A DNA stretch of 59,128 bases from assembly GCA_937951485.1 (NCBI GenBank), contig CALEDJ010000043.1, positions 1 to 59,128 on the forward strand. The letters run 5' to 3'. Under the pieces are notes generated by a model. It made no database searches. It worked only from the letters and a program-made list of their open reading frames with translations, and was not told the origin of the DNA. The stretch is from an uncultured bacterium (GTDB lineage Bacteria; Hydrogenedentota; Hydrogenedentia; Hydrogenedentales; CAILVY01). Positions 1 through 59,128 of the stretch are shown piece after piece. Every line of letters starts with the position of its first letter. Within the stretch, counting starts at the first letter, position 1. Made by a program: the position numbers and the translations under genes.

Positions 1-109
1 CCTTCGCCTTCGCCCTCTCCCTCGCCTTCGCCCTCTCCCTCGCCTTCGCCTTCACCATCGCCTTCACCTTCCCCTTCGCCCTCACCTTCGCCTTCTCCTT
101 CGCCCTCAC
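1..109 (-). repeat. Hexanucleotide GGCGAA-type microsatellite encoding (Glu-Gly)n
   Basis: On the minus strand the bases are nearly all GGCGAA/GGCGAG/GGTGAA hexamers, with GAT (Asp) once. The repeat lies wholly inside the partial secreted protein and continues past the window edge. Third-base variation (GGC, GGT, GGA, GGG) indicates selection for the dipeptide rather than recent slippage. Confidence 0.9.
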
Positions 110-488
110 AAGGTTCAAGACTTCCCAACCCGGGAGCAAAACCGTCTTCAGAGAAACAATCCACTCGATAGGCCCCGTAATTGAAGAATTGGATGAGTCT
201 GAGCAACTCCGAAATGTTGATGGACCAATTCTGCGGATTGTAGTCGGAATCATGGGGGGGGCAGGTGTTGTCGCCGGGACCGGGGGCGTAGCCGTCGTCA
301 GTGCCGGGCATGCAATGCAGGGAACCGAAATTGTAGAACTGAATAAGACGCAGCAATTCCGACAGGCTGATCTGTCCATGCGGCGAGTTATAATCGGCGC
401 TGTGTCTTACTGTTGCAGCCCCTGACATCGGACTGATGACGAAAACCGCCAAAAGTACGACCCAGATGATCCGTCGAGCGCACATCAT
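1..488 (-). CDS. Secreted protein with duplicated SELLRLIQF modules and Glu-Gly repeat tail (3' end outside window)
   Basis: The frame reads leftward from ATG at 488 and runs off the window edge with no stop seen, so the C-terminus is missing. Residues 1-25 look like a signal peptide (MMCARRIIWVVLLAVF then a GAA cleavage region). Two copies of one module follow: HSADYNSPHGQISLSELLRL with IQFYNFGSLHC, and DSDYNPQNWSINISELLRL with IQFFNYGAYRVDC, each closed by D/EDGYAPG or EDGFAPG. The D-x-N start, the SELLRLIQF helix and the duplication recall dockerin-type modules, but I cannot assign a family. From about residue 127 the protein is a Glu-Gly/Asp-Gly dipeptide repeat. It is probably an exported surface or matrix protein. 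An extended -10 promoter candidate lies about 100 bases upstream. Confidence 0.75.
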   Translation of the reverse strand, partial: MMCARRIIWVVLLAVFVISPMSGAATVRHSADYNSPHGQISLSELLRLIQFYNFGSLHCMPGTDDGYAPGPGDNTCPPHDSDYNPQNWSINISELLRLIQFFNYGAYRVDCFSEDGFAPGLGSLEPCEGEGEGEGEGEGEGEGDGEGEGEGEGEGEGEGEGE

Positions 489-590
489 GTGAGTTCTCCT
501 TCTGGAAGGGGCGCGGAATTGATCTTTAACAAGTCCACACTTTTCCTGCCTGTTGGAACGCCCCGCTGTGGAATGAATGCAGTCTGGAAA

Positions 591-599
591 ATTATATCA
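591..599 (-). promoter_or_regulatory. Extended -10 promoter candidate for the EG-repeat protein
   Basis: Minus strand reads TGATATAAT, a perfect extended -10 (TGn-TATAAT), about 100 bases before the start codon at 488. No good -35 hexamer is visible at 16-18 bases spacing, which is usual for extended -10 promoters. Inferred from sequence only. Confidence 0.5.
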
Positions 600-725
600 T
601 ACGTCAGGAAGTCCTCGCGCGCATCCGGTCCAGCCTGGACCGCGCAAAACACCCCGAAATCGGCGTCATGTTTGCATGTGATCCCGCTTTCGCGTGTCTC
701 CGCTGTCAGTTGCCGGAGCGTGGCG

Positions 726-1373
726 TCACTCGATGCGAATCAGAATCTCATTGCGGCGCATATAAGGAGGGGTCCAGGGGGGATTGTATTGGGCGACAAC
801 CGGCGCGCCTTCGGCCGTGATGCCTTCCCGTGCCAGCGCAGCCTTCAACCGGCTTGAGAGACGATTCGCTCGACCTTTGGTCGCATAGCCCCCGAACCGG
901 TAAACCGCATAGCGATCTCCCCGCACCTCGCGAAGAACAACCTTGTCGTTTTTCGGTTTCGGCAGCGTGTCCATGGTGTATTCCGAAGGCATGATGAAAG
1001 CGATGATATAGGTGTCTGTTTCACCTTTCTTTTCATGCAACACGGGGGCGGTCATGGCAATTTTCTCGGATCGTTCCGACAATACGGGGGCGGTCATGGC
1101 GATGCCGGACTGACTGGCATTGTTGCCGAAAATATAATCCGCCAGATGTCCGAATCCCGCGTAAAGAGTCTCGCGGTAGTCCCCCTGCATGATGACTTCG
1201 GCCCGAATATGTGGTGCGTATTGGCGCACTTCAAATCCTTTTTCCTTGCGTTCCACCACATATTTCGGCGTTTCGATACCCTTGGTGTCACGATACCCTA
1301 CAGCGGTCCAGGCGCCCAACAGGACCGCAATGAAAACACCGGCGATAATCATGCCCGTCCATCCTTTTCGCAC
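726..1373 (-). CDS. SOUL family heme-binding protein, membrane-anchored
   Basis: Leftward 215-codon gene. Start chosen as GTG at 1373, with AAGGA 8 bases upstream; ATG at 1352 is an alternative that also has AAAGGA in front. The N-terminus (RKGWTG, then MIIAGVFIAVLLGAW) is a basic-hydrophobic signal or anchor. The rest matches the SOUL domain: IETPKYVVERKEKGFEVRQY, the paired IAMTAPVL motifs, FIMPSEYTMDTLPKP, VRGDRYAVYRFGGY and a C-terminal NPPWTPPYMRRNEI. SOUL proteins bind heme or related tetrapyrroles; the bacterial role is poorly defined. It lies about 100 bases behind the 430-aa secreted protein and may share its transcript. Confidence 0.88.
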   Translation of the reverse strand: MRKGWTGMIIAGVFIAVLLGAWTAVGYRDTKGIETPKYVVERKEKGFEVRQYAPHIRAEVIMQGDYRETLYAGFGHLADYIFGNNASQSGIAMTAPVLSERSEKIAMTAPVLHEKKGETDTYIIAFIMPSEYTMDTLPKPKNDKVVLREVRGDRYAVYRFGGYATKGRANRLSSRLKAALAREGITAEGAPVVAQYNPPWTPPYMRRNEILIRIE

Positions 1374-1473
1374 CGCTTGTATCCTTTTTCCCAGGGACCC
1401 ATACGCAATAACAAAGCGACTTGACGCCGCATTCCCGGGAATTGTCGTTGGCGGCGGGATGGAAGTGCGTTTT

Positions 1474-2766
1474 TCAGTCCGCCGGAATGCAGCCGTAATA
1501 TCGTCCCAGCCAGTAGCCCAGCAGGTAATCGTGGCCGTTGTACTCGATGGGGGCATCCACAGAACGGTCTTCACCGGGGGCGTAGGGGTCCATCACCCAG
1601 GCCGACCAGGACTTCGCGCGGCGGTCCACCGGCAGTGGCCGGCCCTCTTCGGGTTCGGGACTTTGCGGCGCAGGATCGCAGGTGAAGCCGAACTGCCGCG
1701 CATACGCGGCGATGGTGTTCCGGTTCCACTTCATGTCCAGCGGAAACCATTGCAACGTGTCAATCGCCCCTGCGACGCCGGAATCGTCATCGAGGTATTT
1801 CGCGGCGAGAAAGGCGTAGATGGGGTTGGCTTCGGGTTTGACGCCGGGAAATTTGTCGCTGCCCGCCCACATGCGGCGGAATCCGGCGAGGTAGTGTTCG
1901 CGCAGGGCAGGGTCCGTTTCCAGACGCAGCAGGTTTTCATAGGCCAGAAACAGCAACACGTCGTCGGAATGATTGACCGCGCCGGGCCGGGTGGGATTCA
2001 ACAGCAGCCGCGCCATCACCGACAGTTCGGCGTAGCCCTCATCCACGGCATATTGCCGGTAGAGCGCGTGAAATCGGTCCTCGCCCGTCACCTGGTGCGT
2101 CACCTTCAGCGCCTGAAGCCACAACAGCGCGTTCATGCGCTCCAGACGGCGCACATACGCGGGCGTGTAATTGCCCCACCGCGTGGCCTTGCCGTCCGCA
2201 TCCACAATGCGCAGATTATTTCCGAGAATATGGTCTGTCATCGCTGCCGCATCGGCGGCGATCAGCGCCTTCTCCGCGTCATCCGCGGCAAGCGCATGCG
2301 CGAGTGAGAATCCGAACATCACGCCGTCCACCTGGTCGCTGCTTACGTCGCCGCGCCAGCGGTATCGCCCGCAGGCCGAATCGCGCCAGATGCCGTCGTC
2401 GGCCAGCGGGCGGTCCTTGGGCCACACGGCGCGGGCCAGCAGGCCCGGCACGCCGCTGACGGTGCACAGCAGGTGCAGCGCGCTGATGGCCTCGCTGACC
2501 GCCGCGCGGTCTTCGGGCGCGCCGGTGACGGCATACTTCATGGACAGGGTCCCCAGGCGGATGCCGGTCATGTAGGCGTTGTCCGGCATGTTGTAGTCAA
2601 TGAAATCGCGGGTCGGCGTCGGCAGTTTCAGTTTACACAGCGCCTGACCGTCAAGGAGAAAGCGCGCCCGCATGTCGTGCTCGAAGACGGCCTCTTTTTT
2701 GGAGAGCGACAGGCCGCCTCCGGCGGCGGCGACCATCACCAGAATTGCCATGCCGGCATTGATCAT
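1474..2766 (-). CDS. Secreted protein of unknown function, possible alpha/alpha-barrel
   Basis: Encodes 430 residues starting MINAGMAILVMVAAAGGGLS, a probable signal peptide or membrane anchor. The body is rich in Trp, Tyr and amphipathic helices (DGIWRDSACGRYRWRGDV, QVDGVMFGFSLAHALA, HSDDVLLFLAYENLLRLET, GHDYLLGYWLGRYYG), the texture of (alpha/alpha)n-barrel carbohydrate-active enzymes, but no catalytic signature was recognised. The spacing to the SOUL gene is about 100 bases. Function unknown; carbohydrate processing is only a guess from composition. Confidence 0.75.
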   Translation of the reverse strand: MINAGMAILVMVAAAGGGLSLSKKEAVFEHDMRARFLLDGQALCKLKLPTPTRDFIDYNMPDNAYMTGIRLGTLSMKYAVTGAPEDRAAVSEAISALHLLCTVSGVPGLLARAVWPKDRPLADDGIWRDSACGRYRWRGDVSSDQVDGVMFGFSLAHALAADDAEKALIAADAAAMTDHILGNNLRIVDADGKATRWGNYTPAYVRRLERMNALLWLQALKVTHQVTGEDRFHALYRQYAVDEGYAELSVMARLLLNPTRPGAVNHSDDVLLFLAYENLLRLETDPALREHYLAGFRRMWAGSDKFPGVKPEANPIYAFLAAKYLDDDSGVAGAIDTLQWFPLDMKWNRNTIAAYARQFGFTCDPAPQSPEPEEGRPLPVDRRAKSWSAWVMDPYAPGEDRSVDAPIEYNGHDYLLGYWLGRYYGCIPAD

Positions 2767-2829
2767 GCTTCGATCCTTTCGTTATGTGTCGGATACCGCG
2801 CACGGCCTTCGCGGAGTGATGCTGGGGTG

Positions 2830-3576
2830 CTATTCCATTTTTTCCAGGGGCGGATCAAAATGGTCGCGTTTGATGCCGCCCTTCACCGCGGTCGGCGCGG
2901 CCCACTTGACGCCGTTGTAGATGACCTTGAGAATCTGTTCGTTGTAATAGATGGGGATGGTTTCATGGCCGGGGCGGAAATAGAAAACCTTGCCCAACCC
3001 GCGATGCCAGCAGCAGCCGCTCCGGAAGACTTCGCCGCCCTGGAACCAACTGATGAAGACCAGTTGGTCCGGCGGTGGAATGTCGAAATGTTCGCCGTAC
3101 ATTTCCGCGCGCTCGAGTTCGATGTATTCCGGCAGGCCGTCCACGATCGGATGCGCGGGGTCCACGACCCACAAGCGCTCTTTCTCGCCAATGCCCTTCC
3201 ATTCCCTCCATTTCAGCATGCAGGTGGTGCCCATCAGCCGCACAAAGGGCTTCGACAGATGGCCGGAATGGAGCACGACAAGGCCCATGCCTTCCAGCAC
3301 GCGCTGCTGCACCCGCGCCGCGTTCTCATCCGTCACTTCGTGATGGGCCATGTGGCCCCACCATGTCATCACGTCGGTGTTCTTCAGGATCTTGTCCGCA
3401 AGCCCCTGGTCCGGGTCGGACAATTCGGAGACATGCACCGAGGCAATGCCCGGCTGTTTTTTCAGGTATTGCGCGATCTGGCGGCCCATGCCTTTCGGAT
3501 AGATTTTTTTCACCGCTTCGTGCTGCCGCTCATGCACCCCTTCGTTCCACACCGTCACCCGAATGCCTTTGTCCAT
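2830..3576 (-). CDS. ThuA-like (trehalose utilisation) domain protein
   Basis: 248 residues from ATG at 3576, with AAAGGAAAGGG six bases upstream; an earlier in-frame ATG at 3612 lacks a site. The sequence follows the ThuA-like type 1 glutamine amidotransferase fold: RVTVWNEGVHERQHEAV, DQGLADKILKNTDVMTWWGH, VLEGMGLVVLHSGHLSKPF, HPIVDGLPEYIELERAEMYG, and GKVFYFRPGHETIPIYYN. ThuA is linked to trehalose or sugar metabolism in rhizobia, but most members are unassigned; this one lacks a recognisable Cys nucleophile elbow. No signal peptide, so probably cytoplasmic. It sits between two exported-protein genes on the same strand. Confidence 0.88.
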   Translation of the reverse strand: MDKGIRVTVWNEGVHERQHEAVKKIYPKGMGRQIAQYLKKQPGIASVHVSELSDPDQGLADKILKNTDVMTWWGHMAHHEVTDENAARVQQRVLEGMGLVVLHSGHLSKPFVRLMGTTCMLKWREWKGIGEKERLWVVDPAHPIVDGLPEYIELERAEMYGEHFDIPPPDQLVFISWFQGGEVFRSGCCWHRGLGKVFYFRPGHETIPIYYNEQILKVIYNGVKWAAPTAVKGGIKRDHFDPPLEKME

Positions 3577-3685
3577 GCCGCACCCTTTCCTTTGCTGCGT
3601 TGCATATTCCATACGCCCCGGTCATCGGGGCAAACCCCATTCTAAAGGGCATTCCCGAAGCACGCAACTTCCAATGAGGGACCGG

Positions 3686-4333
3686 CTAGAACGTATACCC
3701 CATACCCAGACTGAGCATGTTCGTGCCTTCATTGCGGCGGCCGATGTTGGCGTTGGAGATGTGCTCGAATTTGAGCGAAGCGTGGAAGTTCTCCTTGCAC
3801 TTGTATCCCACGCCGACGCCGGTCAGGAAGTTGAAGTGAGAACTGTTGCCCCGGATGCGGGGATAGTTACCCATCGGATGGGCCTCGGCCTCGGCGTAGA
3901 AGCCCCGGTATTGGTTCTTGAGCACATAATAGCGAAGCACCGCGCCGACGCCCGCGGCAAAAACGGTTTTGTCCTTGTGTTGTTCATAGACCAGCAACGG
4001 CAGGAGGCGCAGGCCGGTGGTCAGACGGCCGGTCACCGGCACTTCGTATTCCACGGTGATGGTTCCCATCCAGTCGTCCTTGCGATTGCGCTTGTTCGTG
4101 TGCAGTCCCGCCGCGCCGGTCACTTCCACGCGCCACATGGCGTCTTCAAAACGCAGAACCTTGTGAATACCCCGTTTTTCCGGCTTGTTTTCCGCATCCA
4201 CAGCCATGTCCGGCGGCGACGCGGGAACCTGAGCGGACGTCTCCGTTGGGGTGGCTTTTTCCGCCTGCACCGCCGCGCACAATCCCAGCATCACACACAC
4301 TCCTGCCAGCATCCATCGCGTTTTCATGCGCAC
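3686..4333 (-). CDS. Acyloxyacyl hydrolase / PagL-like lipid A 3-O-deacylase family protein
   Basis: 215 residues with a signal peptide (MRMKTRWMLAGVCVMLGLCA, cut near VQA). The remainder shows alternating beta-strands of an 8-strand outer-membrane barrel ending in aromatic Phe (MGYTF). The C-terminal stretch FEHISNANIGRRNEGTN matches the PagL catalytic region: His191 and Ser193 are present. In Pseudomonas PagL the third residue (Glu) lies 14 residues after the His; here that place is Asn205 and the nearest acid is Glu202 (+11). The family removes the 3-O acyl chain of lipid A in the outer membrane. Presence implies a Gram-negative envelope; activity is uncertain. Confidence 0.75.
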   Translation of the reverse strand: MRMKTRWMLAGVCVMLGLCAAVQAEKATPTETSAQVPASPPDMAVDAENKPEKRGIHKVLRFEDAMWRVEVTGAAGLHTNKRNRKDDWMGTITVEYEVPVTGRLTTGLRLLPLLVYEQHKDKTVFAAGVGAVLRYYVLKNQYRGFYAEAEAHPMGNYPRIRGNSSHFNFLTGVGVGYKCKENFHASLKFEHISNANIGRRNEGTNMLSLGMGYTF

Positions 4334-4531
4334 ACACCTCTATACATTTCCAGAACAATATAAAGTAATCAGGGTGGATATGCCCCTGTCGGCACAGTGG
4401 CGGCACCAGAATCCGCTGCAGTCGCCGGCGCGCAGTATGCCACAAGACCGCCGCAAAAATCCTGCTGGCGTTTGCCGGGGCCGGCATGTCATGATGCAGG
4501 GGATGCTTGCGACAGAAGATAGAATTTTTTC

Positions 4532-4558
4532 TGTGGACCCGGTGGACGCTGTGGACAA
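4532..4558. repeat. Three-unit 9-bp array (NNGTGGACN)
   Basis: TGTGGACCC, GGTGGACGC and TGTGGACAA follow each other with exact 9-base period in the 264-base gap between the PagL-like gene and the first GT4 gene. Related GGAC/GTCC 9-mer arrays occur at 18562-18588, 35547-35599 and 49046-49062, all intergenic. Confidence 0.65.
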
Positions 4559-4597
4559 GATCATCGAGAATGCGCCGAAAATCAGAGATTCCGGCAT

Positions 4598-5836
4598 ATG
4601 CGCATCGCATTTGTTGATTTGATGTTCTCGTGGCCGCCGCTGGGCGGGGCGGATGTGGACCTGTTTCACGTCGTGTGCGAATTGCGCCGCATGGGACACG
4701 AGACACATGTGTTCGTCGCGCATGACCCCGATGGTTGGGACCGCGGCATGGTGTCGCCGGACACGATGCCGTTTCCGGTGACCCGGCTGGACTTCCCTGG
4801 CATCGCGCTCGATGCGCCGCGATGCGCGGCGGCATTCCGCGACGCGGTGGACGCCTGGCGGCCTGACGCCGTCTTCGTGTGCGACGGGTTCTTTCTCAAG
4901 CCGCGCATAATCCTGGCGCTGTCTCATTATCCCATCGCGCTGCGGTACTATGCCTATGAGATGGCATGCCACCGCGACATCCTGCGCTTCAAGGACGGCG
5001 CGCCGTGTCCGAACGCCTACCTGGAGACGCCGGAGGTCTGCCGCCGGTGTGCGCTGGAATCACTGGGGCCGCGCATCCGGCGCGGCGCGGCGGATGCCTG
5101 GACGCGGGAATACCTGGCCGCGCGGGCCTATGCGCCGGAGTACCGCGCCACTTTGCTGGAATCGTTGCGGCGCGTGTGCGCGACGGTGGTGTCGAACGGC
5201 ACCATGAAAGCGCTTGTTGCGCCGTATTGTCCGGAAGTGTTCGTCATTCCCGGCGGCGTGGATGTCGCGGCGTTTTCAGCAATGCCGATGCCGCCGGCAG
5301 ATAACCGCCGCGTGATCCTGATGCCGGGCCGTGCGGAGGATCCCGCGAAGGGCGCGGCGTTACTATGTGAGGCGGGCGCGATGCTGTGGGAGCGCCGGCA
5401 GGATTTCCAAATCCTGGCGACCATGCCTGAGGATGCGCCGAAAACACCGTGGTTCCGGCCGATCGGCTGGAAAACGCGCAAGGCACTGGCCGCGTTGTAC
5501 GCCGAAGCAAGTATCTGCGCGATTCCGAGCCTCTGGGAGGAACCTTTCGGACTGGTGGCGCTGGAAGCGATGGCCTGCGGCCGCCCGGTCTGCGCGGCGC
5601 GGACCGGCGGCCTCGTGGACATTGTTGTGGACGGTGAGACGGGACTGCTTTTTGATCGCGGCGACGCCGCGGACCTCGCGCGTTGCCTGGCGCGGCTGCT
5701 GGACGACCCTGAACTGGCGGCGCGGATGGGCGCGGCGGGCCGCCGCCGCGCGGCGTCGGAATACGCCTGGGACCGCGTCGTGGCGCAGCATTATCCGCCG
5801 GTGCTGGCACGGTTGCAGTCCGGTGGGGAGCATTAG
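4598..5836 (+). CDS. GT4 family glycosyltransferase with Cys4 motif (copy 1)
   Basis: 412-residue GT-B enzyme. N-terminal domain begins MRIAFVDLMFSWPPLGGADV with the glycine-rich acceptor loop; C-terminal domain carries GRAEDPAKGAALLCEA and the nucleotide-sugar site PSLWEEPFG with the E-x7-E pair Glu315/Glu323, then the ACGRPVCAARTGG loop and a C-terminal helix. Four cysteines (Cys124, 137, 148, 151; pattern C-x12-C-x10-C-x2-C) sit in the N-domain, as in a subset of GT4 enzymes, and could bind a metal. First gene of a rightward operon; the next gene starts 3 bases after its stop and is a clear paralogue. Predicted to add sugars to a surface polysaccharide or glycolipid; donor and acceptor unknown. 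Confidence 0.9.
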   Translation: MRIAFVDLMFSWPPLGGADVDLFHVVCELRRMGHETHVFVAHDPDGWDRGMVSPDTMPFPVTRLDFPGIALDAPRCAAAFRDAVDAWRPDAVFVCDGFFLKPRIILALSHYPIALRYYAYEMACHRDILRFKDGAPCPNAYLETPEVCRRCALESLGPRIRRGAADAWTREYLAARAYAPEYRATLLESLRRVCATVVSNGTMKALVAPYCPEVFVIPGGVDVAAFSAMPMPPADNRRVILMPGRAEDPAKGAALLCEAGAMLWERRQDFQILATMPEDAPKTPWFRPIGWKTRKALAALYAEASICAIPSLWEEPFGLVALEAMACGRPVCAARTGGLVDIVVDGETGLLFDRGDAADLARCLARLLDDPELAARMGAAGRRRAASEYAWDRVVAQHYPPVLARLQSGGEH

Positions 5837-5839
5837 ACG

Positions 5840-7072
5840 GTGCGATTGGCGTTTGTGGATTTGATCTTTTCGTGGCCGCCCAACGGCGGCGCGGATATTG
5901 ATTGTTATCATGTCGTCAGCGGCCTGCAGCGTGCGGGGCATGCCGTTCACCTCTTTGTCGCGCATGAACAGCAGTCCACCGATCGCGGGCGGGTGAATCC
6001 CGCTGATCTGCCGTTTCCGGCGACCCGGATCGATTTCACCCGGCGCACCTTGCGCGCGGCGCGCGTCGCCCGCGCGTTTCAGGAAGCGGTGGACGCCTGG
6101 CGGCCGGATATTCTGTTTCTGATGCATGGTTTCGCGCTGAAGCCCCAGGTGGCGCTGGCCCTGGCGCATTATCCCATCGTGAGCCGGTACTATGCGCACG
6201 AACTCGCCTGCGCGCGCGACGCGCTCCGCTTCAAAGACGGCGCGCCGTGTCCCAATGACTACCTGCGCACGCCTGACCTGTGCCGCCGCTGTGCCCTGGA
6301 CCATCAGCGCCGGGCCATCCGTCAATGGCGCTTCCGCACCTGGACCGCCGACTACCTCGCGGCGCGCGCTTATGCTCCGGAATATCACGCGCAGGTTTTG
6401 GCCGCGTTGCGGTCCATGGACGCGGTCATGGTGTACAACGCGGCGCTGCGCGCACACTTGGAAGGCTTTCACGACAACGTGTTGGTGATTCCCGGCGGCG
6501 TATCCGTTGCGGCGATTGCGGCGCAGGCTGCGCCGGAAAAAGGTCCCGCCGAGGAGAAAATCATTCTCATGTCCGGACGCGCCGATGACCCCCTGAAAGG
6601 GCTGGACACATTGCTGGAGGCGGGGCGCATCTTGTGGGAACGCAGGCAGGACTTCGTGATTCACGCCACCCATTTCGACGCCACCCTGCGCCGCCCCTAT
6701 TTTCGCAGCGTTCCCTGGCGCGACCACGGAGCCGCGCTGGCGCTGTACACGCAGGCCGACATCTGCGCCGTGCCCTCCGTCTGGGCGGAGCCGTTCGGCC
6801 TCACAGCGGTGGAGGCCATGGCGGCGGGCCGGCCCGTCTGCGCCAGCCGCATCGGCGGTTTGCAGGACATCGTGCGCCATGGGCAAACTGGATTCCTGCT
6901 GTCGCCCGGCGACGCCCCGGAATGGGCCAAGGCGCTGGAGATTCTGCTGGACAACCCGGCGCTGCGTCGGGAAATGGGCGCGGCGGGAAGGCGAGTGGCG
7001 GAAACAGAGTATGATTGGAACCGCGTCATCGCGCGGCATTACCTGCCGCTTCTGGAAAGGCTTGGACCATGA
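5840..7072 (+). CDS. GT4 family glycosyltransferase with Cys4 motif (copy 2)
   Basis: 410 residues from GTG at 5840, with GGGGAG nine bases upstream. It parallels the preceding gene along its whole length: same start (MRLAFVDLIFSWPPNGGADI), same Cys4 motif at identical positions (Cys124, 137, 148, 151, in ACARDALRFKDGAPCPN and TPDLCRRCA), same PSVWAEPFGLTAVEAMA donor-site motif and the same C-terminal EYDWNRVIARHYLPLLERL helix. This is an old tandem duplication with divergent acceptor loops, suggesting two successive glycosyl transfers. Its stop overlaps the next start (ATGA at 7069). Confidence 0.9.
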   Translation: MRLAFVDLIFSWPPNGGADIDCYHVVSGLQRAGHAVHLFVAHEQQSTDRGRVNPADLPFPATRIDFTRRTLRAARVARAFQEAVDAWRPDILFLMHGFALKPQVALALAHYPIVSRYYAHELACARDALRFKDGAPCPNDYLRTPDLCRRCALDHQRRAIRQWRFRTWTADYLAARAYAPEYHAQVLAALRSMDAVMVYNAALRAHLEGFHDNVLVIPGGVSVAAIAAQAAPEKGPAEEKIILMSGRADDPLKGLDTLLEAGRILWERRQDFVIHATHFDATLRRPYFRSVPWRDHGAALALYTQADICAVPSVWAEPFGLTAVEAMAAGRPVCASRIGGLQDIVRHGQTGFLLSPGDAPEWAKALEILLDNPALRREMGAAGRRVAETEYDWNRVIARHYLPLLERLGP

Positions 7073-7584
7073 GCAGGACATTTCGTATCGGCGCGCTGTA
7101 CAGTCGCGGACCGCATTTCCCGCGTGTGCTGCAAAAACTGCGCGAACAGCACCCCGGCGCACAGATCACCGCGATTATCCCCCCGGAATATCCGCGCGAC
7201 GCGCTGGAAGGTCTGGCTGATGCCGTCGTGGTCACGGGACAGAACGCCCAAATGGGCGGTCACTGGAAAACCGCGTTCGCGGTGCTCGCTCAGATTCGCG
7301 CCGGGAAATACGACCACTTTGTGGTAATGTTCGACAGCCTTAAGTTACGGCTGCTCGCCGCGGGCAGCGGCGCGGCGTCACGTTTCTGCCATAGCGTGGA
7401 TGGCCGAATCATCCCGTTGTCTCGCAATCCCCTGCCGGCGCTGCTGCGTGCATGCGCGCGTTCCGTGCGCGGGCACATCGTGTATGCGTACATCCGCTGG
7501 GTGGTCTATCATCGGCCTGTGGAAAAATCGCAGGGAGCGGGGGAGAAAAAGGAAAATGTCGTAAAGGGTATAGGGCGTATATGA
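7069..7584 (+). CDS. Short glycosyltransferase-like protein (GT9-like N-domain?)
   Basis: 171 residues from an ATG that overlaps the GT4 stop (ATGA), so translationally coupled. The order of elements, FRIGALYSRGPHFPRVLQKL, HPGAQITAIIPPE, LADAVVVTG, AGKYDHFVVMFDSLKLRLLA, resembles the first Rossmann domain of heptosyltransferase-type (GT9) enzymes, but there is no second domain. A hydrophobic aromatic segment near the C-terminus (SVRGHIVYAYIRWVVYH) may bind the membrane; the last 20 residues are charged. It could be an accessory to the two GT4 enzymes. Family assignment is inference. Confidence 0.6.
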   Translation: MSRTFRIGALYSRGPHFPRVLQKLREQHPGAQITAIIPPEYPRDALEGLADAVVVTGQNAQMGGHWKTAFAVLAQIRAGKYDHFVVMFDSLKLRLLAAGSGAASRFCHSVDGRIIPLSRNPLPALLRACARSVRGHIVYAYIRWVVYHRPVEKSQGAGEKKENVVKGIGRI

Positions 7585-7609
7585 CATATAAGATGTCCAA
7601 GCAGGGTGT

Positions 7610-7704
7610 GAATTTGCGGTTTTTCTGAATTTTGTTTGATAATTTGTTTTGTGTTTTATATAAACCTATAAGTCCTATAGATCATTTTATTGACTGCGCA
7701 GTCA
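7610..7704. other. AT-rich island ending in a perfect 14-bp palindrome
   Basis: Between the convergent glycan operon and Trm112 gene the DNA becomes T/A-rich (TTTGTTTTGTGTTTTATATA) and ends with TGACTGCGCAGTCA at 7691-7704, a perfect palindrome. A CCTATAAGTCCTATAGATC segment at 7666-7684 repeats CCTAT at about 9 bases. It may serve as an intergenic terminator region or protein-binding site; no U-run follows the palindrome on either strand. Confidence 0.45.
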
Positions 7705-7753
7705 TGCTTGCGAACGAGCCTCCCGCGCCTTGCGCCGGTCTTGGGGACGATCC

Positions 7754-8011
7754 CTACGGCAGCTGATTCAGCGGCACCGCCTCGTCAATCAACATGATGG
7801 GAATGTCGTCGCGGATGAGATACATATACGCGCCGTCCTGGCGCACCAGTCCGCCATCCGCTTTTTCGCTGATGGTTTCGCCGGCCCGGTTCTTCAGCGT
7901 TCCGGCTTCGATGGCGGCGTTCACCCTCGCCATCAGCGCCTCATCGGCGGGCATCACCGGCGTTTTGTTTTCCGGGCAGACCAAAATCTTCAAGAGTTCC
8001 GGATCAACCAT
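7754..8011 (-). CDS. Trm112 family protein (UPF0434)
   Basis: 85 residues: MVDPELLKILVCPENKTPV at the start and the diagnostic RDDIPIMLIDEAVPL at the end. Bacterial Trm112-like proteins are small zinc-ribbon-derived partners; in eukaryotes and archaea Trm112 activates tRNA, rRNA and release-factor methyltransferases, while the bacterial role is less clear. Only one Cys remains of the metal site, as is common in this group. AAGGAG lies nine bases upstream of the ATG and a near-consensus promoter is just ahead, so it is probably transcribed alone. Confidence 0.92.
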   Translation of the reverse strand: MVDPELLKILVCPENKTPVMPADEALMARVNAAIEAGTLKNRAGETISEKADGGLVRQDGAYMYLIRDDIPIMLIDEAVPLNQLP

Positions 8012-8043
8012 TTCACAACACTCCTTGTATTGACTGGTTCGCT

Positions 8044-8072
8044 ATTGTACCTGAGGCGACGCCATGTGTAAA
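8044..8072 (-). promoter_or_regulatory. Sigma70-type promoter for the Trm112 gene
   Basis: Minus strand: TTTACA (8072-8067), 17-base spacer, TACAAT (8049-8044); five of six matches in both hexamers. Predicted transcription start near 8037, giving a leader of about 26 bases that just covers the AAGGAG site. Confidence 0.7.
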
Positions 8073-8103
8073 AAGTCGAGATTTTTCGGATGGCTTCGCC
8101 GGA

Positions 8104-8586
8104 TCAGGAGTCCGTATGACCGACTAATTGTTGAAAGCGCGGATGAGACTTTATCGCCTCCAGTCCCGGCGCCTTGGCGAACTGATCGCGCAAGGACGGG
8201 TCGCACGCGGCGGCGCGCTCCAGCGCGGCGATGGCCTCATCGGCGCGGTCAGGGTGACAGACGACATAGAACATGCCCAGTTGGAGATGGCCTTCCGGAT
8301 TGCGGGGTTCCAAGTCCGCCCCCAGTTTCAATTGCTCCTCCGCATCGGCGAGGCGGCCGCGCTTCGCCAGCACCCCGCCAAGCATGAATCGCGCGGGCGT
8401 CCACGTCGGCATGAGGCGCACGCATCGCTGGAGGCTCTTTTGCGCCGTTTCCAGGTCTTTGTCCTTGAAAGCGCGCAGTGCGATTTCCCACTCGCGTTTC
8501 ATCCGCGACATGCGCATGCGGCCCCTGCCCCACTGATACATCAGGAGCAGCGCCAGAATGCCCAAGCCGACGAAGATTCTATACAT
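8104..8586 (-). CDS. Membrane-anchored TPR protein
   Basis: 160 residues from ATG 8586 (GAGGG about nine bases upstream); a second start at 8640 with AGGGGAG close in front would add 18 residues. One N-terminal transmembrane segment (MYRIFVGLGILALLLMYQW) precedes TPR-like helices: REWEIALRAFKDKDLETAQK, RCVRLMPTWTPARFMLG, LADAEEQLKLGADLEPRNPE. It closes with LEAIKSHPRFQQL, the same cap seen in the divergent TPR gene that starts at 8702. Likely a cytoplasm- or periplasm-facing scaffold; partner unknown. Confidence 0.78.
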   Translation of the reverse strand: MYRIFVGLGILALLLMYQWGRGRMRMSRMKREWEIALRAFKDKDLETAQKSLQRCVRLMPTWTPARFMLGGVLAKRGRLADAEEQLKLGADLEPRNPEGHLQLGMFYVVCHPDRADEAIAALERAAACDPSLRDQFAKAPGLEAIKSHPRFQQLVGHTDS

Positions 8587-8701
8587 TGCCACTGGCCCTC
8601 GATCGTGTAAAGCATAGCCGAAAACGCGCAGACAGCGCATGTTTCTCCCCTTACGGCGCCAATACGTTATACTGTCACCTGGTTCAGGATGGTGACGAAA
8701 C

Positions 8702-9550
8702 ATGAAATATCATCGGTGGATATGGATGACGGCGCTGCTCGCGGCGGCGCTGGCTGTGGCGCTGGCCGCCGTGCGGCATACGGGGGGCGCCCGCGACCGG
8801 CTGCTCCCATCCCCGGAGGAGGCGGTGGCGCAGGCGATGGCCCTCCTCGAAAAGGATCCCATGGCCGCGCAGCGGGAAACGCAGAACGCCGTGCGCACCG
8901 CCGCCGTGTATGCCGAGCGCGGCCTGATTGCCACCGCCGAGGCGTGCTACGTGCTCGGATTGCAATATCAGCGCGAAGACAATCCGCCCGCCGCCGAGGC
9001 GCTGTACAAGCGCGCCATTGCGCTGCGACCCGATTGGAACCGCCCTTATGTGGGCTTGGGCGGACTCCTTGGCCGCCACACCTTCGGGCGGAACGAGGAG
9101 GCCAGGGAGGCGCTGGAGCGCGCCATCGAGATTGACCCCGACTGGGCGCGCCCCTACAACATCCTTGCCATCATCCTGCGCATGGAAAACCGCCTGGAAG
9201 AGGCCGAAAAGGCGGCGCTCATTGCGTTGCGGCTCGACCCGGAAGACATCGCCTCGAACAACAACTACGGTAACCTGCTGCTGGCGCAGGGAAGGCTGGA
9301 AGAAGCGGAGCGATACTACGTCAAAGCCACGGAGATCAACCCCGATCATCCCAAGCCCTATTACAATCTCGCGTGCCTGCACAGCCTGCTCGGACATCCG
9401 GAGACCGCCATTGAATATCTGCGCGAATCCATCCGGCGCTCATCCATCCTGCGCGGCGATGCGGTGTTTGACCCGCATCTTGACGCCATCCGCGATCATC
9501 CCGAATTCCAGCGGCTCATTTATGGCGAAGAAGAATCCGATTCCGAATGA
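8702..9550 (+). CDS. Membrane-anchored TPR protein, divergent partner
   Basis: 282 residues with an N-terminal hydrophobic anchor (WMTALLAAALAVALAAV) and at least four consensus TPR units between residues 85 and 235, each with the D/N-P turn (AIALRPDW, AIEIDPDW, ALRLDPED, ATEINPDH). The C-terminal cap LDAIRDHPEFQRL matches the protein encoded divergently at 8104-8586, so the two may be ancient paralogues. LemA starts 27 bases downstream on the same strand, suggesting one transcript and a shared envelope role. Confidence 0.85.
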   Translation: MKYHRWIWMTALLAAALAVALAAVRHTGGARDRLLPSPEEAVAQAMALLEKDPMAAQRETQNAVRTAAVYAERGLIATAEACYVLGLQYQREDNPPAAEALYKRAIALRPDWNRPYVGLGGLLGRHTFGRNEEAREALERAIEIDPDWARPYNILAIILRMENRLEEAEKAALIALRLDPEDIASNNNYGNLLLAQGRLEEAERYYVKATEINPDHPKPYYNLACLHSLLGHPETAIEYLRESIRRSSILRGDAVFDPHLDAIRDHPEFQRLIYGEEESDSE

Positions 9551-9577
9551 CGCAGCACCGGAGAAAGGAACCTTGGA

Positions 9578-10135
9578 ATGGAAGCATGGCATCTGGCGCT
9601 GGGGGTGGTCTTTGTCTTGTTGCTGGCGCCGGCGATCATCTACAACCGTTTTGTACGGCTGCGCAATCATTGCATTGATGCATGGTCCTGCATTGACACG
9701 GAACTCAAGCGCCGCTACGACCTGATCCCCAACCTCGTGAACGTGGTGAAGGGCTACGCCGCCCACGAAAAAGCCGTGCTGGAGGAGGTCACGCGGCTGC
9801 GGCAGCAATGCGTGGCGGACACCAGCACGCCCGGACACCAGGCGAGCACGGAGAATCAACTGGTCACCGCGTTGCGTCGCCTGCTTGCCGTCGTCGAGCG
9901 CTATCCGGAACTCAAGGCCAGCGAAAATTTCCTCAAATTGCAGCAGGAACTCGCCATTACCGAGGACCGCATTCAGGCTGCGCGGCGTTTTTACAACGGC
10001 AACGTCCGCGAAATGAACAACGCCGTTCAGAGTTTTCCCTTTAACTTCTTCGCAAAAGCCTTCGGATTCGGCGCCGCTGAATTCTTCGAGATCGAAGACG
10101 TCCGTGCGCGCCAGGCCCCGGAAGTGAACATCTAA
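9578..10135 (+). CDS. lemA: LemA family protein
   Basis: 185 residues with an N-terminal transmembrane helix (LALGVVFVLLLAPAIIYN) followed by the LemA helical domain: NRFVRLRNHCIDAWSCIDTE, LKRRYDLIPNLVNVVKGYAA, HEKAVLEEVTRLR, YPELKASENFLKLQQELA, EDRIQAARRFYNGNVREMNN and the closing FPFNFFAKAFGF. LemA proteins are widespread inner-membrane proteins of unclear biochemical role, often with TPR or protease partners. It follows the TPR gene by 27 bases and is the last gene before a convergent URO-D gene. Confidence 0.95.
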   Translation: MEAWHLALGVVFVLLLAPAIIYNRFVRLRNHCIDAWSCIDTELKRRYDLIPNLVNVVKGYAAHEKAVLEEVTRLRQQCVADTSTPGHQASTENQLVTALRRLLAVVERYPELKASENFLKLQQELAITEDRIQAARRFYNGNVREMNNAVQSFPFNFFAKAFGFGAAEFFEIEDVRARQAPEVNI

Positions 10136-10198
10136 GCGCATGGTTTCATGGATGCCGATGCGGCCGGTCCCCCGCATGTCCGCCGTGGCCCCCGACCA

Positions 10199-11299
10199 TC
10201 ATTTCCATCTGGCGATGCGGCGCAGGATGACATCCGCTTCATCGCGACTTTGCACAGAAACCCCGAGCCAGACGCCCTCGGGGCGCAGATGCGCGGTGAT
10301 GACGTCCAGTTCATCGGGTTCGATGAAAAGTTGCACGGCCTTCCCGGCGGCCTGGCATCGCTGATAGACGGGCATCCAGTCCGAGGCGCGGCCGTTGCCC
10401 GCGCCATAAACCCACTGAATGGCGTTGAGTTCGGGGATTTCGAGCAGGCTGTCGAGATGGCGCAGGGCTTGGGGACCGTCCAGATGGTAGATGGACGCTT
10501 CCATGCGGCGGCATTCCTCGGCGATGCCGGGCAGAAAAAAGGCGTCAAACATTTCCTTGGAAATCATGCAGGAGAAATCGTTGGAAGGCACATGCCAGCG
10601 CAGCGTGGACACAATGCCGGGCCAACTGCAGACGGCCTGCTTCGCACTGCGCAGGTGGGCATGGAAAAAGTCATGGACATGAAAAAAAACATCCTGCACC
10701 CGGTCCAGCAGGGCGCGCACGGCGTCGGGATGCAGCAGCAGGTCGGTGTTGAGCGCCAGCGGATCGCGGAACGCGGCGAGGGCGTCGCCGCCGGGATGCA
10801 GGTCGGTCATGCCGGTGTAGAACAGCCCTTTGCCGGCCTCGAGCAGCGCGTCGGTCATGGCCAGCAGCGCCCGCCAATACGGATTGTCTTCCGAAAAATG
10901 CAGGCGCGCTGCATCGGCCCAATCGAAAAGAAAGGGCTTCGCCCACGAGGTCGTCTCGGTGTATTCCAGTTCCTGGCCGAAAAAGGCGCTGAAGACCTCC
11001 GGGCCGAGGTTGGGCCACGCGTGGGGCAGGGCATCGCCGCCGTATTCGGTATTGCGCACCGATGCCACGGCCCACGCCGCCGCGCGCTGCGGGTCCCACC
11101 ACCGGTCCCGCATGGTGGCATACGGCGGGTCTGCAGGCCAGGGGTGCGCGGGCGGGACCTTCGGCCATTGCATGACGACCACCGGCCGGTCCAGCACCGC
11201 GCATTGCCAGAACGCGTCCTGGCGCGCCAGGCGGCGGTCCCATTCCTCAATGTAATCCAAGGGCATGATGTCCTGCACGGAAGATTCCTCCGCCGCCAT
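10199..11299 (-). CDS. Uroporphyrinogen decarboxylase-like (URO-D superfamily) protein
   Basis: 366 residues from ATG 11299; ATG at 11266 (MPLDYIEEW) is an equally plausible start. The fold shows the URO-D/corrinoid methyltransferase plan: substrate-pocket start RPVVVMQWPKV, helices LLLHPDAVRALLDRVQDVFF, CSWPGIVSTLRWHVPSNDFS, FFLPGIAEECRRMEASIYHL, DGPQALRHLDSLLEIPELNA, IQWVYGAGNG and the closing strand GVWLGVSVQSRDEADVI. The residue set resembles the URO-D-like proteins common in Planctomycetota-type genomes, which are thought to demethylate or bind corrinoid-linked methyl groups rather than make heme. No neighbouring corrinoid protein is present here, so the substrate is unknown. Confidence 0.8.
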   Translation of the reverse strand: MAAEESSVQDIMPLDYIEEWDRRLARQDAFWQCAVLDRPVVVMQWPKVPPAHPWPADPPYATMRDRWWDPQRAAAWAVASVRNTEYGGDALPHAWPNLGPEVFSAFFGQELEYTETTSWAKPFLFDWADAARLHFSEDNPYWRALLAMTDALLEAGKGLFYTGMTDLHPGGDALAAFRDPLALNTDLLLHPDAVRALLDRVQDVFFHVHDFFHAHLRSAKQAVCSWPGIVSTLRWHVPSNDFSCMISKEMFDAFFLPGIAEECRRMEASIYHLDGPQALRHLDSLLEIPELNAIQWVYGAGNGRASDWMPVYQRCQAAGKAVQLFIEPDELDVITAHLRPEGVWLGVSVQSRDEADVILRRIARWK

Positions 11300-11715
11300 G
11301 GTATCAGGCGGCTGCCTCCCAAGGCGATGGGGCGCGTTGGGATTGCATCATGCCGGAAAAGTGTTTGGTGGTGTGTGGTGAAAACATCAGAAACAGGATG
11401 TATTTGTCACAACACGTTGGCCGAATGGCATGGATTGTGTATTTCCCCGACAGTCTATGCCCTTCAGACAAAATGTTACGAAAGTTTTTCCGAATTCCAT
11501 ATCTCTTCAGGCGGCGATTCGCAAAAGAAATTTTCACGGTGCGCGGTGCGGAACCGACCTCAGAAAGATGATCGTCTCCTGTCGCGATTCTGTCTGCATA
11601 TGGTACGATAACGCCCGATACTTTCTCCTGTATGACAGGGTTTGTGCGACAGGCCGGCCAAAAAGGTTTCTTGCGTTCTGTTTACATGCGGTCAAAAATA
11701 TTGCGGAAGGCGTTT
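11300..11715. other. 416-base gap, AT-richer than surroundings, no gene seen
   Basis: Lies between the divergent URO-D-like and alpha/beta hydrolase genes, so it should hold both promoters. Open frames here have no family resemblance or ribosome-binding site. A weak -10 (TACGAT after TGG at about 11600-11608) is the only promoter-like element noticed. Confidence 0.4.
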
Positions 11716-12504
11716 ATGGTATTCATGCAGAAGACGGGAACAGGTACGCGCGGTTACCTTGGCGTGCATGGTTGGGCGGGCGACCACCGCACTTTCGCCC
11801 CTCTGGTATCGTTGCTGCCCGAGGGGAAATGTCTTTACGCGTTGGACCTGCCGGGCTGGGGAAAAAGCCCCGCACCGGCGACATGGGACCTGGATGCATA
11901 TACGGCCGCATTGCAGGAAGCGGTGAACGCGACAGGCCTGCAAGAGATTACGCTGATGGGGTATTGCGGCGGGGCGAACCTGTGTCTGGAGGCGCTGCGG
12001 CGCGGGCTGTCGCCGGTGCGGCGTCTGGTGATGATTGACCCGTTCGCCTTTGCACCGTGGTATCTGGCCCTTTTTACCTGGGGCGAGTTCGGGCGGCATG
12101 CCTATTACGTCACGTTTGCGAATCCGGTGGGACGATGGATTGCGAATGCCATGACCCGCAACAAACGCCGGCGGGGGCGGAACATGACACGGTCTTTCGC
12201 GAACATCAATCACGAGGTCGCGCTGCGCTTCCTCCGAATGCTTTGTGAGACCGGGGATGTGCGGTGTTTTCGTGGACTTGACGTGGCTGTGGACATTGCC
12301 TACGGGACAAAAACCTTCGCGGCGGTTAAAAAAGGCATGGCGATTTGGCGGGAAGTGTTTCCTCGGGCAGGCATATTTGAACTTGCCGGCGCGGGCCACG
12401 AACCGTTGCGCGAAGCAACACAGCAATTGGCGGACATTATCTTTCATTCATCCCCTGTCGCAGACAATCCCGCCATCGGTGGCGTACAAGAGGTGATTGC
12501 TTGA
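11716..12504 (+). CDS. Alpha/beta hydrolase with Cys nucleophile
   Basis: 262 residues from ATG 11716, chosen because GGAAGG lies five bases upstream; earlier ATGs at 11632 and 11686 lack a site. The oxyanion motif LGVHGWAGDHRTF, YALDLPGWGKSPAP, and nucleophile elbow LMGYCGGANLCLEAL are all present, but the nucleophile is Cys84 (G-Y-C-G-G) rather than Ser, as in dienelactone hydrolases and PHA synthases. A catalytic His is likely in LAGAGHEPLREA. The usual acid position after strand 7 reads YGTKTF, without Asp. A basic patch (NAMTRNKRRRGRNMTR) may face the membrane. The next gene starts on the overlapping TTGA, so both proteins are made together; an acyl transfer or ester cleavage on the same lipid is likely. 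Confidence 0.82.
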   Translation: MVFMQKTGTGTRGYLGVHGWAGDHRTFAPLVSLLPEGKCLYALDLPGWGKSPAPATWDLDAYTAALQEAVNATGLQEITLMGYCGGANLCLEALRRGLSPVRRLVMIDPFAFAPWYLALFTWGEFGRHAYYVTFANPVGRWIANAMTRNKRRRGRNMTRSFANINHEVALRFLRMLCETGDVRCFRGLDVAVDIAYGTKTFAAVKKGMAIWREVFPRAGIFELAGAGHEPLREATQQLADIIFHSSPVADNPAIGGVQEVIA

Positions 12505-13652
12505 CTCCGGCAATGCAGGTGCTTGGATACGGTGCACTCGCTGTAAATCTTCTGGTGCTTTGGATCGTGTTCTGGAACATTCGCGCCTGGCCCAAGGTCC
12601 GCCGGACGGAACACAGGCGCTTCACCGACTGCATTTCGGTGTTGATTCCGGCGCGCAATGAAGAATTCCGCCTGGCTGCATGCCTGGAAAGCCTCGTGGC
12701 GCAGGACGCCGTCGTCGGGGAGATTCTGGTCTATGACGACCATTCCACCGATGGCACCGCCGCGCTGGTGCAGGATTGGGCGCTCAGAGATGCGCGCATT
12801 CGACTGGTCCCGCCGGTGCCGCTGGAGGCGGGGTGGCTGGGCAAGCCGTTCGCTTGCGCCCGGATTGCCGAGGCTGCGCAATATGAATGGCTGCTGTTCC
12901 TTGACGCCGATACGCGGGTGCGGCCTGGTGCCGCGGCGGCCATCCTGCAGGAAGCGATAGACCGACAGGCGACACTGCTGTCCTGCTGGCCCGACCTGGT
13001 GATGGAAAGTTTCTGGGAGCGTCTGCTCATGCCTCTCTTCCCGTTTTTCCTGTTCAGCCTCTATCCCGCGCCGCTCTCTTTGAAATATGATTACTCCCAA
13101 CTCGGTGTAGCCCACGGCGCATGTATATTGGCGCAACGCCAAGCCTACCGGCGCACCGGCGGGCATTATATGGTCAAGGACGAAATCGTCGAGGATGCAT
13201 GGCTGGCGCGGCGCTGGCGCGCCGCCGCGGAAAAAGGGATTTTCCTGGACGGCAGCGAACTGGTGCAGTTGCGCATGTATGCCTCTCTTGGCGAAATCTG
13301 GCGGGGATTTCAGAAGAACTTCTATCCCGGCTTCCGCCATGCGACCAGTTTCTGGGCTTTTCTCATTCTGCATGGCGTCGCCTTTCTCCTGCCGTTCATC
13401 ATTTCGCCGGCGATGCTTCTGGGCGAACGCCATCTCTGGCCGTTTCTGGCGGCGGCAGGATGCACTTTAGCCTCGCGTGGGGCGCTTGCGGCGCGGTTCC
13501 GCCAGCCCTTCTGGCCCGTGCTGCTGCACCCGGTGGCTCAGGCCATGCTCATCGCGTTGGGCCTATCGTCATGGTGGCGGTGCATCACGGGAAAGGGCGT
13601 GCGCTGGAAGGACAGAAATTACTTCTCCACTGGAGAAAACGGGCGGAAGTAA
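12501..13652 (+). CDS. Membrane GT2 glycosyltransferase, CrtQ-like
   Basis: 383 residues. Start taken as TTG at 12501 overlapping the previous stop (TTGA), with GAGG seven bases upstream; ATG at 12513 is the alternative. One N-terminal helix (YGALAVNLLVLWIVFWN) leads to a GT-A domain: ISVLIPARNEE, VYDDHSTDGTAALV, LFLDADTRV (the D-x-D), GHYMVKDEIVEDAWLARRW acid loop. Three C-terminal helices follow and it ends GKGVRWKDRNYFSTGE, matching the W-K-x-R-x-Y ending of staphyloxanthin CrtQ. It may glycosylate a carotenoid, hopanoid or polyprenyl lipid. Coupling to the hydrolase suggests one lipid-modification route. Confidence 0.85.
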   Translation: MTPAMQVLGYGALAVNLLVLWIVFWNIRAWPKVRRTEHRRFTDCISVLIPARNEEFRLAACLESLVAQDAVVGEILVYDDHSTDGTAALVQDWALRDARIRLVPPVPLEAGWLGKPFACARIAEAAQYEWLLFLDADTRVRPGAAAAILQEAIDRQATLLSCWPDLVMESFWERLLMPLFPFFLFSLYPAPLSLKYDYSQLGVAHGACILAQRQAYRRTGGHYMVKDEIVEDAWLARRWRAAAEKGIFLDGSELVQLRMYASLGEIWRGFQKNFYPGFRHATSFWAFLILHGVAFLLPFIISPAMLLGERHLWPFLAAAGCTLASRGALAARFRQPFWPVLLHPVAQAMLIALGLSSWWRCITGKGVRWKDRNYFSTGENGRK

Positions 13653-13701
13653 GCCGGGGGCTTCGGTGGCGAGTGCGCCGCCGCCTTTGGCGGAAACCTC
13701 T

Positions 13702-14655
13702 TCACCAAAGTTCGTTGGCGAATTGGCGAATGACTTCCAAGGTAACTGCGACGGAAGCATTCACAGGAGCAGGTCCCTCCTCCTCATAACGGCGAAACTC
13801 TACGTGGCCATCCATATGCAGGAGATTGCATCCGCCAGGCACGTGACTGAAAAAATCCGGTTTGGCAATGACGAAATCGCTCATGATCCACAGGCGACTT
13901 TGTGCCTCGGCATTGGCGGCGGGACTGTTGATGTCCGTGATCAGAAAGCGCTCTATCCCTTCGCGCAGTCGGAAAACGGTGTTGCCGCCGCCGTTGCCCG
14001 CGCCCGCTGCCACCACAATGTCCCGGTCCAGCGGTTCCGGATTGGCGAAGAAAACCAGCTGAAGCACCGGTTGCCCCAGAATGCTCGTCAATTGCAGAGG
14101 GCCGGACAGGTCCGCGCGGCCGTAAATGGCCAGGGTTTCCGACGGGTCGCTTCGATCGCATTTGTCCAATACATATCCAAAGTACATGTAGCAGGCATTC
14201 GCGAGGGAAATGCCGCGATTTCTCTGGAGACCGCCGGTTCCATCATCACACGCAAAGACCACATCCCACGCGCCGTTCGCATTCTTGAATGAGTCCTTTG
14301 AAACGAGGGCGCTGGAAGGACAGGCAAGGACGGCAGGATCGGTCAGGTATTCCGGATAGATCGCCGAAAGGCGGGGCACTGTCCCAAAAACGGCCGCCCG
14401 TGCGCCCGTGGGATTAAGCGCGTCGCAGTCATACAGTTGCTCCAGATTCCCCTCAAGAGGGGGGTAATATTCGCCGCGCGACTCATTGCTGTACATCTTG
14501 AAGACCAGCCCCCATTGCTTCAGGTTGTTTTGACAACTTGCGCGCCGTGCCGCTTCTCGGGCGCGCGCCAGGGCGGGGAGGAGGATGGCGGCCAGAATGC
14601 CGATAATGGCAATCACTACCAGCAACTCGATTAGCGTAAAGCCCTTTCTGGACAC
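13702..14655 (-). CDS. Type II secretion pseudopilin-like protein, H-X9-DG type
   Basis: 317 residues from GTG at 14655, supported by GGAGAAGG five bases upstream; an ATG at 14730 would give an unusually long leader. The short leader VSRKG precedes [20 protein letters not shown], the class III prepilin cleavage site with Glu5, then [20 protein letters not shown]. The C-terminal [20 protein letters not shown] is the H-X9-DG motif of the large secreted family abundant in PVC-group genomes. Needs a prepilin peptidase not encoded here. A close paralogue is at 57693-58679. Function unknown; surface or periplasmic fibre is likely. Confidence 0.9.
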
Positions 14656-14802
14656 GGGGACCTTCTCCCGACCCGGTTTGGACACGGCAATTCCTATTGT
14701 ACTGCATTGGGAACCGGTAATCATTTTCAATTGTACTCTTCTATATTCAGGTTTTGGCTGCGGGGCGAACAGCGGGACGTACGATGTTTCCGCTTAATGT
14801 CC

Positions 14803-14847
14803 CGGCGCTTCGCGCCGATCCTTTCGAAAGGGGCCGGAAACGGCCCC
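14803..14847. other. Three consecutive hairpins in a 471-base divergent gap
   Basis: The gap 14656-15126 separates the leftward pseudopilin from the rightward PHP gene and holds no credible gene. It contains CGGCGC-ttc-GCGCCG (14803-14817), CCTTTCGAAAGG (14820-14831, palindrome) and GGGGCCG-gaaa-CGGCCCC (14830-14847), the last closed by a GNRA tetraloop. The second and third share two bases and cannot form together. This could be a terminator/antiterminator, a small RNA or a dispersed palindromic repeat. Confidence 0.55.
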
Positions 14848-15126
14848 GTGGTGTGCTCCGCCTGTCATTGCCATTCCGCTTCAGCATTGTTTCCATGAAC
14901 ACGGTGTTCTGTGTGGCCTGCTTGACAGCCGACGGCACAGTCCCTGTTCGCTGTACAGACACCCGCGAGGGCGGCGCGGCCGCACCGTCTGATAAAACGT
15001 TTTTGACCGGCGTTGGATTCCGAAAATTGATTGGACCCGCCCGGGATTGCGATTGCCGGACAAAATGTTTAGTCTAAGAGTGGACTGAAAACAGACGAAA
15101 TGGGCACGGATGAAAAGGAAAAATCC

Positions 15127-16380
15127 ATGAAAAAATCTTTTTTGTCAATCGCCTGGTGTCTATGGCTTGCGGCGGGCGCTGCCGCAGCGGACCAATGGTA
15201 CAAGGGATCGTTGCACATGCATTCGTTATGGAGTGATGGTGATGCGGCCCCGGAAGTGGCCATCGCCTGGTATTTGGACCACGGGTGGGATTTCGTGTGC
15301 CTGACGGACCATAACGTGTTGCAGCAGGGCGAGCGTTTTTTCCCGATCAGCACGGACCGCACGCTGCGGGAGGAGCATGTGGCGGCGATTCGGGAGCGGT
15401 TCGGCGAGGATTGGGTGGAAATCCGCGAATCGGAACGCCGCGCCATGCGGCTGAAAACGATGGAGGAGTTGCAGGGACATTTCAATGCGCCGGGCAAATT
15501 TCTGGTCATGCAGGGCGAGGAGATCACCACCGGCGGCGGCAGTCCGCATGTGAACGGCATCAACCTTGTGGAGTTCATCGAACCGTCGCGCAAGAACGGC
15601 ATGACAGAGATCATTCAACGCTATGTTGACGCGGTGGCCGCACAGGCCGGCGAACACGGCAGGCCGATGATTGCGATGCTCAACCATGTGAACTGGTCCG
15701 ACGGGGTGACGGTGGAGGAATCGTTGGGGGTCAAAGGATTATATTTCTTCGAGGTATACAACGGCCATCCCACGGTGGCCAACTGGGGTCACGAGGGCAA
15801 AGGCTATCCGCCGACGGACCGGCACTGGGACGTCCTGCTGGCGATGAATATTCTGAAGGACCCGGATTCTGTCCTCTACGGCACGGCCACGGATGACGCG
15901 CACAATTACCATGAGTTCCACAGCAGGAACGCCAACCCCGGCCGGGGTTGGGTGATGGTGCGCGCATCGGAACTGGCGCCGAACACGCTGGCAGAGGCGC
16001 TGAAGCGCGGCGATTTCTACGCGAGCACCGGCGTCGTGATCAATGAGATTCGGCGCGAGGCCCGCGCGCTGAGTTTCGACATTGCGGCGGCGCCGGGCGT
16101 CACCTACACCACGCAGTTCATCGGCACGCTGAAGGGCTTTGACACCGCCTCCGAGGAAGTGCTGGACGCCGAAGGCAACGCGAAGCCGCGCGGCAGCCGC
16201 CGCTACAGTCCGACCATCGGCCAGGTGCTGAAGGAAACCACCGACCTGTCGCCGTCCTACGCATTCACCGGCGAAGAACTGTACGTGCGCGCGCGCGTTG
16301 TGTCCGATAAGCAGCAACCAAACCCGTTCAAAGAGGGCGACACCGAGATGGCGTGGGTGCAGCCGGTACTGGTGAAATGA
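15127..16380 (+). CDS. Secreted PHP-domain phosphoesterase-like protein
   Basis: 417 residues from ATG 15127 (AAGGA seven bases upstream) with a signal peptide MKKSFLSIAWCLWLAAGAAA. Metal-ligand motifs of the PHP fold are present in order: LHMHSLWSDGD, CLTDHNVLQ, VMQGEEITT, AMLNHVNWSD and GTATDDAHNYHEF. PHP proteins hydrolyse phosphoesters with a trinuclear metal centre; this secreted group is common in Planctomycetota-like genomes and its substrate is unknown. The C-terminal 120 residues form a beta-rich extension (SFDIAAAPGVTYTTQFIG). Its stop overlaps the next start (ATGA). Confidence 0.9.
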   Translation: MKKSFLSIAWCLWLAAGAAAADQWYKGSLHMHSLWSDGDAAPEVAIAWYLDHGWDFVCLTDHNVLQQGERFFPISTDRTLREEHVAAIRERFGEDWVEIRESERRAMRLKTMEELQGHFNAPGKFLVMQGEEITTGGGSPHVNGINLVEFIEPSRKNGMTEIIQRYVDAVAAQAGEHGRPMIAMLNHVNWSDGVTVEESLGVKGLYFFEVYNGHPTVANWGHEGKGYPPTDRHWDVLLAMNILKDPDSVLYGTATDDAHNYHEFHSRNANPGRGWVMVRASELAPNTLAEALKRGDFYASTGVVINEIRREARALSFDIAAAPGVTYTTQFIGTLKGFDTASEEVLDAEGNAKPRGSRRYSPTIGQVLKETTDLSPSYAFTGEELYVRARVVSDKQQPNPFKEGDTEMAWVQPVLVK

Positions 16381-17699
16381 GAGGCATTGAAATGCGTGCA
16401 AAAAGGCTGACTGTCCCCGGCGCAGCGCGCCGAAGGCCTGGCGTTGTGGGATTGTTTCCGTTCTTGCTCTTCATACGCATGGCTGCGGGATGTATTCCGC
16501 TCCTGCTGGCGGCCCTGGCCGCCGCCGATGTGGAACCCGCCTTCCGTCTGTCGCTTCGCGAGGCGCAGGAACTGCCATGCGCCGATTGCGACGGCATCGC
16601 ACTGGGCGACATCAGCGGCAACGGCAGAATGGACATTCTCGCGTCGAGCGGAAAACATGGCGAAACCTTCTGGTTCGAGCAGGGTGAAACGTATCGCGAC
16701 TGGACCCGCCATTTCATCCATCGCCTGCCCCCGCCGGGCGGCGAGATCGAAGGCAACGACCTCGGCGATTTCAACGGCGACGGCCGCCTGGAGGCGGTGT
16801 CGCTCGACCAGCCCAACGGCGTGATCTACCTCCATGCGCCCGTGGCCGACCCGCGCGGCGAATGGCGCAGCGCCGCCATTCAGCGCGATCGCCCCTTCCT
16901 GCAAGCGACGCTTGTGGCGGATATTGACGGCGACGGCGTCGCAGACCTCGTCTATTCCTGGGAAGGCGATGCGCCGGGGCGCGGCGGCATCCACCGGCTG
17001 AGATGCGCCGGGGGCGATCCGCTCAATCCGGCGCATTGGATTGACCAGCCGCTGGTCCAGCATGAGAGCGCGTGGTGGATCGCGCCGCTGCGCGCGGACC
17101 TCGGCGGCGACGGCGGCCCCGGAGATATCGTCTTCACCGCGCGCAACATGCCCAACCGCAATCCCGGCACGCGCCCCGGCCTGTTCCGGCTCGAAGCGCC
17201 GCAGGAGCCGCCGCAGCCCTGGCGGCGGCTTGTCATTGACGACAGGCCGAGACATCCGCTCCAGGTGGATTTCGGCAATCTGGCGGGCGAAGGCCACGGC
17301 CTCGACCTTGTGATCGGCGGTTTTGACACCGATGTCGTCTATTGGTATGCGTTCAAGAACGGCTGGAAACGCAGCGAACTGCCCGTTCCCGCCGCTACGG
17401 AAGACAATCCGACAGCCCGCGTCTGGAACGTGAAAACGCTGCGCAGCGGCGGGCCGCGCGACGCGATCCTCGTCGCCGCCACCGGCGACAAACGCGGCGG
17501 CGCCCTCTGGTGCTTCGAGTATGTGGAGGGCGCCTATCGGCCTTGGAAGGTGATGGACATCGGCTATGCGCATCCCATGGATGACCGCATCCTGCTGCAC
17601 GACCTTGACGGCGACGGCGTGGACGAGGTCTTCATCCCGGACTCCGGCGTCGGCGTCAATCTACTGCGCATTCTGCACTTCGACCGAAGGGAACCGTGA
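16377..17699 (+). CDS. Secreted FG-GAP / VCBS beta-propeller protein
   Basis: 440 residues from the ATG that overlaps the preceding stop; ATG at 16479 (MAAGCIPLLLAALAAADV) is an alternative giving a more compact signal peptide. Four or more propeller blades carry calcium-binding D-x-[DN]-G-[DN]-G loops: LGDISGNGRMDILASSG, LGDFNGDGRLEAVSLD, VADIDGDGVADLVYSW and HDLDGDGVDEVFIPDSG. Between them lie strands with aromatic edges. Such repeats form integrin-like propellers for binding at the cell surface. Translational coupling to the PHP protein suggests both act on one extracellular substrate, but this is inference. Confidence 0.88.
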   Translation: MRGIEMRAKRLTVPGAARRRPGVVGLFPFLLFIRMAAGCIPLLLAALAAADVEPAFRLSLREAQELPCADCDGIALGDISGNGRMDILASSGKHGETFWFEQGETYRDWTRHFIHRLPPPGGEIEGNDLGDFNGDGRLEAVSLDQPNGVIYLHAPVADPRGEWRSAAIQRDRPFLQATLVADIDGDGVADLVYSWEGDAPGRGGIHRLRCAGGDPLNPAHWIDQPLVQHESAWWIAPLRADLGGDGGPGDIVFTARNMPNRNPGTRPGLFRLEAPQEPPQPWRRLVIDDRPRHPLQVDFGNLAGEGHGLDLVIGGFDTDVVYWYAFKNGWKRSELPVPAATEDNPTARVWNVKTLRSGGPRDAILVAATGDKRGGALWCFEYVEGAYRPWKVMDIGYAHPMDDRILLHDLDGDGVDEVFIPDSGVGVNLLRILHFDRREP

Positions 17700-17709
17700 C
17701 TGAGCGAAA

Positions 17710-17729
17710 GCAGCGGCAGGGGCCGCTGC
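17710..17729. terminator. Hairpin terminator between convergent genes
   Basis: Perfect 8-bp stem GCAGCGGC / GCCGCTGC with loop AGGG, 10 bases after the FG-GAP stop and 11 bases before the stop of the convergent lipoprotein gene. Only a weak T-rich stretch (TCACTTCCTT) follows on the plus strand; it could act in both directions. Confidence 0.6.
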
Positions 17730-17739
17730 ATCACTTCCT

Positions 17740-18351
17740 TCAAAGAGAAAAGACCAAGCCAAATCTGGCTTTCATGTCGAATCTGACCGCCAGCGAAGGG
17801 ACCCGGCCGCTGGCCGTGAATTTCATATGCAGGCAGCCGTTCCCGCTCTGGTTCAAAAGCGCGTCCGCGAGATCGATCGGGGTTTCAGGTTCCAACAGGA
17901 AGTTATCGCCCAGGCCGTGGGGCGATTCCGCTTCGCCGATCAGAATCTCCTTATCCCCCGTTACCAGCCAGACGCCCACCCGTGTGAGCGATGAAAAATC
18001 GCCCCCCCCCTCTTTCGCGTCGAACTCCAAATGATAGAGCAGCACCCGCGCCAGGCGCGCGCGCCGCGCGATGCGTTCGCCGACATATTGGCTGAGTCTG
18101 TCGAAGATTTCCTCTTCGGTGGGGAAGCCGCAGATGTCCGGAAGTTCCACCGACGCATCCGCCGGGATGGGCATGCCCGCCGCCGGACCCAGGTGGGGCA
18201 ACTCGCGGACACTCAGCAGTTTCACCTCAAACTCGATGGGGGGAATTCTGATGCAGCCGCCGATGCACCCCGACAGGAACAGTCCAACGGCCAGGGCAAT
18301 CATCACCACAGGTGCGACCGCGCGCGCATGCGAGGGGAAAGCCATTTTCAT
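17740..18351 (-). CDS. Predicted lipoprotein of unknown function
   Basis: 203 residues from ATG 18351 (AAGGAAG six bases upstream). A type II signal peptide ends in the lipobox LFLSGC (Cys29), followed by IGGCIRIPPIEFEVKLLSV. The mature part is a mixed alpha/beta domain: LPDICGFPTEEEIFDRLSQY, LARVLLYHLEFDAKEGG, VGVWLVTGDKEILIGEAES, LADALLNQSGNGCLHMKFTA. A second Cys (Cys33) directly after the lipobox is notable. No family recognised; the pattern of alternating strands at the end could be a small lipid- or ligand-binding domain of the envelope. Confidence 0.75.
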   Translation of the reverse strand: MKMAFPSHARAVAPVVMIALAVGLFLSGCIGGCIRIPPIEFEVKLLSVRELPHLGPAAGMPIPADASVELPDICGFPTEEEIFDRLSQYVGERIARRARLARVLLYHLEFDAKEGGGDFSSLTRVGVWLVTGDKEILIGEAESPHGLGDNFLLEPETPIDLADALLNQSGNGCLHMKFTASGRVPSLAVRFDMKARFGLVFSL

Positions 18352-18553
18352 GATGATCTTCCTTTCTGCGTAATACTGATACGCCATGACGGTCAATCAT
18401 TGTTGCCATGTTTCCAGTATATATTATCTGTCGCGATGGGGATAATTGGCATAATCCCGCCGGCGATGCGCGGAAAACGGGGATCATCACTGATTGTCTC
18501 GGAAATTGCTGGGCGGGCCGCATCGGCGGGGGAAGCCGGTTCATTGCCGGAGC

Positions 18554-18588
18554 AGTCCGACATGTCGGACTTGTCGGACCGGTCGGGC
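18554..18588. repeat. 18-bp perfect palindrome running into a 9-bp GTCGGAC array
   Basis: AGTCCGACATGTCGGACT (18554-18571) is a perfect palindrome; its right arm begins a 9-base-period array ATGTCGGAC, TTGTCGGAC, CGGTCGGGC (18562-18588). It lies in the 319-base gap between the divergent lipoprotein and rnhB genes, where no gene is seen. A near copy, GTCGGACATGTCGGAC, is at 49046-49062. Confidence 0.65.
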
Positions 18589-18670
18589 CAGGCATTGAAA
18601 AAGCGCGATGAGGGGCATCCCTGCCGCACATTGCACTGAAGCCTGCGGGCAAGGTAGAGTTAAGGCGGTT

Positions 18671-19399
18671 ATGGCGCGAATTTCCACGAAAACCCGGAAT
18701 GAACCGGCGTTCTTTCAGCCTGCATCGGATATCCAGGAAACGCAACGCCTTGAGACGATGCTGGTCTTCGAGCGGCGCCTCGCGGCGCAGGGATTTCGAT
18801 GTGTGGCCGGTGTGGACGAGGCGGGCCGCGGGCCGCTGGCCGGGCCGATCGTGGCGGCCGCGGTGGTCTTGGCGTGGCCGCTGGCGGGCCTGGACGACTC
18901 GAAGCGCCTTTCGCCGGCGCGGCGCGAGGAATTGTTTGCGGCGCTGTATGCCGGAGGACATGGCATCGGTGTGGCGGCGGCAACGGCGGCGGAGATTGAT
19001 CGCGACGGCATCCAGGCGGCGAACTACCGCGTGATGCAGGTGGCGGTGGCGCGGCTGCCGGTGCGGCCGGATTTTCTGCTGGTGGACGGATACAACCTGC
19101 CGGGCGCCGAGCCGCCGCGACAGCGCCTGGTGAAGGGTGATATGCGGTCGCTGTCCATTGCGGCGGCGAGCATCGTGGCGAAAGTGACCAGGGATCGGAT
19201 GATGGCGGACCTGGACAGACAATACCCCGGCTACGGGTTTGCGGCCCACAAAGGCTACGGCACCCGCGCGCATCTGGATGCGCTGCGTCGGCTCGGTCCC
19301 TGCCCGGAACACCGGCGCAGTTTTGCGCCGCTGGCGCGGATTTGGTCCGACACCCCGCTGTTGTATGCGATAGATAGGGCGAAACCTTCATGCGAGTGA
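18671..19399 (+). CDS. rnhB: Ribonuclease HII
   Basis: 242 residues from ATG 18671 (AAGG five bases upstream). Contains the RNase HII signature GVDEAGRGPLAGPIVAAAVV with catalytic Asp-Glu, SKRLSPARREELF, LLVDGYNLPG (third acid), KGDMRSLSIAAASIVAKVTR with the GR(G)-like substrate region, and YPGYGFAAHKGYGT. It cleaves RNA in RNA-DNA hybrids and removes misincorporated ribonucleotides in DNA. The first 28 residues precede the usual start of the domain and could be untranslated if ATG at 18758 is used. Its last 10 bases overlap the following TPR gene. Confidence 0.95.
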   Translation: MARISTKTRNEPAFFQPASDIQETQRLETMLVFERRLAAQGFRCVAGVDEAGRGPLAGPIVAAAVVLAWPLAGLDDSKRLSPARREELFAALYAGGHGIGVAAATAAEIDRDGIQAANYRVMQVAVARLPVRPDFLLVDGYNLPGAEPPRQRLVKGDMRSLSIAAASIVAKVTRDRMMADLDRQYPGYGFAAHKGYGTRAHLDALRRLGPCPEHRRSFAPLARIWSDTPLLYAIDRAKPSCE

Positions 19400-21135
19400 T
19401 GCATTTCATGACTGCGACTTTGTTGTTTTCCGTGGCGACCGGCGTGCTCGCGGGATGCGTGTCTATGCCCACCGACGAGTGGGCGCATGTGCGCCAGTGG
19501 GGCTGGCCGGTGCAGGGCGGCCCCCAGGCGAAGGCCATTTCGCATTACTTGGCGTCGGTGGTCTATGAACGACGGGGCGACCAGGAAAAGGCGATTGCCG
19601 AATTGAGCGAGGTCGCCCGTCACGACCCCGACGCGGTGACTCCGACCCTCCGCCTGATACGAAACCACCTGCGCGACCAGGATTATGAGCAGGCGCTCGC
19701 AATGTGCGAGCGCGCGGTGCGTCAGGCGCCCGATCGCCCGAACCTCTGGGTCGTACTCGGCGAAATCTATCATCATTTCAAACGCTACGATGACGCCGCG
19801 GATGCGTTCAAGAAAGCCATCGAACTCAACCCGGAAAACATGCTCGGCTACGGGGCGCTGGTGGAACTCCAGGAAAGCACCAACGATCTCGTCGCCGCGA
19901 TTGACGTCTATCAACGGCTTATCGAACTCAATCCCGAACTCCCCGGATTGCACTATCAACTGGGCATCAACCTCGCCCGCATCAAGGATGTCGCCGCCGC
20001 GCGTGAGGCGCTCAACCGCGCCCTGGAACTGAACCCCAACCTGCTTCAGGCCCGCTACACCCTCGGCATCCTCTGTCTCGAGGCGGGCGACAACGAGGAA
20101 AGCGTCGCCCATCTGCAGCATTATCTTCGCTGGCGGATGGACGACATTACGGCGATGGAGCATCTCGCGGGTGCGCTGACCCGGCTGGGCCGCTACGATG
20201 ACGCCTTCAATCTTTTCAGCGCCATTCTTGCCGGCGACCAGGTGAAGCCGCAGCACCACATCCAAACCATGTACTCCCTGCTGCGCGCCGAACGCCCCGA
20301 CCTCGCGGAAAAGGCCGCGCCCCCGGCCGGCGCGCCCATCTTCGGCACCTTTTTCGCCGCCCTTGCCCGTCAGGACAAACAGGAACCTTATCTGACACTT
20401 ATCGAATCGCTGACTGACATCGAAGGTGACCTCGACGAGGAATGCAACGAGCACCTCAATGCGGTGCTGTATCTCTTCGGAAAAGACGCCGCCGGCGACT
20501 GGCTGCTTGAACGTATCGGCCGCATCCGCGCCGAATACGACAGCCGCATCCTCGGCATCATCCAGGGCCGCATTCTCATGAGCCTGGAACGGCATGAGGA
20601 CGCCGTTGCGACACTGCTCCCCCTCGTCGGCGTCGAAACGCACGCCCAATGGGTGCATTATTATCTCGCGATCTGCTTCGAGAAACTGGACCGTTTCGAG
20701 GACACGGAAGCGCATCTCGAACAGTTTCTCCAGCACAACCCCGATGATGCGGAAGCGCTCAATTTCCTGGGGTACCTCTACGCGGAGAAGGGGGTGAAAC
20801 TCGACAAGGCCGAGGCGCTCCTGCAACGCGCCCTCGAACTCAGCCCGGAGAATCCGTATTACCTCGACAGCCTCGGCTGGGTCTATTACAAACAGGGCCG
20901 GGCCGATGAGGCCCTTGACCTCATCCGCCGCGCCATCTATGGGATGGACACCGACGACGCCATCCTCCGCGACCATCTCGGCGATGTGTATCTGCTCAAA
21001 GGCGACATCCCCCGCGCGGTCGCCGAATGGGAACGCGCCCGCCGCCTCGATCCCACCCTTGAAGGCGTTCAGGAAAAGATCGAACGCCACAAGGACCAGT
21101 CTCCCACGGAACAGCAGAAGAAAAAACGGCGATGA
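19390..21135 (+). CDS. Large TPR lipoprotein
   Basis: 581 residues. The start overlaps the rnhB stop. The N-terminus is a lipoprotein signal ending LAGC (Cys23). At least ten TPR units cover residues 50-570; consensus ones include ALAMCERAVRQAPDRPNLWV, DAADAFKKAIELNPENMLGY, AREALNRALELNPNLLQARY and KAEALLQRALELSPENPYYL. It ends with a charged tail ending EQQKKKRR. Predicted to sit on the inner leaflet of the outer membrane or outer face of the inner membrane and act as an assembly scaffold. The pairing with rnhB is probably positional only. Confidence 0.88.
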   Translation: MRVMHFMTATLLFSVATGVLAGCVSMPTDEWAHVRQWGWPVQGGPQAKAISHYLASVVYERRGDQEKAIAELSEVARHDPDAVTPTLRLIRNHLRDQDYEQALAMCERAVRQAPDRPNLWVVLGEIYHHFKRYDDAADAFKKAIELNPENMLGYGALVELQESTNDLVAAIDVYQRLIELNPELPGLHYQLGINLARIKDVAAAREALNRALELNPNLLQARYTLGILCLEAGDNEESVAHLQHYLRWRMDDITAMEHLAGALTRLGRYDDAFNLFSAILAGDQVKPQHHIQTMYSLLRAERPDLAEKAAPPAGAPIFGTFFAALARQDKQEPYLTLIESLTDIEGDLDEECNEHLNAVLYLFGKDAAGDWLLERIGRIRAEYDSRILGIIQGRILMSLERHEDAVATLLPLVGVETHAQWVHYYLAICFEKLDRFEDTEAHLEQFLQHNPDDAEALNFLGYLYAEKGVKLDKAEALLQRALELSPENPYYLDSLGWVYYKQGRADEALDLIRRAIYGMDTDDAILRDHLGDVYLLKGDIPRAVAEWERARRLDPTLEGVQEKIERHKDQSPTEQQKKKRR

Positions 21136-21369
21136 CCCAAAAGCGGCCGGTGATTTGATGTTTTCGCCTGCCGTCAAATCCGCTTCCGAACGTGACCAAT
21201 ATGCGCATGGCATCCTTTTTCGCGTATGGGTGCGCAAGTATGCCCGGCGTCATGCAAAACAGCGCATGATTCCTTTTGGAATGGCGGTGTTTTCGGGCGA
21301 ATTCGTTCGCAGTATGCGCTGGAACATATGACGCTGTGTATGGACGCCCGTATTTGCTACAATGGCGGT

Positions 21370-21951
21370 ATGAAACCACGGGAATTCTGGAAAGCATACG
21401 CGGGCGATGTCGCACCGGCCGATTTTCTGTGCCGGTATCAGTCGCGTGATCCGAGGCGTTGCGCGGAGCGCTATGTGTCGCGTCTTCCTGCATTTCTGGG
21501 GATTGCGCGCCGCGGGTCCTGGAAGGCGACTTTCACCGCGCCCAGGCAGTACAGCCGCGATGAAGTCATCGCGGGATTGACCGCTTACCTGGAGGAAACA
21601 CGCCCGATGTGGGAGCCGGTGGTGGCGGCGCGCGATGAACAGGGGCGCATCGAGTGCGAGCAGGCCGAATGGGAACGCGCCGAGCAGGAGCGTCTGGAAC
21701 AGGAGCAGGCCGAATGGGAACGCGCCCATGCGCCCGAGCCCGCCGCGGCACCTGCGCCCGCGCCGTCCCCGGAAACGAAACCTGAAACGCAAGCGGGATC
21801 GGAATCCGAGGGCTCTGTTGAGACATCGGCGGGCGTCGCCGAGACGCCATCCCTGCGAGAGGATTCTCCGGCGGGCGTCGCCGAGACGCCATCCCTGCAA
21901 GAGGATTCTCCGGCGGACGCCGACCGGGAAAGCGCAGTTCCCGGCGGATGA
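21370..21951 (+). CDS. Unknown protein with N-terminal domain and repetitive acidic tail
   Basis: 193 residues starting MKPREFWKAYAGDVAPADFL. Residues 1-75 look like a compact helical domain (YQSRDPRRCAERYVSRLPAF, YSRDEVIAGLTAYLEETRPM). From about residue 85 the chain is Glu/Gln coiled coil (ECEQAEWERAEQERLEQEQA), then Pro/Ala and an acidic low-complexity tail carrying two 14-residue repeats (AGVAETPSLREDSP and AGVAETPSLQEDSP). No family recognised. The start has only GGCGG in front; upstream in-frame ATGs at 21328 and 21340 are possible. The DUF434 gene follows after 43 bases. Confidence 0.6.
   Translation: MKPREFWKAYAGDVAPADFLCRYQSRDPRRCAERYVSRLPAFLGIARRGSWKATFTAPRQYSRDEVIAGLTAYLEETRPMWEPVVAARDEQGRIECEQAEWERAEQERLEQEQAEWERAHAPEPAAAPAPAPSPETKPETQAGSESEGSVETSAGVAETPSLREDSPAGVAETPSLQEDSPADADRESAVPGG
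21827..21921. repeat. In-frame 42-bp tandem repeat, 2.3 copies
   Basis: Units at 21827-21868 and 21869-21910 differ at one base (CGAGAG versus CAAGAG); a third partial unit continues to 21921. Each unit holds GGCGTC-gccga-GACGCC, a 6-bp-stem hairpin. The repeat keeps the reading frame (14 codons), like palindromic elements known to insert into coding sequence in some bacteria. Confidence 0.85.
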
Positions 21952-21994
21952 CGCGGCCGCCCACACCCTGCTGCGCGCCGCAGGCGCACGAAAC

Positions 21995-22720
21995 ATGCCG
22001 AACAAGCAACGACATCGTGGACGTCACCCCGGCGATGATGCATGCTTCGCCGCGCGGTGCATCCCCGTCCTGCGCGCGGCGGTGAACGATCTCTCCTGGC
22101 TGCACACCCGGGGCTACAGCGAAAAGGCGGCGCTCAAAATCGTTGGCGACCGCTATCAACTCACCGTGCGCCAGCGCATGGCGGTGCAGCGCGCCGCCTG
22201 CGGCGATGACGCGCTGGCGCGCCGCCGCCGGCATTGTGTCCCGCCGGAGCGGCTGGCGGGCCGGACGGTGGTCATTGACGGCTACAACCTGATTATCACC
22301 GTGGAAAACGCGCTCTCCGGCGGCATTCTCTTCCATTGCCGCGACGGCTGTCTGCGCGACATCGCAAGCCTGCACGGGTCCTATCACCGCGTCGAGGAAA
22401 CCCTCCCCGCCATCCGGCGCATCGGCGCGGCCATGGAAGCGTTGCGTATCGCCGGCGCCCGATGGCTCTTCGACGCGCCCGTGTCCAACAGCGGCCGCCT
22501 TTGCGCCCTGCTGATGGACGAGGCGGCGCGCCACGGCTGGCCTTGGACCGCCGAGTGTCACCCCAATACCGACGCTGCGCTGATTGCCGCCGATGACGTC
22601 GTGGTCAGCGCCGACAGCGCTGTGATTGACCATGCCCCCCGCTGGACCAACCTCGCCCCCATTATCCTCGACGGCATCCAGCCTCCGCCGCTATGCCTCC
22701 GCATCTGTCCGGAGACCTGA
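21995..22720 (+). CDS. DUF434 domain protein
   Basis: 241 residues from ATG 21995 (no strong site upstream). The N-domain VNDLSWLHTRGYSEKAALKI, VGDRYQLTVRQRMAVQRA is the DUF434 helical region. The C-domain starts TVVIDGYNLIITVENALSG and continues GCLRDIASLHGSYHRVEETL, WLFDAPVSNSGRLCALL, VVSADSAVIDHAPRWTNLAP, a PIN-like or NYN-like alpha/beta fold with conserved acids (D in IDGYN, D in LFDAPVSNSG, D in SADSAVID). This arrangement suggests a nuclease, though no member's activity is known to me. Neighbours (rnhB, aat, photolyase) do not resolve the function. Confidence 0.85.
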   Translation: MPNKQRHRGRHPGDDACFAARCIPVLRAAVNDLSWLHTRGYSEKAALKIVGDRYQLTVRQRMAVQRAACGDDALARRRRHCVPPERLAGRTVVIDGYNLIITVENALSGGILFHCRDGCLRDIASLHGSYHRVEETLPAIRRIGAAMEALRIAGARWLFDAPVSNSGRLCALLMDEAARHGWPWTAECHPNTDAALIAADDVVVSADSAVIDHAPRWTNLAPIILDGIQPPPLCLRICPET

Positions 22721-22821
22721 TGTTTCTTCGCGCTGAATGCTCAGGCCCGGGGATTTCCAAAAATGTTCTTCATGGAATCTTCCGGAGAACGCGAAGAAAA
22801 ATGGCTTCCAGTATTGCCCCG

Positions 22822-22841
22822 GGAGACGAGATCAGGTCTCC
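22822..22841. terminator. Weak hairpin between convergent DUF434 and aat genes
   Basis: GGAGAC (22822-22827) pairs with GTCTCC (22836-22841) across an 8-base loop; no T-run follows. The gap is 150 bases between two convergent stops, so a terminator is expected, but this one is a weak candidate. Confidence 0.3.
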
Positions 22842-22870
22842 GGGAGACATCCGAAGACCCTTGTTTTCAA

Positions 22871-23608
22871 TTATCGGGCACTCTTGGAAATCCCCGCCCT
22901 TGGGGATGAAAACAGCACGGAGAGAGGCGTGTTCAGCGTCCACGCCTGGGGCGTCGGCGCGACCTCCAATCCCTGGCGCAAGCGGTGCAGATAGACGCGG
23001 CGCGGGATGAGGCGTCCGCCCAGCCGGTGCAGGTGCGGGGTGGACATCTGGCAGTCAATCATCGTGATGCCCCACGCGAGCGCCATGCGCGCGAGCGCCG
23101 CCAGCGCGACCTTCGAGGCGTCGGCGACACGAGAAAACATGGACTCGCCGCAGAAACATGCGCCCACATGTACGCCATAGAGGCCGCCGGCCAGCGCGCC
23201 ATCCCGCCAGGTTTCCACCGAATGCGCATGGCCCGCACGGTGCAGGGCAATGTATGCCTCCTGCATTTCCGGTGTGATCCACGTGCCGTGTTGGCGCGGG
23301 CGCGGGATTCGGGCGCACTCCCGGATGATCCGATCGAACGCCGTGTCCACGGTGACCCGGAATACGTCGGATTTGAGTGTGCGCAGCAGGCGGCGTGAAC
23401 AATGGAACTCTTCCGGAAAGATGACCATGCGCGGGTCGGGCGACCACCACAGAATCGGCGAATCCTCCTCGTACCAAGGAAAGATGCCGTTGCGATAGGC
23501 CGACAAAAGCCGATCCAGCGACAGGTCGCCGCCTGTCGCAATCAAATCATCCCGGGCTTTGTCCGGCGATGGGAAGGGCATTTGCTCTGTCAACCAGGGA
23601 ATTCGCAT
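22871..23608 (-). CDS. aat: Leucyl/phenylalanyl-tRNA--protein transferase
   Basis: 245 residues with all family landmarks: FPSPDKARDDLIATGGDLSL, YRNGIFPWYEEDSPILWWSP, PRMVIFPEEFHCSRRLLRTL, HGTWITPEMQEAYIALHRAG, HAHSVETWRDGALAGGLYGV, GACFCGESMFSRVADASKVA, TPHLHRLGGRLIPRRVYLHR. Aat transfers Leu or Phe from tRNA to the N-terminus of proteins starting with Arg or Lys, marking them for ClpS/ClpAP (N-degron pathway). Soluble and cytoplasmic. It is divergent from the photolyase gene with 102 bases between. Confidence 0.97.
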   Translation of the reverse strand: MRIPWLTEQMPFPSPDKARDDLIATGGDLSLDRLLSAYRNGIFPWYEEDSPILWWSPDPRMVIFPEEFHCSRRLLRTLKSDVFRVTVDTAFDRIIRECARIPRPRQHGTWITPEMQEAYIALHRAGHAHSVETWRDGALAGGLYGVHVGACFCGESMFSRVADASKVALAALARMALAWGITMIDCQMSTPHLHRLGGRLIPRRVYLHRLRQGLEVAPTPQAWTLNTPLSVLFSSPRAGISKSAR

Positions 23609-23710
23609 CCCATGATTCTAGCCCCAGTCGGATGCGGGCGCAATCGTGGCTGCGCCGCCCGATGCCGATGCGGTATGCTGACTGCGCCGCAACATGACGG
23701 AGCACTCACG

Positions 23711-25135
23711 ATGACGAATGCCGGAACGATTCTGTGGTTTCGCCAGGACCTGCGCATCGCGGACAACCCCGCACTCGTTGCCGCCGTGCGCCGGGGCGGG
23801 CCTGTCACCCCTGTGTACATCGGGACCCCGGACGAAGAAGGCGCATGGCCGCCGGGCGCGGCGAGCCGGTGGTGGCTGCATCAATCGCTGGCGGCGCTGG
23901 ATGCGGCCCTGCGGGCGCGGGGCAATCGCCTGATATTGCGGCGCGGGCCGTCGCTGGAAACGATTCGCGCCATGGGCCGCGAGACGGGATGCCGCGCCAT
24001 ATGCTGGAACCGCCGTTACGAACCGGCGGCCGTCGCACGCGACGCCGCCGTAGCGCGCGCGCTGAAGGATGAAGGATGGGACGTCGTCATCTCCAACGGC
24101 TCGCTCCTCGTGGAACCCGAGGGGGTCCTCACGGGACAGGGAAGGCCCTATCAGGTCTTCACGCCGTTCTGGAAGGCTGTGCGCGACCGCGATGTCGGCG
24201 AAACCCTGTCCGCCCCGGACATCATTCCCGCGCCGCGCCCACTACCGGCTTCCGCAGCATTGGCTGCACTCGCGCTGGAGCCGACCGTAGATTGGGCGGA
24301 AGGGTTGCGTGAGACCTGGACCCCGGGACCGGACGGGGCGAATGCCGCGCTGCGGTTGTTTTTGGAAGAGGCCGTTGCGGACTATCCCGAAAAGCGCGAT
24401 ATCCCGGGCGAACGGGGCACTGCGCGCCTCTCGCCGCATCTTCATTTCGGCGAAATCAGTCCGCGCGCGGTACTGCATGCCATTCAACAACACGCGGCGC
24501 TGGACAGCGCGCCCGGCGTGCTGCGGGGCGCCGAAGCGGTGCTGCGCCAACTCTATTGGCGCGAATTCGCCCACTATCTTCTGTATCATTTTCCGCATAC
24601 GCCCGAACGGCCGCTCCGCCCGGAATTCGCCCGCTTTCCCTGGCGGAAGGACCCGGCAGCCTTGCGCGCGTGGCAGCGCGGCCGGACCGGCTATCCGCTG
24701 GTGGATGCGGGCATGCGTGAACTCCGGCGCACCGGCTGGATGCACAACCGCGTCCGGATGGCTGCGGCCTCGTTCCTGGTGAAGCACCTGCTCATTTCCT
24801 GGCTGGAGGGGGCGCGGTGGTTCTGGGATACGCTCGTGGATGCCGACCTCGCCAACAACACCTTCGGCTGGCAGTGGACGGCGGGATGCGGCGCCGACGC
24901 CGCGCCGTACTTCCGCATCTTCAACCCTGTCCTCCAGGGCAGGCGTTTCGACCCGGACGGCGCATACGTCCGCAAGTGGCTGCCCGAACTGGCCGGGCTG
25001 CCGCAACGCTTCCTGCACGAACCCTGGTCAGCGCCGCCCGACCAGCGCGCCGCCGCATATCCGCCGCCCATCGTGGAACACGCCGCCGCACGACACCGCG
25101 CACTCGAGGCCTACGCCGCGATGCGCACCCTCTGA
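23711..25135 (+). CDS. phr: Deoxyribodipyrimidine photolyase (cryptochrome/photolyase family)
   Basis: 474 residues from ATG 23711 (GGAG eight bases upstream). N-terminal Rossmann domain ILWFRQDLRIADNPALVAAV, RWWLHQSLAALDAALRARGN. C-terminal FAD domain: ARLSPHLHFGEISPRAVLHA, LRQLYWREFAHYLLYHFPHT, TGYPLVDAGMRELRRTGWMH, NRVRMAAASFLVKHLLISWL, and WQWTAGCGADAAPYFRIFNP with the class I CPD photolyase spacing. It repairs UV-induced cyclobutane pyrimidine dimers using FADH- and blue light. A 7-bp tandem array starts 13 bases after its stop codon. Confidence 0.96.
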   Translation: MTNAGTILWFRQDLRIADNPALVAAVRRGGPVTPVYIGTPDEEGAWPPGAASRWWLHQSLAALDAALRARGNRLILRRGPSLETIRAMGRETGCRAICWNRRYEPAAVARDAAVARALKDEGWDVVISNGSLLVEPEGVLTGQGRPYQVFTPFWKAVRDRDVGETLSAPDIIPAPRPLPASAALAALALEPTVDWAEGLRETWTPGPDGANAALRLFLEEAVADYPEKRDIPGERGTARLSPHLHFGEISPRAVLHAIQQHAALDSAPGVLRGAEAVLRQLYWREFAHYLLYHFPHTPERPLRPEFARFPWRKDPAALRAWQRGRTGYPLVDAGMRELRRTGWMHNRVRMAAASFLVKHLLISWLEGARWFWDTLVDADLANNTFGWQWTAGCGADAAPYFRIFNPVLQGRRFDPDGAYVRKWLPELAGLPQRFLHEPWSAPPDQRAAAYPPPIVEHAAARHRALEAYAAMRTL

Positions 25136-25148
25136 CCCGGGCACTGCA

Positions 25149-25197
25149 AATGCGGAATGCGGAATGCGGAATGTGGAATGTGAAATGCGGAATATGG
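25149..25197 (+). repeat. Seven-unit AATGCGG heptamer array behind the photolyase stop
   Basis: Units: AATGCGG three times, AATGTGG, AATGTGA, AATGCGG, AATATGG, with an exact 7-base period. It occupies the start of the 306-base gap 25136-25441, which otherwise shows no gene. A second array of the same unit lies directly behind dut (36464-36505), in the same orientation relative to its gene. Confidence 0.9.
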
Positions 25198-25441
25198 ATT
25201 TGAGAAGGAAGAATCGGCGGGGCGAAGCCCAAAAAGTGAAAGGCGTTTCTGTGCCTTTTGCGCTTCTTGTGGCCGTTGCTGTGGATGGAACGCGAAGCGG
25301 ACGAGGGGAATTAAGCGCAAAATCGCTTTTCACGCATTTCCCGTCTTTTTCCTGAAGCATGAAAGGAACCATGAATATGCGGGCAAACAAAGGCTGTTCT
25401 GCGCCCGCGGCCCAATCGTCACCGGTTACAGGGGTACAAAA

Positions 25442-27268
25442 TCAGTCCGACAGCACTTTATAGATTTCAACTGTTTCGAGTCCTTCGCCCCGAAGACGCG
25501 GCAGGTGCATGGCCTGCACCAGCCGGAAGTGCGCGGGATCGGTTCGCCAGGCGTGGAAGAGCGGCGTCAGGTCGGCATGCGCGGGCGATTCACGCACGAA
25601 GTCCACCGGCATCAGCACGTATTTGATGCGGTGTGCGCGCAGCCAGTCGCGCTGCGCATCCGGTGTCATCGCCGGCAGGCGCTTCATGGTCGCGGGGTTT
25701 TGAAACGCCGGCGGATCGAGAAAATAGGTACGCGGATCCACCGTGAGGACGACTCCGCCGTCGTTGCAGAAGCGGTTGACATACCGAAACGCCTCGTAGC
25801 GCTCCACGCGCCGCCGAAGGTGCTCCTCTTTGGTTTCCATGCCGAGCACCACGGAAATTCTGTCCTGAATGACGAGGGTGTGCAGCGTCAGTCCGTAGAG
25901 AAAAGCCGCCAGCAGCAGCGCGGCAATCGGCCGCGAGAGCGGCCGCAGGCGCACGGCGGCAAAGCCCGCCAGGGCCATCATGGGGATGAAAAAGGGGAGC
26001 AAAAACCGCGCCAGGCGCATGAAGAAGAAAAAGAACATGCCGCCGGCGACGGCGTACAGCCCGACCGCGCGCGCGCGGCGTCTGCCGACCAGAAAGCCGG
26101 GAATACCCAACGCCAGCACCAGCACGCCCGGCGATTGCGACCAGCCGTCGTAGCGGCCCGGGCGCATGACAATGTCCCACGGGAAGCGAATGAATTCCAC
26201 AAGGCGCAGGCCGCCGCTGCGTACAATGGATTCGTGCGCGCCCGGCCCGGCGGGCGCGACGTGATCCAGGGACTGCGTGGGAAACAAGCCGGTGAAAAGC
26301 GGAAAGAGCGGGTTGCCGACCACCAATGCGCTGCGCAGCAGCCAGGGCGCGGCGGCGAGTGCGGCCGTCCCCAGAAACAGGGCGGCCGCGCGTCCGCGCG
26401 CCGCCGCGCTGCCCGTCAGCATGCCGATCCCCAGCAATGCGCAGACCAGCAGCCCCGTATGCCGGATGCCGCAGGAACTTCCCGCCAGCAGCGCCGCAGC
26501 GATCAGCCAGCCGCGACGTTGCGTATCAAGATGCGCCAGCAGCGCGCTCAATGCGGCGGTCGCCATCGCCGCGAAGGCGAGGTCAATGGAGACATTGCCG
26601 GCCTGGTTCAGGAAAATCGGCGCGGTGGCGAGGATGGCCGCTGTAATCATCCCGCAGCGCCGTCCTCCCAGACGCGCGCCGAGACCATATGCCGCGCCGC
26701 ATGCCAGGACGGCGAAACACCAGTTCAACAGCGTGACGGGTTTCTCGCCGCCTTCGTAATACGCTGCGGCATAAAGCGCTTGCATCAGGTGGGGATGGCC
26801 GGACCAGACGTTGCCGGGTTGCAGGGCGATGCGCCCCGCGCGCGCGTAATCGGCGGGCAGCGCGATGTGCGCCGCTGCAGCCTCCCATGAGGTCACCGGG
26901 GCCAGCGCGCCAACAAGCGCCAAGATAAGCGCCAGGCCCGCCGCCGCCAGACACGTCCCCTCGAACCAGTTCAACGGCGCCGCGGGCGCGTCATGCGATC
27001 CTGTCTCCGGCGGGCGCGCGCGACGCGAATACAAAAACAACTCCCAGATAAGGCCGCCCAGCGCCAGCGCGCCCAGCGCGGTTTGCGCCCATGCCAGCGA
27101 CGCGCTCCCCAGATTCAATACGATGACGGCGCAACCGGACATGCCGACCAGGAAAGCGCAGGTCCACGCCTCGGGACCGCGCCCGATGCGCAGGCGCTGC
27201 ATGATGAGCCTGCCCAGCACCCCCGCCGCCACAATAATCAACACCAGCGACATGGATTTTCTCACCAT
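25442..27268 (-). CDS. Polytopic GT39-like (PMT/ArnT-type) glycosyltransferase
   Basis: 608 residues with about 11-13 transmembrane helices. The first periplasmic loop reads GALAPVTSWEAAAAHIALPA DYARAG, where the acid in SWE-AAAAH and the P-x-DYARAG context match the catalytic loop of GT-C enzymes of the GT39/ArnT type; GHPHLMQALYAAAYYEGGEK follows. A soluble C-terminal domain (from about residue 470, RRRVERYEAFRYVNRFCNDG) resembles the periplasmic domain of such enzymes. It would move a sugar from a polyprenyl-phosphate carrier to protein, lipid A or glycan; acceptor unknown. Leader DNA carries three 20-bp repeats and a small membrane-protein gene is upstream on the same strand. Confidence 0.8.
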   Translation of the reverse strand: MVRKSMSLVLIIVAAGVLGRLIMQRLRIGRGPEAWTCAFLVGMSGCAVIVLNLGSASLAWAQTALGALALGGLIWELFLYSRRARPPETGSHDAPAAPLNWFEGTCLAAAGLALILALVGALAPVTSWEAAAAHIALPADYARAGRIALQPGNVWSGHPHLMQALYAAAYYEGGEKPVTLLNWCFAVLACGAAYGLGARLGGRRCGMITAAILATAPIFLNQAGNVSIDLAFAAMATAALSALLAHLDTQRRGWLIAAALLAGSSCGIRHTGLLVCALLGIGMLTGSAAARGRAAALFLGTAALAAAPWLLRSALVVGNPLFPLFTGLFPTQSLDHVAPAGPGAHESIVRSGGLRLVEFIRFPWDIVMRPGRYDGWSQSPGVLVLALGIPGFLVGRRRARAVGLYAVAGGMFFFFFMRLARFLLPFFIPMMALAGFAAVRLRPLSRPIAALLLAAFLYGLTLHTLVIQDRISVVLGMETKEEHLRRRVERYEAFRYVNRFCNDGGVVLTVDPRTYFLDPPAFQNPATMKRLPAMTPDAQRDWLRAHRIKYVLMPVDFVRESPAHADLTPLFHAWRTDPAHFRLVQAMHLPRLRGEGLETVEIYKVLSD

Positions 27269-27338
27269 GCAGGCGGGAGGCCTGCGCTGCTTTCTGCGGG
27301 CGGAATACCTGCGCTATTGTGGGCGGGGCGCCTGCGCT
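27269..27338. repeat. Three imperfect 20-bp direct repeats ending CCTGCGCT
   Basis: Units at 27269-27288, 27296-27315 and 27319-27338 share G-(C/T)-x-GGCGG at the left and CCTGCGCT at the right. They abut the start codon of the GT39-like gene (ATG ends the gene at 27268), so they form part of its leader. Confidence 0.6.
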
Positions 27339-27399
27339 CCCAGGCGGCTTGGGTTTTTCCATGTGCACCCGTGCCCGTCCGTGCCGGTCCGTGTTGCAT

Positions 27400-27564
27400 T
27401 CAGCGCCGCGCGGCGGCGTCTTCGGCTTCCTTCTGCGCCGACAGATTGCGCAGCATCGTGCGGATGTCAATGGCGCCCCGAACCCCGACGTAAAAGGTCA
27501 TCACGACATACCAGACGACACAGGCCATCGCCACCACCCACCAGAACCAATGCAGCAATATCAC
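27400..27564 (-). CDS. 54-aa single-pass membrane protein
   Basis: GTG at 27564 is preceded by GGGAGAGG (GGAG six bases upstream); stop TGA at 27402-27400. The product starts MILLHWFWWVVAMACVVWYV with a transmembrane segment of about 25 residues (to VVMTFYVGV), then a helix RGAIDIRTMLRNLSAQKEAE and a short Ala-Arg end. The W-Y-x-x-(M/T)-(F/T)-Y-V-x-x-(R/K)-G-x-x-D-I-R-x-M-L pattern resembles small accessory proteins encoded before sodium/solute symporters in PVC-like genomes (recalled, not searched). Here the next gene on the strand is instead the GT39-like protein 131 bases away. Good coding evidence: intact start site, amphipathic pattern, no rare features. Confidence 0.72.
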   Translation of the reverse strand: MILLHWFWWVVAMACVVWYVVMTFYVGVRGAIDIRTMLRNLSAQKEAEDAAARR

Positions 27565-27735
27565 GCGCCTCTCCCAACCCTTTGTTTATCATCCAGCATT
27601 GATTGCCCGAATCCGTCGCGTCGGACATCTCATGCGTATGACAATATACAGGGGCGCTGTGGGGATGCAAATACTTGCCCGTCCATTGAAAGCGCGCGAC
27701 GGAAAAGACTATCGTGATGAAAAAAGGAGAACCCC

Positions 27736-28638
27736 ATGAAATCCTTGCTAACGGCAATGGTTTTTCCTCTGATGGCGGCGCTCGCATGCACCTGTGCGCA
27801 AGGGGAGGACGGTCCCACACTGCACGCGGCCATCGAAGACCATCAGGTGGTGGTGAAGGCGGGGGATGCGCTGTTCACGGCGTATCAGTTCGCGCCGGAC
27901 AACAAGTATCCACATTTCTGGCCGGTGAACGGCCCGGTGTCCGGCAAGTCCGTCACCACGCGCTACACGGAACCCTACCCGCACCACCGCTCACTTTTTT
28001 TCGGATGCGACAAGGTGAACGGCGGCAATTACTGGCAGGAGGGCAACGATCGGGGACAGATTGTGTCGCAGGGTCCGGAAATCGTCAAGGAATCCGGCGA
28101 ACAGGTGGAATTTCGGGATACCTGCCTGTGGCGCATACCGGGAGAAGACCCCATCATCCGCGACACGCGCCGCGTCGGCATCGCCGCGCCCCTGGCGGAC
28201 ATCCGCCTGATTGATTTTGAAATCACCCTGGAGGCGCTGTGCGATGTCGTGATCGAACGCAGCAACCATTCGTTGTTCGCGGCGCGCATGGACCCGGCGC
28301 TGAGCGTGCAGGGCGGTGGCGTGCTGGTGAACGCCGAAGGCAAGACCGGTGAGGCGGGCACCTTCGGCGAGCGGTCCGCCTGGTGCGACTCCTCCGGCGC
28401 GCGCGACGGCGTCACCGAAGGGCTGGCCATCCTCCAGCACCCGGAGAACCGCTGGCACCCCGCCCCGTGGTTCACCCGCGATTACGGCTTCTTCTCGCCC
28501 ACCCCCATGTACTGGATCGAAGAAGGGCGCTTTGAACTTCCCCAAGGCGAACGCCTCACCCTGCGCTACCGCGTGGTCGTGCACGCCGGCGACGCCCAGC
28601 AAGCGAACATCACGGCGCTCTATGCGGCATACAAATGA
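27736..28638 (+). CDS. Secreted PmoA-family (DUF6807) protein
   Basis: 300 residues with a signal peptide (MKSLLTAMVFPLMAALACTC, cut near AQG); GGAG lies about eight bases before the ATG at 27736. Family motifs: FTAYQFAPDNKYPHFWPVNG, TTRYTEPYPHHRSLFFGCDK, VNGGNYWQEGNDRGQI, WRIPGEDPIIRDTRRVGIA, RSAWCDSSGARDGVTEGLAI and WFTRDYGFFSPTPMYW. The name comes from an old 'methane oxygenase PmoA' label, but these secreted proteins are not methane monooxygenase subunits and their role is unknown, probably in carbohydrate degradation. A 32-base piece of this gene (28323-28354) recurs at 29862-29893. Confidence 0.88.
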   Translation: MKSLLTAMVFPLMAALACTCAQGEDGPTLHAAIEDHQVVVKAGDALFTAYQFAPDNKYPHFWPVNGPVSGKSVTTRYTEPYPHHRSLFFGCDKVNGGNYWQEGNDRGQIVSQGPEIVKESGEQVEFRDTCLWRIPGEDPIIRDTRRVGIAAPLADIRLIDFEITLEALCDVVIERSNHSLFAARMDPALSVQGGGVLVNAEGKTGEAGTFGERSAWCDSSGARDGVTEGLAILQHPENRWHPAPWFTRDYGFFSPTPMYWIEEGRFELPQGERLTLRYRVVVHAGDAQQANITALYAAYK

Positions 28639-28642
28639 AACG

Positions 28643-28904
28643 ATGTACTTGAAAGGAAACAGGATAAAGCCGGCACCATTCAAAGAAGTCTCCTTGATCC
28701 GGGACATTCCCGGGGCCGGGCTGTACCGGCGATGTGGCGACTTTGGTTGATTATGCGCCGCACCCGGCGGGCGACGAAGAAGGGGCGGTCCTCGAACTGT
28801 GCAATCCCGTCGGCGAATCCATCGCCGTCACCGTCGTGCCTGTTTCCGCTATCGCCCCGCTCCAGCCCGACCAGGCGCACGCCGTCCGCCAATCGGGTTG
28901 GTAG
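28643..28904 (+). pseudogene. DUF4926 domain gene, frameshifted
   Basis: Frame 1 from ATG 28643 gives FKEVSLIRDIPGAGLYR and then stops after CGDFG. Frame 2, one base out, continues the domain as GDVATLVDYAPHPAGDEEGA, VLELCNPVGESIAVTVVPVS and AIAPLQPDQAHAVRQSGW before TAG at 28904. Read together they match the DUF4926 plan (D-L-P-x-x-G-L-x-x-GDVGTVV ... DADGRTIAVVTL). The break is at about 28722-28726. Small DUF4926 proteins often sit next to DUF6883-type or toxin-antitoxin genes. A sequencing error is possible, but three other genes within 2 kb are also broken. Confidence 0.65.
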
Positions 28905-28975
28905 GCGTTCATGAGAAATCAGTGCTGTCCAGAATATTCCTGGCGTTGAGAATAACCTTCGATTATGTTGACCTT

Positions 28976-29084
28976 CCCCCTCACCCCACCCCTCTCCCGG
29001 AGGGAGATGGAGAGGGAGCGACAGCATTCCTCGGGTTTTGTCATATACACCCTCTCCCTCTGGGAGAGGGATGGGGTGAGGGGG
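28976..29084. repeat. 109-bp inverted-repeat element (MITE-like)
   Basis: Left end CCCCCTCACCCCACCCCTCTCCC (28976-28998) and right end 29062-29084 are inverted repeats matching at 22 of 23 positions; inner arms (GGAGGGAGA and TCTCCCTCTGGGAGA) extend the pairing. No open frame inside. CCCTCACCCC...CTCTCCC elements with this look recur in many bacterial genomes. It fills most of the 371-base gap 28905-29275, where no gene is seen. Confidence 0.8.
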
Positions 29085-29275
29085 AACAAAACAGGCCCCC
29101 CTGGTACACGGGTCAATGATGCCTCAGAAATCCCACGGGGAGGTTTGTGTATGGGATAAGCCCACCACATCATAGTGATTCAACAGGATTTTCCAAGGGT
29201 TTTGGGCATGGCCTTTCATCTTAATAATCTGTTTTGGTCAACCCTGAGGAGGAATGAAGCAACTGGAGCGCAAAA

Positions 29276-29537
29276 ATGGATCTTGAGTTTTTGACGCATG
29301 CTGAGCAGGAAATGAAGCGTCGCGGAATCGCTCGGGTTCTTGCGGAAATGCCATTGTCAGGCGCCTGATCAAAAAGTTTCCGGACACGGCAGTGTGGTAT
29401 GCTATCAATCTAAGGTTGAGATTAACCGGAATACTTACCTTGTGCGGGTTATGGGAAACGAATCAGGCATCCCGCCGAAAGTGGTGACCGCATATCGAAC
29501 AAGCAAGGTGGATAAATACTGGGAGGCGGCCCGATGA
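29276..29537 (+). pseudogene. DUF4258 toxin-like gene, frameshifted
   Basis: ATG 29276 (GGAG seven bases upstream) opens MDLEFLTHAEQEMKRRGIAR VLAEM, the family's H-A-x-x-x-M-x-x-RGI start, then stops at 29366-29368. The other frame (from about 29362) continues PDQKVSGHGSVVCYQSKVEI, NRNTYLVRVMG, PPKVVTAYRTSKVDKYWEAA to TGA 29537, the normal end (V-V-T-x-Y-x-T-S-K-x-x-K-Y-W). A one-base change near 29358-29366 restores the usual 11-residue spacing between RGI and PDQ. The stop overlaps the DUF2283 start (ATGA), the standard DUF4258-DUF2283 pair that resembles a toxin-antitoxin module. Confidence 0.7.
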
Positions 29538-29869
29538 AAGTGATTTACGACCCTGAAGTTGATGTGCGGCGCATTCTGTTTCGCGATGTTGCGGTTGAGG
29601 AGAGTGACGAAGACAAACCTGGCGTGATTCTTGACTGTGACATGGATGGCAATATCTTGGGAATGGAGGTGCTCAACGCCTCCCAGCGTGTGGAGAACCC
29701 GCGCGGGGTGGAGTATGCCATTACGTTGTGGCAGGACGTCGCGTTTCGTTCTCATTTCTCGTCTTCCTGCGGGCAATATGTGACGTGTTTCCAAGAATTG
29801 CCTGGAAACGAGGGCGATGATGAACCGATGTATCCACCTCTTCGGGCAGGGCAAGTGGAGCGCTGGTGA
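29534..29869 (+). CDS. DUF2283 protein with a foreign C-terminal tail
   Basis: 111 residues. Residues 1-65 are a typical DUF2283 domain: MKVIYDPEVDVRRILFRDVA, VEESDEDKPGVILDCDMDGN, ILGMEVLNASQRVENPRGVE. Family members normally end here (about 65-75 aa). The following 46 residues (starting TLWQDVAFRSHFSSSCGQY) have no resemblance to the family; their DNA includes a palindromic 66-bp repeat shared with 30571-30636. The gene lost its own stop and reads through a repeat. Coupled by ATGA to the broken DUF4258 gene; probably a leftover antitoxin. Confidence 0.75.
   Translation: MKVIYDPEVDVRRILFRDVAVEESDEDKPGVILDCDMDGNILGMEVLNASQRVENPRGVEYAITLWQDVAFRSHFSSSCGQYVTCFQELPGNEGDDEPMYPPLRAGQVERW
29787..29852 (+). 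repeat. 66-bp palindrome-headed repeat, copy A
   Basis: Matches 30571-30636 at 59 of 66 positions without gaps. It opens with GTTTCCA ... TGGAAAC (7-bp arms, 9-base loop), continues GAGGGCGATGATGAACC and ends TTCGGGCAGGGC. Here it forms the coding end of the DUF2283 gene in another frame (GNEGDDEPMYPPLRAGQ). Confidence 0.85.
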
Positions 29870-29893
29870 ACGCGGAAAGCAAGACCAGTAAAG
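29862..29893 (+). repeat. Partial 32-bp copy of the PmoA-family gene
   Basis: 28 of 32 bases match 28323-28354 inside the PmoA-family gene, beginning GCTGGTGAACGC. It directly follows the 66-bp repeat copy A. It looks like debris of a rearrangement; chance similarity is unlikely at this identity but not excluded. Confidence 0.55.
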
Positions 29894-29985
29894 AATGATG
29901 CCGTTCAGCGCCGCGCATCAGGGTCTGATCGCGGAATGCGAAACACAGCGTGGAAGGGAACAAGAATGGTGAACATGCGCGTGGG

Positions 29986-29994
29986 TGTTATAAT
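29986..29994 (+). promoter_or_regulatory. Extended -10 promoter of the antitoxin-toxin operon
   Basis: TGTTATAAT at 29986-29994 is a perfect extended -10. Predicted start near 30001, directly before AAGGAG at 30004-30009 and ATG 30019. No -35 consensus. Strong enough to suggest the antitoxin is still expressed. Confidence 0.65.
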
Positions 29995-30018
29995 GGATGC
30001 AAAAAGGAGATTCCGGTC

Positions 30019-30243
30019 ATGAGTGGCGGGACGCAATCGCTGTTTGACGAGGCCTTGGCCTTGCCCCCTGTCGAGCGTGCAGCGCTTATTGAAGCGTTGC
30101 CGGCAAGTTTTGACCCAAACAGGCGACGCCCGGTTGACAGGCAATGGGCTGTGGAATCGAAGAAACGTCTGGATGCCTGTGATCGGGGGGAAATGAACGC
30201 CCGCCCGCTGGAAGATGTCGTCAGAATGATTAAGCGACAATGA
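30019..30243 (+). CDS. Addiction-module (RelB/PF09720-type) antitoxin
   Basis: 74 residues from ATG 30019 with AAGGAG nine bases upstream. Matches the 'putative addiction module component' family: LFDEALALPPVERAALIEAL, ASFDPNRRR, QWAVESKKRLDACDRGEMNA, RPLEDVVRMIKRQ. Partner toxins are ParE/RelE. Its stop overlaps the next ATG (ATGA at 30240), as usual for this pair. The antitoxin looks intact while the toxin gene is frameshifted, so it may persist alone or act on a toxin elsewhere. Confidence 0.88.
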   Translation: MSGGTQSLFDEALALPPVERAALIEALPASFDPNRRRPVDRQWAVESKKRLDACDRGEMNARPLEDVVRMIKRQ

Positions 30244-30538
30244 AGATAATCTTTCTTGATGCGGCGTTGAAGGAATTCACAGACGCTGTGGCTTACTACA
30301 ATGGGGAAAGTCCGGGGGGCGGCTACGAATTCGCGATGAAGTCTTTCGGGCTGTCGAACGCATCGCAGCAATGCCCAACGCATGGCCGATGCTGTCCAAA
30401 AGAACCAGAAGATGCATCACACGTCGTTTCCCATACGGGATTGTTTATCAACAACGGGAGGAGGCGTTGATTATCGTTTCCATCATGCATCTTCGCAGAC
30501 ATCCTGATTCGTGGAAAAACAACCTTAGGGATGCATGA
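30240..30538 (+). pseudogene. ParE/RelE-family toxin, frameshifted
   Basis: The first frame reads MKIIFLDAALKEFTDAVAYY NGESPGGGYEF; the remainder is in another frame: RDEVFRAVERIAAMPNAWPM, SKRTRRCITRRFPYGIVYQQ, REEALIIVSIMHLRRHPDSW and ends at TGA 30538. A single missing C at about 30332 (TTCCGC to TTCGC) restores YEFRDEVFRAVERI and a complete 98-residue ParE fold with the basic RRFPYGIVY core. The uncorrected first frame would give a 76-residue protein with an aberrant tail. Loss of the toxin with an intact antitoxin is a common decay state. Confidence 0.78.
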
Positions 30539-30570
30539 GCAGGTTAAATGATGTCTTCTTTTCGGATGGC

Positions 30571-30636
30571 GTTTCCAGGTATCGCTTGGAAACGAGGGCG
30601 ATGATGAACCGATTTATCTACCTCTTCGAGCAGGGC
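30571..30636 (+). repeat. 66-bp palindrome-headed repeat, copy B, overlapping a gene start
   Basis: Arms GTTTCCA (30571-30577) and TGGAAAC (30587-30593). The start codons of the MptE-like gene (30601/30604) and its first 11-12 codons lie inside the repeat. Confidence 0.85.
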
Positions 30637-31800
30637 GGCTGGCTGGCGCGCCGGTGGCTGGCGGCGCATGGTGCGGAAGCGCCGGTAACGCTGATCTGTG
30701 ATGCGGAGACAAAACCCATGGCGGAAGCGCTCCGCGCGCAGCATCCGTCGGTGACGGTGGTGCATGCATTGGATGCGGCGGATGCGGCGATCACGCCGTC
30801 CAGCCCGCCGCGCGTGGTCCTGCCTGTTTCCTGCGATATGGTCCCCCTGCGTTACAATCCGCCGGTGCAGATGCCGGACGTCGCGCCGCTTTATCCCGTC
30901 ATCCGGCGATTGTGGCGGGCGGGGTTCCGCGAATTTGAACTGTTCAGTCTGGCGGGCAGCCGCACCCTCGCCGTGCCGCACCTGCTCGATGCGTTCCGGA
31001 ACCGCCACCAGGGGCGGCGCTGTTTTGTGGTGGGCAACGGTCCCAGCCTCAACGCGATTGACATGACGCGGCTCAAGGACGAGTTGACCTTGGGGGCCAA
31101 TCGCGGGTATCTGGGTTTCCCGGACTGGGGGTTCGCGTTCACCTACTGGGGTGTCTATGACCCACTGCAAATCGAGGCGTATCACGGGGAATACGAGGCG
31201 CAGGTCCCGCCGGATATCGTGAAATTCTTTCCGTTTCAATATCTCCCGCTGTTGGATGTGGCGAACGGCTGCCCGGTCTTCATGGACTGGCCGCGCGCCA
31301 CCGCGCGTCAGTTTGCCGACACGCCCGAAACCCTCTATGTCGGCTATTCCGTGGTGTACATGCTGCTGCAGATCGCCGCGGTGATGGGCTGCGACCCGAT
31401 TGTGCTGGTCGGCATGGACCACCGATACCACATTCCAAGGCGCAACCGCCTCAGCCGCATGGTGCGGCTCGCGGGCAAGTGGGTGGCGCGGCATTATGAT
31501 CACACGGCGTGGTACAAGGCGGGGCGCGCGGCCGCGCGCGAGATCATGAAGTCCCGCGCCACGAAGGAACTGCCGCCCTCACGGATGTGGCAGGCCGATG
31601 ACGCCGCCGGGCCGACCCATTTCGATGCGAGGTACACCCAGGAGCGGCGGCGCTTTCTTATGCCGCGCCCCGAAGACGCCGAACGCGACTACGCCTGCGC
31701 GGCGCAGTGGGCCGCCGCGCGCGGCGTCCGTATTCTCAATGCAACGCCGGATTCCGCATTGACCGCATTCCCTATAGTTGCCTATGACAGTTTATTCTAA
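30604..31800 (+). CDS. MptE-like / DUF115 (motility-accessory type) protein
   Basis: 398 residues from ATG 30604 (GAGG six bases upstream; ATG 30601 is also possible). Core motif RRCFVVGNGPSLNAIDMTRL followed by LTLGANRGYLGFP is the nucleotide-sugar or pyrophosphate loop of the 6-hydroxymethylpterin diphosphokinase MptE-like family, which includes DUF115 and Maf flagellin glycosyltransferases. Later GYSVVYMLLQIAAVMGCDPI, VLVGMDHRYHIP. In bacteria these are usually sialic- or nonulosonic-acid transferases acting on surface structures. The first 11 residues are encoded by a repeat element. First gene of the next rightward group. Confidence 0.82.
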   Translation: MNRFIYLFEQGGWLARRWLAAHGAEAPVTLICDAETKPMAEALRAQHPSVTVVHALDAADAAITPSSPPRVVLPVSCDMVPLRYNPPVQMPDVAPLYPVIRRLWRAGFREFELFSLAGSRTLAVPHLLDAFRNRHQGRRCFVVGNGPSLNAIDMTRLKDELTLGANRGYLGFPDWGFAFTYWGVYDPLQIEAYHGEYEAQVPPDIVKFFPFQYLPLLDVANGCPVFMDWPRATARQFADTPETLYVGYSVVYMLLQIAAVMGCDPIVLVGMDHRYHIPRRNRLSRMVRLAGKWVARHYDHTAWYKAGRAAAREIMKSRATKELPPSRMWQADDAAGPTHFDARYTQERRRFLMPRPEDAERDYACAAQWAAARGVRILNATPDSALTAFPIVAYDSLF

Positions 31801-31895
31801 TTCGCCGCAGGAGGCAAAACGTGGCGCCGTACGTGGCGATCCCCGCCCTTTCTTGATGGATGACAACGTGGAAATCGGTATGGTAGCATCGGGGC

Positions 31896-32306
31896 ATGGC
31901 GAAGCGTCCGGCAAAGCGTTACAAGCAACCTGTGTGGCCGCGTCCGCGATTCCCCTGGGAGGGTTGGAATCGGCCTGCATGGTTGATCTTGAATCCAGTG
32001 ACTCTGGCGCCGCCGGGCGGCGTTCTGTTCGCCATGTTGGCCTTGTCCTATTATCTGCTGCTCCAATGGCTCGGTTACTCCATGTCGCCGCAGGATGTAT
32101 TGGTGGGCGTGGCGCTTGTATTTGTGGCGGGTTACGCCGCCACGGGGATTTTTGTCTGGTACGTGCTGCGGGTGGCGTGGCGGGAATTGCCGGATTTTCT
32201 CAAAGGCCGCCGGCCAAGCGTAACGCCTGCGCCAAGCGCGTCTGAATCGTCCAAAGCGGAAGCGTCTGCGACATCCGCGGAATCGGAAGAACCGCAGCAC
32301 GCATGA
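31896..32306 (+). CDS. Small two-helix membrane protein
   Basis: 136 residues. A basic Pro/Trp-rich N-terminus (KRPAKRYKQPVWPRPRFPWE) precedes two transmembrane helices (VLFAMLALSYYLLLQWLGY and VLVGVALVFVAGYAATGIFV) and a Ser/Ala/Glu-rich tail of about 30 residues. No family recognised. It overlaps the PPIase gene by ATGA (32303), so it belongs to the same operon and probably works in the envelope with the foldase. Confidence 0.7.
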   Translation: MAKRPAKRYKQPVWPRPRFPWEGWNRPAWLILNPVTLAPPGGVLFAMLALSYYLLLQWLGYSMSPQDVLVGVALVFVAGYAATGIFVWYVLRVAWRELPDFLKGRRPSVTPAPSASESSKAEASATSAESEEPQHA

Positions 32307-33499
32307 CACCGGTGGGATATCAGGGAATGAAACTGACACATTGCTTTTTCTGGGCGGCGGTTGCGCTGGCGGCGGTCTCGGCCTCGGCCCAGGCGCCGGA
32401 CCTGAGCCGCATGGACATCGTGCAGCGGTCCGTGCCGGACGGGCCGGTGGCCATGGTGGACGGGTCCCCCGTGTCCAGCGACGATTTCCTCTACCTGTAT
32501 CACAGCCAATTGGCCCTCGTGACCGGCGGCGGGCAGCAGCCCGCAGATGACAGGACCCGCGTGGAGATTGCGCTGCACGCCCTGCGCGAACTGCTCCAGC
32601 GCGAAGTGCTCTACAAGGAGGCGCTGCGGCGCGGCCTCACCGTCACCGAGGAAGCGCTGGACGCCAATTACGCGCGGCGCCTGAGCGCATTGCAGGAACG
32701 GTGGGCGGCCCAGGGCGAAGCACCGCCGACGGAAGCGGATATATTGGCGGAATCGGGCCAGACCCGCGAGGAAGCCCGCGCATCCATGCGCAAATTGATG
32801 CTGGTAAACCAGGTTTTTGACGCCATCATCCGGGAGAGCGACATTGAGGTTGGCGATGCAGAGGTGGAAGCCTTCTACCGCACGCGCATGGAACTTTTCA
32901 AGCGCCCGAACCGGGTGCATCTCCGGCAGATTTTTGTGCGACCGAAGACGGCGGGCCGCGAACCGGACGACGCCGCATGGGAAGAAGCCCGCGCCCGCAT
33001 GGATCGCGCGCGCGCGCGCATCCGCGCCGGCGAGAGTTTTGAAACCGTGGCGCGCAGCGCCTCCGACGCCGCCGACCGGGAACACGGCGGCGATATGGGG
33101 CCGGTGCCCACCGATGCGCTGCCCCCGTTTTACATGGAGCCGGCGCTTCGGATGAATCCCGGCGAGATCAGCGACATTATCCGAAGTCCGCACGGATTCC
33201 ACATCATTCAACTGGTCGCCCGCGAAGAAAGCGACACGGCCCCGCTGGAGGAAGTACGCGAAGATATCCGGCGCATCCTGCGCGAAAACAAAGCGGATGA
33301 AATCCTGGCGCGTTTCTGTGAGCCAATATTGAGCGATTCGCGTCGCACCCGCGTATTTCTTCATCTGGATCCCACACTCCTGGCTGTCGTCAACCCTTCC
33401 CCTGCGTCGGACGCCGCCGGCGAAACCAACGCGGCCCCCGCCGGCAAACAGGCCGCGCCCAAGAGCAACCGAAGCCAATCGGGATCAAAGAAAAGGTAG
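32303..33499 (+). CDS. Parvulin-type peptidyl-prolyl isomerase (SurA/PrsA-like)
   Basis: 398 residues. The ATG overlaps the preceding stop; ATG 32327 (MKLTHCFFWAAVALAAVSAS) would give a shorter signal peptide. N-terminal SurA-like chaperone helices (VEIALHALRELLQREVLYKE, RRGLTVTEEALDANY) lead to a parvulin domain: RVHLRQIFVRPK, AGESFETVARSASDAADREH, GGDMGPVPTDALPP, MNPGEISDIIRSPHGFHIIQ, LVAREE. Catalytic His-x-(x)His-type residues at VHLRQI and GFHIIQ are present. The C-terminal 45 residues are Ala/Pro/Lys linker. Periplasmic foldase for outer-membrane proteins. Confidence 0.92.
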   Translation: MTPVGYQGMKLTHCFFWAAVALAAVSASAQAPDLSRMDIVQRSVPDGPVAMVDGSPVSSDDFLYLYHSQLALVTGGGQQPADDRTRVEIALHALRELLQREVLYKEALRRGLTVTEEALDANYARRLSALQERWAAQGEAPPTEADILAESGQTREEARASMRKLMLVNQVFDAIIRESDIEVGDAEVEAFYRTRMELFKRPNRVHLRQIFVRPKTAGREPDDAAWEEARARMDRARARIRAGESFETVARSASDAADREHGGDMGPVPTDALPPFYMEPALRMNPGEISDIIRSPHGFHIIQLVAREESDTAPLEEVREDIRRILRENKADEILARFCEPILSDSRRTRVFLHLDPTLLAVVNPSPASDAAGETNAAPAGKQAAPKSNRSQSGSKKR

Positions 33500-33505
33500 C
33501 GGCGG

Positions 33506-35422
33506 GTGAGGGTTGCATGCGTGATATGGCTCGCGGTTGCGGGGCCGGCTTTCGCCGAGCCCTATCACTGGCCGCTCGACCTGCCGCGCGAAATCACCTC
33601 CAGTTTCGGCGAATACCGCACCGGCCGCTTCCACGCCGGCATTGACCTGCGCACCAGCGGCATCGGCCGCGATGTGCGCGCCGCAGACGACGGCCATGTC
33701 AGCCGCGTGCGCTGTTCGCCCTTCGGCTACGGCAAGGCTGTCTATCTGCTCCTGCGCGACGGGCGCAGCGTCGTCTATGCGCACCTCGACGACTATTACG
33801 ACGAACTGCGCGACTATGTGCGCCAGGGGCAGCACGCCGCCAGAAGTTACACCGTGGACCTGTTCCCCGAACCCGGTCGCTTTCCCGTGAAACGCGGCCA
33901 GATCATCGCAAAAAGCGGCCAGACCGGTACCGGCGCGCCACATCTGCATTACGAAATCCGCGACCCTGCGGAGCGCCCCATCCACCCGCGCCTCCTTGGC
34001 GTTGTCTGGCCCGACCAGCGACGCCCGGAAATCCAGCGCATCCTGATCGCGCCCGACGGCCCGGCATCCGCCGTGAATGGTTCCGTCCTGCCTGCGATCC
34101 TGGATGTCGAGCACCTGGGCGGCGGCCGATACCGCAGCGCGCCGGTGCGCGTGCGCGGCGGCGCGGGTTTCGGCGCGGACGTGGTGGACCCCGCGCCGGG
34201 CGGCAGCCGGCTCGGCATATACCGCATGCGCCTGCTGGAAGGGGAAAAGGAACACTTCCGCCTTCAGCATGATGTGATTTCCTACGACGACAACCACAAC
34301 GCGGCGGTGGCGTATCATCCGTTCTATCTGGGCGAGGGACGTTTCCTGCTGCTCTGGCGCTGGCCGGGCAACCAGAGCGCGAGTTACGCGCACAGTCCCG
34401 GCGACGGCTGGCTGCGCGCGCCGACCGAGCGCACCGAAGTCGTCATCGCGGCGGAGGACTGCGCCGACAACGCCGCGTCGGTCGTCATCCCCATCATCCC
34501 CGACGACGACGCGCCGGAACCGGCCGTCACCGGCGGCGGCAATGGCACGGGCGCGGCGGAACTGCGTTGCGTGGGCACGATGCTGGCGCTGATCATCACC
34601 TTCACGGAACCGGAACCCGAAGCGCCGATGGTCACCGTGGATGCGGGTGTGGAAGCCCTGGTCCCCTGCCGGCGGGTTGACGACCGGCATTTTGAAGCGG
34701 CCTTTGCGCCGCGTCGCGCCGGCGCACATGCACTGCGCGCCGCGCATCCGCGCATGAAACCCTTTGAGCACGTCTTCAAGGTCGCCTTGCGCGGCGAAGC
34801 GGAAACCCGCTTTGCGCTGACCGACGATGTGCTGCTGGAAACCAGACCCAATTCGCCCTACGGCGTGATATTCGCCTGGGCGGACCAGGTCGGCGAATCG
34901 CCTGCGTCGCCCGCCCGGCGGCTCAGCCCCGTCTGGCGCATCCACCCGGCGGAAACGCCGATTGACGCGCCGGTCACGCTGTCCTTCCCCGCGCCTTCCG
35001 GGGTGGATCGCCCGGAGCGGGTGCATGTCTATCGTCTGCGCGGCGGTGGGTGGTCCTGTCTGGACACCACCCGCGACGGCGGGCGCTTCCGCATCGCCAC
35101 CCGCGCCTTCGGCGCCTATGCGCTCCTGGAAGACGACACGCCGCCCGCCATCGCCAACATCAGCCCGCCGCAACAATACCAGGCGAAGACGAAGCGTCCG
35201 ATCATCGCAGCGACCATCACCGATGCGGCCAGCGGCATCGCCGCCTATGAAGTGACTGCCGGCGGCGTCTGGCTGCTTACCGCCTATGATCCCGATCAAA
35301 ACCGCATCACTTGGGAACGCGACCACGATCTGCCGTCAGGACCGCAGGAAATCGTATTTCGGGTGACGGACAAGGCCGGCAATGTCGCTGCGGCGAAAAG
35401 GACGGTGATTATTCCGCAGTGA
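33506..35422 (+). CDS. Secreted M23 metallopeptidase with long beta-rich C-terminus
   Basis: 638 residues from GTG 33506, with AAAAGG upstream and a signal peptide (MRVACVIWLAVAGPAFAEPY). The N-terminal LytM domain has all zinc and catalytic residues: His43 and Asp47 (GRFHAGIDL), His93 (VVYAHLDD) and the His146-x-His148 pair (APHLHYEIRD). The next 480 residues are tandem beta-sandwich segments ending in an Ig-like unit (ITDAASGIAAYEVTAGGVWL, VFRVTDKAGNVAAAKRTVII). Active endopeptidase on peptidoglycan is expected. It follows the PPIase by 6 bases, so the four genes 30604-35422 probably form one envelope operon. Confidence 0.92.
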   Translation: MRVACVIWLAVAGPAFAEPYHWPLDLPREITSSFGEYRTGRFHAGIDLRTSGIGRDVRAADDGHVSRVRCSPFGYGKAVYLLLRDGRSVVYAHLDDYYDELRDYVRQGQHAARSYTVDLFPEPGRFPVKRGQIIAKSGQTGTGAPHLHYEIRDPAERPIHPRLLGVVWPDQRRPEIQRILIAPDGPASAVNGSVLPAILDVEHLGGGRYRSAPVRVRGGAGFGADVVDPAPGGSRLGIYRMRLLEGEKEHFRLQHDVISYDDNHNAAVAYHPFYLGEGRFLLLWRWPGNQSASYAHSPGDGWLRAPTERTEVVIAAEDCADNAASVVIPIIPDDDAPEPAVTGGGNGTGAAELRCVGTMLALIITFTEPEPEAPMVTVDAGVEALVPCRRVDDRHFEAAFAPRRAGAHALRAAHPRMKPFEHVFKVALRGEAETRFALTDDVLLETRPNSPYGVIFAWADQVGESPASPARRLSPVWRIHPAETPIDAPVTLSFPAPSGVDRPERVHVYRLRGGGWSCLDTTRDGGRFRIATRAFGAYALLEDDTPPAIANISPPQQYQAKTKRPIIAATITDAASGIAAYEVTAGGVWLLTAYDPDQNRITWERDHDLPSGPQEIVFRVTDKAGNVAAAKRTVIIPQ

Positions 35423-35546
35423 AGGGGAAAACGGGCAGGAAGGACGGCAAGGGCAACAAGGAAGGCGGGCACAACAGAGACGGCAGGGATAAAAGGAACT
35501 GTGAATTCAGGGCGTGCTTCTTTGATTTCTCCCGTTCCCGCGTGCT

Positions 35547-35599
35547 CCGTCCATGCCGTCCATCTCGTCCCCCTGTCCGCCTCGTCCGCCCCGTCCGAC
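35547..35599. repeat. Six-unit GTCC 9-bp array
   Basis: CCGTCCATG, CCGTCCATC, TCGTCCCC(C), CTGTCCGCC, TCGTCCGCC, CCGTCCGAC; one unit is 8 bases. It lies between the convergent M23 peptidase and NDK genes (35423-35663), a gap with no gene. Same motif type, read on the other strand, as the GGAC arrays at 4532 and 18562. Confidence 0.75.
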
Positions 35600-35663
35600 A
35601 AACGCACCGGCGTCTCCGCTTTGCGATCACCCCGAAAAAGACCGCAAAACAACCACACCGCAG

Positions 35664-36404
35664 TCAATCATTCTCCGGCAAAGCATTGATAAGGTATTTC
35701 GCGGCCACCGCCTGCAGCGTGTACGCCGCAGGCGCTCCCTTCGCGATGGCCTGCACCACTTCCAGGTCCGACTGCCAGACTATCTCGCCCGGCGCCATCA
35801 ACAGCGTGCTGCCGACTTCATGCTCGGTGAACAGCCGGTCGTCTTTGAAGTAGAAGTGCTCCTGGCAAAGCACCGCCGGATAGATGCGCATCAGCGGCGG
35901 AATGTCCACCGGACGAAACCATAACTTGATTTCACGCTCCGCCTCCGCCGGCGTCGCCGACGCGTGAATGAGATTGTCCAGCCGATCCGCGATGATTTTG
36001 CCGGATTCATCCATTACCGGCACGACTGTGCCCAGCGCGCGGATGCAGCCGGGGCGCGTGTCCCGCGCTTTGTGCGGATTCGTCGGCCCCGCGATGTCGC
36101 GCACTTTACGGATGGCGTCCAGCCCGTGATAGACCAGTGCAATCACCCGCCGCTTGTCCGGGGCATCGGGATAATGCACTTTGCCGCGAATATAATCGCT
36201 GAGCGCAAAGAAAAACGGCTTGTCCCGGTGCTCTACGTAGTGCTCCTCGGCCAGCATGCGCGTCACATTGACGATCTTTGCGCCGGCAAACCGCAGGCCT
36301 GTGTGAAATTCCGAGTATTGCGAAAGAACATAGCCGGTGAGCGAATTTTTCAACGCATCCGGCTTGATGAGCACCAGTGTCTGTTCCAATTTCGGTTCCG
36401 TCAT
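35664..36404 (-). CDS. ndk: Enlarged nucleoside-diphosphate kinase-like protein
   Basis: 246 residues from ATG 36404 with AGGAAGG eight bases upstream. NDK motifs: EQTLVLIKPDALKN, FAGAKIVNVTRMLAEEHYVE, RVIALVYHGLDAIRKVRDIA, GPTNPHKARDTRPGCIRAL, and the active-site DNLIHASATPAEAEREIKLW with phospho-acceptor His147. Ordinary NDKs have 130-150 residues; this one has a longer Kpn-loop region (FFFALSDYIRGKVHYPDAPD) and an extra C-terminal domain of about 75 residues (EHFYFKDDRLFTEHEVGSTL). It should transfer gamma-phosphate between NTPs and NDPs; the extension may alter assembly or substrate. Confidence 0.85.
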   Translation of the reverse strand: MTEPKLEQTLVLIKPDALKNSLTGYVLSQYSEFHTGLRFAGAKIVNVTRMLAEEHYVEHRDKPFFFALSDYIRGKVHYPDAPDKRRVIALVYHGLDAIRKVRDIAGPTNPHKARDTRPGCIRALGTVVPVMDESGKIIADRLDNLIHASATPAEAEREIKLWFRPVDIPPLMRIYPAVLCQEHFYFKDDRLFTEHEVGSTLLMAPGEIVWQSDLEVVQAIAKGAPAAYTLQAVAAKYLINALPEND

Positions 36405-36443
36405 TGAAAACACCTTCCTACGTCTGGCTGAAAAACGAACGCG

Positions 36444-36452
36444 AGTATAACA
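36444..36452 (-). promoter_or_regulatory. Extended -10 promoter candidate for the NDK-like gene
   Basis: Minus strand TGTTATACT, an extended -10 with five of six matches, 40 bases before the start at 36404. It lies just downstream (in the direction of transcription) of the 7-bp repeat array. Confidence 0.5.
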
Positions 36453-36463
36453 CTATCCGCCTC

Positions 36464-36505
36464 ATGCATTCCGCATTCCGCATTCCGCATTCGGCATTTC
36501 GCATT
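36464..36505 (-). repeat. Six-unit AATGCGG heptamer array behind the dut stop
   Basis: On the minus strand: AATGCGA, AATGCCG, then AATGCGG three times and AATGCA. The first unit overlaps the TAA stop of dut (36506-36504). Same unit and same orientation to the upstream gene as the array behind the photolyase gene. Confidence 0.9.
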
Positions 36506-36956
36506 ACAGTCCGGTATGGCCGAAACCGCCCGCGCCTCGGGATGTTTCGTCCAGCGTGTCCACGGGCATCCACGTTGCGCGGGCAACGGGCGCGATCACC
36601 ATCTGCGCGATGCGGTCACCGCGCCGGACGGTGAAGGGTTCCTGTCCCATATTGATGAGGATGATGCGGATTTCACCCCGATAATCCGCGTCAATGGTGC
36701 CCGGCGTGTTGACCATGGTGACGCCGTGGCGGACAGCGAGGCCGCTCCGCGGCCGGATTTGGGCCTCGTGGCCCGGGGGCAGCGCGATGCGCAGGCCGGT
36801 GGGAATGAGGGCGCGCGCGCCGGGTTCCAGCACGACGGGTTCGCGGACGGCGGCGCGGAGGTCCATACCGGCGGCGTGGTCGGTGGCGTAGTCGGGCAGG
36901 GGGATATCTTCGCAGTCCGGGTCGCGCACGATGGCGATGCGAACAGGGTCCGTCAC
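36504..36956 (-). CDS. dut: dUTP diphosphatase
   Basis: 150 residues from GTG 36956, which overlaps the M16 peptidase stop (GTGA); an upstream ATG at 37043 would intrude 87 bases further into that gene. All five trimeric dUTPase motifs are present: I ([11 protein letters not shown]), II (RPRSGLAV), III ([15 protein letters not shown], catalytic Asp), IV ([11 protein letters not shown]) and V ([11 protein letters not shown]). It hydrolyses dUTP to dUMP, keeping uracil out of DNA and feeding dTMP synthesis. Co-transcribed with the peptidase. Confidence 0.96.
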
Positions 36957-38227
36957 AGGGCGATCTCTCCCACTTTGCAGCCGTTCAGGGAATGCAGAAT
37001 GACCGCCGCGCAGTTTTCCTTCGTGAACACGCGGCGCGCGCACGCCATCACGTCCTCGGCGGTGACGGCGTCCACCTTCCGCACAATCTCCTCCACCGGC
37101 ACCATGCGCCCATGGTACATCATGCTCTTGGCCATGCGCGACATGCGGGTCGAAGTGTTCTCCATGGCCATGAGCAGATTGCCCTTGATCTGTTCCCGGT
37201 TCATTTCCATTTCCCGGTCCGAGACCGGCTCTTCACGGATGCGCCGGAGTTCCCCGAAGATCAGGTCCATCGCCCGCGCACATTGTTGCGGGGCCACGCC
37301 CGCATACACGCCCATCATCCCCGCGTGCGTGTGGAAGGAATGGAAACTGTAGATGGCGTAGGCGAGGCCTTCCTGTTCGCGGATGCGCTCGAAGAGACGC
37401 GACGTGGACCCGCCGCCGATGATGCTGCTGAGCAGGTCGCAGACATAGCGCGCGTCATCCTGCAGCGTGGGCGCGGGGAAACCGAGACAGATGTGCGCCT
37501 GCGCAATGTCGCGCGCAACCAGGCGCAGACCGCTCTGACAGGGCGGCGCCCCCGTATCACCGGGCGGCATCGTCGCTGGAATCGGTTCAAACGCCGTGCG
37601 AATCTGGTCCAGCACAGCCGCTTCATCAAAATTGCCCGCAACGGAGACAAACATGTTCTCCGGCACGTAGCATCGCTCGAAGAATTTCTGTACGTCGTCC
37701 CGCGTGATCGCGGACACGGAGGCTTGCGTGCCGGAGATCGGCCGTCCCAGCGGATGATCCGGCCACTGATGCGCAGCCAGCAGGTCGTGGATCAGTTCAT
37801 CGGGCGTGTCCTCAATCGAGGCGATCTCTTCGAGAATGACGTTGCGCTCCTTTTCCATGTCGCAAAAGAGTGAATTGCTCAGGATGTCAGCGAGGATTTC
37901 GATGCCGACGCCGACGTGGTGCGACAGCATCCTGACGTAGAGGCAGGTGTGTTCCCTGGAAGTGAAGGCGTTGATCTGTCCCCCGCGCCCCTCAATCGCC
38001 TCCATGATTTCCCGCACGTTGCGGTTCTTCGTGCCCTTGAAAAACAGATGCTCCAGAAAATGCGCCAGGCCGTTTTCCTGCGGCGCTTCATTCGCGGAAC
38101 CGGCCCGCACCCACACCCCGACGCTCGCCGAGTGCAGATGCGGCAACCGCTCCAAGGTCACGGTAATGCCGTTCGCCAGACGATGTATGCTCACCATTTC
38201 GGAAGTCAGGGGATTCTTGTTCACCAT
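36953..38227 (-). CDS. M16 family zinc metallopeptidase (mitochondrial processing peptidase-like)
   Basis: 424 residues. N-terminal catalytic half: [32 protein letters not shown], and the inverted zinc motif [14 protein letters not shown] (H-F-L-E-H) with distal Glu in [16 protein letters not shown]-terminal half: [52 protein letters not shown]. This domain order is that of PqqL/YmxG-type single-subunit M16B enzymes. A processing or peptide-clearing role is likely; no signal peptide. In many bacteria this gene follows pnp, as here (72 bases after it), and precedes dut by overlap. Confidence 0.94.
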
Positions 38228-38298
38228 GCATTTCCTGCAAAGAAGCGGGAGGCGCTTCCTCGTGGAAGCGCCCCGCCGGTTGATTGTACCGTTGCGGA

Positions 38299-38460
38299 TT
38301 AACGGCGGTTGTCGCGCCCGCGGTCGCGTCCGCCGCGATCCCGGCCACCCCGGTCGCGGTCGCGTCCGCCGCGGTCGCGGTCGCGCCCGCCGCGGTCGCG
38401 GTCACGTCCGCCCCGGTCATAGTCGCGTCCGCCGCGGTCGCGGTCACGTCCGCCGCGGTC
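38299..38460. repeat. GC-rich repeat encoding the PNPase Arg/Gly/Asp tail
   Basis: Plus strand is a series of CGGTCGCG/TCCGCCGCGG units (about 21-24 bases each, six to seven copies), giving repeated GGRDRDR in the protein. It spans the last 52 codons, TAA included. Confidence 0.8.
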
Positions 38461-40644
38461 GCCCGAAGCCTTGGGGTGCACTTCTTCGGCGGGGACGCGG
38501 CCCAATGCGACGTCGGCCTGCACCTTGGACAGGTTGATGCGGCCCATCTTGTCCACCTCGATGACCTTCACGTCCACTTCGTCGCCGACATCCACGACAT
38601 CCGTCACTTCGGCGACGCGGCCGGGCGCGAGTTCGGAGATATGAATCAGCCCTTCCTTGCTGCCGGGAAGCGAACAGAACGCGCCGAAGTTCATGATGCG
38701 GGTGATCATGCCGCGATAAACGGCGCCGACTTCGATTTCGGCCGTGATCTCGCGGATCATTTCGATGGCGGCCTGGGCGCTTTCCTGGTCCACGGCGGCG
38801 ACGTGGATCGTGCCGTCGTCCTGGATGTCAATTTCCGCGCCGGTGCTGCTTTGAATCTCGCGCACCACCTTGCCGCCCGGCCCGATGACTTCCCGAATCT
38901 TTTCGGGGTCAATCTTGATGGTGTAAATGCGCGGCGCATACGGCGAGATTTCAGGCCGCGGCGCGGGCATTGCCTCGCGCATCTTTGCAAGGATATATTC
39001 CCGGCCCACGCGCGCCTGATCCAGCGCCTGCTGCATCACTTCGCGGGAGATGCCCTTGATTTTGGTGTCCATCTGAAACGCGGTGATGCCCTTCTCCGTG
39101 CCGCAGACCTTGAAATCCATGTCGCCGAGGTGATCTTCGTCGCCGAGGATATCGCTCAGGACCCGGACTTCCTCGCCTTCCTTGATCAGCCCCATGGCGA
39201 TGCCCGCGACGGGCGCTTTGATGGGCACTCCCGCATCCATCAGGCTGAGTGTGCCGCCGCAGACCGTGGCCATTGAACTCGACCCGTTGCTTTCGGTGAT
39301 GTCGGACACGATGCGGACGGTGTAGGGAAACTCCTCTTCGGGGTCCACGGTCTCCGGCTTCGCTTCAAGGCCGTTGTTTTCCACCTCAAACGGCAGCACG
39401 TTCTGCAGGGCGCGTTCCGCGAGTTTTCCATGGCCCACTTCCCGCCGGCCAGGCCCCATAATCCGGCGCACTTCGCCCACCGACCATGCAGGGAAATTGT
39501 AGTGCAGGAAGAAACGGCGGAAGGCGTCGCCGGTCAACTCGTCGAGCCGCTGTTCGTCGCGGCTGGTGCCGAGCGTGGTGGTGACGAGCGCCTGGGTTTC
39601 ACCGCGCGTGAACAGGGCCGAGCCATGCGCGCGCGGCAAGATGCCGACCTCAATCGTGATCGGGCGGATTTCATCGAGAGTGCGCCCGTCTATGCGGCGG
39701 TTGGTGCGCACGACCATGCTGCGCAGCAGTCGTTTTTCCAGGGCGTCGAAGGCTTCGCCGATAAGCGGCTCACACTCGGCGAAGCGCTCCTCGCCGTACT
39801 GCGCCGCGAGTTTCTCGCGCACTTCCGTTTTCAATGCCTCAACCGCTTCGTGACGGTCCTGTTTCCCCGTGATTTGCAGCGCTTCTTCCAGCCGGGCGGC
39901 GGCCAGCGCCTCCACGTCGGCGGTGACTTGCGGGTCTTCGGCGGGCGGCGGCACCGGCATTTTCTCCACGCCGCAGCGCGCCCGCAACTCCTCGATGCAG
40001 GCCACAATATCTCGGATATGCTTGTGGCCGAATTCCAGCGCCTCCAGCATGAGCGATTCGGACACCTCGTCAGCCTGGCCTTCGACCATGCATATCGCGT
40101 CCCGTGTGCCCGCCATGACAATGTCAATCTCGCTTGCCGCCATGTCTGCCATCGGCGGATTCACCACGAGTTGGCCCTCAATATAACCGACACGCACCGC
40201 GCCGATGGGTTCCAGCAGCGGAATCTTGGAGATGTGCAGCGCCGCCGACGCGGCATTGATGGACAAGACGTCGGGGTTGTGGGTGTTGTCCGCCGAAAGC
40301 ACCGTCTGACACACCTGGATTTCATTGAGAAACGATTTCGGAAAGAGCGGCCGAAGGGGCCGGTCGGTCAAGCGGCAGACCAGAATCTCCCGCTCGGAAG
40401 GGCGCGCTTCGCGCCGGAAAAAATTGCCCGGAATCTGCCCCACGGAATAAAACTTTTCGCGATAGTCCACGGTCAGCGGGAAAAACCCCTGGCCGGGCTT
40501 GGGCGTGGGTTCGACGCAGACCGCGGAAAGCACCATCGTGTCCCCGCTTCTGCAGATGACGGCCCCATGGGCCTGCTTGGCGATGCGGCCGGTCTCAAAT
40601 TCAATTTCGTCCGCGCCGACTTGCACTGTTAAGCGTTCTACCAT
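38299..40644 (-). CDS. pnp: Polyribonucleotide nucleotidyltransferase (PNPase) with RGG-like tail
   Basis: 781 residues from ATG 40644. Two RNase PH domains (residues 1-230 and 310-560; e.g. [40 protein letters not shown]), KH domain ([20 protein letters not shown]) and S1 domain ([20 protein letters not shown]). The tail after residue 725 is an unusual (D-R-G-G-R-D-R)n sequence of about 55 residues, giving a highly charged RNA-binding-like end. The enzyme degrades RNA 3'-5' phosphorolytically. The gene is downstream of rpsO with hairpins between, the classical arrangement. Confidence 0.97.
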
Positions 40645-40777
40645 TGATTCATTTGCTCCCAGGCGGCCGCGCATTGACAGCGCCGCCGCGTGCGCCTTTC
40701 CATTTCTTCTTTGCGGAAAGGCTTTCTACCAAGGAACGACTCCCACATCATTCCGAAATTCTTGTCCATTATTTGAT

Positions 40778-40813
40778 GCGGGAAAAATCCCGCAACGCAG
40801 GCATCCTGCCTGC
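40778..40813 (-). other. Two hairpins in the rpsO-pnp intergenic region
   Basis: GCGGGA-aaaa-TCCCGC (40778-40793) and GCAGGC-atcct-GCCTGC (40797-40813) lie in the 244-base rpsO-pnp spacer. In other bacteria hairpins in this place are RNase III sites that start pnp autoregulation; that role here is inferred by position. Confidence 0.5.
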
Positions 40814-40859
40814 CTGTATGGTGCGTTCTGCCGTAACAGGCCATGGTCCATAAGAATGC

Positions 40860-40881
40860 GGGGCGGCTCGAAAGCCGCCCC
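40860..40881 (-). terminator. rpsO terminator-like hairpin
   Basis: Perfect 9-bp stem GGGGCGGCT / AGCCGCCCC with tetraloop (CGAA on the plus strand, TTCG on the minus, a stable UUCG-type loop), 8 bases after the rpsO stop. In the direction of transcription only GCATTCTTAT follows, so termination is probably partial, allowing read-through into pnp. Confidence 0.7.
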
Positions 40882-40888
40882 GGCATGG

Positions 40889-41158
40889 TTACTTGCGGAG
40901 GCCGAGTTCGGCGATCAATGCACGATACCGTTCCAGATTCGTCGCGCGCAGGTAATTCAGCAGATTCCGCCGCTGCCCCACCAGTTTCAGCAGCCCGCGC
41001 CGTCCCGCGAAATCCTTGCCGTGCGTCTTGAAATGCTCTGTGAGTTGGTTGATCCGCTCCGTCAGCAGCGCAATCTGCACCTCCGGCGATCCGGTATCGT
41101 TTTCGTTCTGGCCGAACTTCCCGATAATCTCCTGTTTGCGTTCTTTTGTCAGGGGCAT
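40889..41158 (-). CDS. rpsO: 30S ribosomal protein S15
   Basis: 89 residues, the normal size: [86 protein letters not shown] precedes the ATG. S15 binds the central domain of 16S rRNA early in 30S assembly. rpsO-pnp is a conserved pair. Confidence 0.98.
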
Positions 41159-41246
41159 GACTCATCCTTTCCTGTCCGCCCGCCGCCCAGTTCGCCGCTG
41201 CGCGCCTGCGCCGCGCGCGACCGAGCCGCGGGTACCTTGTATCCTG

Positions 41247-42488
41247 TCAACTGCAGCGACAGCCGCAGCCGCATTGCGCATTCTTGTCCGTCAGGGCGAC
41301 CAGCCCCGGCAGCGCCTTGCCTTCGAGCATCTCCAGGGATGCGCCGCCGCCTGTCGAAACGTGCGACATTTTATCCGCCAGGCCAAACTGCGCGATGGCC
41401 GCCGCGCTGTCGCCGCCGCCGATGATGCTCACCGCATCGCCTGCGGCCAGCGCCTCAGCGATGGCGCGCGTTCCCTTGGCGAAATTGGGCAACTCGAACG
41501 CGCCCACCGGGCCGTTCCACACGACCATCTTAGCCTTCCGGATTTCATCGCAATACCTGGCGACCGCCTTGGGGCCGATGTCAAGACCGATCCACCCGGG
41601 TTCCATTTCCCCGGCGGCGACCACCTTGCGCTCTGCGTCGTTGTCAAATGCCTTGGCCACGACCACATCTTCGGGCAAGAGCAGCGGCACGCCTTTTTCC
41701 TGGGCAAGGGCGAGGATTTTCGAGGCGACTTCGATGCCGTCCTTGTCCAGCAGCGAATCGCCGATTTCCAGACCCTGCGCTTTCATGAATGTAAACATCA
41801 TGGCCCCGCCGATGAGCAGGGAATCCACCAGGTTGAGCAGATTCTCAATCACGAGGATTTTGTCGCCGACCTTCTTGCCGCCAAGGATGGCCACCAGTGG
41901 ACGGTCGGGGTTGCTGAGCACCCTGGTGAAGTACGCCATTTCCTTCGCCACCAGGAAACCCGCCGCGCTGACCGGCACATATTTGGTCACACCCTCCGTG
42001 GAGGCATGTGCGCGGTGCACCGTACCGAACGCGTCGCTCACATAAACATCTGCGAGTTTCGCCAGTTGCTGCGCCAATTCCGGGTCGTTCTTTTCCTCGC
42101 CCTTTTCAAACCGGGTGTTTTCCAGCAGAATGATCTCGCCCGGCTGCATGGCGGCGACCGCCGCCTCCACTTCCGGTCCCACCACCTGGTCCAATTTGGT
42201 CACCTTGGCGTTGACCAGCCCGCGCAGGCAATCGGCCACGGGGTCCATTTTCAACCGGGCCAGTCCCGCCGTGTCGCCCGACTTGAGATAGTCCTTCGGG
42301 CGCCCCAGGTGAGACATGAGAATGAGTTTCGCGCCGTGCGCGAGGGCGTAATTGATGCTGGGCAGGGCGGCCCGGATGCGCGTGTCGTCGCGCACTGTTC
42401 CATCCTCATTCTGCGGGACATTGAAATCCACGCGCATGAGCACGCGTTTGCCCTTCAGGTCCACATCCTCAATGGTGATTTTGTTCAT
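41247..42488 (-). CDS. pgk: Phosphoglycerate kinase
   Basis: 413 residues from ATG 42488 (GGAA eight bases upstream). N-domain: KRVLMRVDFNVPQNEDGTVR, DTRIRAALPSINYALAHGAK, LILMSHLGRPK; hinge and C-domain: DVYVSDAFGTVHRAHAS, VAILGGKKVGDKILVIENLL, VWNGPVGAFELPNFAKGT, and the Gly-rich SIIGGGDSAAAIAQFG nucleotide site. It ends with an unusual Cys-rich tail (NAQCGCGCRCS). Converts 1,3-bisphosphoglycerate and ADP to 3-phosphoglycerate and ATP. It follows gap by 20 bases. Confidence 0.98.
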   Translation of the reverse strand: MNKITIEDVDLKGKRVLMRVDFNVPQNEDGTVRDDTRIRAALPSINYALAHGAKLILMSHLGRPKDYLKSGDTAGLARLKMDPVADCLRGLVNAKVTKLDQVVGPEVEAAVAAMQPGEIILLENTRFEKGEEKNDPELAQQLAKLADVYVSDAFGTVHRAHASTEGVTKYVPVSAAGFLVAKEMAYFTRVLSNPDRPLVAILGGKKVGDKILVIENLLNLVDSLLIGGAMMFTFMKAQGLEIGDSLLDKDGIEVASKILALAQEKGVPLLLPEDVVVAKAFDNDAERKVVAAGEMEPGWIGLDIGPKAVARYCDEIRKAKMVVWNGPVGAFELPNFAKGTRAIAEALAAGDAVSIIGGGDSAAAIAQFGLADKMSHVSTGGGASLEMLEGKALPGLVALTDKNAQCGCGCRCS

Positions 42489-42508
42489 AATGCTTATTCC
42501 ACAACAGG

Positions 42509-43513
42509 TCAGGCCATCAGGCGGAACAAGTCCACGCAGCGCATCGAGTAGCCCCATTCATTATCATACCACGACACGACCTTGATGAAATTGCCCTTGC
42601 CGCCGCCCAGGACCGTGGTGGAATCGGCGTCGAAGACGCTCGAATGCGGATTCCCGATCACGTCGCAAGAGACGATGGGATCTTCGCAATATTCCAGAAT
42701 GCCCTTGAGCGGACCTTCCGCCGCCGCTTTGATCGCTGCGTTGATTTCTTCCTTGGTGGCTTCCTTCTCCAACTCCGCCACCAGGTCCACCACCGACCCG
42801 TCAATGACCGGAACGCGCATCGCCATGCCGTCGAGTTTGCCGTTGAGCGCCGGGAGCACCTTGCCCACCGCGCGGGCCGCGCCGGTCGTGGTCGGAATGA
42901 TGGCCGCCGCCGCCGCGCGCGCGCGCCGGAGGTCCTTGTGCGGCATGTCGAGCACGCGCTGGTCGTTGGTGTAGGCGTGCACGGTGGTCATCAGGCCGCG
43001 CTTGATGCCGAAGGTTTCATGCAGCACCTTCGCCACCGGCGCAAGGCAGTTGGTCGTGCAACTCGCGTTGGAAATAATCTGATGTTCCGGCTTCAGCGTG
43101 TCGTCATTCACCCCCATCACAACAATGGCGTCCACGGCGTCCTTCGGCGGCACGCTCAACAGCACCTTCTTCGCGCCCGCCTGAACATGCAGCATGCACT
43201 GCTCTTTGGAGCGGAACACGCCCGTGGACTCCAGAACCAAGTCCACCCCCATTGCTTTCCAGGGCAAGTCGGCCGGGTTTTTCACCGACAAGACCTTGAT
43301 CTCTTTGCCGTTCACCACCATCGCCCCCTCCTTCGCCGTCACCGTGCCCTTGAAGCGCCCGCTCACGCTGTCATATTTCAGCAAATGCGCCAGGGTCGGG
43401 GCATCGGTCAGATCGTTGACCGCCGCCACCTCAAAGTCCTTCGTCTCCATCAAGAGTTTGAATACATTGCGCCCGATGCGGCCGAATCCGTTGATCCCAA
43501 TCTTCGTAGCCAT
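42509..43513 (-). CDS. gap: Glyceraldehyde-3-phosphate dehydrogenase, type I
   Basis: 334 residues: NAD-binding start [20 protein letters not shown], catalytic [19 protein letters not shown] (Cys nucleophile), [40 protein letters not shown], and the end [28 protein letters not shown] precedes the ATG. First gene of the gap-pgk glycolytic operon. Confidence 0.98.
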
Positions 43514-43833
43514 TCGATTCTTCCTTTCGCTTTGTTGTCTGTTTCCGCTGTTGGTTGATCTTCACCCCTGCCGAACCGTTTTCCGGCACGCTGCGAGAGC
43601 GCCGCACCGGAAGGCCCCGGCGATGGATCTCTCCCCCGGCATGTCCTGGCGCAGGGAAAATTCACTTACAGTGACGCGGTTAGAAGTGCAGAAAGGCTGT
43701 TTCGGCAGTGCCGTCACCTGCGGACGACGCTGGCGGGGGGATTCAGGGAGTCCGTAATCACCCACCCCGGCCTCACGCCAAGGGCATTACCCCCTTCTTG
43801 GGGCACTTCTTTTCCACATGCTCACTTGCGCAA

Positions 43834-43863
43834 AGTATGCCATAGCCCGGAACAACTTGTCAA
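43834..43863 (-). promoter_or_regulatory. Sigma70-type promoter candidate for gap-pgk
   Basis: Minus strand: TTGACA (43863-43858, perfect), 18-base spacer, CATACT (43839-43834, four of six). It would give a leader of about 310 bases before gap. The 455-base gap 43514-43968 holds no credible gene; the leader could contain CCCC-aagaa-GGGG (about 43783-43803 region) and other stems. Confidence 0.5.
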
Positions 43864-43968
43864 TTTTCACACCACGAAACAGAGGACCGCGGAAAAATTG
43901 ATCTGGTATGCCCGGTTTGCTAGCATTTCAGCGCGTTGGAAGTCCATTCTTTTTCTGCAGGGCGCATT

Positions 43969-44184
43969 GTGAACAGGATTGAAATTGATATTGAGCGGTG
44001 TAAGGGGTGTTATCTTTGCATCGAAGCGTGTCCCCGGCATTTGATCGCGGCGGGAGACCGGCCGAATGCATCGGGGTACTATCCCGCCCATTTCACTGGA
44101 AACGGCGAATGCACGGCCTGCGCGTTGTGCGCTACGGTCTGTCCGGATGTGGGAATCGCCGTGTACAAGAACGAAAAATCGTAG
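43969..44184 (+). CDS. 2[4Fe-4S] ferredoxin, KorD/PorD-like, orphan
   Basis: 71 residues from GTG 43969 (AGGG six bases upstream). Two full cluster motifs: C-K-G-C-Y-L-C-I-E-A-C-P and C-T-A-C-A-L-C-A-T-V-C-P. The order DIERCKGCYLCIEACPRHL, YPAHFTGNGECTACALC matches delta subunits of 2-oxoacid:ferredoxin oxidoreductases (KorD/VorD), which normally precede the alpha, beta and gamma subunits. Here none of those follows; UbiA does after 207 bases. The catalytic subunits may be elsewhere, or this ferredoxin serves another partner. Confidence 0.88.
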   Translation: MNRIEIDIERCKGCYLCIEACPRHLIAAGDRPNASGYYPAHFTGNGECTACALCATVCPDVGIAVYKNEKS

Positions 44185-44187
44185 CGG

Positions 44188-44206
44188 GTTCCCCGGGAAC
44201 GAGGGG
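44188..44206 (+). repeat. Palindrome with GGGAACGAGG tail
   Basis: GTTCCCCGGGAAC (44188-44200) followed by GAGGGG, in the spacer after the ferredoxin stop. Same layout (arms, GGRAAC, GAGGG) as 29787, 30571 and the minus strand at 58841-58824. Confidence 0.5.
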
Positions 44207-44353
44207 GGATTCCGATGCCGGCCCCGCCGCATGGAAACGCTACCCTGAACCTTTTACCACAACACAATGCGGCATGTCCGCCGTAATGTTCGTCGGGGCG
44301 GCGGGGTCGGGGTGTCGGGGAACACACGGGGTCAGACGCATCGGCCGGAAACA

Positions 44354-44382
44354 TTGACTTGATTGTAGTGCGCGGGCACAAT
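44354..44382 (+). promoter_or_regulatory. Promoter candidate for the UbiA gene
   Basis: TTGACT (44354-44359), 17-base spacer, CACAAT (44377-44382), giving a predicted start at about 44389, only 3 bases before ATG 44392. If correct the message is leaderless or nearly so; AGGCGG before the ATG would then be untranscribed. Confidence 0.4.
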
Positions 44383-44391
44383 AGGCGGCGC

Positions 44392-45282
44392 ATGCGGTAT
44401 CTGGCGGAGAGAGCGGGCGTATTTGTCCGGGCCTTGCGGGTGTACCAGTGGACGAAGAATCTGCTGGTGGTCGCGGCCCTGATATTTGCGCGGCAATTGG
44501 GGGAACCGGAGCAGGTGCTCCGGAGCCTGGGCGCGTTCATCGCCTTCTGCATGGCGGCGAGCGCCACCTATCTCTTCAATGACCTGATTGACATGGAGAA
44601 GGACCGGGCGCACCCGGAGAAGCGGCTGCGCCCGCTGCCCAGCGGGGAAATCCGCCCGGAAACGGCGGCCATCCTGTCGGCGCTGTTGCTTTTGGGCGCG
44701 ATAGCGCTGGCATGGGCGGTGCGGCCCATGTTTCTGCTGGCGATGCTGTTCTACCTGACGCTGACCATCTCGTATTCGATCGCGCTCAAGCATTTCCTGA
44801 TCATTGATGTGCTGGCGATTGCGCTGGGATTCGTAACCCGCGCACTGGCGGGCGCAATCGCGCTGGATGTGAAGTTCTCGAACTGGCTGGTGGTCTGCAC
44901 GCTGTTCCTGGCGATGTTTCTGGGGCTGAACAAGCGCCGGCACGAAATCACCCTGCTGGAGGAAGATGCGCTGAGCCACCGGCGGGTGCTGCACCAGTAC
45001 AGCGTGCATTACTTGGACCAACTCATCCTGATCATGGCGGGCGGCGCGCTGATCACCTACACGATCTACACGTGCTCCCCCGAGGTGGTGGAACGGCTCG
45101 GCACGGACAAACTGTACCTCACGATTCCGTTTGTGGTCTATGGGCTGTTCCGCTATCTCTACTTGGTGCATCGGCATGCCGAGGGGGGGGACCCCGGCAG
45201 CACGCTGCTCAAAGACGCGCCCCTGGCGGTCAATGTGGCGCTTTGGGCGGGCGCGTGCGCCGCCATTCTGTACCTGCTCTGA
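44392..45282 (+). CDS. UbiA prenyltransferase, decaprenyl-phosphate phosphoribosyltransferase-like
   Basis: 296 residues from ATG 44392, 8-9 transmembrane helices. Motifs: LRVYQWTKNLLVVAALIFAR, YLFNDLIDMEKDRAHPEKRL, RPLPSGEIRPETAA (first Asp-rich motif N-D-x-x-D with K-R-x-R-P), GLNKRRHEITLLEEDALSHR and YLVHRHAEGGDPGSTLLKD (second motif). This pattern fits UbiA members that transfer phosphoribose to polyprenyl phosphate (DPPR synthase type), the first step to arabinofuranosyl or ribofuranosyl donors. No DprE1/E2 genes are nearby. Confidence 0.85.
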   Translation: MRYLAERAGVFVRALRVYQWTKNLLVVAALIFARQLGEPEQVLRSLGAFIAFCMAASATYLFNDLIDMEKDRAHPEKRLRPLPSGEIRPETAAILSALLLLGAIALAWAVRPMFLLAMLFYLTLTISYSIALKHFLIIDVLAIALGFVTRALAGAIALDVKFSNWLVVCTLFLAMFLGLNKRRHEITLLEEDALSHRRVLHQYSVHYLDQLILIMAGGALITYTIYTCSPEVVERLGTDKLYLTIPFVVYGLFRYLYLVHRHAEGGDPGSTLLKDAPLAVNVALWAGACAAILYLL

Positions 45283-45319
45283 GGGCGCGCGGAAGTTCGG
45301 CGCCATGCTTCCCGCGCCC
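45283..45319. terminator. Hairpin between convergent UbiA and gspF genes
   Basis: GGGCGCG-c-GGAAG (45283-45295) pairs with CTTCC-CGCGCCC (45308-45319) with one bulged base and a 12-base loop. It begins directly at the UbiA stop. GC-rich stem, no T-run; possibly bidirectional. Confidence 0.55.
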
Positions 45320-45355
45320 CATCCCTCCGTCTCTCTTCCGCGTTGAAAAAGGGTT

Positions 45356-46570
45356 TTACACGCCGGCGGCGGTGATGCTCTCGATCATGGACACGATGGG
45401 GTAGAACAGCGCGATGAAGAGCGACATGACCACGATGCCGATGATGATGGTGAAGACGGGCTGAAGGATTTCTCCCAGGCTGGAGACGGCGATTTTCACC
45501 TCCTCTTCGTAAACATCGGCGATCTGCTCGGCGACGGCGTCCACCCGGCCGGATTCCTCGCCCGTTACGAACATGTCGGCCACCACCGGCGGAATCACGT
45601 CGGATGCGGCGCGCAGCGGCGCTTCGAGGCCGCCGCCCTGCTCCACCGAATCGCGCAATCCCTGCAGGCTTTCCGCGACGGCGCGGTTGTGGATCGCTTT
45701 GCGGGTCAGGTTCAGGGTGGCCATCATGGACAGGCCGCTGCGCAGCAGCAGGGCCATCGTGCGGGTCATCTCCACAATGGCGTTCTTGTGAAGAATGGGG
45801 CCGATGATGGGTATCTTGAGTTTGAAGCGGTCGGCGGCAAGCCGGCGCACTTCGTTCTGGATGAACCAGAAGCGATACGCGAGCCACAGGGCGACCACGA
45901 CGACGATCGGCGTCCACCACCATTGACCAAACAGGTTGGACCCCCAGATGAACCATTCGGTGGTGGCGGGCAGCGCGATATTCTGCTGTTGGAACATGGC
46001 CTGGAATTCCGGCACTACGAAACGGGTGATGAGCAGCATGACGCCGATGCAGACCAGCACCAGCACGACCGGGTAAGCCATCGCTCCGCGTACGCGCTTG
46101 CGCAACATTTCGCGGTTTTCCCGGTATTCCACCAGACGCCGAAGCACCGTCGTCAACGTGCCGCTTGCTTCGCTCGCCTTGATGAGGTTCACAAAAACTT
46201 CATCGAAGTACCGTGGCATCCGGTCAAAACACTGCCAGAGCGCATTGCCCGCTTCAACATATTGGGCGATGTCGGCGACCATGGCGCGCAGTGCGGGGTT
46301 GTTGCCGCGCTGGGCAAGGGTTTTGAGCGATTTGAGGATGGGCGTGCCCGCCTCCAGGAGCATGATCAACTGGCGCAAGAACACGGTGACATCCGAGTGG
46401 CGCACCGTGCCGCGCTTCAGCGCGCCCCACAGCGTGGCCGCGCCGGCGTCTTCGTCCCGCAGGACGACATCTTCTTCCCGGCGTTCGGCGACAACCGTCG
46501 TGGTCTTTTTCTTGGCGCCGCGCCGCGTGCGTCCGACCGGGCCGCCTGTATTCTCGGTATTGTTGGCCAT
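45356..46570 (-). CDS. gspF: Type II secretion / type IV pilus inner-membrane protein GspF (PilC)
   Basis: 404 residues. A basic N-terminus (VGRTRRGAKKKTTTVVAERR) precedes two T2SSF domains, each with the conserved core: FLRQLIMLLEAGTPILKSLK / YRENREMLRKRVRGAMAYPV and MTRTMALLLRSGLSMMATLN / LEAPLRAASDVIPPVVADMF. Three transmembrane helices (VVLVLVCIGVMLLITRFVV; PIVVVVALWLAYRFWF; FTIIIGIVVMSLFIALFYPI). It forms the membrane platform that couples ATPase GspE to pseudopilus assembly. Last gene of the gspI-J-K-F group, 36 bases after gspK. Confidence 0.95.
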   Translation of the reverse strand: MANNTENTGGPVGRTRRGAKKKTTTVVAERREEDVVLRDEDAGAATLWGALKRGTVRHSDVTVFLRQLIMLLEAGTPILKSLKTLAQRGNNPALRAMVADIAQYVEAGNALWQCFDRMPRYFDEVFVNLIKASEASGTLTTVLRRLVEYRENREMLRKRVRGAMAYPVVLVLVCIGVMLLITRFVVPEFQAMFQQQNIALPATTEWFIWGSNLFGQWWWTPIVVVVALWLAYRFWFIQNEVRRLAADRFKLKIPIIGPILHKNAIVEMTRTMALLLRSGLSMMATLNLTRKAIHNRAVAESLQGLRDSVEQGGGLEAPLRAASDVIPPVVADMFVTGEESGRVDAVAEQIADVYEEEVKIAVSSLGEILQPVFTIIIGIVVMSLFIALFYPIVSMIESITAAGV

Positions 46571-46606
46571 GGGACGATTCCCTCCTCTGGGGCGCAGGCG
46601 CAGTCC

Positions 46607-47605
46607 CTACGCGCCGCGCCGCGCGTTCCATTTCACAATTTCATATCCACCGTCCGGCGGGAAATATACAATCGCATCCACCCGCGCATGCACCTTGTCG
46701 TACTCCTGTTTGCCCGCCACATTGGCGCATACCGCTTCGCTGACAATCTGAAAGCACCGGGATTCAAAGGCGAGCGGCGCGGGCAGCGACGATGGGTTGT
46801 TGGGATCGGGCCGAATGTTGAAAGTGGCGGGGTCTTTGCCCGCAGCGGCAGCCAGGGCCGCCAGCGTCCGGAACGGCCTGCGGGTGATGACTTTTCCTGC
46901 ATCTTTTACGGACATGTCGAGCACCGCCGCCATCACCTCTGCCGGTGCGGTGTTGATATTGATGAATCCAACGGGATTGTCATGGTCCGGCACCGTGTAC
47001 GTGGTCACATGCTCCCGATTGACGGCGTCAAACTGCTCAGGGGTGATCAGGCCGCGCGCCACCAGGTCGCCCGGCTCCAGCAGCCATTGCCGGTGCGCCT
47101 CCTCATCGCTCTCGGAAAAAGCCGCGCCGTCACGCGGCAGGCTGGCGGCAATGGCGCGCGCCGTCGCGCCGTCCACACCAAGAATCATCTGCAACACACT
47201 GGCCGGCGCATGATTCAGGTTCACCTTTGCGTTCTCGTCGGCAATGATGACGTCGGCGTAAGCGCGGCGTCGGTCGGAGGCCTCGCGGGTGGGCGTGCCG
47301 TCGGCGAGCGCGCCGGAATACACCGGAAAATCATACCGCTTCGGCTTGCCGACCACCTGATGGCTCTGCCGGTTCTCCAAGGCGCGTTCGAGTTCGGCGA
47401 GCGCGGCCTGGAACCCCGCTGTGGCGGCCTGGCGCGCGCGGGCTTCCGCGAGCAGCATGTCGGCCCGGGCGATTTCCAGGTTCATCCGCCGCACGTAGAG
47501 CATGCCGAGCGTGCTGAAAAGCGCCAAGAGGGAGATGGCGATCACCAGCGCCATGCCCCGACGCCGGACGCGTTCGCTTCGATATTTCCGCAAGATCATG
47601 GTCAT
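46607..47605 (-). CDS. gspK: General secretion pathway protein K-like minor pseudopilin
   Basis: 332 residues; ATG overlaps the gspJ stop (ATGA). N-terminus: basic RKYRSERVRRRG, cleavage before MALVIAISLLALFSTLGMLY (Glu5 is replaced, as typical for GspK). The body has the GspK helix-hairpin features: VIIADENAKVNLNHAPASVL, QMILGVDGATARAIAASLP, FININTAPAEVMAAVLDMS. GspK caps the pseudopilus tip with GspI and GspJ. Confidence 0.92.
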   Translation of the reverse strand: MTMILRKYRSERVRRRGMALVIAISLLALFSTLGMLYVRRMNLEIARADMLLAEARARQAATAGFQAALAELERALENRQSHQVVGKPKRYDFPVYSGALADGTPTREASDRRRAYADVIIADENAKVNLNHAPASVLQMILGVDGATARAIAASLPRDGAAFSESDEEAHRQWLLEPGDLVARGLITPEQFDAVNREHVTTYTVPDHDNPVGFININTAPAEVMAAVLDMSVKDAGKVITRRPFRTLAALAAAAGKDPATFNIRPDPNNPSSLPAPLAFESRCFQIVSEAVCANVAGKQEYDKVHARVDAIVYFPPDGGYEIVKWNARRGA

Positions 47606-48243
47606 GGCACAAACAGGTCAAAGACCGCCTTTCGCGCAACTTGTTCCCAAGGGCGATCCGGGTGCATCACGGCCAGGCTGATCCGCACCGCCTTGGGCAT
47701 TTCCGGCCGGTCCCAGCCGGTATGCCAGTTTTCGCCGTCATGGAATTCGGCGCGCATGGCCGCCACGCCTTCAGCGATTACCTGACGCGCGCCGGCAGGC
47801 GCGGGTTCGCCCAGCGGCCCGAGGGTCCGCACCAGCGCGGGCACCGTCCCGCTCCGGTCAATGTGATACATCACGGCATATCGTTCCGGCAGGCCGCTCT
47901 GCGGGTCCACCCCCTCCACCGGCGCTATGATGACATCACTCTCCAGGCGTTGCACACCGAAACGAGGGTGCGCGCCGGAGACAGGCTTTTCCTCATAGCG
48001 CTCTTCGCCGCGCAGAGGCGCGCCGCCGCGCCTGCTTGCGATCACCCGCCCGAAATCCTGCCGCATGGCAGCAAAGGCATTGTCCGCCGTGCGGCTCAAA
48101 TCCAACCGTAGATTCGCCACCCGCCATTGGTCGCCCACGCTGAAAAAAAGGCTGATGCCGATGGTGGTCAAGACGGAAAGCACCGCCAGCACCGTCAGCA
48201 GTTCAATCAGGGTGAAACCGTAAACGCCGCGCGTGCGTTTCAT
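47602..48243 (-). CDS. gspJ: GspJ-like minor pseudopilin
   Basis: 213 residues from ATG 48243, overlapping the upstream stop (ATGA). Leader MKRTRGVYG then FTLIELLTVLAVLSVLTTIG with Glu5. The remainder shows the pseudopilin J pattern: LSRTADNAFAAMRQDFGRVI, VMYHIDRSGTVPALVRTLGP, GVAAMRAEFHDGENWHTGWD. It needs the prepilin peptidase, not encoded here. Confidence 0.9.
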   Translation of the reverse strand: MKRTRGVYGFTLIELLTVLAVLSVLTTIGISLFFSVGDQWRVANLRLDLSRTADNAFAAMRQDFGRVIASRRGGAPLRGEERYEEKPVSGAHPRFGVQRLESDVIIAPVEGVDPQSGLPERYAVMYHIDRSGTVPALVRTLGPLGEPAPAGARQVIAEGVAAMRAEFHDGENWHTGWDRPEMPKAVRISLAVMHPDRPWEQVARKAVFDLFVP

Positions 48244-48818
48244 GATGCCTGCGCCTCCATCGCCTGCGCCGGAGGCGTTTCTGGCGACGCCGCCGCCACG
48301 GGGCGCACCCGCATACGCGGTACGCACGATGTGATGGACAGCATCTGCGGCCGGGCGGCATGCGTCCAGTGAATGGACACCGTTACCTCAAAGTAGGCCG
48401 CATTCGGGTCGGGCAAGCGCCCCTCCGCCCGCCACCGAAACTGCTCATAGACCACCGATTCCCGGCGATGCGGACCTTCCAGTGTGGGCATCGCCTTCGG
48501 CGTTCCGCACGGCACGCCCGCCCGCGGGTCGTCCGGCCCAGCGGTCACCGGGAAGCGTTGTCCATCCGGCGAGGCCGGCACATGCCACAGATACTTCTCC
48601 GGGGACCGGATGATATCCGCCAGTTGCTCCTCCGCCAATTGCGTCGCTACCGTGCGGTCCCGGGCTGTCTTTGCCAATTGCACACTGGAACCGTACATGG
48701 AAAGGAAAACCGTGCCCGCGACGCTGACCACCCCCAGCGCCACAATAAGTTCCACCAGTGAAAAACCGCGCCTGTGCTCCCGATGCGCGGCTCCATAATG
48801 GCGGCACTCAAGACCCAT
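48240..48818 (-). CDS. gspI: GspI/PilV-like minor pseudopilin
   Basis: 192 residues from ATG 48818 with AAGGA five bases upstream. Leader MGLECRHYGAAHREHRRG then FSLVELIVALGVVSVAGTVF (Glu5 present). RTVATQLAEEQLADIIRSPE is typical of GspI/PilV. First gene of a translationally coupled chain (I to J and J to K overlap by ATGA). Confidence 0.85.
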   Translation of the reverse strand: MGLECRHYGAAHREHRRGFSLVELIVALGVVSVAGTVFLSMYGSSVQLAKTARDRTVATQLAEEQLADIIRSPEKYLWHVPASPDGQRFPVTAGPDDPRAGVPCGTPKAMPTLEGPHRRESVVYEQFRWRAEGRLPDPNAAYFEVTVSIHWTHAARPQMLSITSCVPRMRVRPVAAASPETPPAQAMEAQAS

Positions 48819-48850
48819 CGCAATCCTTCCTGATGCGACCACCCCATGCC

Positions 48851-48892
48851 AGGCATTCCCAGAAGCCACCCCAGATGGCTTCCGGCATGCCT
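48851..48892 (-). other. 16-bp interrupted inverted repeat in the gspI leader
   Basis: AGGCAT-tc-CCAGAAGCCA, 7-base loop, TGGCTTCCGG-c-ATGCCT. It ends 33 bases before the gspI start on the minus strand. It may be a regulatory RNA stem or an inserted palindromic repeat; the word GGAAGCCAT..ATGGCTTCC is similar to one at 50871-50893. Confidence 0.5.
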
Positions 48893-48960
48893 CCTTCCAC
48901 GGCCTTATCGTACCCCGAAACGCATGGATTGTCAACTGTCAAAAACACCCTTCGCGACAA

Positions 48961-49020
48961 GTTCCGGAGTACAATCTTCAGCCTGCCGGAGTTCTGTAGT
49001 ACAGGCTTCAGCCTGCCGGG
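48961..49020. repeat. Two-unit 30-bp direct repeat (CTTCAGCCTGCCGG)
   Basis: 48961-48990 and 48991-49020 match at 25 of 30 positions; both contain AGTACA and CTTCAGCCTGCCGG. It lies in the 416-base divergent gap 48819-49234 (gspI and nucleotidase), with a GTCGGAC 9-mer pair (49046-49062) and a CGCCGA-ggct-TCGGCG hairpin (49088-49103). No gene is seen in this gap. Confidence 0.75.
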
Positions 49021-49234
49021 GAGAGAAGCGGGGCCTGAGTTTTGCCGTCGGACATGTCGGACTTTGTGGCCCGGGTGTGCCCGCCTTCGCCGAGGCTTCG
49101 GCGTGACAAGGCCGCCTGTACGCCCGACAGGCCAACGCCTGTGCTCCAGAACTCCGGCGTAAACCAATCGCCGCGACAGGCGGTCAAAAAAAATGTTTGG
49201 TAATTCGCGAAAATCTCAACGGAAAGGAACCCTT

Positions 49235-50767
49235 ATGCGGCGAATGCTCCGATTGACGATAGCCTTGGCGTTGTTGTGGACGCCCATGACAGGCGCGGCG
49301 GCGGAATTGCGGACGCTGCTGATCCTGCACACGAACGACCTGCATGATCATCTCCGGCCCGGCTATGACGGACTCGGCGGCATGCCCTATGTGGCGGGTT
49401 ATGTGCGGCAGGTGCGCGCGGAGCGCGGCGACGTGCTGCTGCTCGACGCGGGGGATGTAATGGAAAAGGGCGACATGGCCGCCTATCGAACTCAAAGCCG
49501 CCTCATGTACGAGGCGATGGGCCGCATCGGCTACCATGCGTCCACGGTGGGCAACCACGATCTGGCCTACGGCCTGGATCATCTTCGCGACTGCGCGGCC
49601 CTCGCGGGCGACATGGCGATGCTCTGTCTCAACTACCTGCGCCCGGACGGCGCGCGCCATTTCGACGCGTCGCGGGTCTTCACGGTGAACGAGATCAGGG
49701 TCGGGGTCATCGGCATGACCATCCCCAAAGGTGGCGAACTGATGACGCCGGACGCTGCGGGCGACGCGCTGCAGAACGAAGCCGTGCGTCTCAAAGAAGA
49801 AGCGCATCTCGTGGTGGCGATCTGCCATTTCAGCACGCGGGACTGCGCCGCCATGTCGGCGCGCGCGCCCGCCGTGGATGTATTTATCGCCGGGCACAGC
49901 CACGAGATCACGCGCGACCCGGTGCGACTTGAAGACACCGGCGCGCTGATCACGCAGGCCGGCTATTACGCGCGTTATGTGGGCCGGCTCGATCTTGTCG
50001 TGGACCTCGACGCGCGGCGCGTCGCCGACGCAACGGGGGAAATCGTGGACATGCGCCATGACGCCGTCCCCTGCGACGAGGCGCTACTCGCATGGGTTAG
50101 GGCACAGGAAGCGGCGGTTGCACCGGAAGCGGGGCGCATCGTGGCGCGCGCTGAGCGCGCGCTCAATGGCAAAGCCGCCGCCATCCTCGCGGCGGCGGCG
50201 CTGCATCGGCAGACCGGCGCAGACATCGCTTTCTGCCATCCCGGGCAAATCATCCGCAGCGGCCTCCCCGCCGGGGAACTCGACGTGAACGCCTTTTTCC
50301 GCACCGGCGGCCAGCGCGGCAAGCAAATCATCGCGGTCACGATGACCGGCCGCCAGATTGAGGACTATCTCAGCGGCCTGGTCACCTGGCGCTACGGCAA
50401 CACCGAATGGAGCGGATTCCGCGCAATGCTGCGCCGCAGCCCCGACGGCAACGGGTGGACCGCCGATACCGATCTCGATCCCGACCGCGCCTACCGCGTC
50501 GTCATGCCCGAACTGGAATGGCGCACCCGCTGCCAGAAGGTATTCGAGCGGATCGTTCGCGCCGGCGACGCCACCGCCGCCGACCTCCCAAAGCCCGCTC
50601 CGCTGGACATCACCTTCACCGACGCCATCGCCGCATACCTCGACGCTGTCATGGACGCCGCCGCGCCCCTCGACGCCCACGTCCGCGCCCTCGCCGACGC
50701 CATCGGAGAAGATGAACCCCTCGCCGACACCACCCCCGAACCCGAATACGCCGATGTCGGGGAGTGA
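49235..50767 (+). CDS. Secreted 5'-nucleotidase/UshA-like metallophosphatase
   Basis: 510 residues from ATG 49235 (AAGGA six bases upstream) with a signal peptide (MRRMLRLTIALALLWTPMTG). N-terminal dimetal phosphatase domain: LLILHTNDLHDHLRPG, LLDAGDVMEKGD, YHASTVGNHDLAYGLDHLRD, VVAICHFSTRDC, VFIAGHSHEITRD. C-terminal 5'-nucleotidase domain: TGADIAFCHPGQIIRSGLPA, VTMTGRQIEDYLSGLVTWRY. It would dephosphorylate nucleotides or sugar nucleotides in the periplasm for salvage. Single gene. Confidence 0.92.
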   Translation: MRRMLRLTIALALLWTPMTGAAAELRTLLILHTNDLHDHLRPGYDGLGGMPYVAGYVRQVRAERGDVLLLDAGDVMEKGDMAAYRTQSRLMYEAMGRIGYHASTVGNHDLAYGLDHLRDCAALAGDMAMLCLNYLRPDGARHFDASRVFTVNEIRVGVIGMTIPKGGELMTPDAAGDALQNEAVRLKEEAHLVVAICHFSTRDCAAMSARAPAVDVFIAGHSHEITRDPVRLEDTGALITQAGYYARYVGRLDLVVDLDARRVADATGEIVDMRHDAVPCDEALLAWVRAQEAAVAPEAGRIVARAERALNGKAAAILAAAALHRQTGADIAFCHPGQIIRSGLPAGELDVNAFFRTGGQRGKQIIAVTMTGRQIEDYLSGLVTWRYGNTEWSGFRAMLRRSPDGNGWTADTDLDPDRAYRVVMPELEWRTRCQKVFERIVRAGDATAADLPKPAPLDITFTDAIAAYLDAVMDAAAPLDAHVRALADAIGEDEPLADTTPEPEYADVGE

Positions 50768-51180
50768 ATGCGAACTATCGTGTTGACGGCTTTTTCACTG
50801 TGAGACCTTCGGTCGTCACTTGTTCAGGTTGATAGACAACATTCAGGGTTAACGTAAACAAGAAAGCGAAAGTGGAAGCATGGCTTCCGCACTCCAAAGC
50901 CACCGGATTACGGAAGCGCCGGAGGATCAACAGCCCCGTGATCAGTGCATTATTGCCCCAAATGGGTCTTTGAAGAGCAAATCGGACAGGGGAACCCGGA
51001 TGCGGGGTTTGGGGATCAATACTGTAAGTTTTCTGATTTCATAGGTTTGTGCGGGAATTTGGGTCTTGGCACGGATTGTGCCTGTTGCTTACACGGGAGC
51101 GCTGGAACCGCCAGTCGGGGGCGCAATGTGCGTCCCTTGGGCGGTATCGGTCCCATTTCCAATCGAAAGGAGCATTTCCT
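50768..51180. other. 413-base gap with a SELEX-like palindrome, no gene seen
   Basis: Contains GTGA-GACC-ttc-GGTC-GTCAC (50800-50819), a possible terminator of the nucleotidase gene followed by TTGTTC, and GTGGAAGC-atg-GCTTCCGCAC (50871-50892), a palindrome type that recurs in related genomes. The htrA promoter should be here; no convincing hexamers were found. Confidence 0.4.
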
Positions 51181-52686
<1,506 letters not shown>

Positions 52687-52716
52687 TCCACAGGCGGCGC
52701 GGCGCGTGATGCCAGG

Positions 52717-52752
52717 GCGCGCCGGAAGGGTGGGCACACTCTTCCGGCGCGC
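52717..52752 (+). terminator. Strong hairpin after htrA
   Basis: GCGCGCCGGAAG (52717-52728) and CTTCCGGCGCGC (52741-52752) form a perfect 12-bp stem with a 12-base loop, 31 bases after the htrA stop. No T-run; a Rho-independent function is uncertain but the stem is the strongest in the window. Confidence 0.6.
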
Positions 52753-52919
52753 GCCTGTCAGCATTGGCGCTTGACCAATTCCCTGGTTCTCGGTATTTCG
52801 GGACCTCCACTGCGGCTGCGCGGGCGGGTGATGTGCCGGTTCATGAGGATGTACAGATGTACAGGAGGGAATCTTTTGTTTGGTGACATCATGTCCTGAA
52901 TCCCCATAAAGGAGACTGA

Positions 52920-53490
52920 ATGATGCGCCATGGACTTTATCTTTGCGCTGTGCTGCGTTTTATGTCTTGGCATGTGGCGAATGCCGGCGAACCGGTTTTC
53001 CCCGTTGGCAATAAATGGACGTCCCGCATGCGCCATTGTTGTATCCTCGAATTTGACGCCCGCTGCGCGCCCGGCGGCGCTGTAACTTGCGTTTCATATC
53101 TTCAAGATCACGGGCGCGGAATTGCCCATCCGCACGGATAATGAACCCGTCACCGGGCCGTGCGTGCTCGTCGGGGACAGCGAAGCCACACGCGCCATCG
53201 GCTACAAGGGGACCGATTTTGTGTCGCAGGAATACCTCATCGCGTTTCGTCCGGACGCGATCATTCTTGTCGGACGCGACTGGTAAGACACAGAGGCCGG
53301 CGGGGCGGCATTCGGACGCCCGATGAGTCGCCGCGATACGCTGGAAGTGACGCGACACCGCATGGATTACCAGGCGACCGTCGGCCATCCCGAACGCAGC
53401 GCCGGCGAAATGGAATTGCCGGGCGTGTGCGACGATCAGGGCACGTGCTGCGCGGCTCATCGCTTCCTCGAACACTTCTGCAACGTCCGG
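52920..53490 (+). pseudogene. N-terminal remnant of a secreted DUF4838-type glycoside hydrolase
   Basis: AAGGAG at 52909 and ATG 52920 with a signal-like start (MMRHGLYLCAVLRFMSWHVA, then GEPVFPV) are intact, but the frame shifts near 53005. The second frame then runs NGRPACAIVVSSNLTPAARP, a TAA at 53083-53085, LAFHIFKITGAELPIRTDNE, PVTGPCVLVGDSEATRAIG, FVSQEYLIAFRPDAIILVGR DW, a TAA at 53284-53286, and MELPGVCDDQGTCCAAHRFL EHFC. These match the N-terminus of DUF4838-type proteins (normally 700-900 aa). It is truncated by the xerC gene end. Two in-frame stops plus a frameshift make it a clear pseudogene. Confidence 0.8.
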
Positions 53491-54423
53491 TCAGGCGTGA
53501 GGGTGGGCGGCGCGGTAGGCTTCCTTGAGCCGGTCAATGCTGACGTGGGTGTAGATTTGCGTGCTGGAGAGGCTTTCGTGGCCCAAGAGTTCCTGCACGA
53601 CGCGCAGGTCCGCCCCCGCATCCAGCATGTGCGTGGCGAAGGTATGGCGCAGCGTGTGCGGGGAAATCTCGCGGCGGCCCGGCAAGACTTGGCGCACATA
53701 TTTCTCCACAATCCGCTGGATGCTGCGCGTGGTGAGCGGACCGCCGCGCGCATTGACGAAAAGCCTTGCGTGCGCGGGCGCGCCGAGTTGCGGTCGAACG
53801 GCCAGGTACGCCGTGATCGCCCGCACCGCGTAGGAACCCAGGTGCGCAATGCGTTCCTTCTTCCGTTTTCCCAGCACCCGCATGACACCCTGATCCAGGT
53901 CCAGGTCGTGCAGAGAAAGCCCGGCAAGTTCTGCGGCGCGCACGCCGCTCGAGTAGAGCGTTTCCAGGATGGCGCGGTCACGCACGCCCAGCGGGTCGCC
54001 CGCATCCGGCGCTTCCAGCAGCGCGGTCACTTCGGGAATGGACAGCACATCGGGCAAGTCGCGCGGCAGTTTGGGCGCGCGCACGCTCAGCGCGGGATTC
54101 TCATCCAGCAAGCCGGTGCGCGTAAAATAGCGGAACGCGGCGCGGATGGCGGCGAGTTTGCGCGCGGCGGTGCGGGGCGTGCCGCCGGTGGTGCGCACAT
54201 GCGCGAGAAAGGCGCGCACGTCGTGCTTGGCGGCGCGCCGGAGCAGGTCGAGCGAGGCGCGGATTCGGGCCTCCTGCCCACTGCGTTGAAACGCGGCGGG
54301 ACCGTTCTCCAGAAAATCACAGAACTGGTCCAAATCGCGCAGATAGGCCCGCAAGGTGTGGGCGGAGCAGCCCCGCTCCACCTTCAGGTGATTCACGAAG
54401 TGCAGGATATCAATGGCCGACAT
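53491..54423 (-). CDS. xerC: Tyrosine recombinase XerC
   Basis: 310 residues. N-terminal SAM-like DNA-binding domain (FVNHLKVERGCSAHTLRAYL), C-terminal catalytic domain with all residues: Arg162 (LYSSGVRAAELAGLSLHDLD), Lys186, His256 and Arg259 (SPHTLRHTFATHMLDAGADL), His282 (LLGHESLSSTQIYTH) and Tyr291. It resolves chromosome dimers at dif with a XerD partner. Cotranscribed with topA (38 bases); no attachment sites or phage genes nearby, so a housekeeping role is likelier than a mobile-element one. Confidence 0.95.
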   Translation of the reverse strand: MSAIDILHFVNHLKVERGCSAHTLRAYLRDLDQFCDFLENGPAAFQRSGQEARIRASLDLLRRAAKHDVRAFLAHVRTTGGTPRTAARKLAAIRAAFRYFTRTGLLDENPALSVRAPKLPRDLPDVLSIPEVTALLEAPDAGDPLGVRDRAILETLYSSGVRAAELAGLSLHDLDLDQGVMRVLGKRKKERIAHLGSYAVRAITAYLAVRPQLGAPAHARLFVNARGGPLTTRSIQRIVEKYVRQVLPGRREISPHTLRHTFATHMLDAGADLRVVQELLGHESLSSTQIYTHVSIDRLKEAYRAAHPHA

Positions 54424-54461
54424 CGCGCCGCCTCAGTTGCCGCCATGTGTGCGGCGGCCGC

Positions 54462-56876
54462 TTAATCGTTCTCGTTATCCGGCAGGGACTCTTCCGGGAG
54501 TTGTTCTTCGTAACCGCAGCCGGGGACGGGACAATGCCGCACCTGCGGCTTGTTGCGCGGTTTGGTGATATAGGTCCAGGAATTAGCGCATTTTGGGCAT
54601 GGCGTCGCCTTGTCCAACTGGCCGAAGACCGCGAAGTCGCACTGGGGATGCCGGTTGCACCCGACGAAGCGGCGGCCCCGCGCCACCTTGCTCACCAGGT
54701 CCCCGTCACAACCCGGTCGTAAGCATTTCAAACCCAATTCCATCGGCCTGGTGAATTTACACTTGGGGTACTTCTCGCAACCGTAGAACGGTTCGCCGCG
54801 CCGGTTCTTGCGAATCAGCAGGAAAGCGCCGCAATCCGGGCACCGCTGGTCGGTTTTCTGCGGCGGTTCCTTGGGCGCGCGCACCACCCTGTTCCCGTCT
54901 TTGTCCAGGCTATAGGTGTTCTTACATTTGGGGTACGTGGAACATGACATGAACGGACCGAAGCGTCCCTGGCGCAGCAGCATGGGCGCGCCGCATTGTT
55001 CGCATTTCTGATCCGTCTCCTGGGCGGCCGTCTTGGTGACGCGGCGGGTGCCCTTGCACTTGGGATAGTCCACGCATGCGATGAACATACCGAACCGGCC
55101 TTCGCGCATTTCCATGCCTTTTCCGCAGATCGGGCAGGTCGCATCCTCTTCCAGAAGGCTGCTGACGAGGCGGCGCTGCGCCTCCGTGAGATCTTTCTCA
55201 AAGGCGGCGTAAAAGTCGCGCAGCAGTTCGTGCCATTCGCGGCGGCCCTCCTCCACGTGGTCCAAGTCCTCCTCCATGCGCGCCGTGAACTGGATGTCGA
55301 GGATGTCGGGAAAGTGTTCCACGAGGAGTTTGTTGACCTTTTCGCCGAGGTCCGTGGGTTTCAGGCGGCCCTTTTCGCGTTCCACATAGCCCCGCTCCGT
55401 GATGGTGTTGATGATGGGGGCGTAGGTGCTGGGGCGGCCGATGCCGTTTTCCTCCAGCGCGCGGATAAGCCCCGCTTCTGTGTATCTGGCGGGCGGCTTG
55501 GTGAAATGCTGTTCCGGCTGCAAGCCTTCCTCGCCCAGAATTTCGTCCTGGAAGACCTCCGGCAACCGGTTTTGCTGCGACTTGTCCGGGTCCCCGCCGT
55601 TTTCCTCGACGCTTTCCTCATAGAGTTTCGTGAATCCGGGGAATTTCATGACCGACCCGGTGGCCCGGAAATTGTGTTCGCGCGCCAGCGTGTCAATGGT
55701 CGTCTGGTCCAGCACGGCGGGGGTCATCTGCGATGCCACGAACCGTTGCCAGATAAGCAGATACAGATTGTACTGGTCATTGTCGAGATAGGCGCGGATA
55801 CTGTCCGGGGTGCGCGCCGTGGCGGTGGGTCGGATAGCCTCATGCGCGTCCTGCGCATCTTTCTTGCCCTTGTAGAAATTAGGCTGTTCGGGGAGCATGG
55901 CCGGCTCGAAGTTGGCGCGAATGTAGGCGCGCACGTCGTCCAATGCCTCCGGGTCAATCCGCGTGGAGTCGGTGCGCATGTAGGTGATGACACCCACGCG
56001 CCCCTCTTCGCCCAGATCCACGCCCTCATACAACTGCTGGGCGATGCGCATGGTCTGGCGCGGGCGGAGCCGCAGTTTGCGCAGGGCTTCCTGTTGCAGC
56101 GTGCTGGTGATGAAGGGCGGATAGGGACGGCGGCGGACTTCCTTGCGCTCGACCGACGCGACGCGGTATTCCGCGCCTTCCAGCGCGCGGAGAATGGCCT
56201 GGGCCGTTTCCGCGTCGGGGATGACCGCCTTTTCGCCGCGAATCTGATTGAGCCGGGCGATGAAGATGTCCCCCCGGGGCGTGCGCAGCGTGACGTCAAT
56301 GGTCCAGTATTCCTCGGCGACAAAGCGGCGGATTTCATCCTCGCGGTCGCAGACCATGCGCACGGCGACCGACTGCACGCGGCCCGCGCTCAGCCCCCGC
56401 TGCACGCTCCCCTGGAGCAGCGGACTGAGTTTGTAGCCCACCAGCCGGTCCAGCACCCGTCGCGCCTGCTGCGCGTTCACCAGATTCTCATTGATGGGCC
56501 GGGGGTGTTTGGCCGCTTCGAGCACGCTGCGCTTGGTGATCGCGTTGAATACGATGCGCTCGATGGGTTTTTTCTCGCGTTCGAGCAGGGCCGCCACATG
56601 CCAGCCGATGGCCTCGCCCTCGCGGTCGGGGTCCGAGGCGACGAGAATGCGCTCGACCTTCTTCGCGGCGTCACGCAAGCCCTGGATGGCCTTCCTCGCT
56701 TCCGGCAGCCCCACATACTTCGGCGCGAAATCGTTTGCGATGTCAACGCCGAGTTCGTTCTTCGGCAGGTCGCGCACATGGCCGTTGCTTGCCCGAACAA
56801 TATAACTGGGTCCCAAGAACTTGTTAATGGTGCGCGCCTTCGCCGGCGACTCCACCACAACCAGATATTTTGCCAT
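54462..56876 (-). CDS. topA: DNA topoisomerase I
   Basis: 804 residues from ATG 56876 (MAKYLVVVESPAKARTINKF; an ATG at 56933 is less likely). Toprim domain (DPDREGEAIGWH), active-site GVITYMRTDSTRIDPEALDD (Tyr), and a C-terminal set of five Cys4 zinc motifs from about residue 575: CPICGKGMEMREG, CEQCGAPMLLRQG, CPDCGAFLLIRKN, CLRPGCDGDLVSK and CPKCANSWTYITK. It relaxes negative supercoils. Placed between smg and xerC, 77 bases after smg. Confidence 0.98.
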   Translation of the reverse strand: MAKYLVVVESPAKARTINKFLGPSYIVRASNGHVRDLPKNELGVDIANDFAPKYVGLPEARKAIQGLRDAAKKVERILVASDPDREGEAIGWHVAALLEREKKPIERIVFNAITKRSVLEAAKHPRPINENLVNAQQARRVLDRLVGYKLSPLLQGSVQRGLSAGRVQSVAVRMVCDREDEIRRFVAEEYWTIDVTLRTPRGDIFIARLNQIRGEKAVIPDAETAQAILRALEGAEYRVASVERKEVRRRPYPPFITSTLQQEALRKLRLRPRQTMRIAQQLYEGVDLGEEGRVGVITYMRTDSTRIDPEALDDVRAYIRANFEPAMLPEQPNFYKGKKDAQDAHEAIRPTATARTPDSIRAYLDNDQYNLYLLIWQRFVASQMTPAVLDQTTIDTLAREHNFRATGSVMKFPGFTKLYEESVEENGGDPDKSQQNRLPEVFQDEILGEEGLQPEQHFTKPPARYTEAGLIRALEENGIGRPSTYAPIINTITERGYVEREKGRLKPTDLGEKVNKLLVEHFPDILDIQFTARMEEDLDHVEEGRREWHELLRDFYAAFEKDLTEAQRRLVSSLLEEDATCPICGKGMEMREGRFGMFIACVDYPKCKGTRRVTKTAAQETDQKCEQCGAPMLLRQGRFGPFMSCSTYPKCKNTYSLDKDGNRVVRAPKEPPQKTDQRCPDCGAFLLIRKNRRGEPFYGCEKYPKCKFTRPMELGLKCLRPGCDGDLVSKVARGRRFVGCNRHPQCDFAVFGQLDKATPCPKCANSWTYITKPRNKPQVRHCPVPGCGYEEQLPEESLPDNEND

Positions 56877-56953
56877 GGAAATACATTCCCCTATACGCGA
56901 ATCACGCCCACTCCCTGCGGAATGGGCGTGCAAAAACCCTGTTTGTCCGCCAT

Positions 56954-57412
56954 TCAGTGAAGCGCCTGTCGGTTGCCCTCAAGCACATGGTAAATCGTCT
57001 GCTGGGACTCCACGTCCCGGACCGAGCAGGTCAGCCACGACAACAGATAATCCAAATCCTCCATGCCGACCTCGCCCTCAAATTGCGCCAGCCGGTCCAG
57101 CAGCAATTCCCGCTCATGCGGCTGAATCAATTCAAACAATTCCAGCCGCGCCAGCGCATTGCGGGCCTCCGGCGACAGTTTGCAGGCCTCATAGACCGAC
57201 AATTGCCGCACCGACCCCGGCGTGCAAGACACGGCCGCGTTTTCCGCGTTCAGGCGCGGACGCAACTTCTTGAATGCGGCATCAATATCGCCCTTGCGAT
57301 ACCCCTGCTGTATGAGCCATGAACGCATCCCGTCCACCGAGGGGGGGACGCCGCCATTCTCGGCCACCCGCTGCAGGATGACATTCACCAGTTCCACCAC
57401 TGTGGGTTTCAT
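56954..57412 (-). CDS. smg: Smg/DUF494 family protein
   Basis: 152 residues from ATG 57412 (GGGAG five bases upstream). The family pattern VRQLSVYEACKLSPEARNAL, RLELFELIQPHERELLLDRL, LDYLLSWLTCSVRDVESQQT matches DUF494/Smg. In many genomes smg lies next to topA and dprA, as here with topA. Role unknown; in gamma-proteobacteria Smg is proposed to assist a DNA-processing protein. Start of a smg-topA-xerC operon behind a good promoter. Confidence 0.85.
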   Translation of the reverse strand: MKPTVVELVNVILQRVAENGGVPPSVDGMRSWLIQQGYRKGDIDAAFKKLRPRLNAENAAVSCTPGSVRQLSVYEACKLSPEARNALARLELFELIQPHERELLLDRLAQFEGEVGMEDLDYLLSWLTCSVRDVESQQTIYHVLEGNRQALH

Positions 57413-57432
57413 GAATACTCCCTGAACAAAAT

Positions 57433-57450
57433 GCCGGGCATTATCCCGGC
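57433..57450 (-). promoter_or_regulatory. Leader hairpin of the smg-topA-xerC operon
   Basis: Minus strand GCCGGG-ATAATG-CCCGGC followed directly by ATTTTGTT, about 8 bases after the predicted transcription start. The stem plus T-rich run could be an attenuator or 5'-stabilising hairpin. Confidence 0.5.
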
Positions 57451-57464
57451 GCCAATCTGACAAT

Positions 57465-57493
57465 ATTGTAAGTTCGCCGTCGCCCTATGTCAA
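57465..57493 (-). promoter_or_regulatory. Near-consensus sigma70 promoter for smg-topA-xerC
   Basis: Minus strand TTGACA (57493-57488), 17-base spacer, TACAAT (57470-57465): six of six and five of six. It is the best promoter found in the window. Start near 57458, 46 bases before ATG 57412. Confidence 0.8.
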
Positions 57494-57692
57494 CCCGCCG
57501 ACTCCTTCCGTCCGCCGGACAGGTGGTATCACGGCCGCAGTATCCCCCTTCTGCGTCCACCGTCAATCGGCTCGACAGGCGCGCGATTCTCCTCAGGCGA
57601 TCCGCTTGCCGCGGACGCGGTCGGCGCACGCTGCCCGGCTTGTCGGATACGCCGTGGCGGCGCTGGTCCACCAGGCGAATGGCAGCCGTTTT

Positions 57693-58679
57693 TCAGAAAA
57701 TACTGGCCGCAATGGCGAGTTCCTGGGTCACCGGGGCCTTCTTTCCAGGATAGCGCATGAATTCCACATGCCCGTCCATAAACAGCACATTGCCGCCGCC
57801 GGGGACGTGGTTGAAAGACTGAATCTTCGCGGAAACAATGTCCCACATGATCGGGAGCGTGCTTTGCGCCTGCGCGCTTGCTGCGGGATTGTTGATGTCG
57901 GTGATGAGGAAACGCTCGATGCCTTCGCGCAGGCGATAGACCGTGTCACCGCCGGCGTTGCCATGCGGTGCAAGGCCGGTCGTATCGTTTTCATATGGCG
58001 GAAAGGGGCCATACCAGTTGTAGGGCATCGCCCCCAGAGGCGCCGGCGGGGAAGTGTTGGCCGTATCTACCAGCATGATTTTCAACCACTGGCTTTGAAA
58101 CTGCGCCGGCGCCTTTTGGCCCGGCGGAATCACGACATCAGGCGCAACAGCCGCCAGAAGAACCGCCAGACTCGGATCCACATCCACCAAGTATTCCGGA
58201 ATGCTGTCACAGCGATCATAAACGAATCCGAAGTACATATACGACCATGACGCTTTCCACCAGTCGTTATAGGTCTGGTCGCCGTGCTGCCCGCGGAATT
58301 GCAGAATGGGCGTGCCGTCGCCATAGTACATGTCGCTTATGGAATGGGATGCGCTGGAGGGGCACACATAGATGTTCGGATCTGTGGCATATTCCGGGTA
58401 CACCGCCGAGCAGAGGGGTGTCGGCAGAACGCCTGGACACGCCGGGCTGCATACCGGCTGATGTTGCGCCGGGGGATATTTCCCGCCCGGCGATTCATTC
58501 GAGTACATCTTGAGCACCAGGCCGAATTGCTTGAGATTGTTCTGGCAACTCGAACGGCGCGCAGCCTCCCGCGCCCGCGCCAGCGCCGGCAGCAATATCG
58601 CCGCCAGGATGCCGATGATGGCGATCACCACCAGCAGTTCAATGAGGGTGAAGCCGATTTTTTTCCGTGTGCGTTTCAT
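57693..58679 (-). CDS. Type II secretion pseudopilin-like protein, H-X9-DG type (paralogue)
   Basis: 328 residues from ATG 58679 (AAGGAG eight bases upstream). MKRTRKKIG leader then [20 protein letters not shown], followed by [20 protein letters not shown] and [14 protein letters not shown], nearly identical to the gene at 13702. It also shares [20 protein letters not shown] and the H-X9-DG end [20 protein letters not shown]. The middle (residues 80-230) has diverged fully. Part of a multi-copy family; each copy may carry a different exposed domain. Confidence 0.92.
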
Positions 58680-58719
58680 GACATGAACTCCTTGGGTTGT
58701 TTGGGAAAATTCAACGCTA

Positions 58720-58735
58720 ACACATATATATGTGT
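58720..58735. promoter_or_regulatory. Perfect 16-bp palindrome upstream of the pseudopilin gene
   Basis: ACACATATATATGTGT, 41 bases before ATG 58679, overlapping the TATATAT that could serve as -10. Size and position fit an operator for a dimeric regulator. None is encoded nearby. Confidence 0.55.
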
Positions 58736-58884
58736 ATGACTGATAAAACCCGACAAGAAATTGCGGAAAACCTGAGCATGTTCTCTTCCTCCAAGCCCCA
58801 CAGGTCATCTATGTCCTATGGGACCCCTCGTTCCCGCGAACTTCCGCATTCCCGCCCAGGCAACGAATCCATTATACCTTATTC

Positions 58885-59128
58885 TCAACGCCGGCGTCGC
58901 AGGCAAACAAACGCCGCGCCTGCCAGCAAGCCGACCGCGCCCAGCAGACCGGGGATGCCCGCGGCGGGCATCGCGCCGCCGACCCGCACGTCAATGGGGC
59001 CATAGACGGCGGGCTGCGGCGGCGCGCCGTAGAAGGCCACCGGCTTGAGGTAGGCGCAGGTGTAGCGGCCGGTGTCCTCCTCCAGGGCGTGCAGAATATC
59101 CAGGGTGCGGCTGGTCGCGCCCACGATG
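58885..59128 (-). CDS. C-terminus of an Ig-like surface protein with sorting signal (5' end outside window)
   Basis: At least 80 codons, open to the window edge. DILHALEEDTGRYTCAYLKP is an Ig-like C-strand to F-strand motif (D-x-G-x-Y-x-C). The end is a short spacer with Pro (GGAMPAAGIPG), a hydrophobic helix (LLGAVGLLAGAAFVCL) and RRRR, the plan of PEP-CTERM-like sorting signals recognised by exosortase or rhombosortase systems. Probably a large surface protein anchored or cleaved at the membrane. The stop is at 58885-58887. Confidence 0.75.
   Translation of the reverse strand, partial: IVGATSRTLDILHALEEDTGRYTCAYLKPVAFYGAPPQPAVYGPIDVRVGGAMPAAGIPGLLGAVGLLAGAAFVCLRRRR

Follow-up and report, generated by a model that had tools for sequence, protein, structure and literature searches.

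Intergenic AATGCGG heptamer arrays as probable solo arms of a dispersed element with a PF05635 gene

Introduction

Tandem arrays of the heptamers GGGAATC and GGGGA(C/T)T in Xanthomonas and Nostoc follow the same placement rule relative to genes as the arrays described below, occur in convergent pairs and preferentially have four units or so (PMC4692102). The role of heptamer repeats was left open by Rehm et al. 2015 (PMC4692102), and for TAACTGA heptamers no mechanism of spread was found (PMC4679880). A PF05635 protein of Xanthomonas was reported as a homopentamer (PMC4990558).

Here we describe AATGCGG arrays in the genome of an uncultured bacterium of the Hydrogenedentota. The two arrays of the DNA stretch studied are probably solo arms, that is non-autonomous copies, of a small dispersed element, the full form of which has a PF05635 gene between inverted arrays.

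Results

Two AATGCGG arrays directly behind stop codons

The window, i.e. the whole stretch of 59,128 nucleotides that was analysed, contains two AATGCGG arrays. Together with their neighbours they are as follows.

23675..25135, plus strand: photolyase gene ahead of the 5' end of the first array, with an uncertain start codon
25149..25198, plus strand: first AATGCGG array, probable solo arm, its 5' end 13 nt past the photolyase stop
25199..25441: spacer that follows the 3' end of the first array and reaches to the stop of a convergent gene (25442-27268)
36414..36455: short spacer between the 3' end of the second array and ndk (35664-36413, minus strand)
36456..36505, minus strand: second AATGCGG array, probable solo arm, its first two bases completing the TAA of dut
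36504..37043, minus strand: dut (dUTPase) gene at the 5' end of the second array, its start codon likewise uncertain

With the start that our gene finder assigns to ndk, the spacer between the dut array and ndk measures 51 bp. Positions 25149-25197 hold seven heptamer units in exact period 7 and with no indels; four of the seven are AATGCGG and the others AATGTGG, AATGTGA and AATATGG (TRF call: 25149-25193, period 7). The gene in front was identified as a photolyase by PF03441 (9.9e-87) and PF00875 (3.1e-51), and its stop is the TGA at 25133-25135, so the gap of 13 bases given in the original prediction is borne out. The second array claimed there, directly behind dut (PF00692, 8.5e-33) and in the same gene-relative orientation, was found as well. 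The first array lies between the photolyase gene and a PMT_2 gene, the second between dut and ndk, and neither is in 23S rRNA. Both are single arms: no partner arm was found in 25199..25441 or in 36414..36455, and the window has no PF05635 match.

Arrays in this position might be functional 3'-end elements, acting in mRNA (termination, stability or recycling) and kept behind stop codons by selection. A terminator-like site past the photolyase array, at 25236-25261, is in line with such a function, and no intrinsic terminator (G+C-rich hairpin plus T run) overlaps either window array. Folding argues against it. Compared with shuffled sequences the photolyase array gave z +0.6 and the dut array z -2.6, only the latter being better than its shuffles, and an RNA structure common to both was rejected on these values.

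Two other repeats were seen in the window, a CCTTCG hexamer array at its edge (1-104) and G+C-rich tandem repeats at 38318-38462, within the 3' end of the minus-strand gene 38299-40626.

Placement of the arrays in this genome and in other bacteria

A search for (AATGCGG)3 with up to 2 mismatches gave 84 matches in the 4.55-Mb genome (77 contigs) and 0 for the reversed control; the arrays are therefore not chance. Match counts exceed array counts because 21-mer matches overlap inside one array. About 40 arrays were read in context, the sample being the stretches around arrays plus nine control stretches, with genes called by a custom gene finder trained on the stretches read; the genomes compared were mostly MAGs. 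Units such as AGTGCGG, AACGCGG, AATGGGG and AATGTGG occur as variants.

It can be seen that, first, 39 of the 40 arrays of this genome are placed in spacers and none inside a called gene. Secondly, 19 of the 39 intergenic arrays start within 15 bp past a sense stop codon, where 1.2 are expected from randomisation within the same spacers (20,000 rounds, maximum 8). In other bacteria the same holds for 43 of 147 arrays, against 9.1 expected. The genome-wide search with stop distances was the check named in the original prediction, and random positions and orientations were its refuting outcome; both samples stand well above the random expectation. Thirdly, 151 of 186 arrays lie closer to the gene on their 5' side than to the other neighbour, whichever way that gene is oriented (p = 2e-18). 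The arrays lie in sense behind stops, and many others are antisense upstream of starts. Outside this genome they were found in records named Acidobacteria, Clostridia, Planctomycetes, Verrucomicrobia, Proteobacteria, Bacteroidia and others, a sample from at least 120 AATGCGG loci; since the records are mostly MAGs, single contigs may be misassigned to phylum. CGGGACT arrays were placed in the same manner, 14 of 15 at sense stops within 15 bp and 0 of 10 in antisense. The placement rule is thus found again in further phyla and for a heptamer unrelated to AATGCGG.

These data bear on the 3'-end function in both directions. The strong excess of arrays directly behind stops, in sense, speaks for it, as does the report that, in Xanthomonas, G4-forming repeats coincide with transcript starts or ends more often than other repeats do (PMC4692102). 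Against it are the many antisense arrays upstream of starts, the change of heptamer sequence between hosts at constant placement, and a patchy distribution: AATGCGG arrays are absent from one of two congeners (G004 versus G012) and from most Microbulbifer species. An array whose 5' end points to the nearer gene in either orientation fits terminal inverted arms and not an mRNA 3'-end signal. We consider a functional 3'-end element quite improbable. Of the original prediction, the position behind stops holds; a role in termination or mRNA stability is unsupported, given the antisense arrays before starts and the lack of an overlapping terminator.

Ordinary microsatellites, arising by local replication slippage in unconstrained DNA, would be a simple possibility. 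Unit numbers vary among the arrays, higher-order duplications are present, simple repeats are expected outside genes, and polymerase slippage has been cited as an idea for the related repeats (PMC4692102). Slippage would have to produce the same heptamer at some 40 places in a single genome, in positions and orientations far from random, in inverted pairs and in association with PF05635 genes. This explanation is disfavoured and, in our judgement, very improbable. Among periods 4-12, period 7 is prominent at loci selected for one heptamer (AATGCGG). In 238 kb of the same genome that were not array-selected it is not prominent in number, and the only intergenic period-7 runs there are the two window arrays.

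The commonest array length at loci from other bacteria is 31-32 nt. When two arrays lie less than 1 kb apart they mostly point inward (58 pairs, with 7 outward and 23 in the same direction). Decay of units along the arrays has weak polarity (p = 0.07). One larger element common to all array flanks was considered and rejected, the flanks having little in common beyond some other dispersed repeats. Several spacers of this genome (L038, L041, L046, L054 and others) contain a dispersed palindromic repeat around CAGGCTGAAGCCTGTACTCCAGAAC.

A PF05635 gene between inverted arrays

One orthologous convergent spacer was compared across 48 Microbulbifer genomes. In M. taiwanensis (G040) and in G052 it holds an AATGCGG array, a small ORF and an inverted array, flush between two stop codons. 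G079 has the same element at the orthologous locus with an apparent IS256-type insertion, the transposase gene (L275) being placed between the left arm and the PF05635 gene; the transposase was rejected as a component of the element, as this single case looks like a later insertion. Short remnants only were seen in G059 and G062. The remaining species read there have no array of this kind and differ in their spacers, several of which are 64-181 bp long and often have a terminator-like hairpin. The ORF of the Microbulbifer element belongs to PF05635 (23S_rRNA_IVP); among solved relatives the nearest in sequence is 2rld, an entry with five chains.

The genome of the window has PF05635 genes of its own. 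On contig C9 such a gene (64.4 bits), with one in-frame TAA in this assembly, is bracketed by inverted AATGCGG/AGTGCGG arrays. That on contig C76 (L269, about 11290) has a long (AAATCTC)n array directly behind its stop, and no further (AAATCTC)n arrays were found in 540 kb of the genome. On contig C15 (L273, about 100811) a weak match that does not reach the family cut-off is bracketed by inverted arrays of 9-mers, (GTCGGACNN)n / (CCGTCCGNN)n. The match on contig C60 has no adjoining tandem array. GTCGGAC 9-mers were also observed in other spacers of this genome, downstream of heptamer arrays.

In the Bacteroidia genome RUG12856 (G044), many dispersed copies are hairpins of two 31-32-nt arms with a variable loop of about 10-20 nt. 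The loop sequence varies from hairpin to hairpin; this is unexpected for copies of a single unit and counts against the element. At the loci read, no nuclease, transposase or reverse transcriptase accompanied the element regularly. The PF05635 gene gave dN/dS of about 0.1 in the two computable comparisons.

The comparison of Microbulbifer spacers also bears on one-sided erosion, by which a G-rich array would make its 5' flank prone to deletion, so that spacer is lost up to the stop or the promoter edge. In C. elegans dog-1 mutants, deletions at G-tracts extend to the 5' side. The shorter 5' side of most arrays (the 151 of 186 above) agrees with erosion, and Microbulbifer genomes with the element flush against both stops lack the terminator-bearing spacer present in several relatives. 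At a second Microbulbifer locus, relatives appear to have decayed arrays in the corresponding position. The spacer loss at the first Microbulbifer locus, as judged by comparing sequences, is suggestive. However, AATGCGG has GG tracts only, and erosion leaves the inverted pairing and the gene unexplained. As a full account we hold it to be unlikely, yet worth keeping in view; erosion could also combine with the element to explain flush contact.

Generality of the bracketing and covariation of protein and heptamer

Inverted heptamer arrays bracket 45 of the 67 PF05635 loci examined, loci chosen by pattern or family score and not at random, as against 1% of random segments. The 67 include 37 loci (30 from Hydrogenedentota, 3 from the genome of the window and 4 from Microbulbifer), 23 of which have inverted period-7 arms when a match at 5 or more of 7 positions is required; 10 of 1000 random segments, largely from array-rich DNA, did so. 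Arrays of period 7 or 9 were present on one side or both at 35 of these 37 loci; the figure for random segments was 24%. An independent gammaproteobacterial PF05635 family, reached through the pattern GGGAATC, has inverted period-7 arms at 22 of 30 loci. The bracketing heptamers include GGAATGC, GGGACTC, GGGATTC, GGGTCTA, GGCTTTA and GACAATT. Among the 120 loci listed for AATGCGG arrays alone, 7 have a PF05635 match, and AATGCGG arms adjoin it in 5 of the 7; their records are named Gamma- or Betaproteobacteria, Clostridia and Hydrogenedentota.

More similar proteins tend to have more similar heptamers (Mantel r = 0.34, p = 2e-4), and the correlation is weak between host groups alone (r = 0.03, p = 0.02). 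Several of the closest cross-group protein pairs have a heptamer in common: GGGACTC is common to Microbulbifer and the other gammaproteobacterial family (proteins 75% identical), and GGAATGC to a betaproteobacterium and Hydrogenedentota (59%). There are misfits, namely one close pair of proteins (61% identity) with 3 of 7 heptamer bases in common, and the Clostridia proteins, which are nearest to Hydrogenedentota proteins with a different heptamer. By these sequence comparisons, the heptamer tends to follow the PF05635 subfamily.

Source gene and dispersed copies in Microbulbifer

Only four Microbulbifer genomes have 32 or more AATGCGG matches, and three of them are among the four carriers of a PF05635 gene (Fisher p = 9e-4). 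Genomes with an AATGCGG-bracketed gene have 62-110 matches. The PF05635 gene of G062 is bracketed by CGGGACT, from which dispersed CGGGACT arrays are predicted in that genome; it has 484 CGGGACT matches, the next Microbulbifer genome has 75, and 43 of the 48 have none. Four genomes have CGGGACT arrays with no CGGGACT-bracketed gene, which counts against the element. M. rhizosphaerae (G041) has 32 AATGCGG matches and no PF05635 gene, so that copies either outlive the gene or spread without it. No target duplication, clean empty site or move was seen among the array loci read.

Two further observations were made in G062: the CGGGACT-bracketed PF05635 gene (L274) sits between a carB-like and a carA-like gene, and L376 has, at 3529-3800, a GGGACTC array attached to a GTAGGGTGCGCCGTGCGCACC hairpin repeat, further copies of which exist in that genome.

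The arrays might be moved by a different machinery, such as a RAYT-type transposase or a reverse transcriptase of the host, with PF05635 as a passenger. PF05635 has no known catalytic activity or catalytic domain, arrays occur in G041 with no PF05635 gene, and Microbulbifer arrays can join another hairpin repeat, all of which would suit a passenger. Such a passenger would need to come from a single family in Hydrogenedentota, Proteobacteria and Clostridia, with the heptamer matching the protein subfamily, and its gene would nevertheless be under purifying selection. We regard this explanation as improbable.

Discussion

On the reading preferred here, that the window arrays are solo arms of a PF05635 element, the full-length form would consist of an array with about 4-5 or more heptamers, then a gene encoding a four-helix-bundle protein of PF05635, then that array again in inverted orientation; the two arms point inward. 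Such an arrangement was seen in three PF05635 data sets. We propose that the protein, a homopentamer in solved relatives, may bind array DNA or RNA one unit at a time and may promote copying of the arms into new spacers. Copies would persist where they touch functional sequence without damage, which would leave arrays flush with stop codons. As the arms point inward, the outer (5') end of a surviving arm would face the flanking gene, giving sense arrays behind stops and antisense arrays before starts without any mRNA role. For an array to touch a stop directly, either it would have to insert at the boundary or the spacer outside it would have to be lost as far as function allows. Five AAT cores are contained in the preferred arm of 31-32 nt; one heptamer unit per subunit of the pentamer is an attractive guess, not a result.

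PF05635 is a common family, and its link to the heptamers would provide a source for the repeats and a candidate ligand for the protein; it would also join the intervening-sequence (IVS) elements of rRNA to intergenic repeats. The element can be tested in cultured Microbulbifer. That PF05635 proteins recognise their own heptamer and spread arms through intergenic DNA, in a widespread, replicating class of elements that lack a known transposase, including the 23S rRNA IVS and the Xanthomonas and Nostoc repeats, seems to us evenly balanced between right and wrong.

In a literature search that had most subscription journals outside its reach, nothing was found that connects heptamer arrays in intergenic DNA with PF05635 genes; this link appears to be new. 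Already known are the heptamer placement rule (PMC4692102), S23p ORFs in IVS (PMC4990558), the kinship with Avd (PMC10053308) and the REPIN-RAYT architecture (PMC3116915).

The closest repeats are GGGNATC and GGGGA(C/T)T (PMC4692102), which share with AATGCGG the period of 7, the intergenic position in sense behind stops and antisense before starts, the shorter distance on the 5' side, the convergent pairs and the preference for about four units. They differ in having G3-G4 tracts, able to form quadruplexes, whereas AATGCGG has GG only and does not provide four tracts of at least 3 G, so quadruplexes of the type proposed for them cannot be the general cause of the placement; no source element was proposed for them (PMC4692102). 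The IVS of 23S rRNA with an S23p ORF, as in Coxiella, likewise have a PF05635-type ORF inside terminal inverted repeats, with two to three tandem heptamers upstream of the ORF (PMC4990558). Those IVS lie inside 23S rRNA and are cut out by RNase III (PMC4990558), whereas the element described here lies between protein genes and also occurs as solo arms. The Avd protein of diversity-generating retroelements is a structural relative of PF05635 proteins (PMC10053308); unlike in those retroelements, no reverse transcriptase or template repeat was noticed beside the PF05635 genes read. In the BrickBuilt MITE, known from Porphyromonas gingivalis, tandem repeats are likewise part of an intergenic miniature element with inverted-repeat ends, with a unit of 23 nt, unlike the heptamers here (PMC4596501). 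REPIN-RAYT systems resemble the element in a single-copy gene flanked by repeats, in extragenic copies without the gene, in the joint evolution of gene and repeat, and in inverted pairs that form hairpins, to which the hairpins of RUG12856 and the inward pairs correspond (PMC3116915). They differ in having palindromic REPs and, as RAYT, an IS200-like tyrosine transposase (PMC3116915), in place of which a four-helix-bundle PF05635 protein and tandem heptamers are found here.
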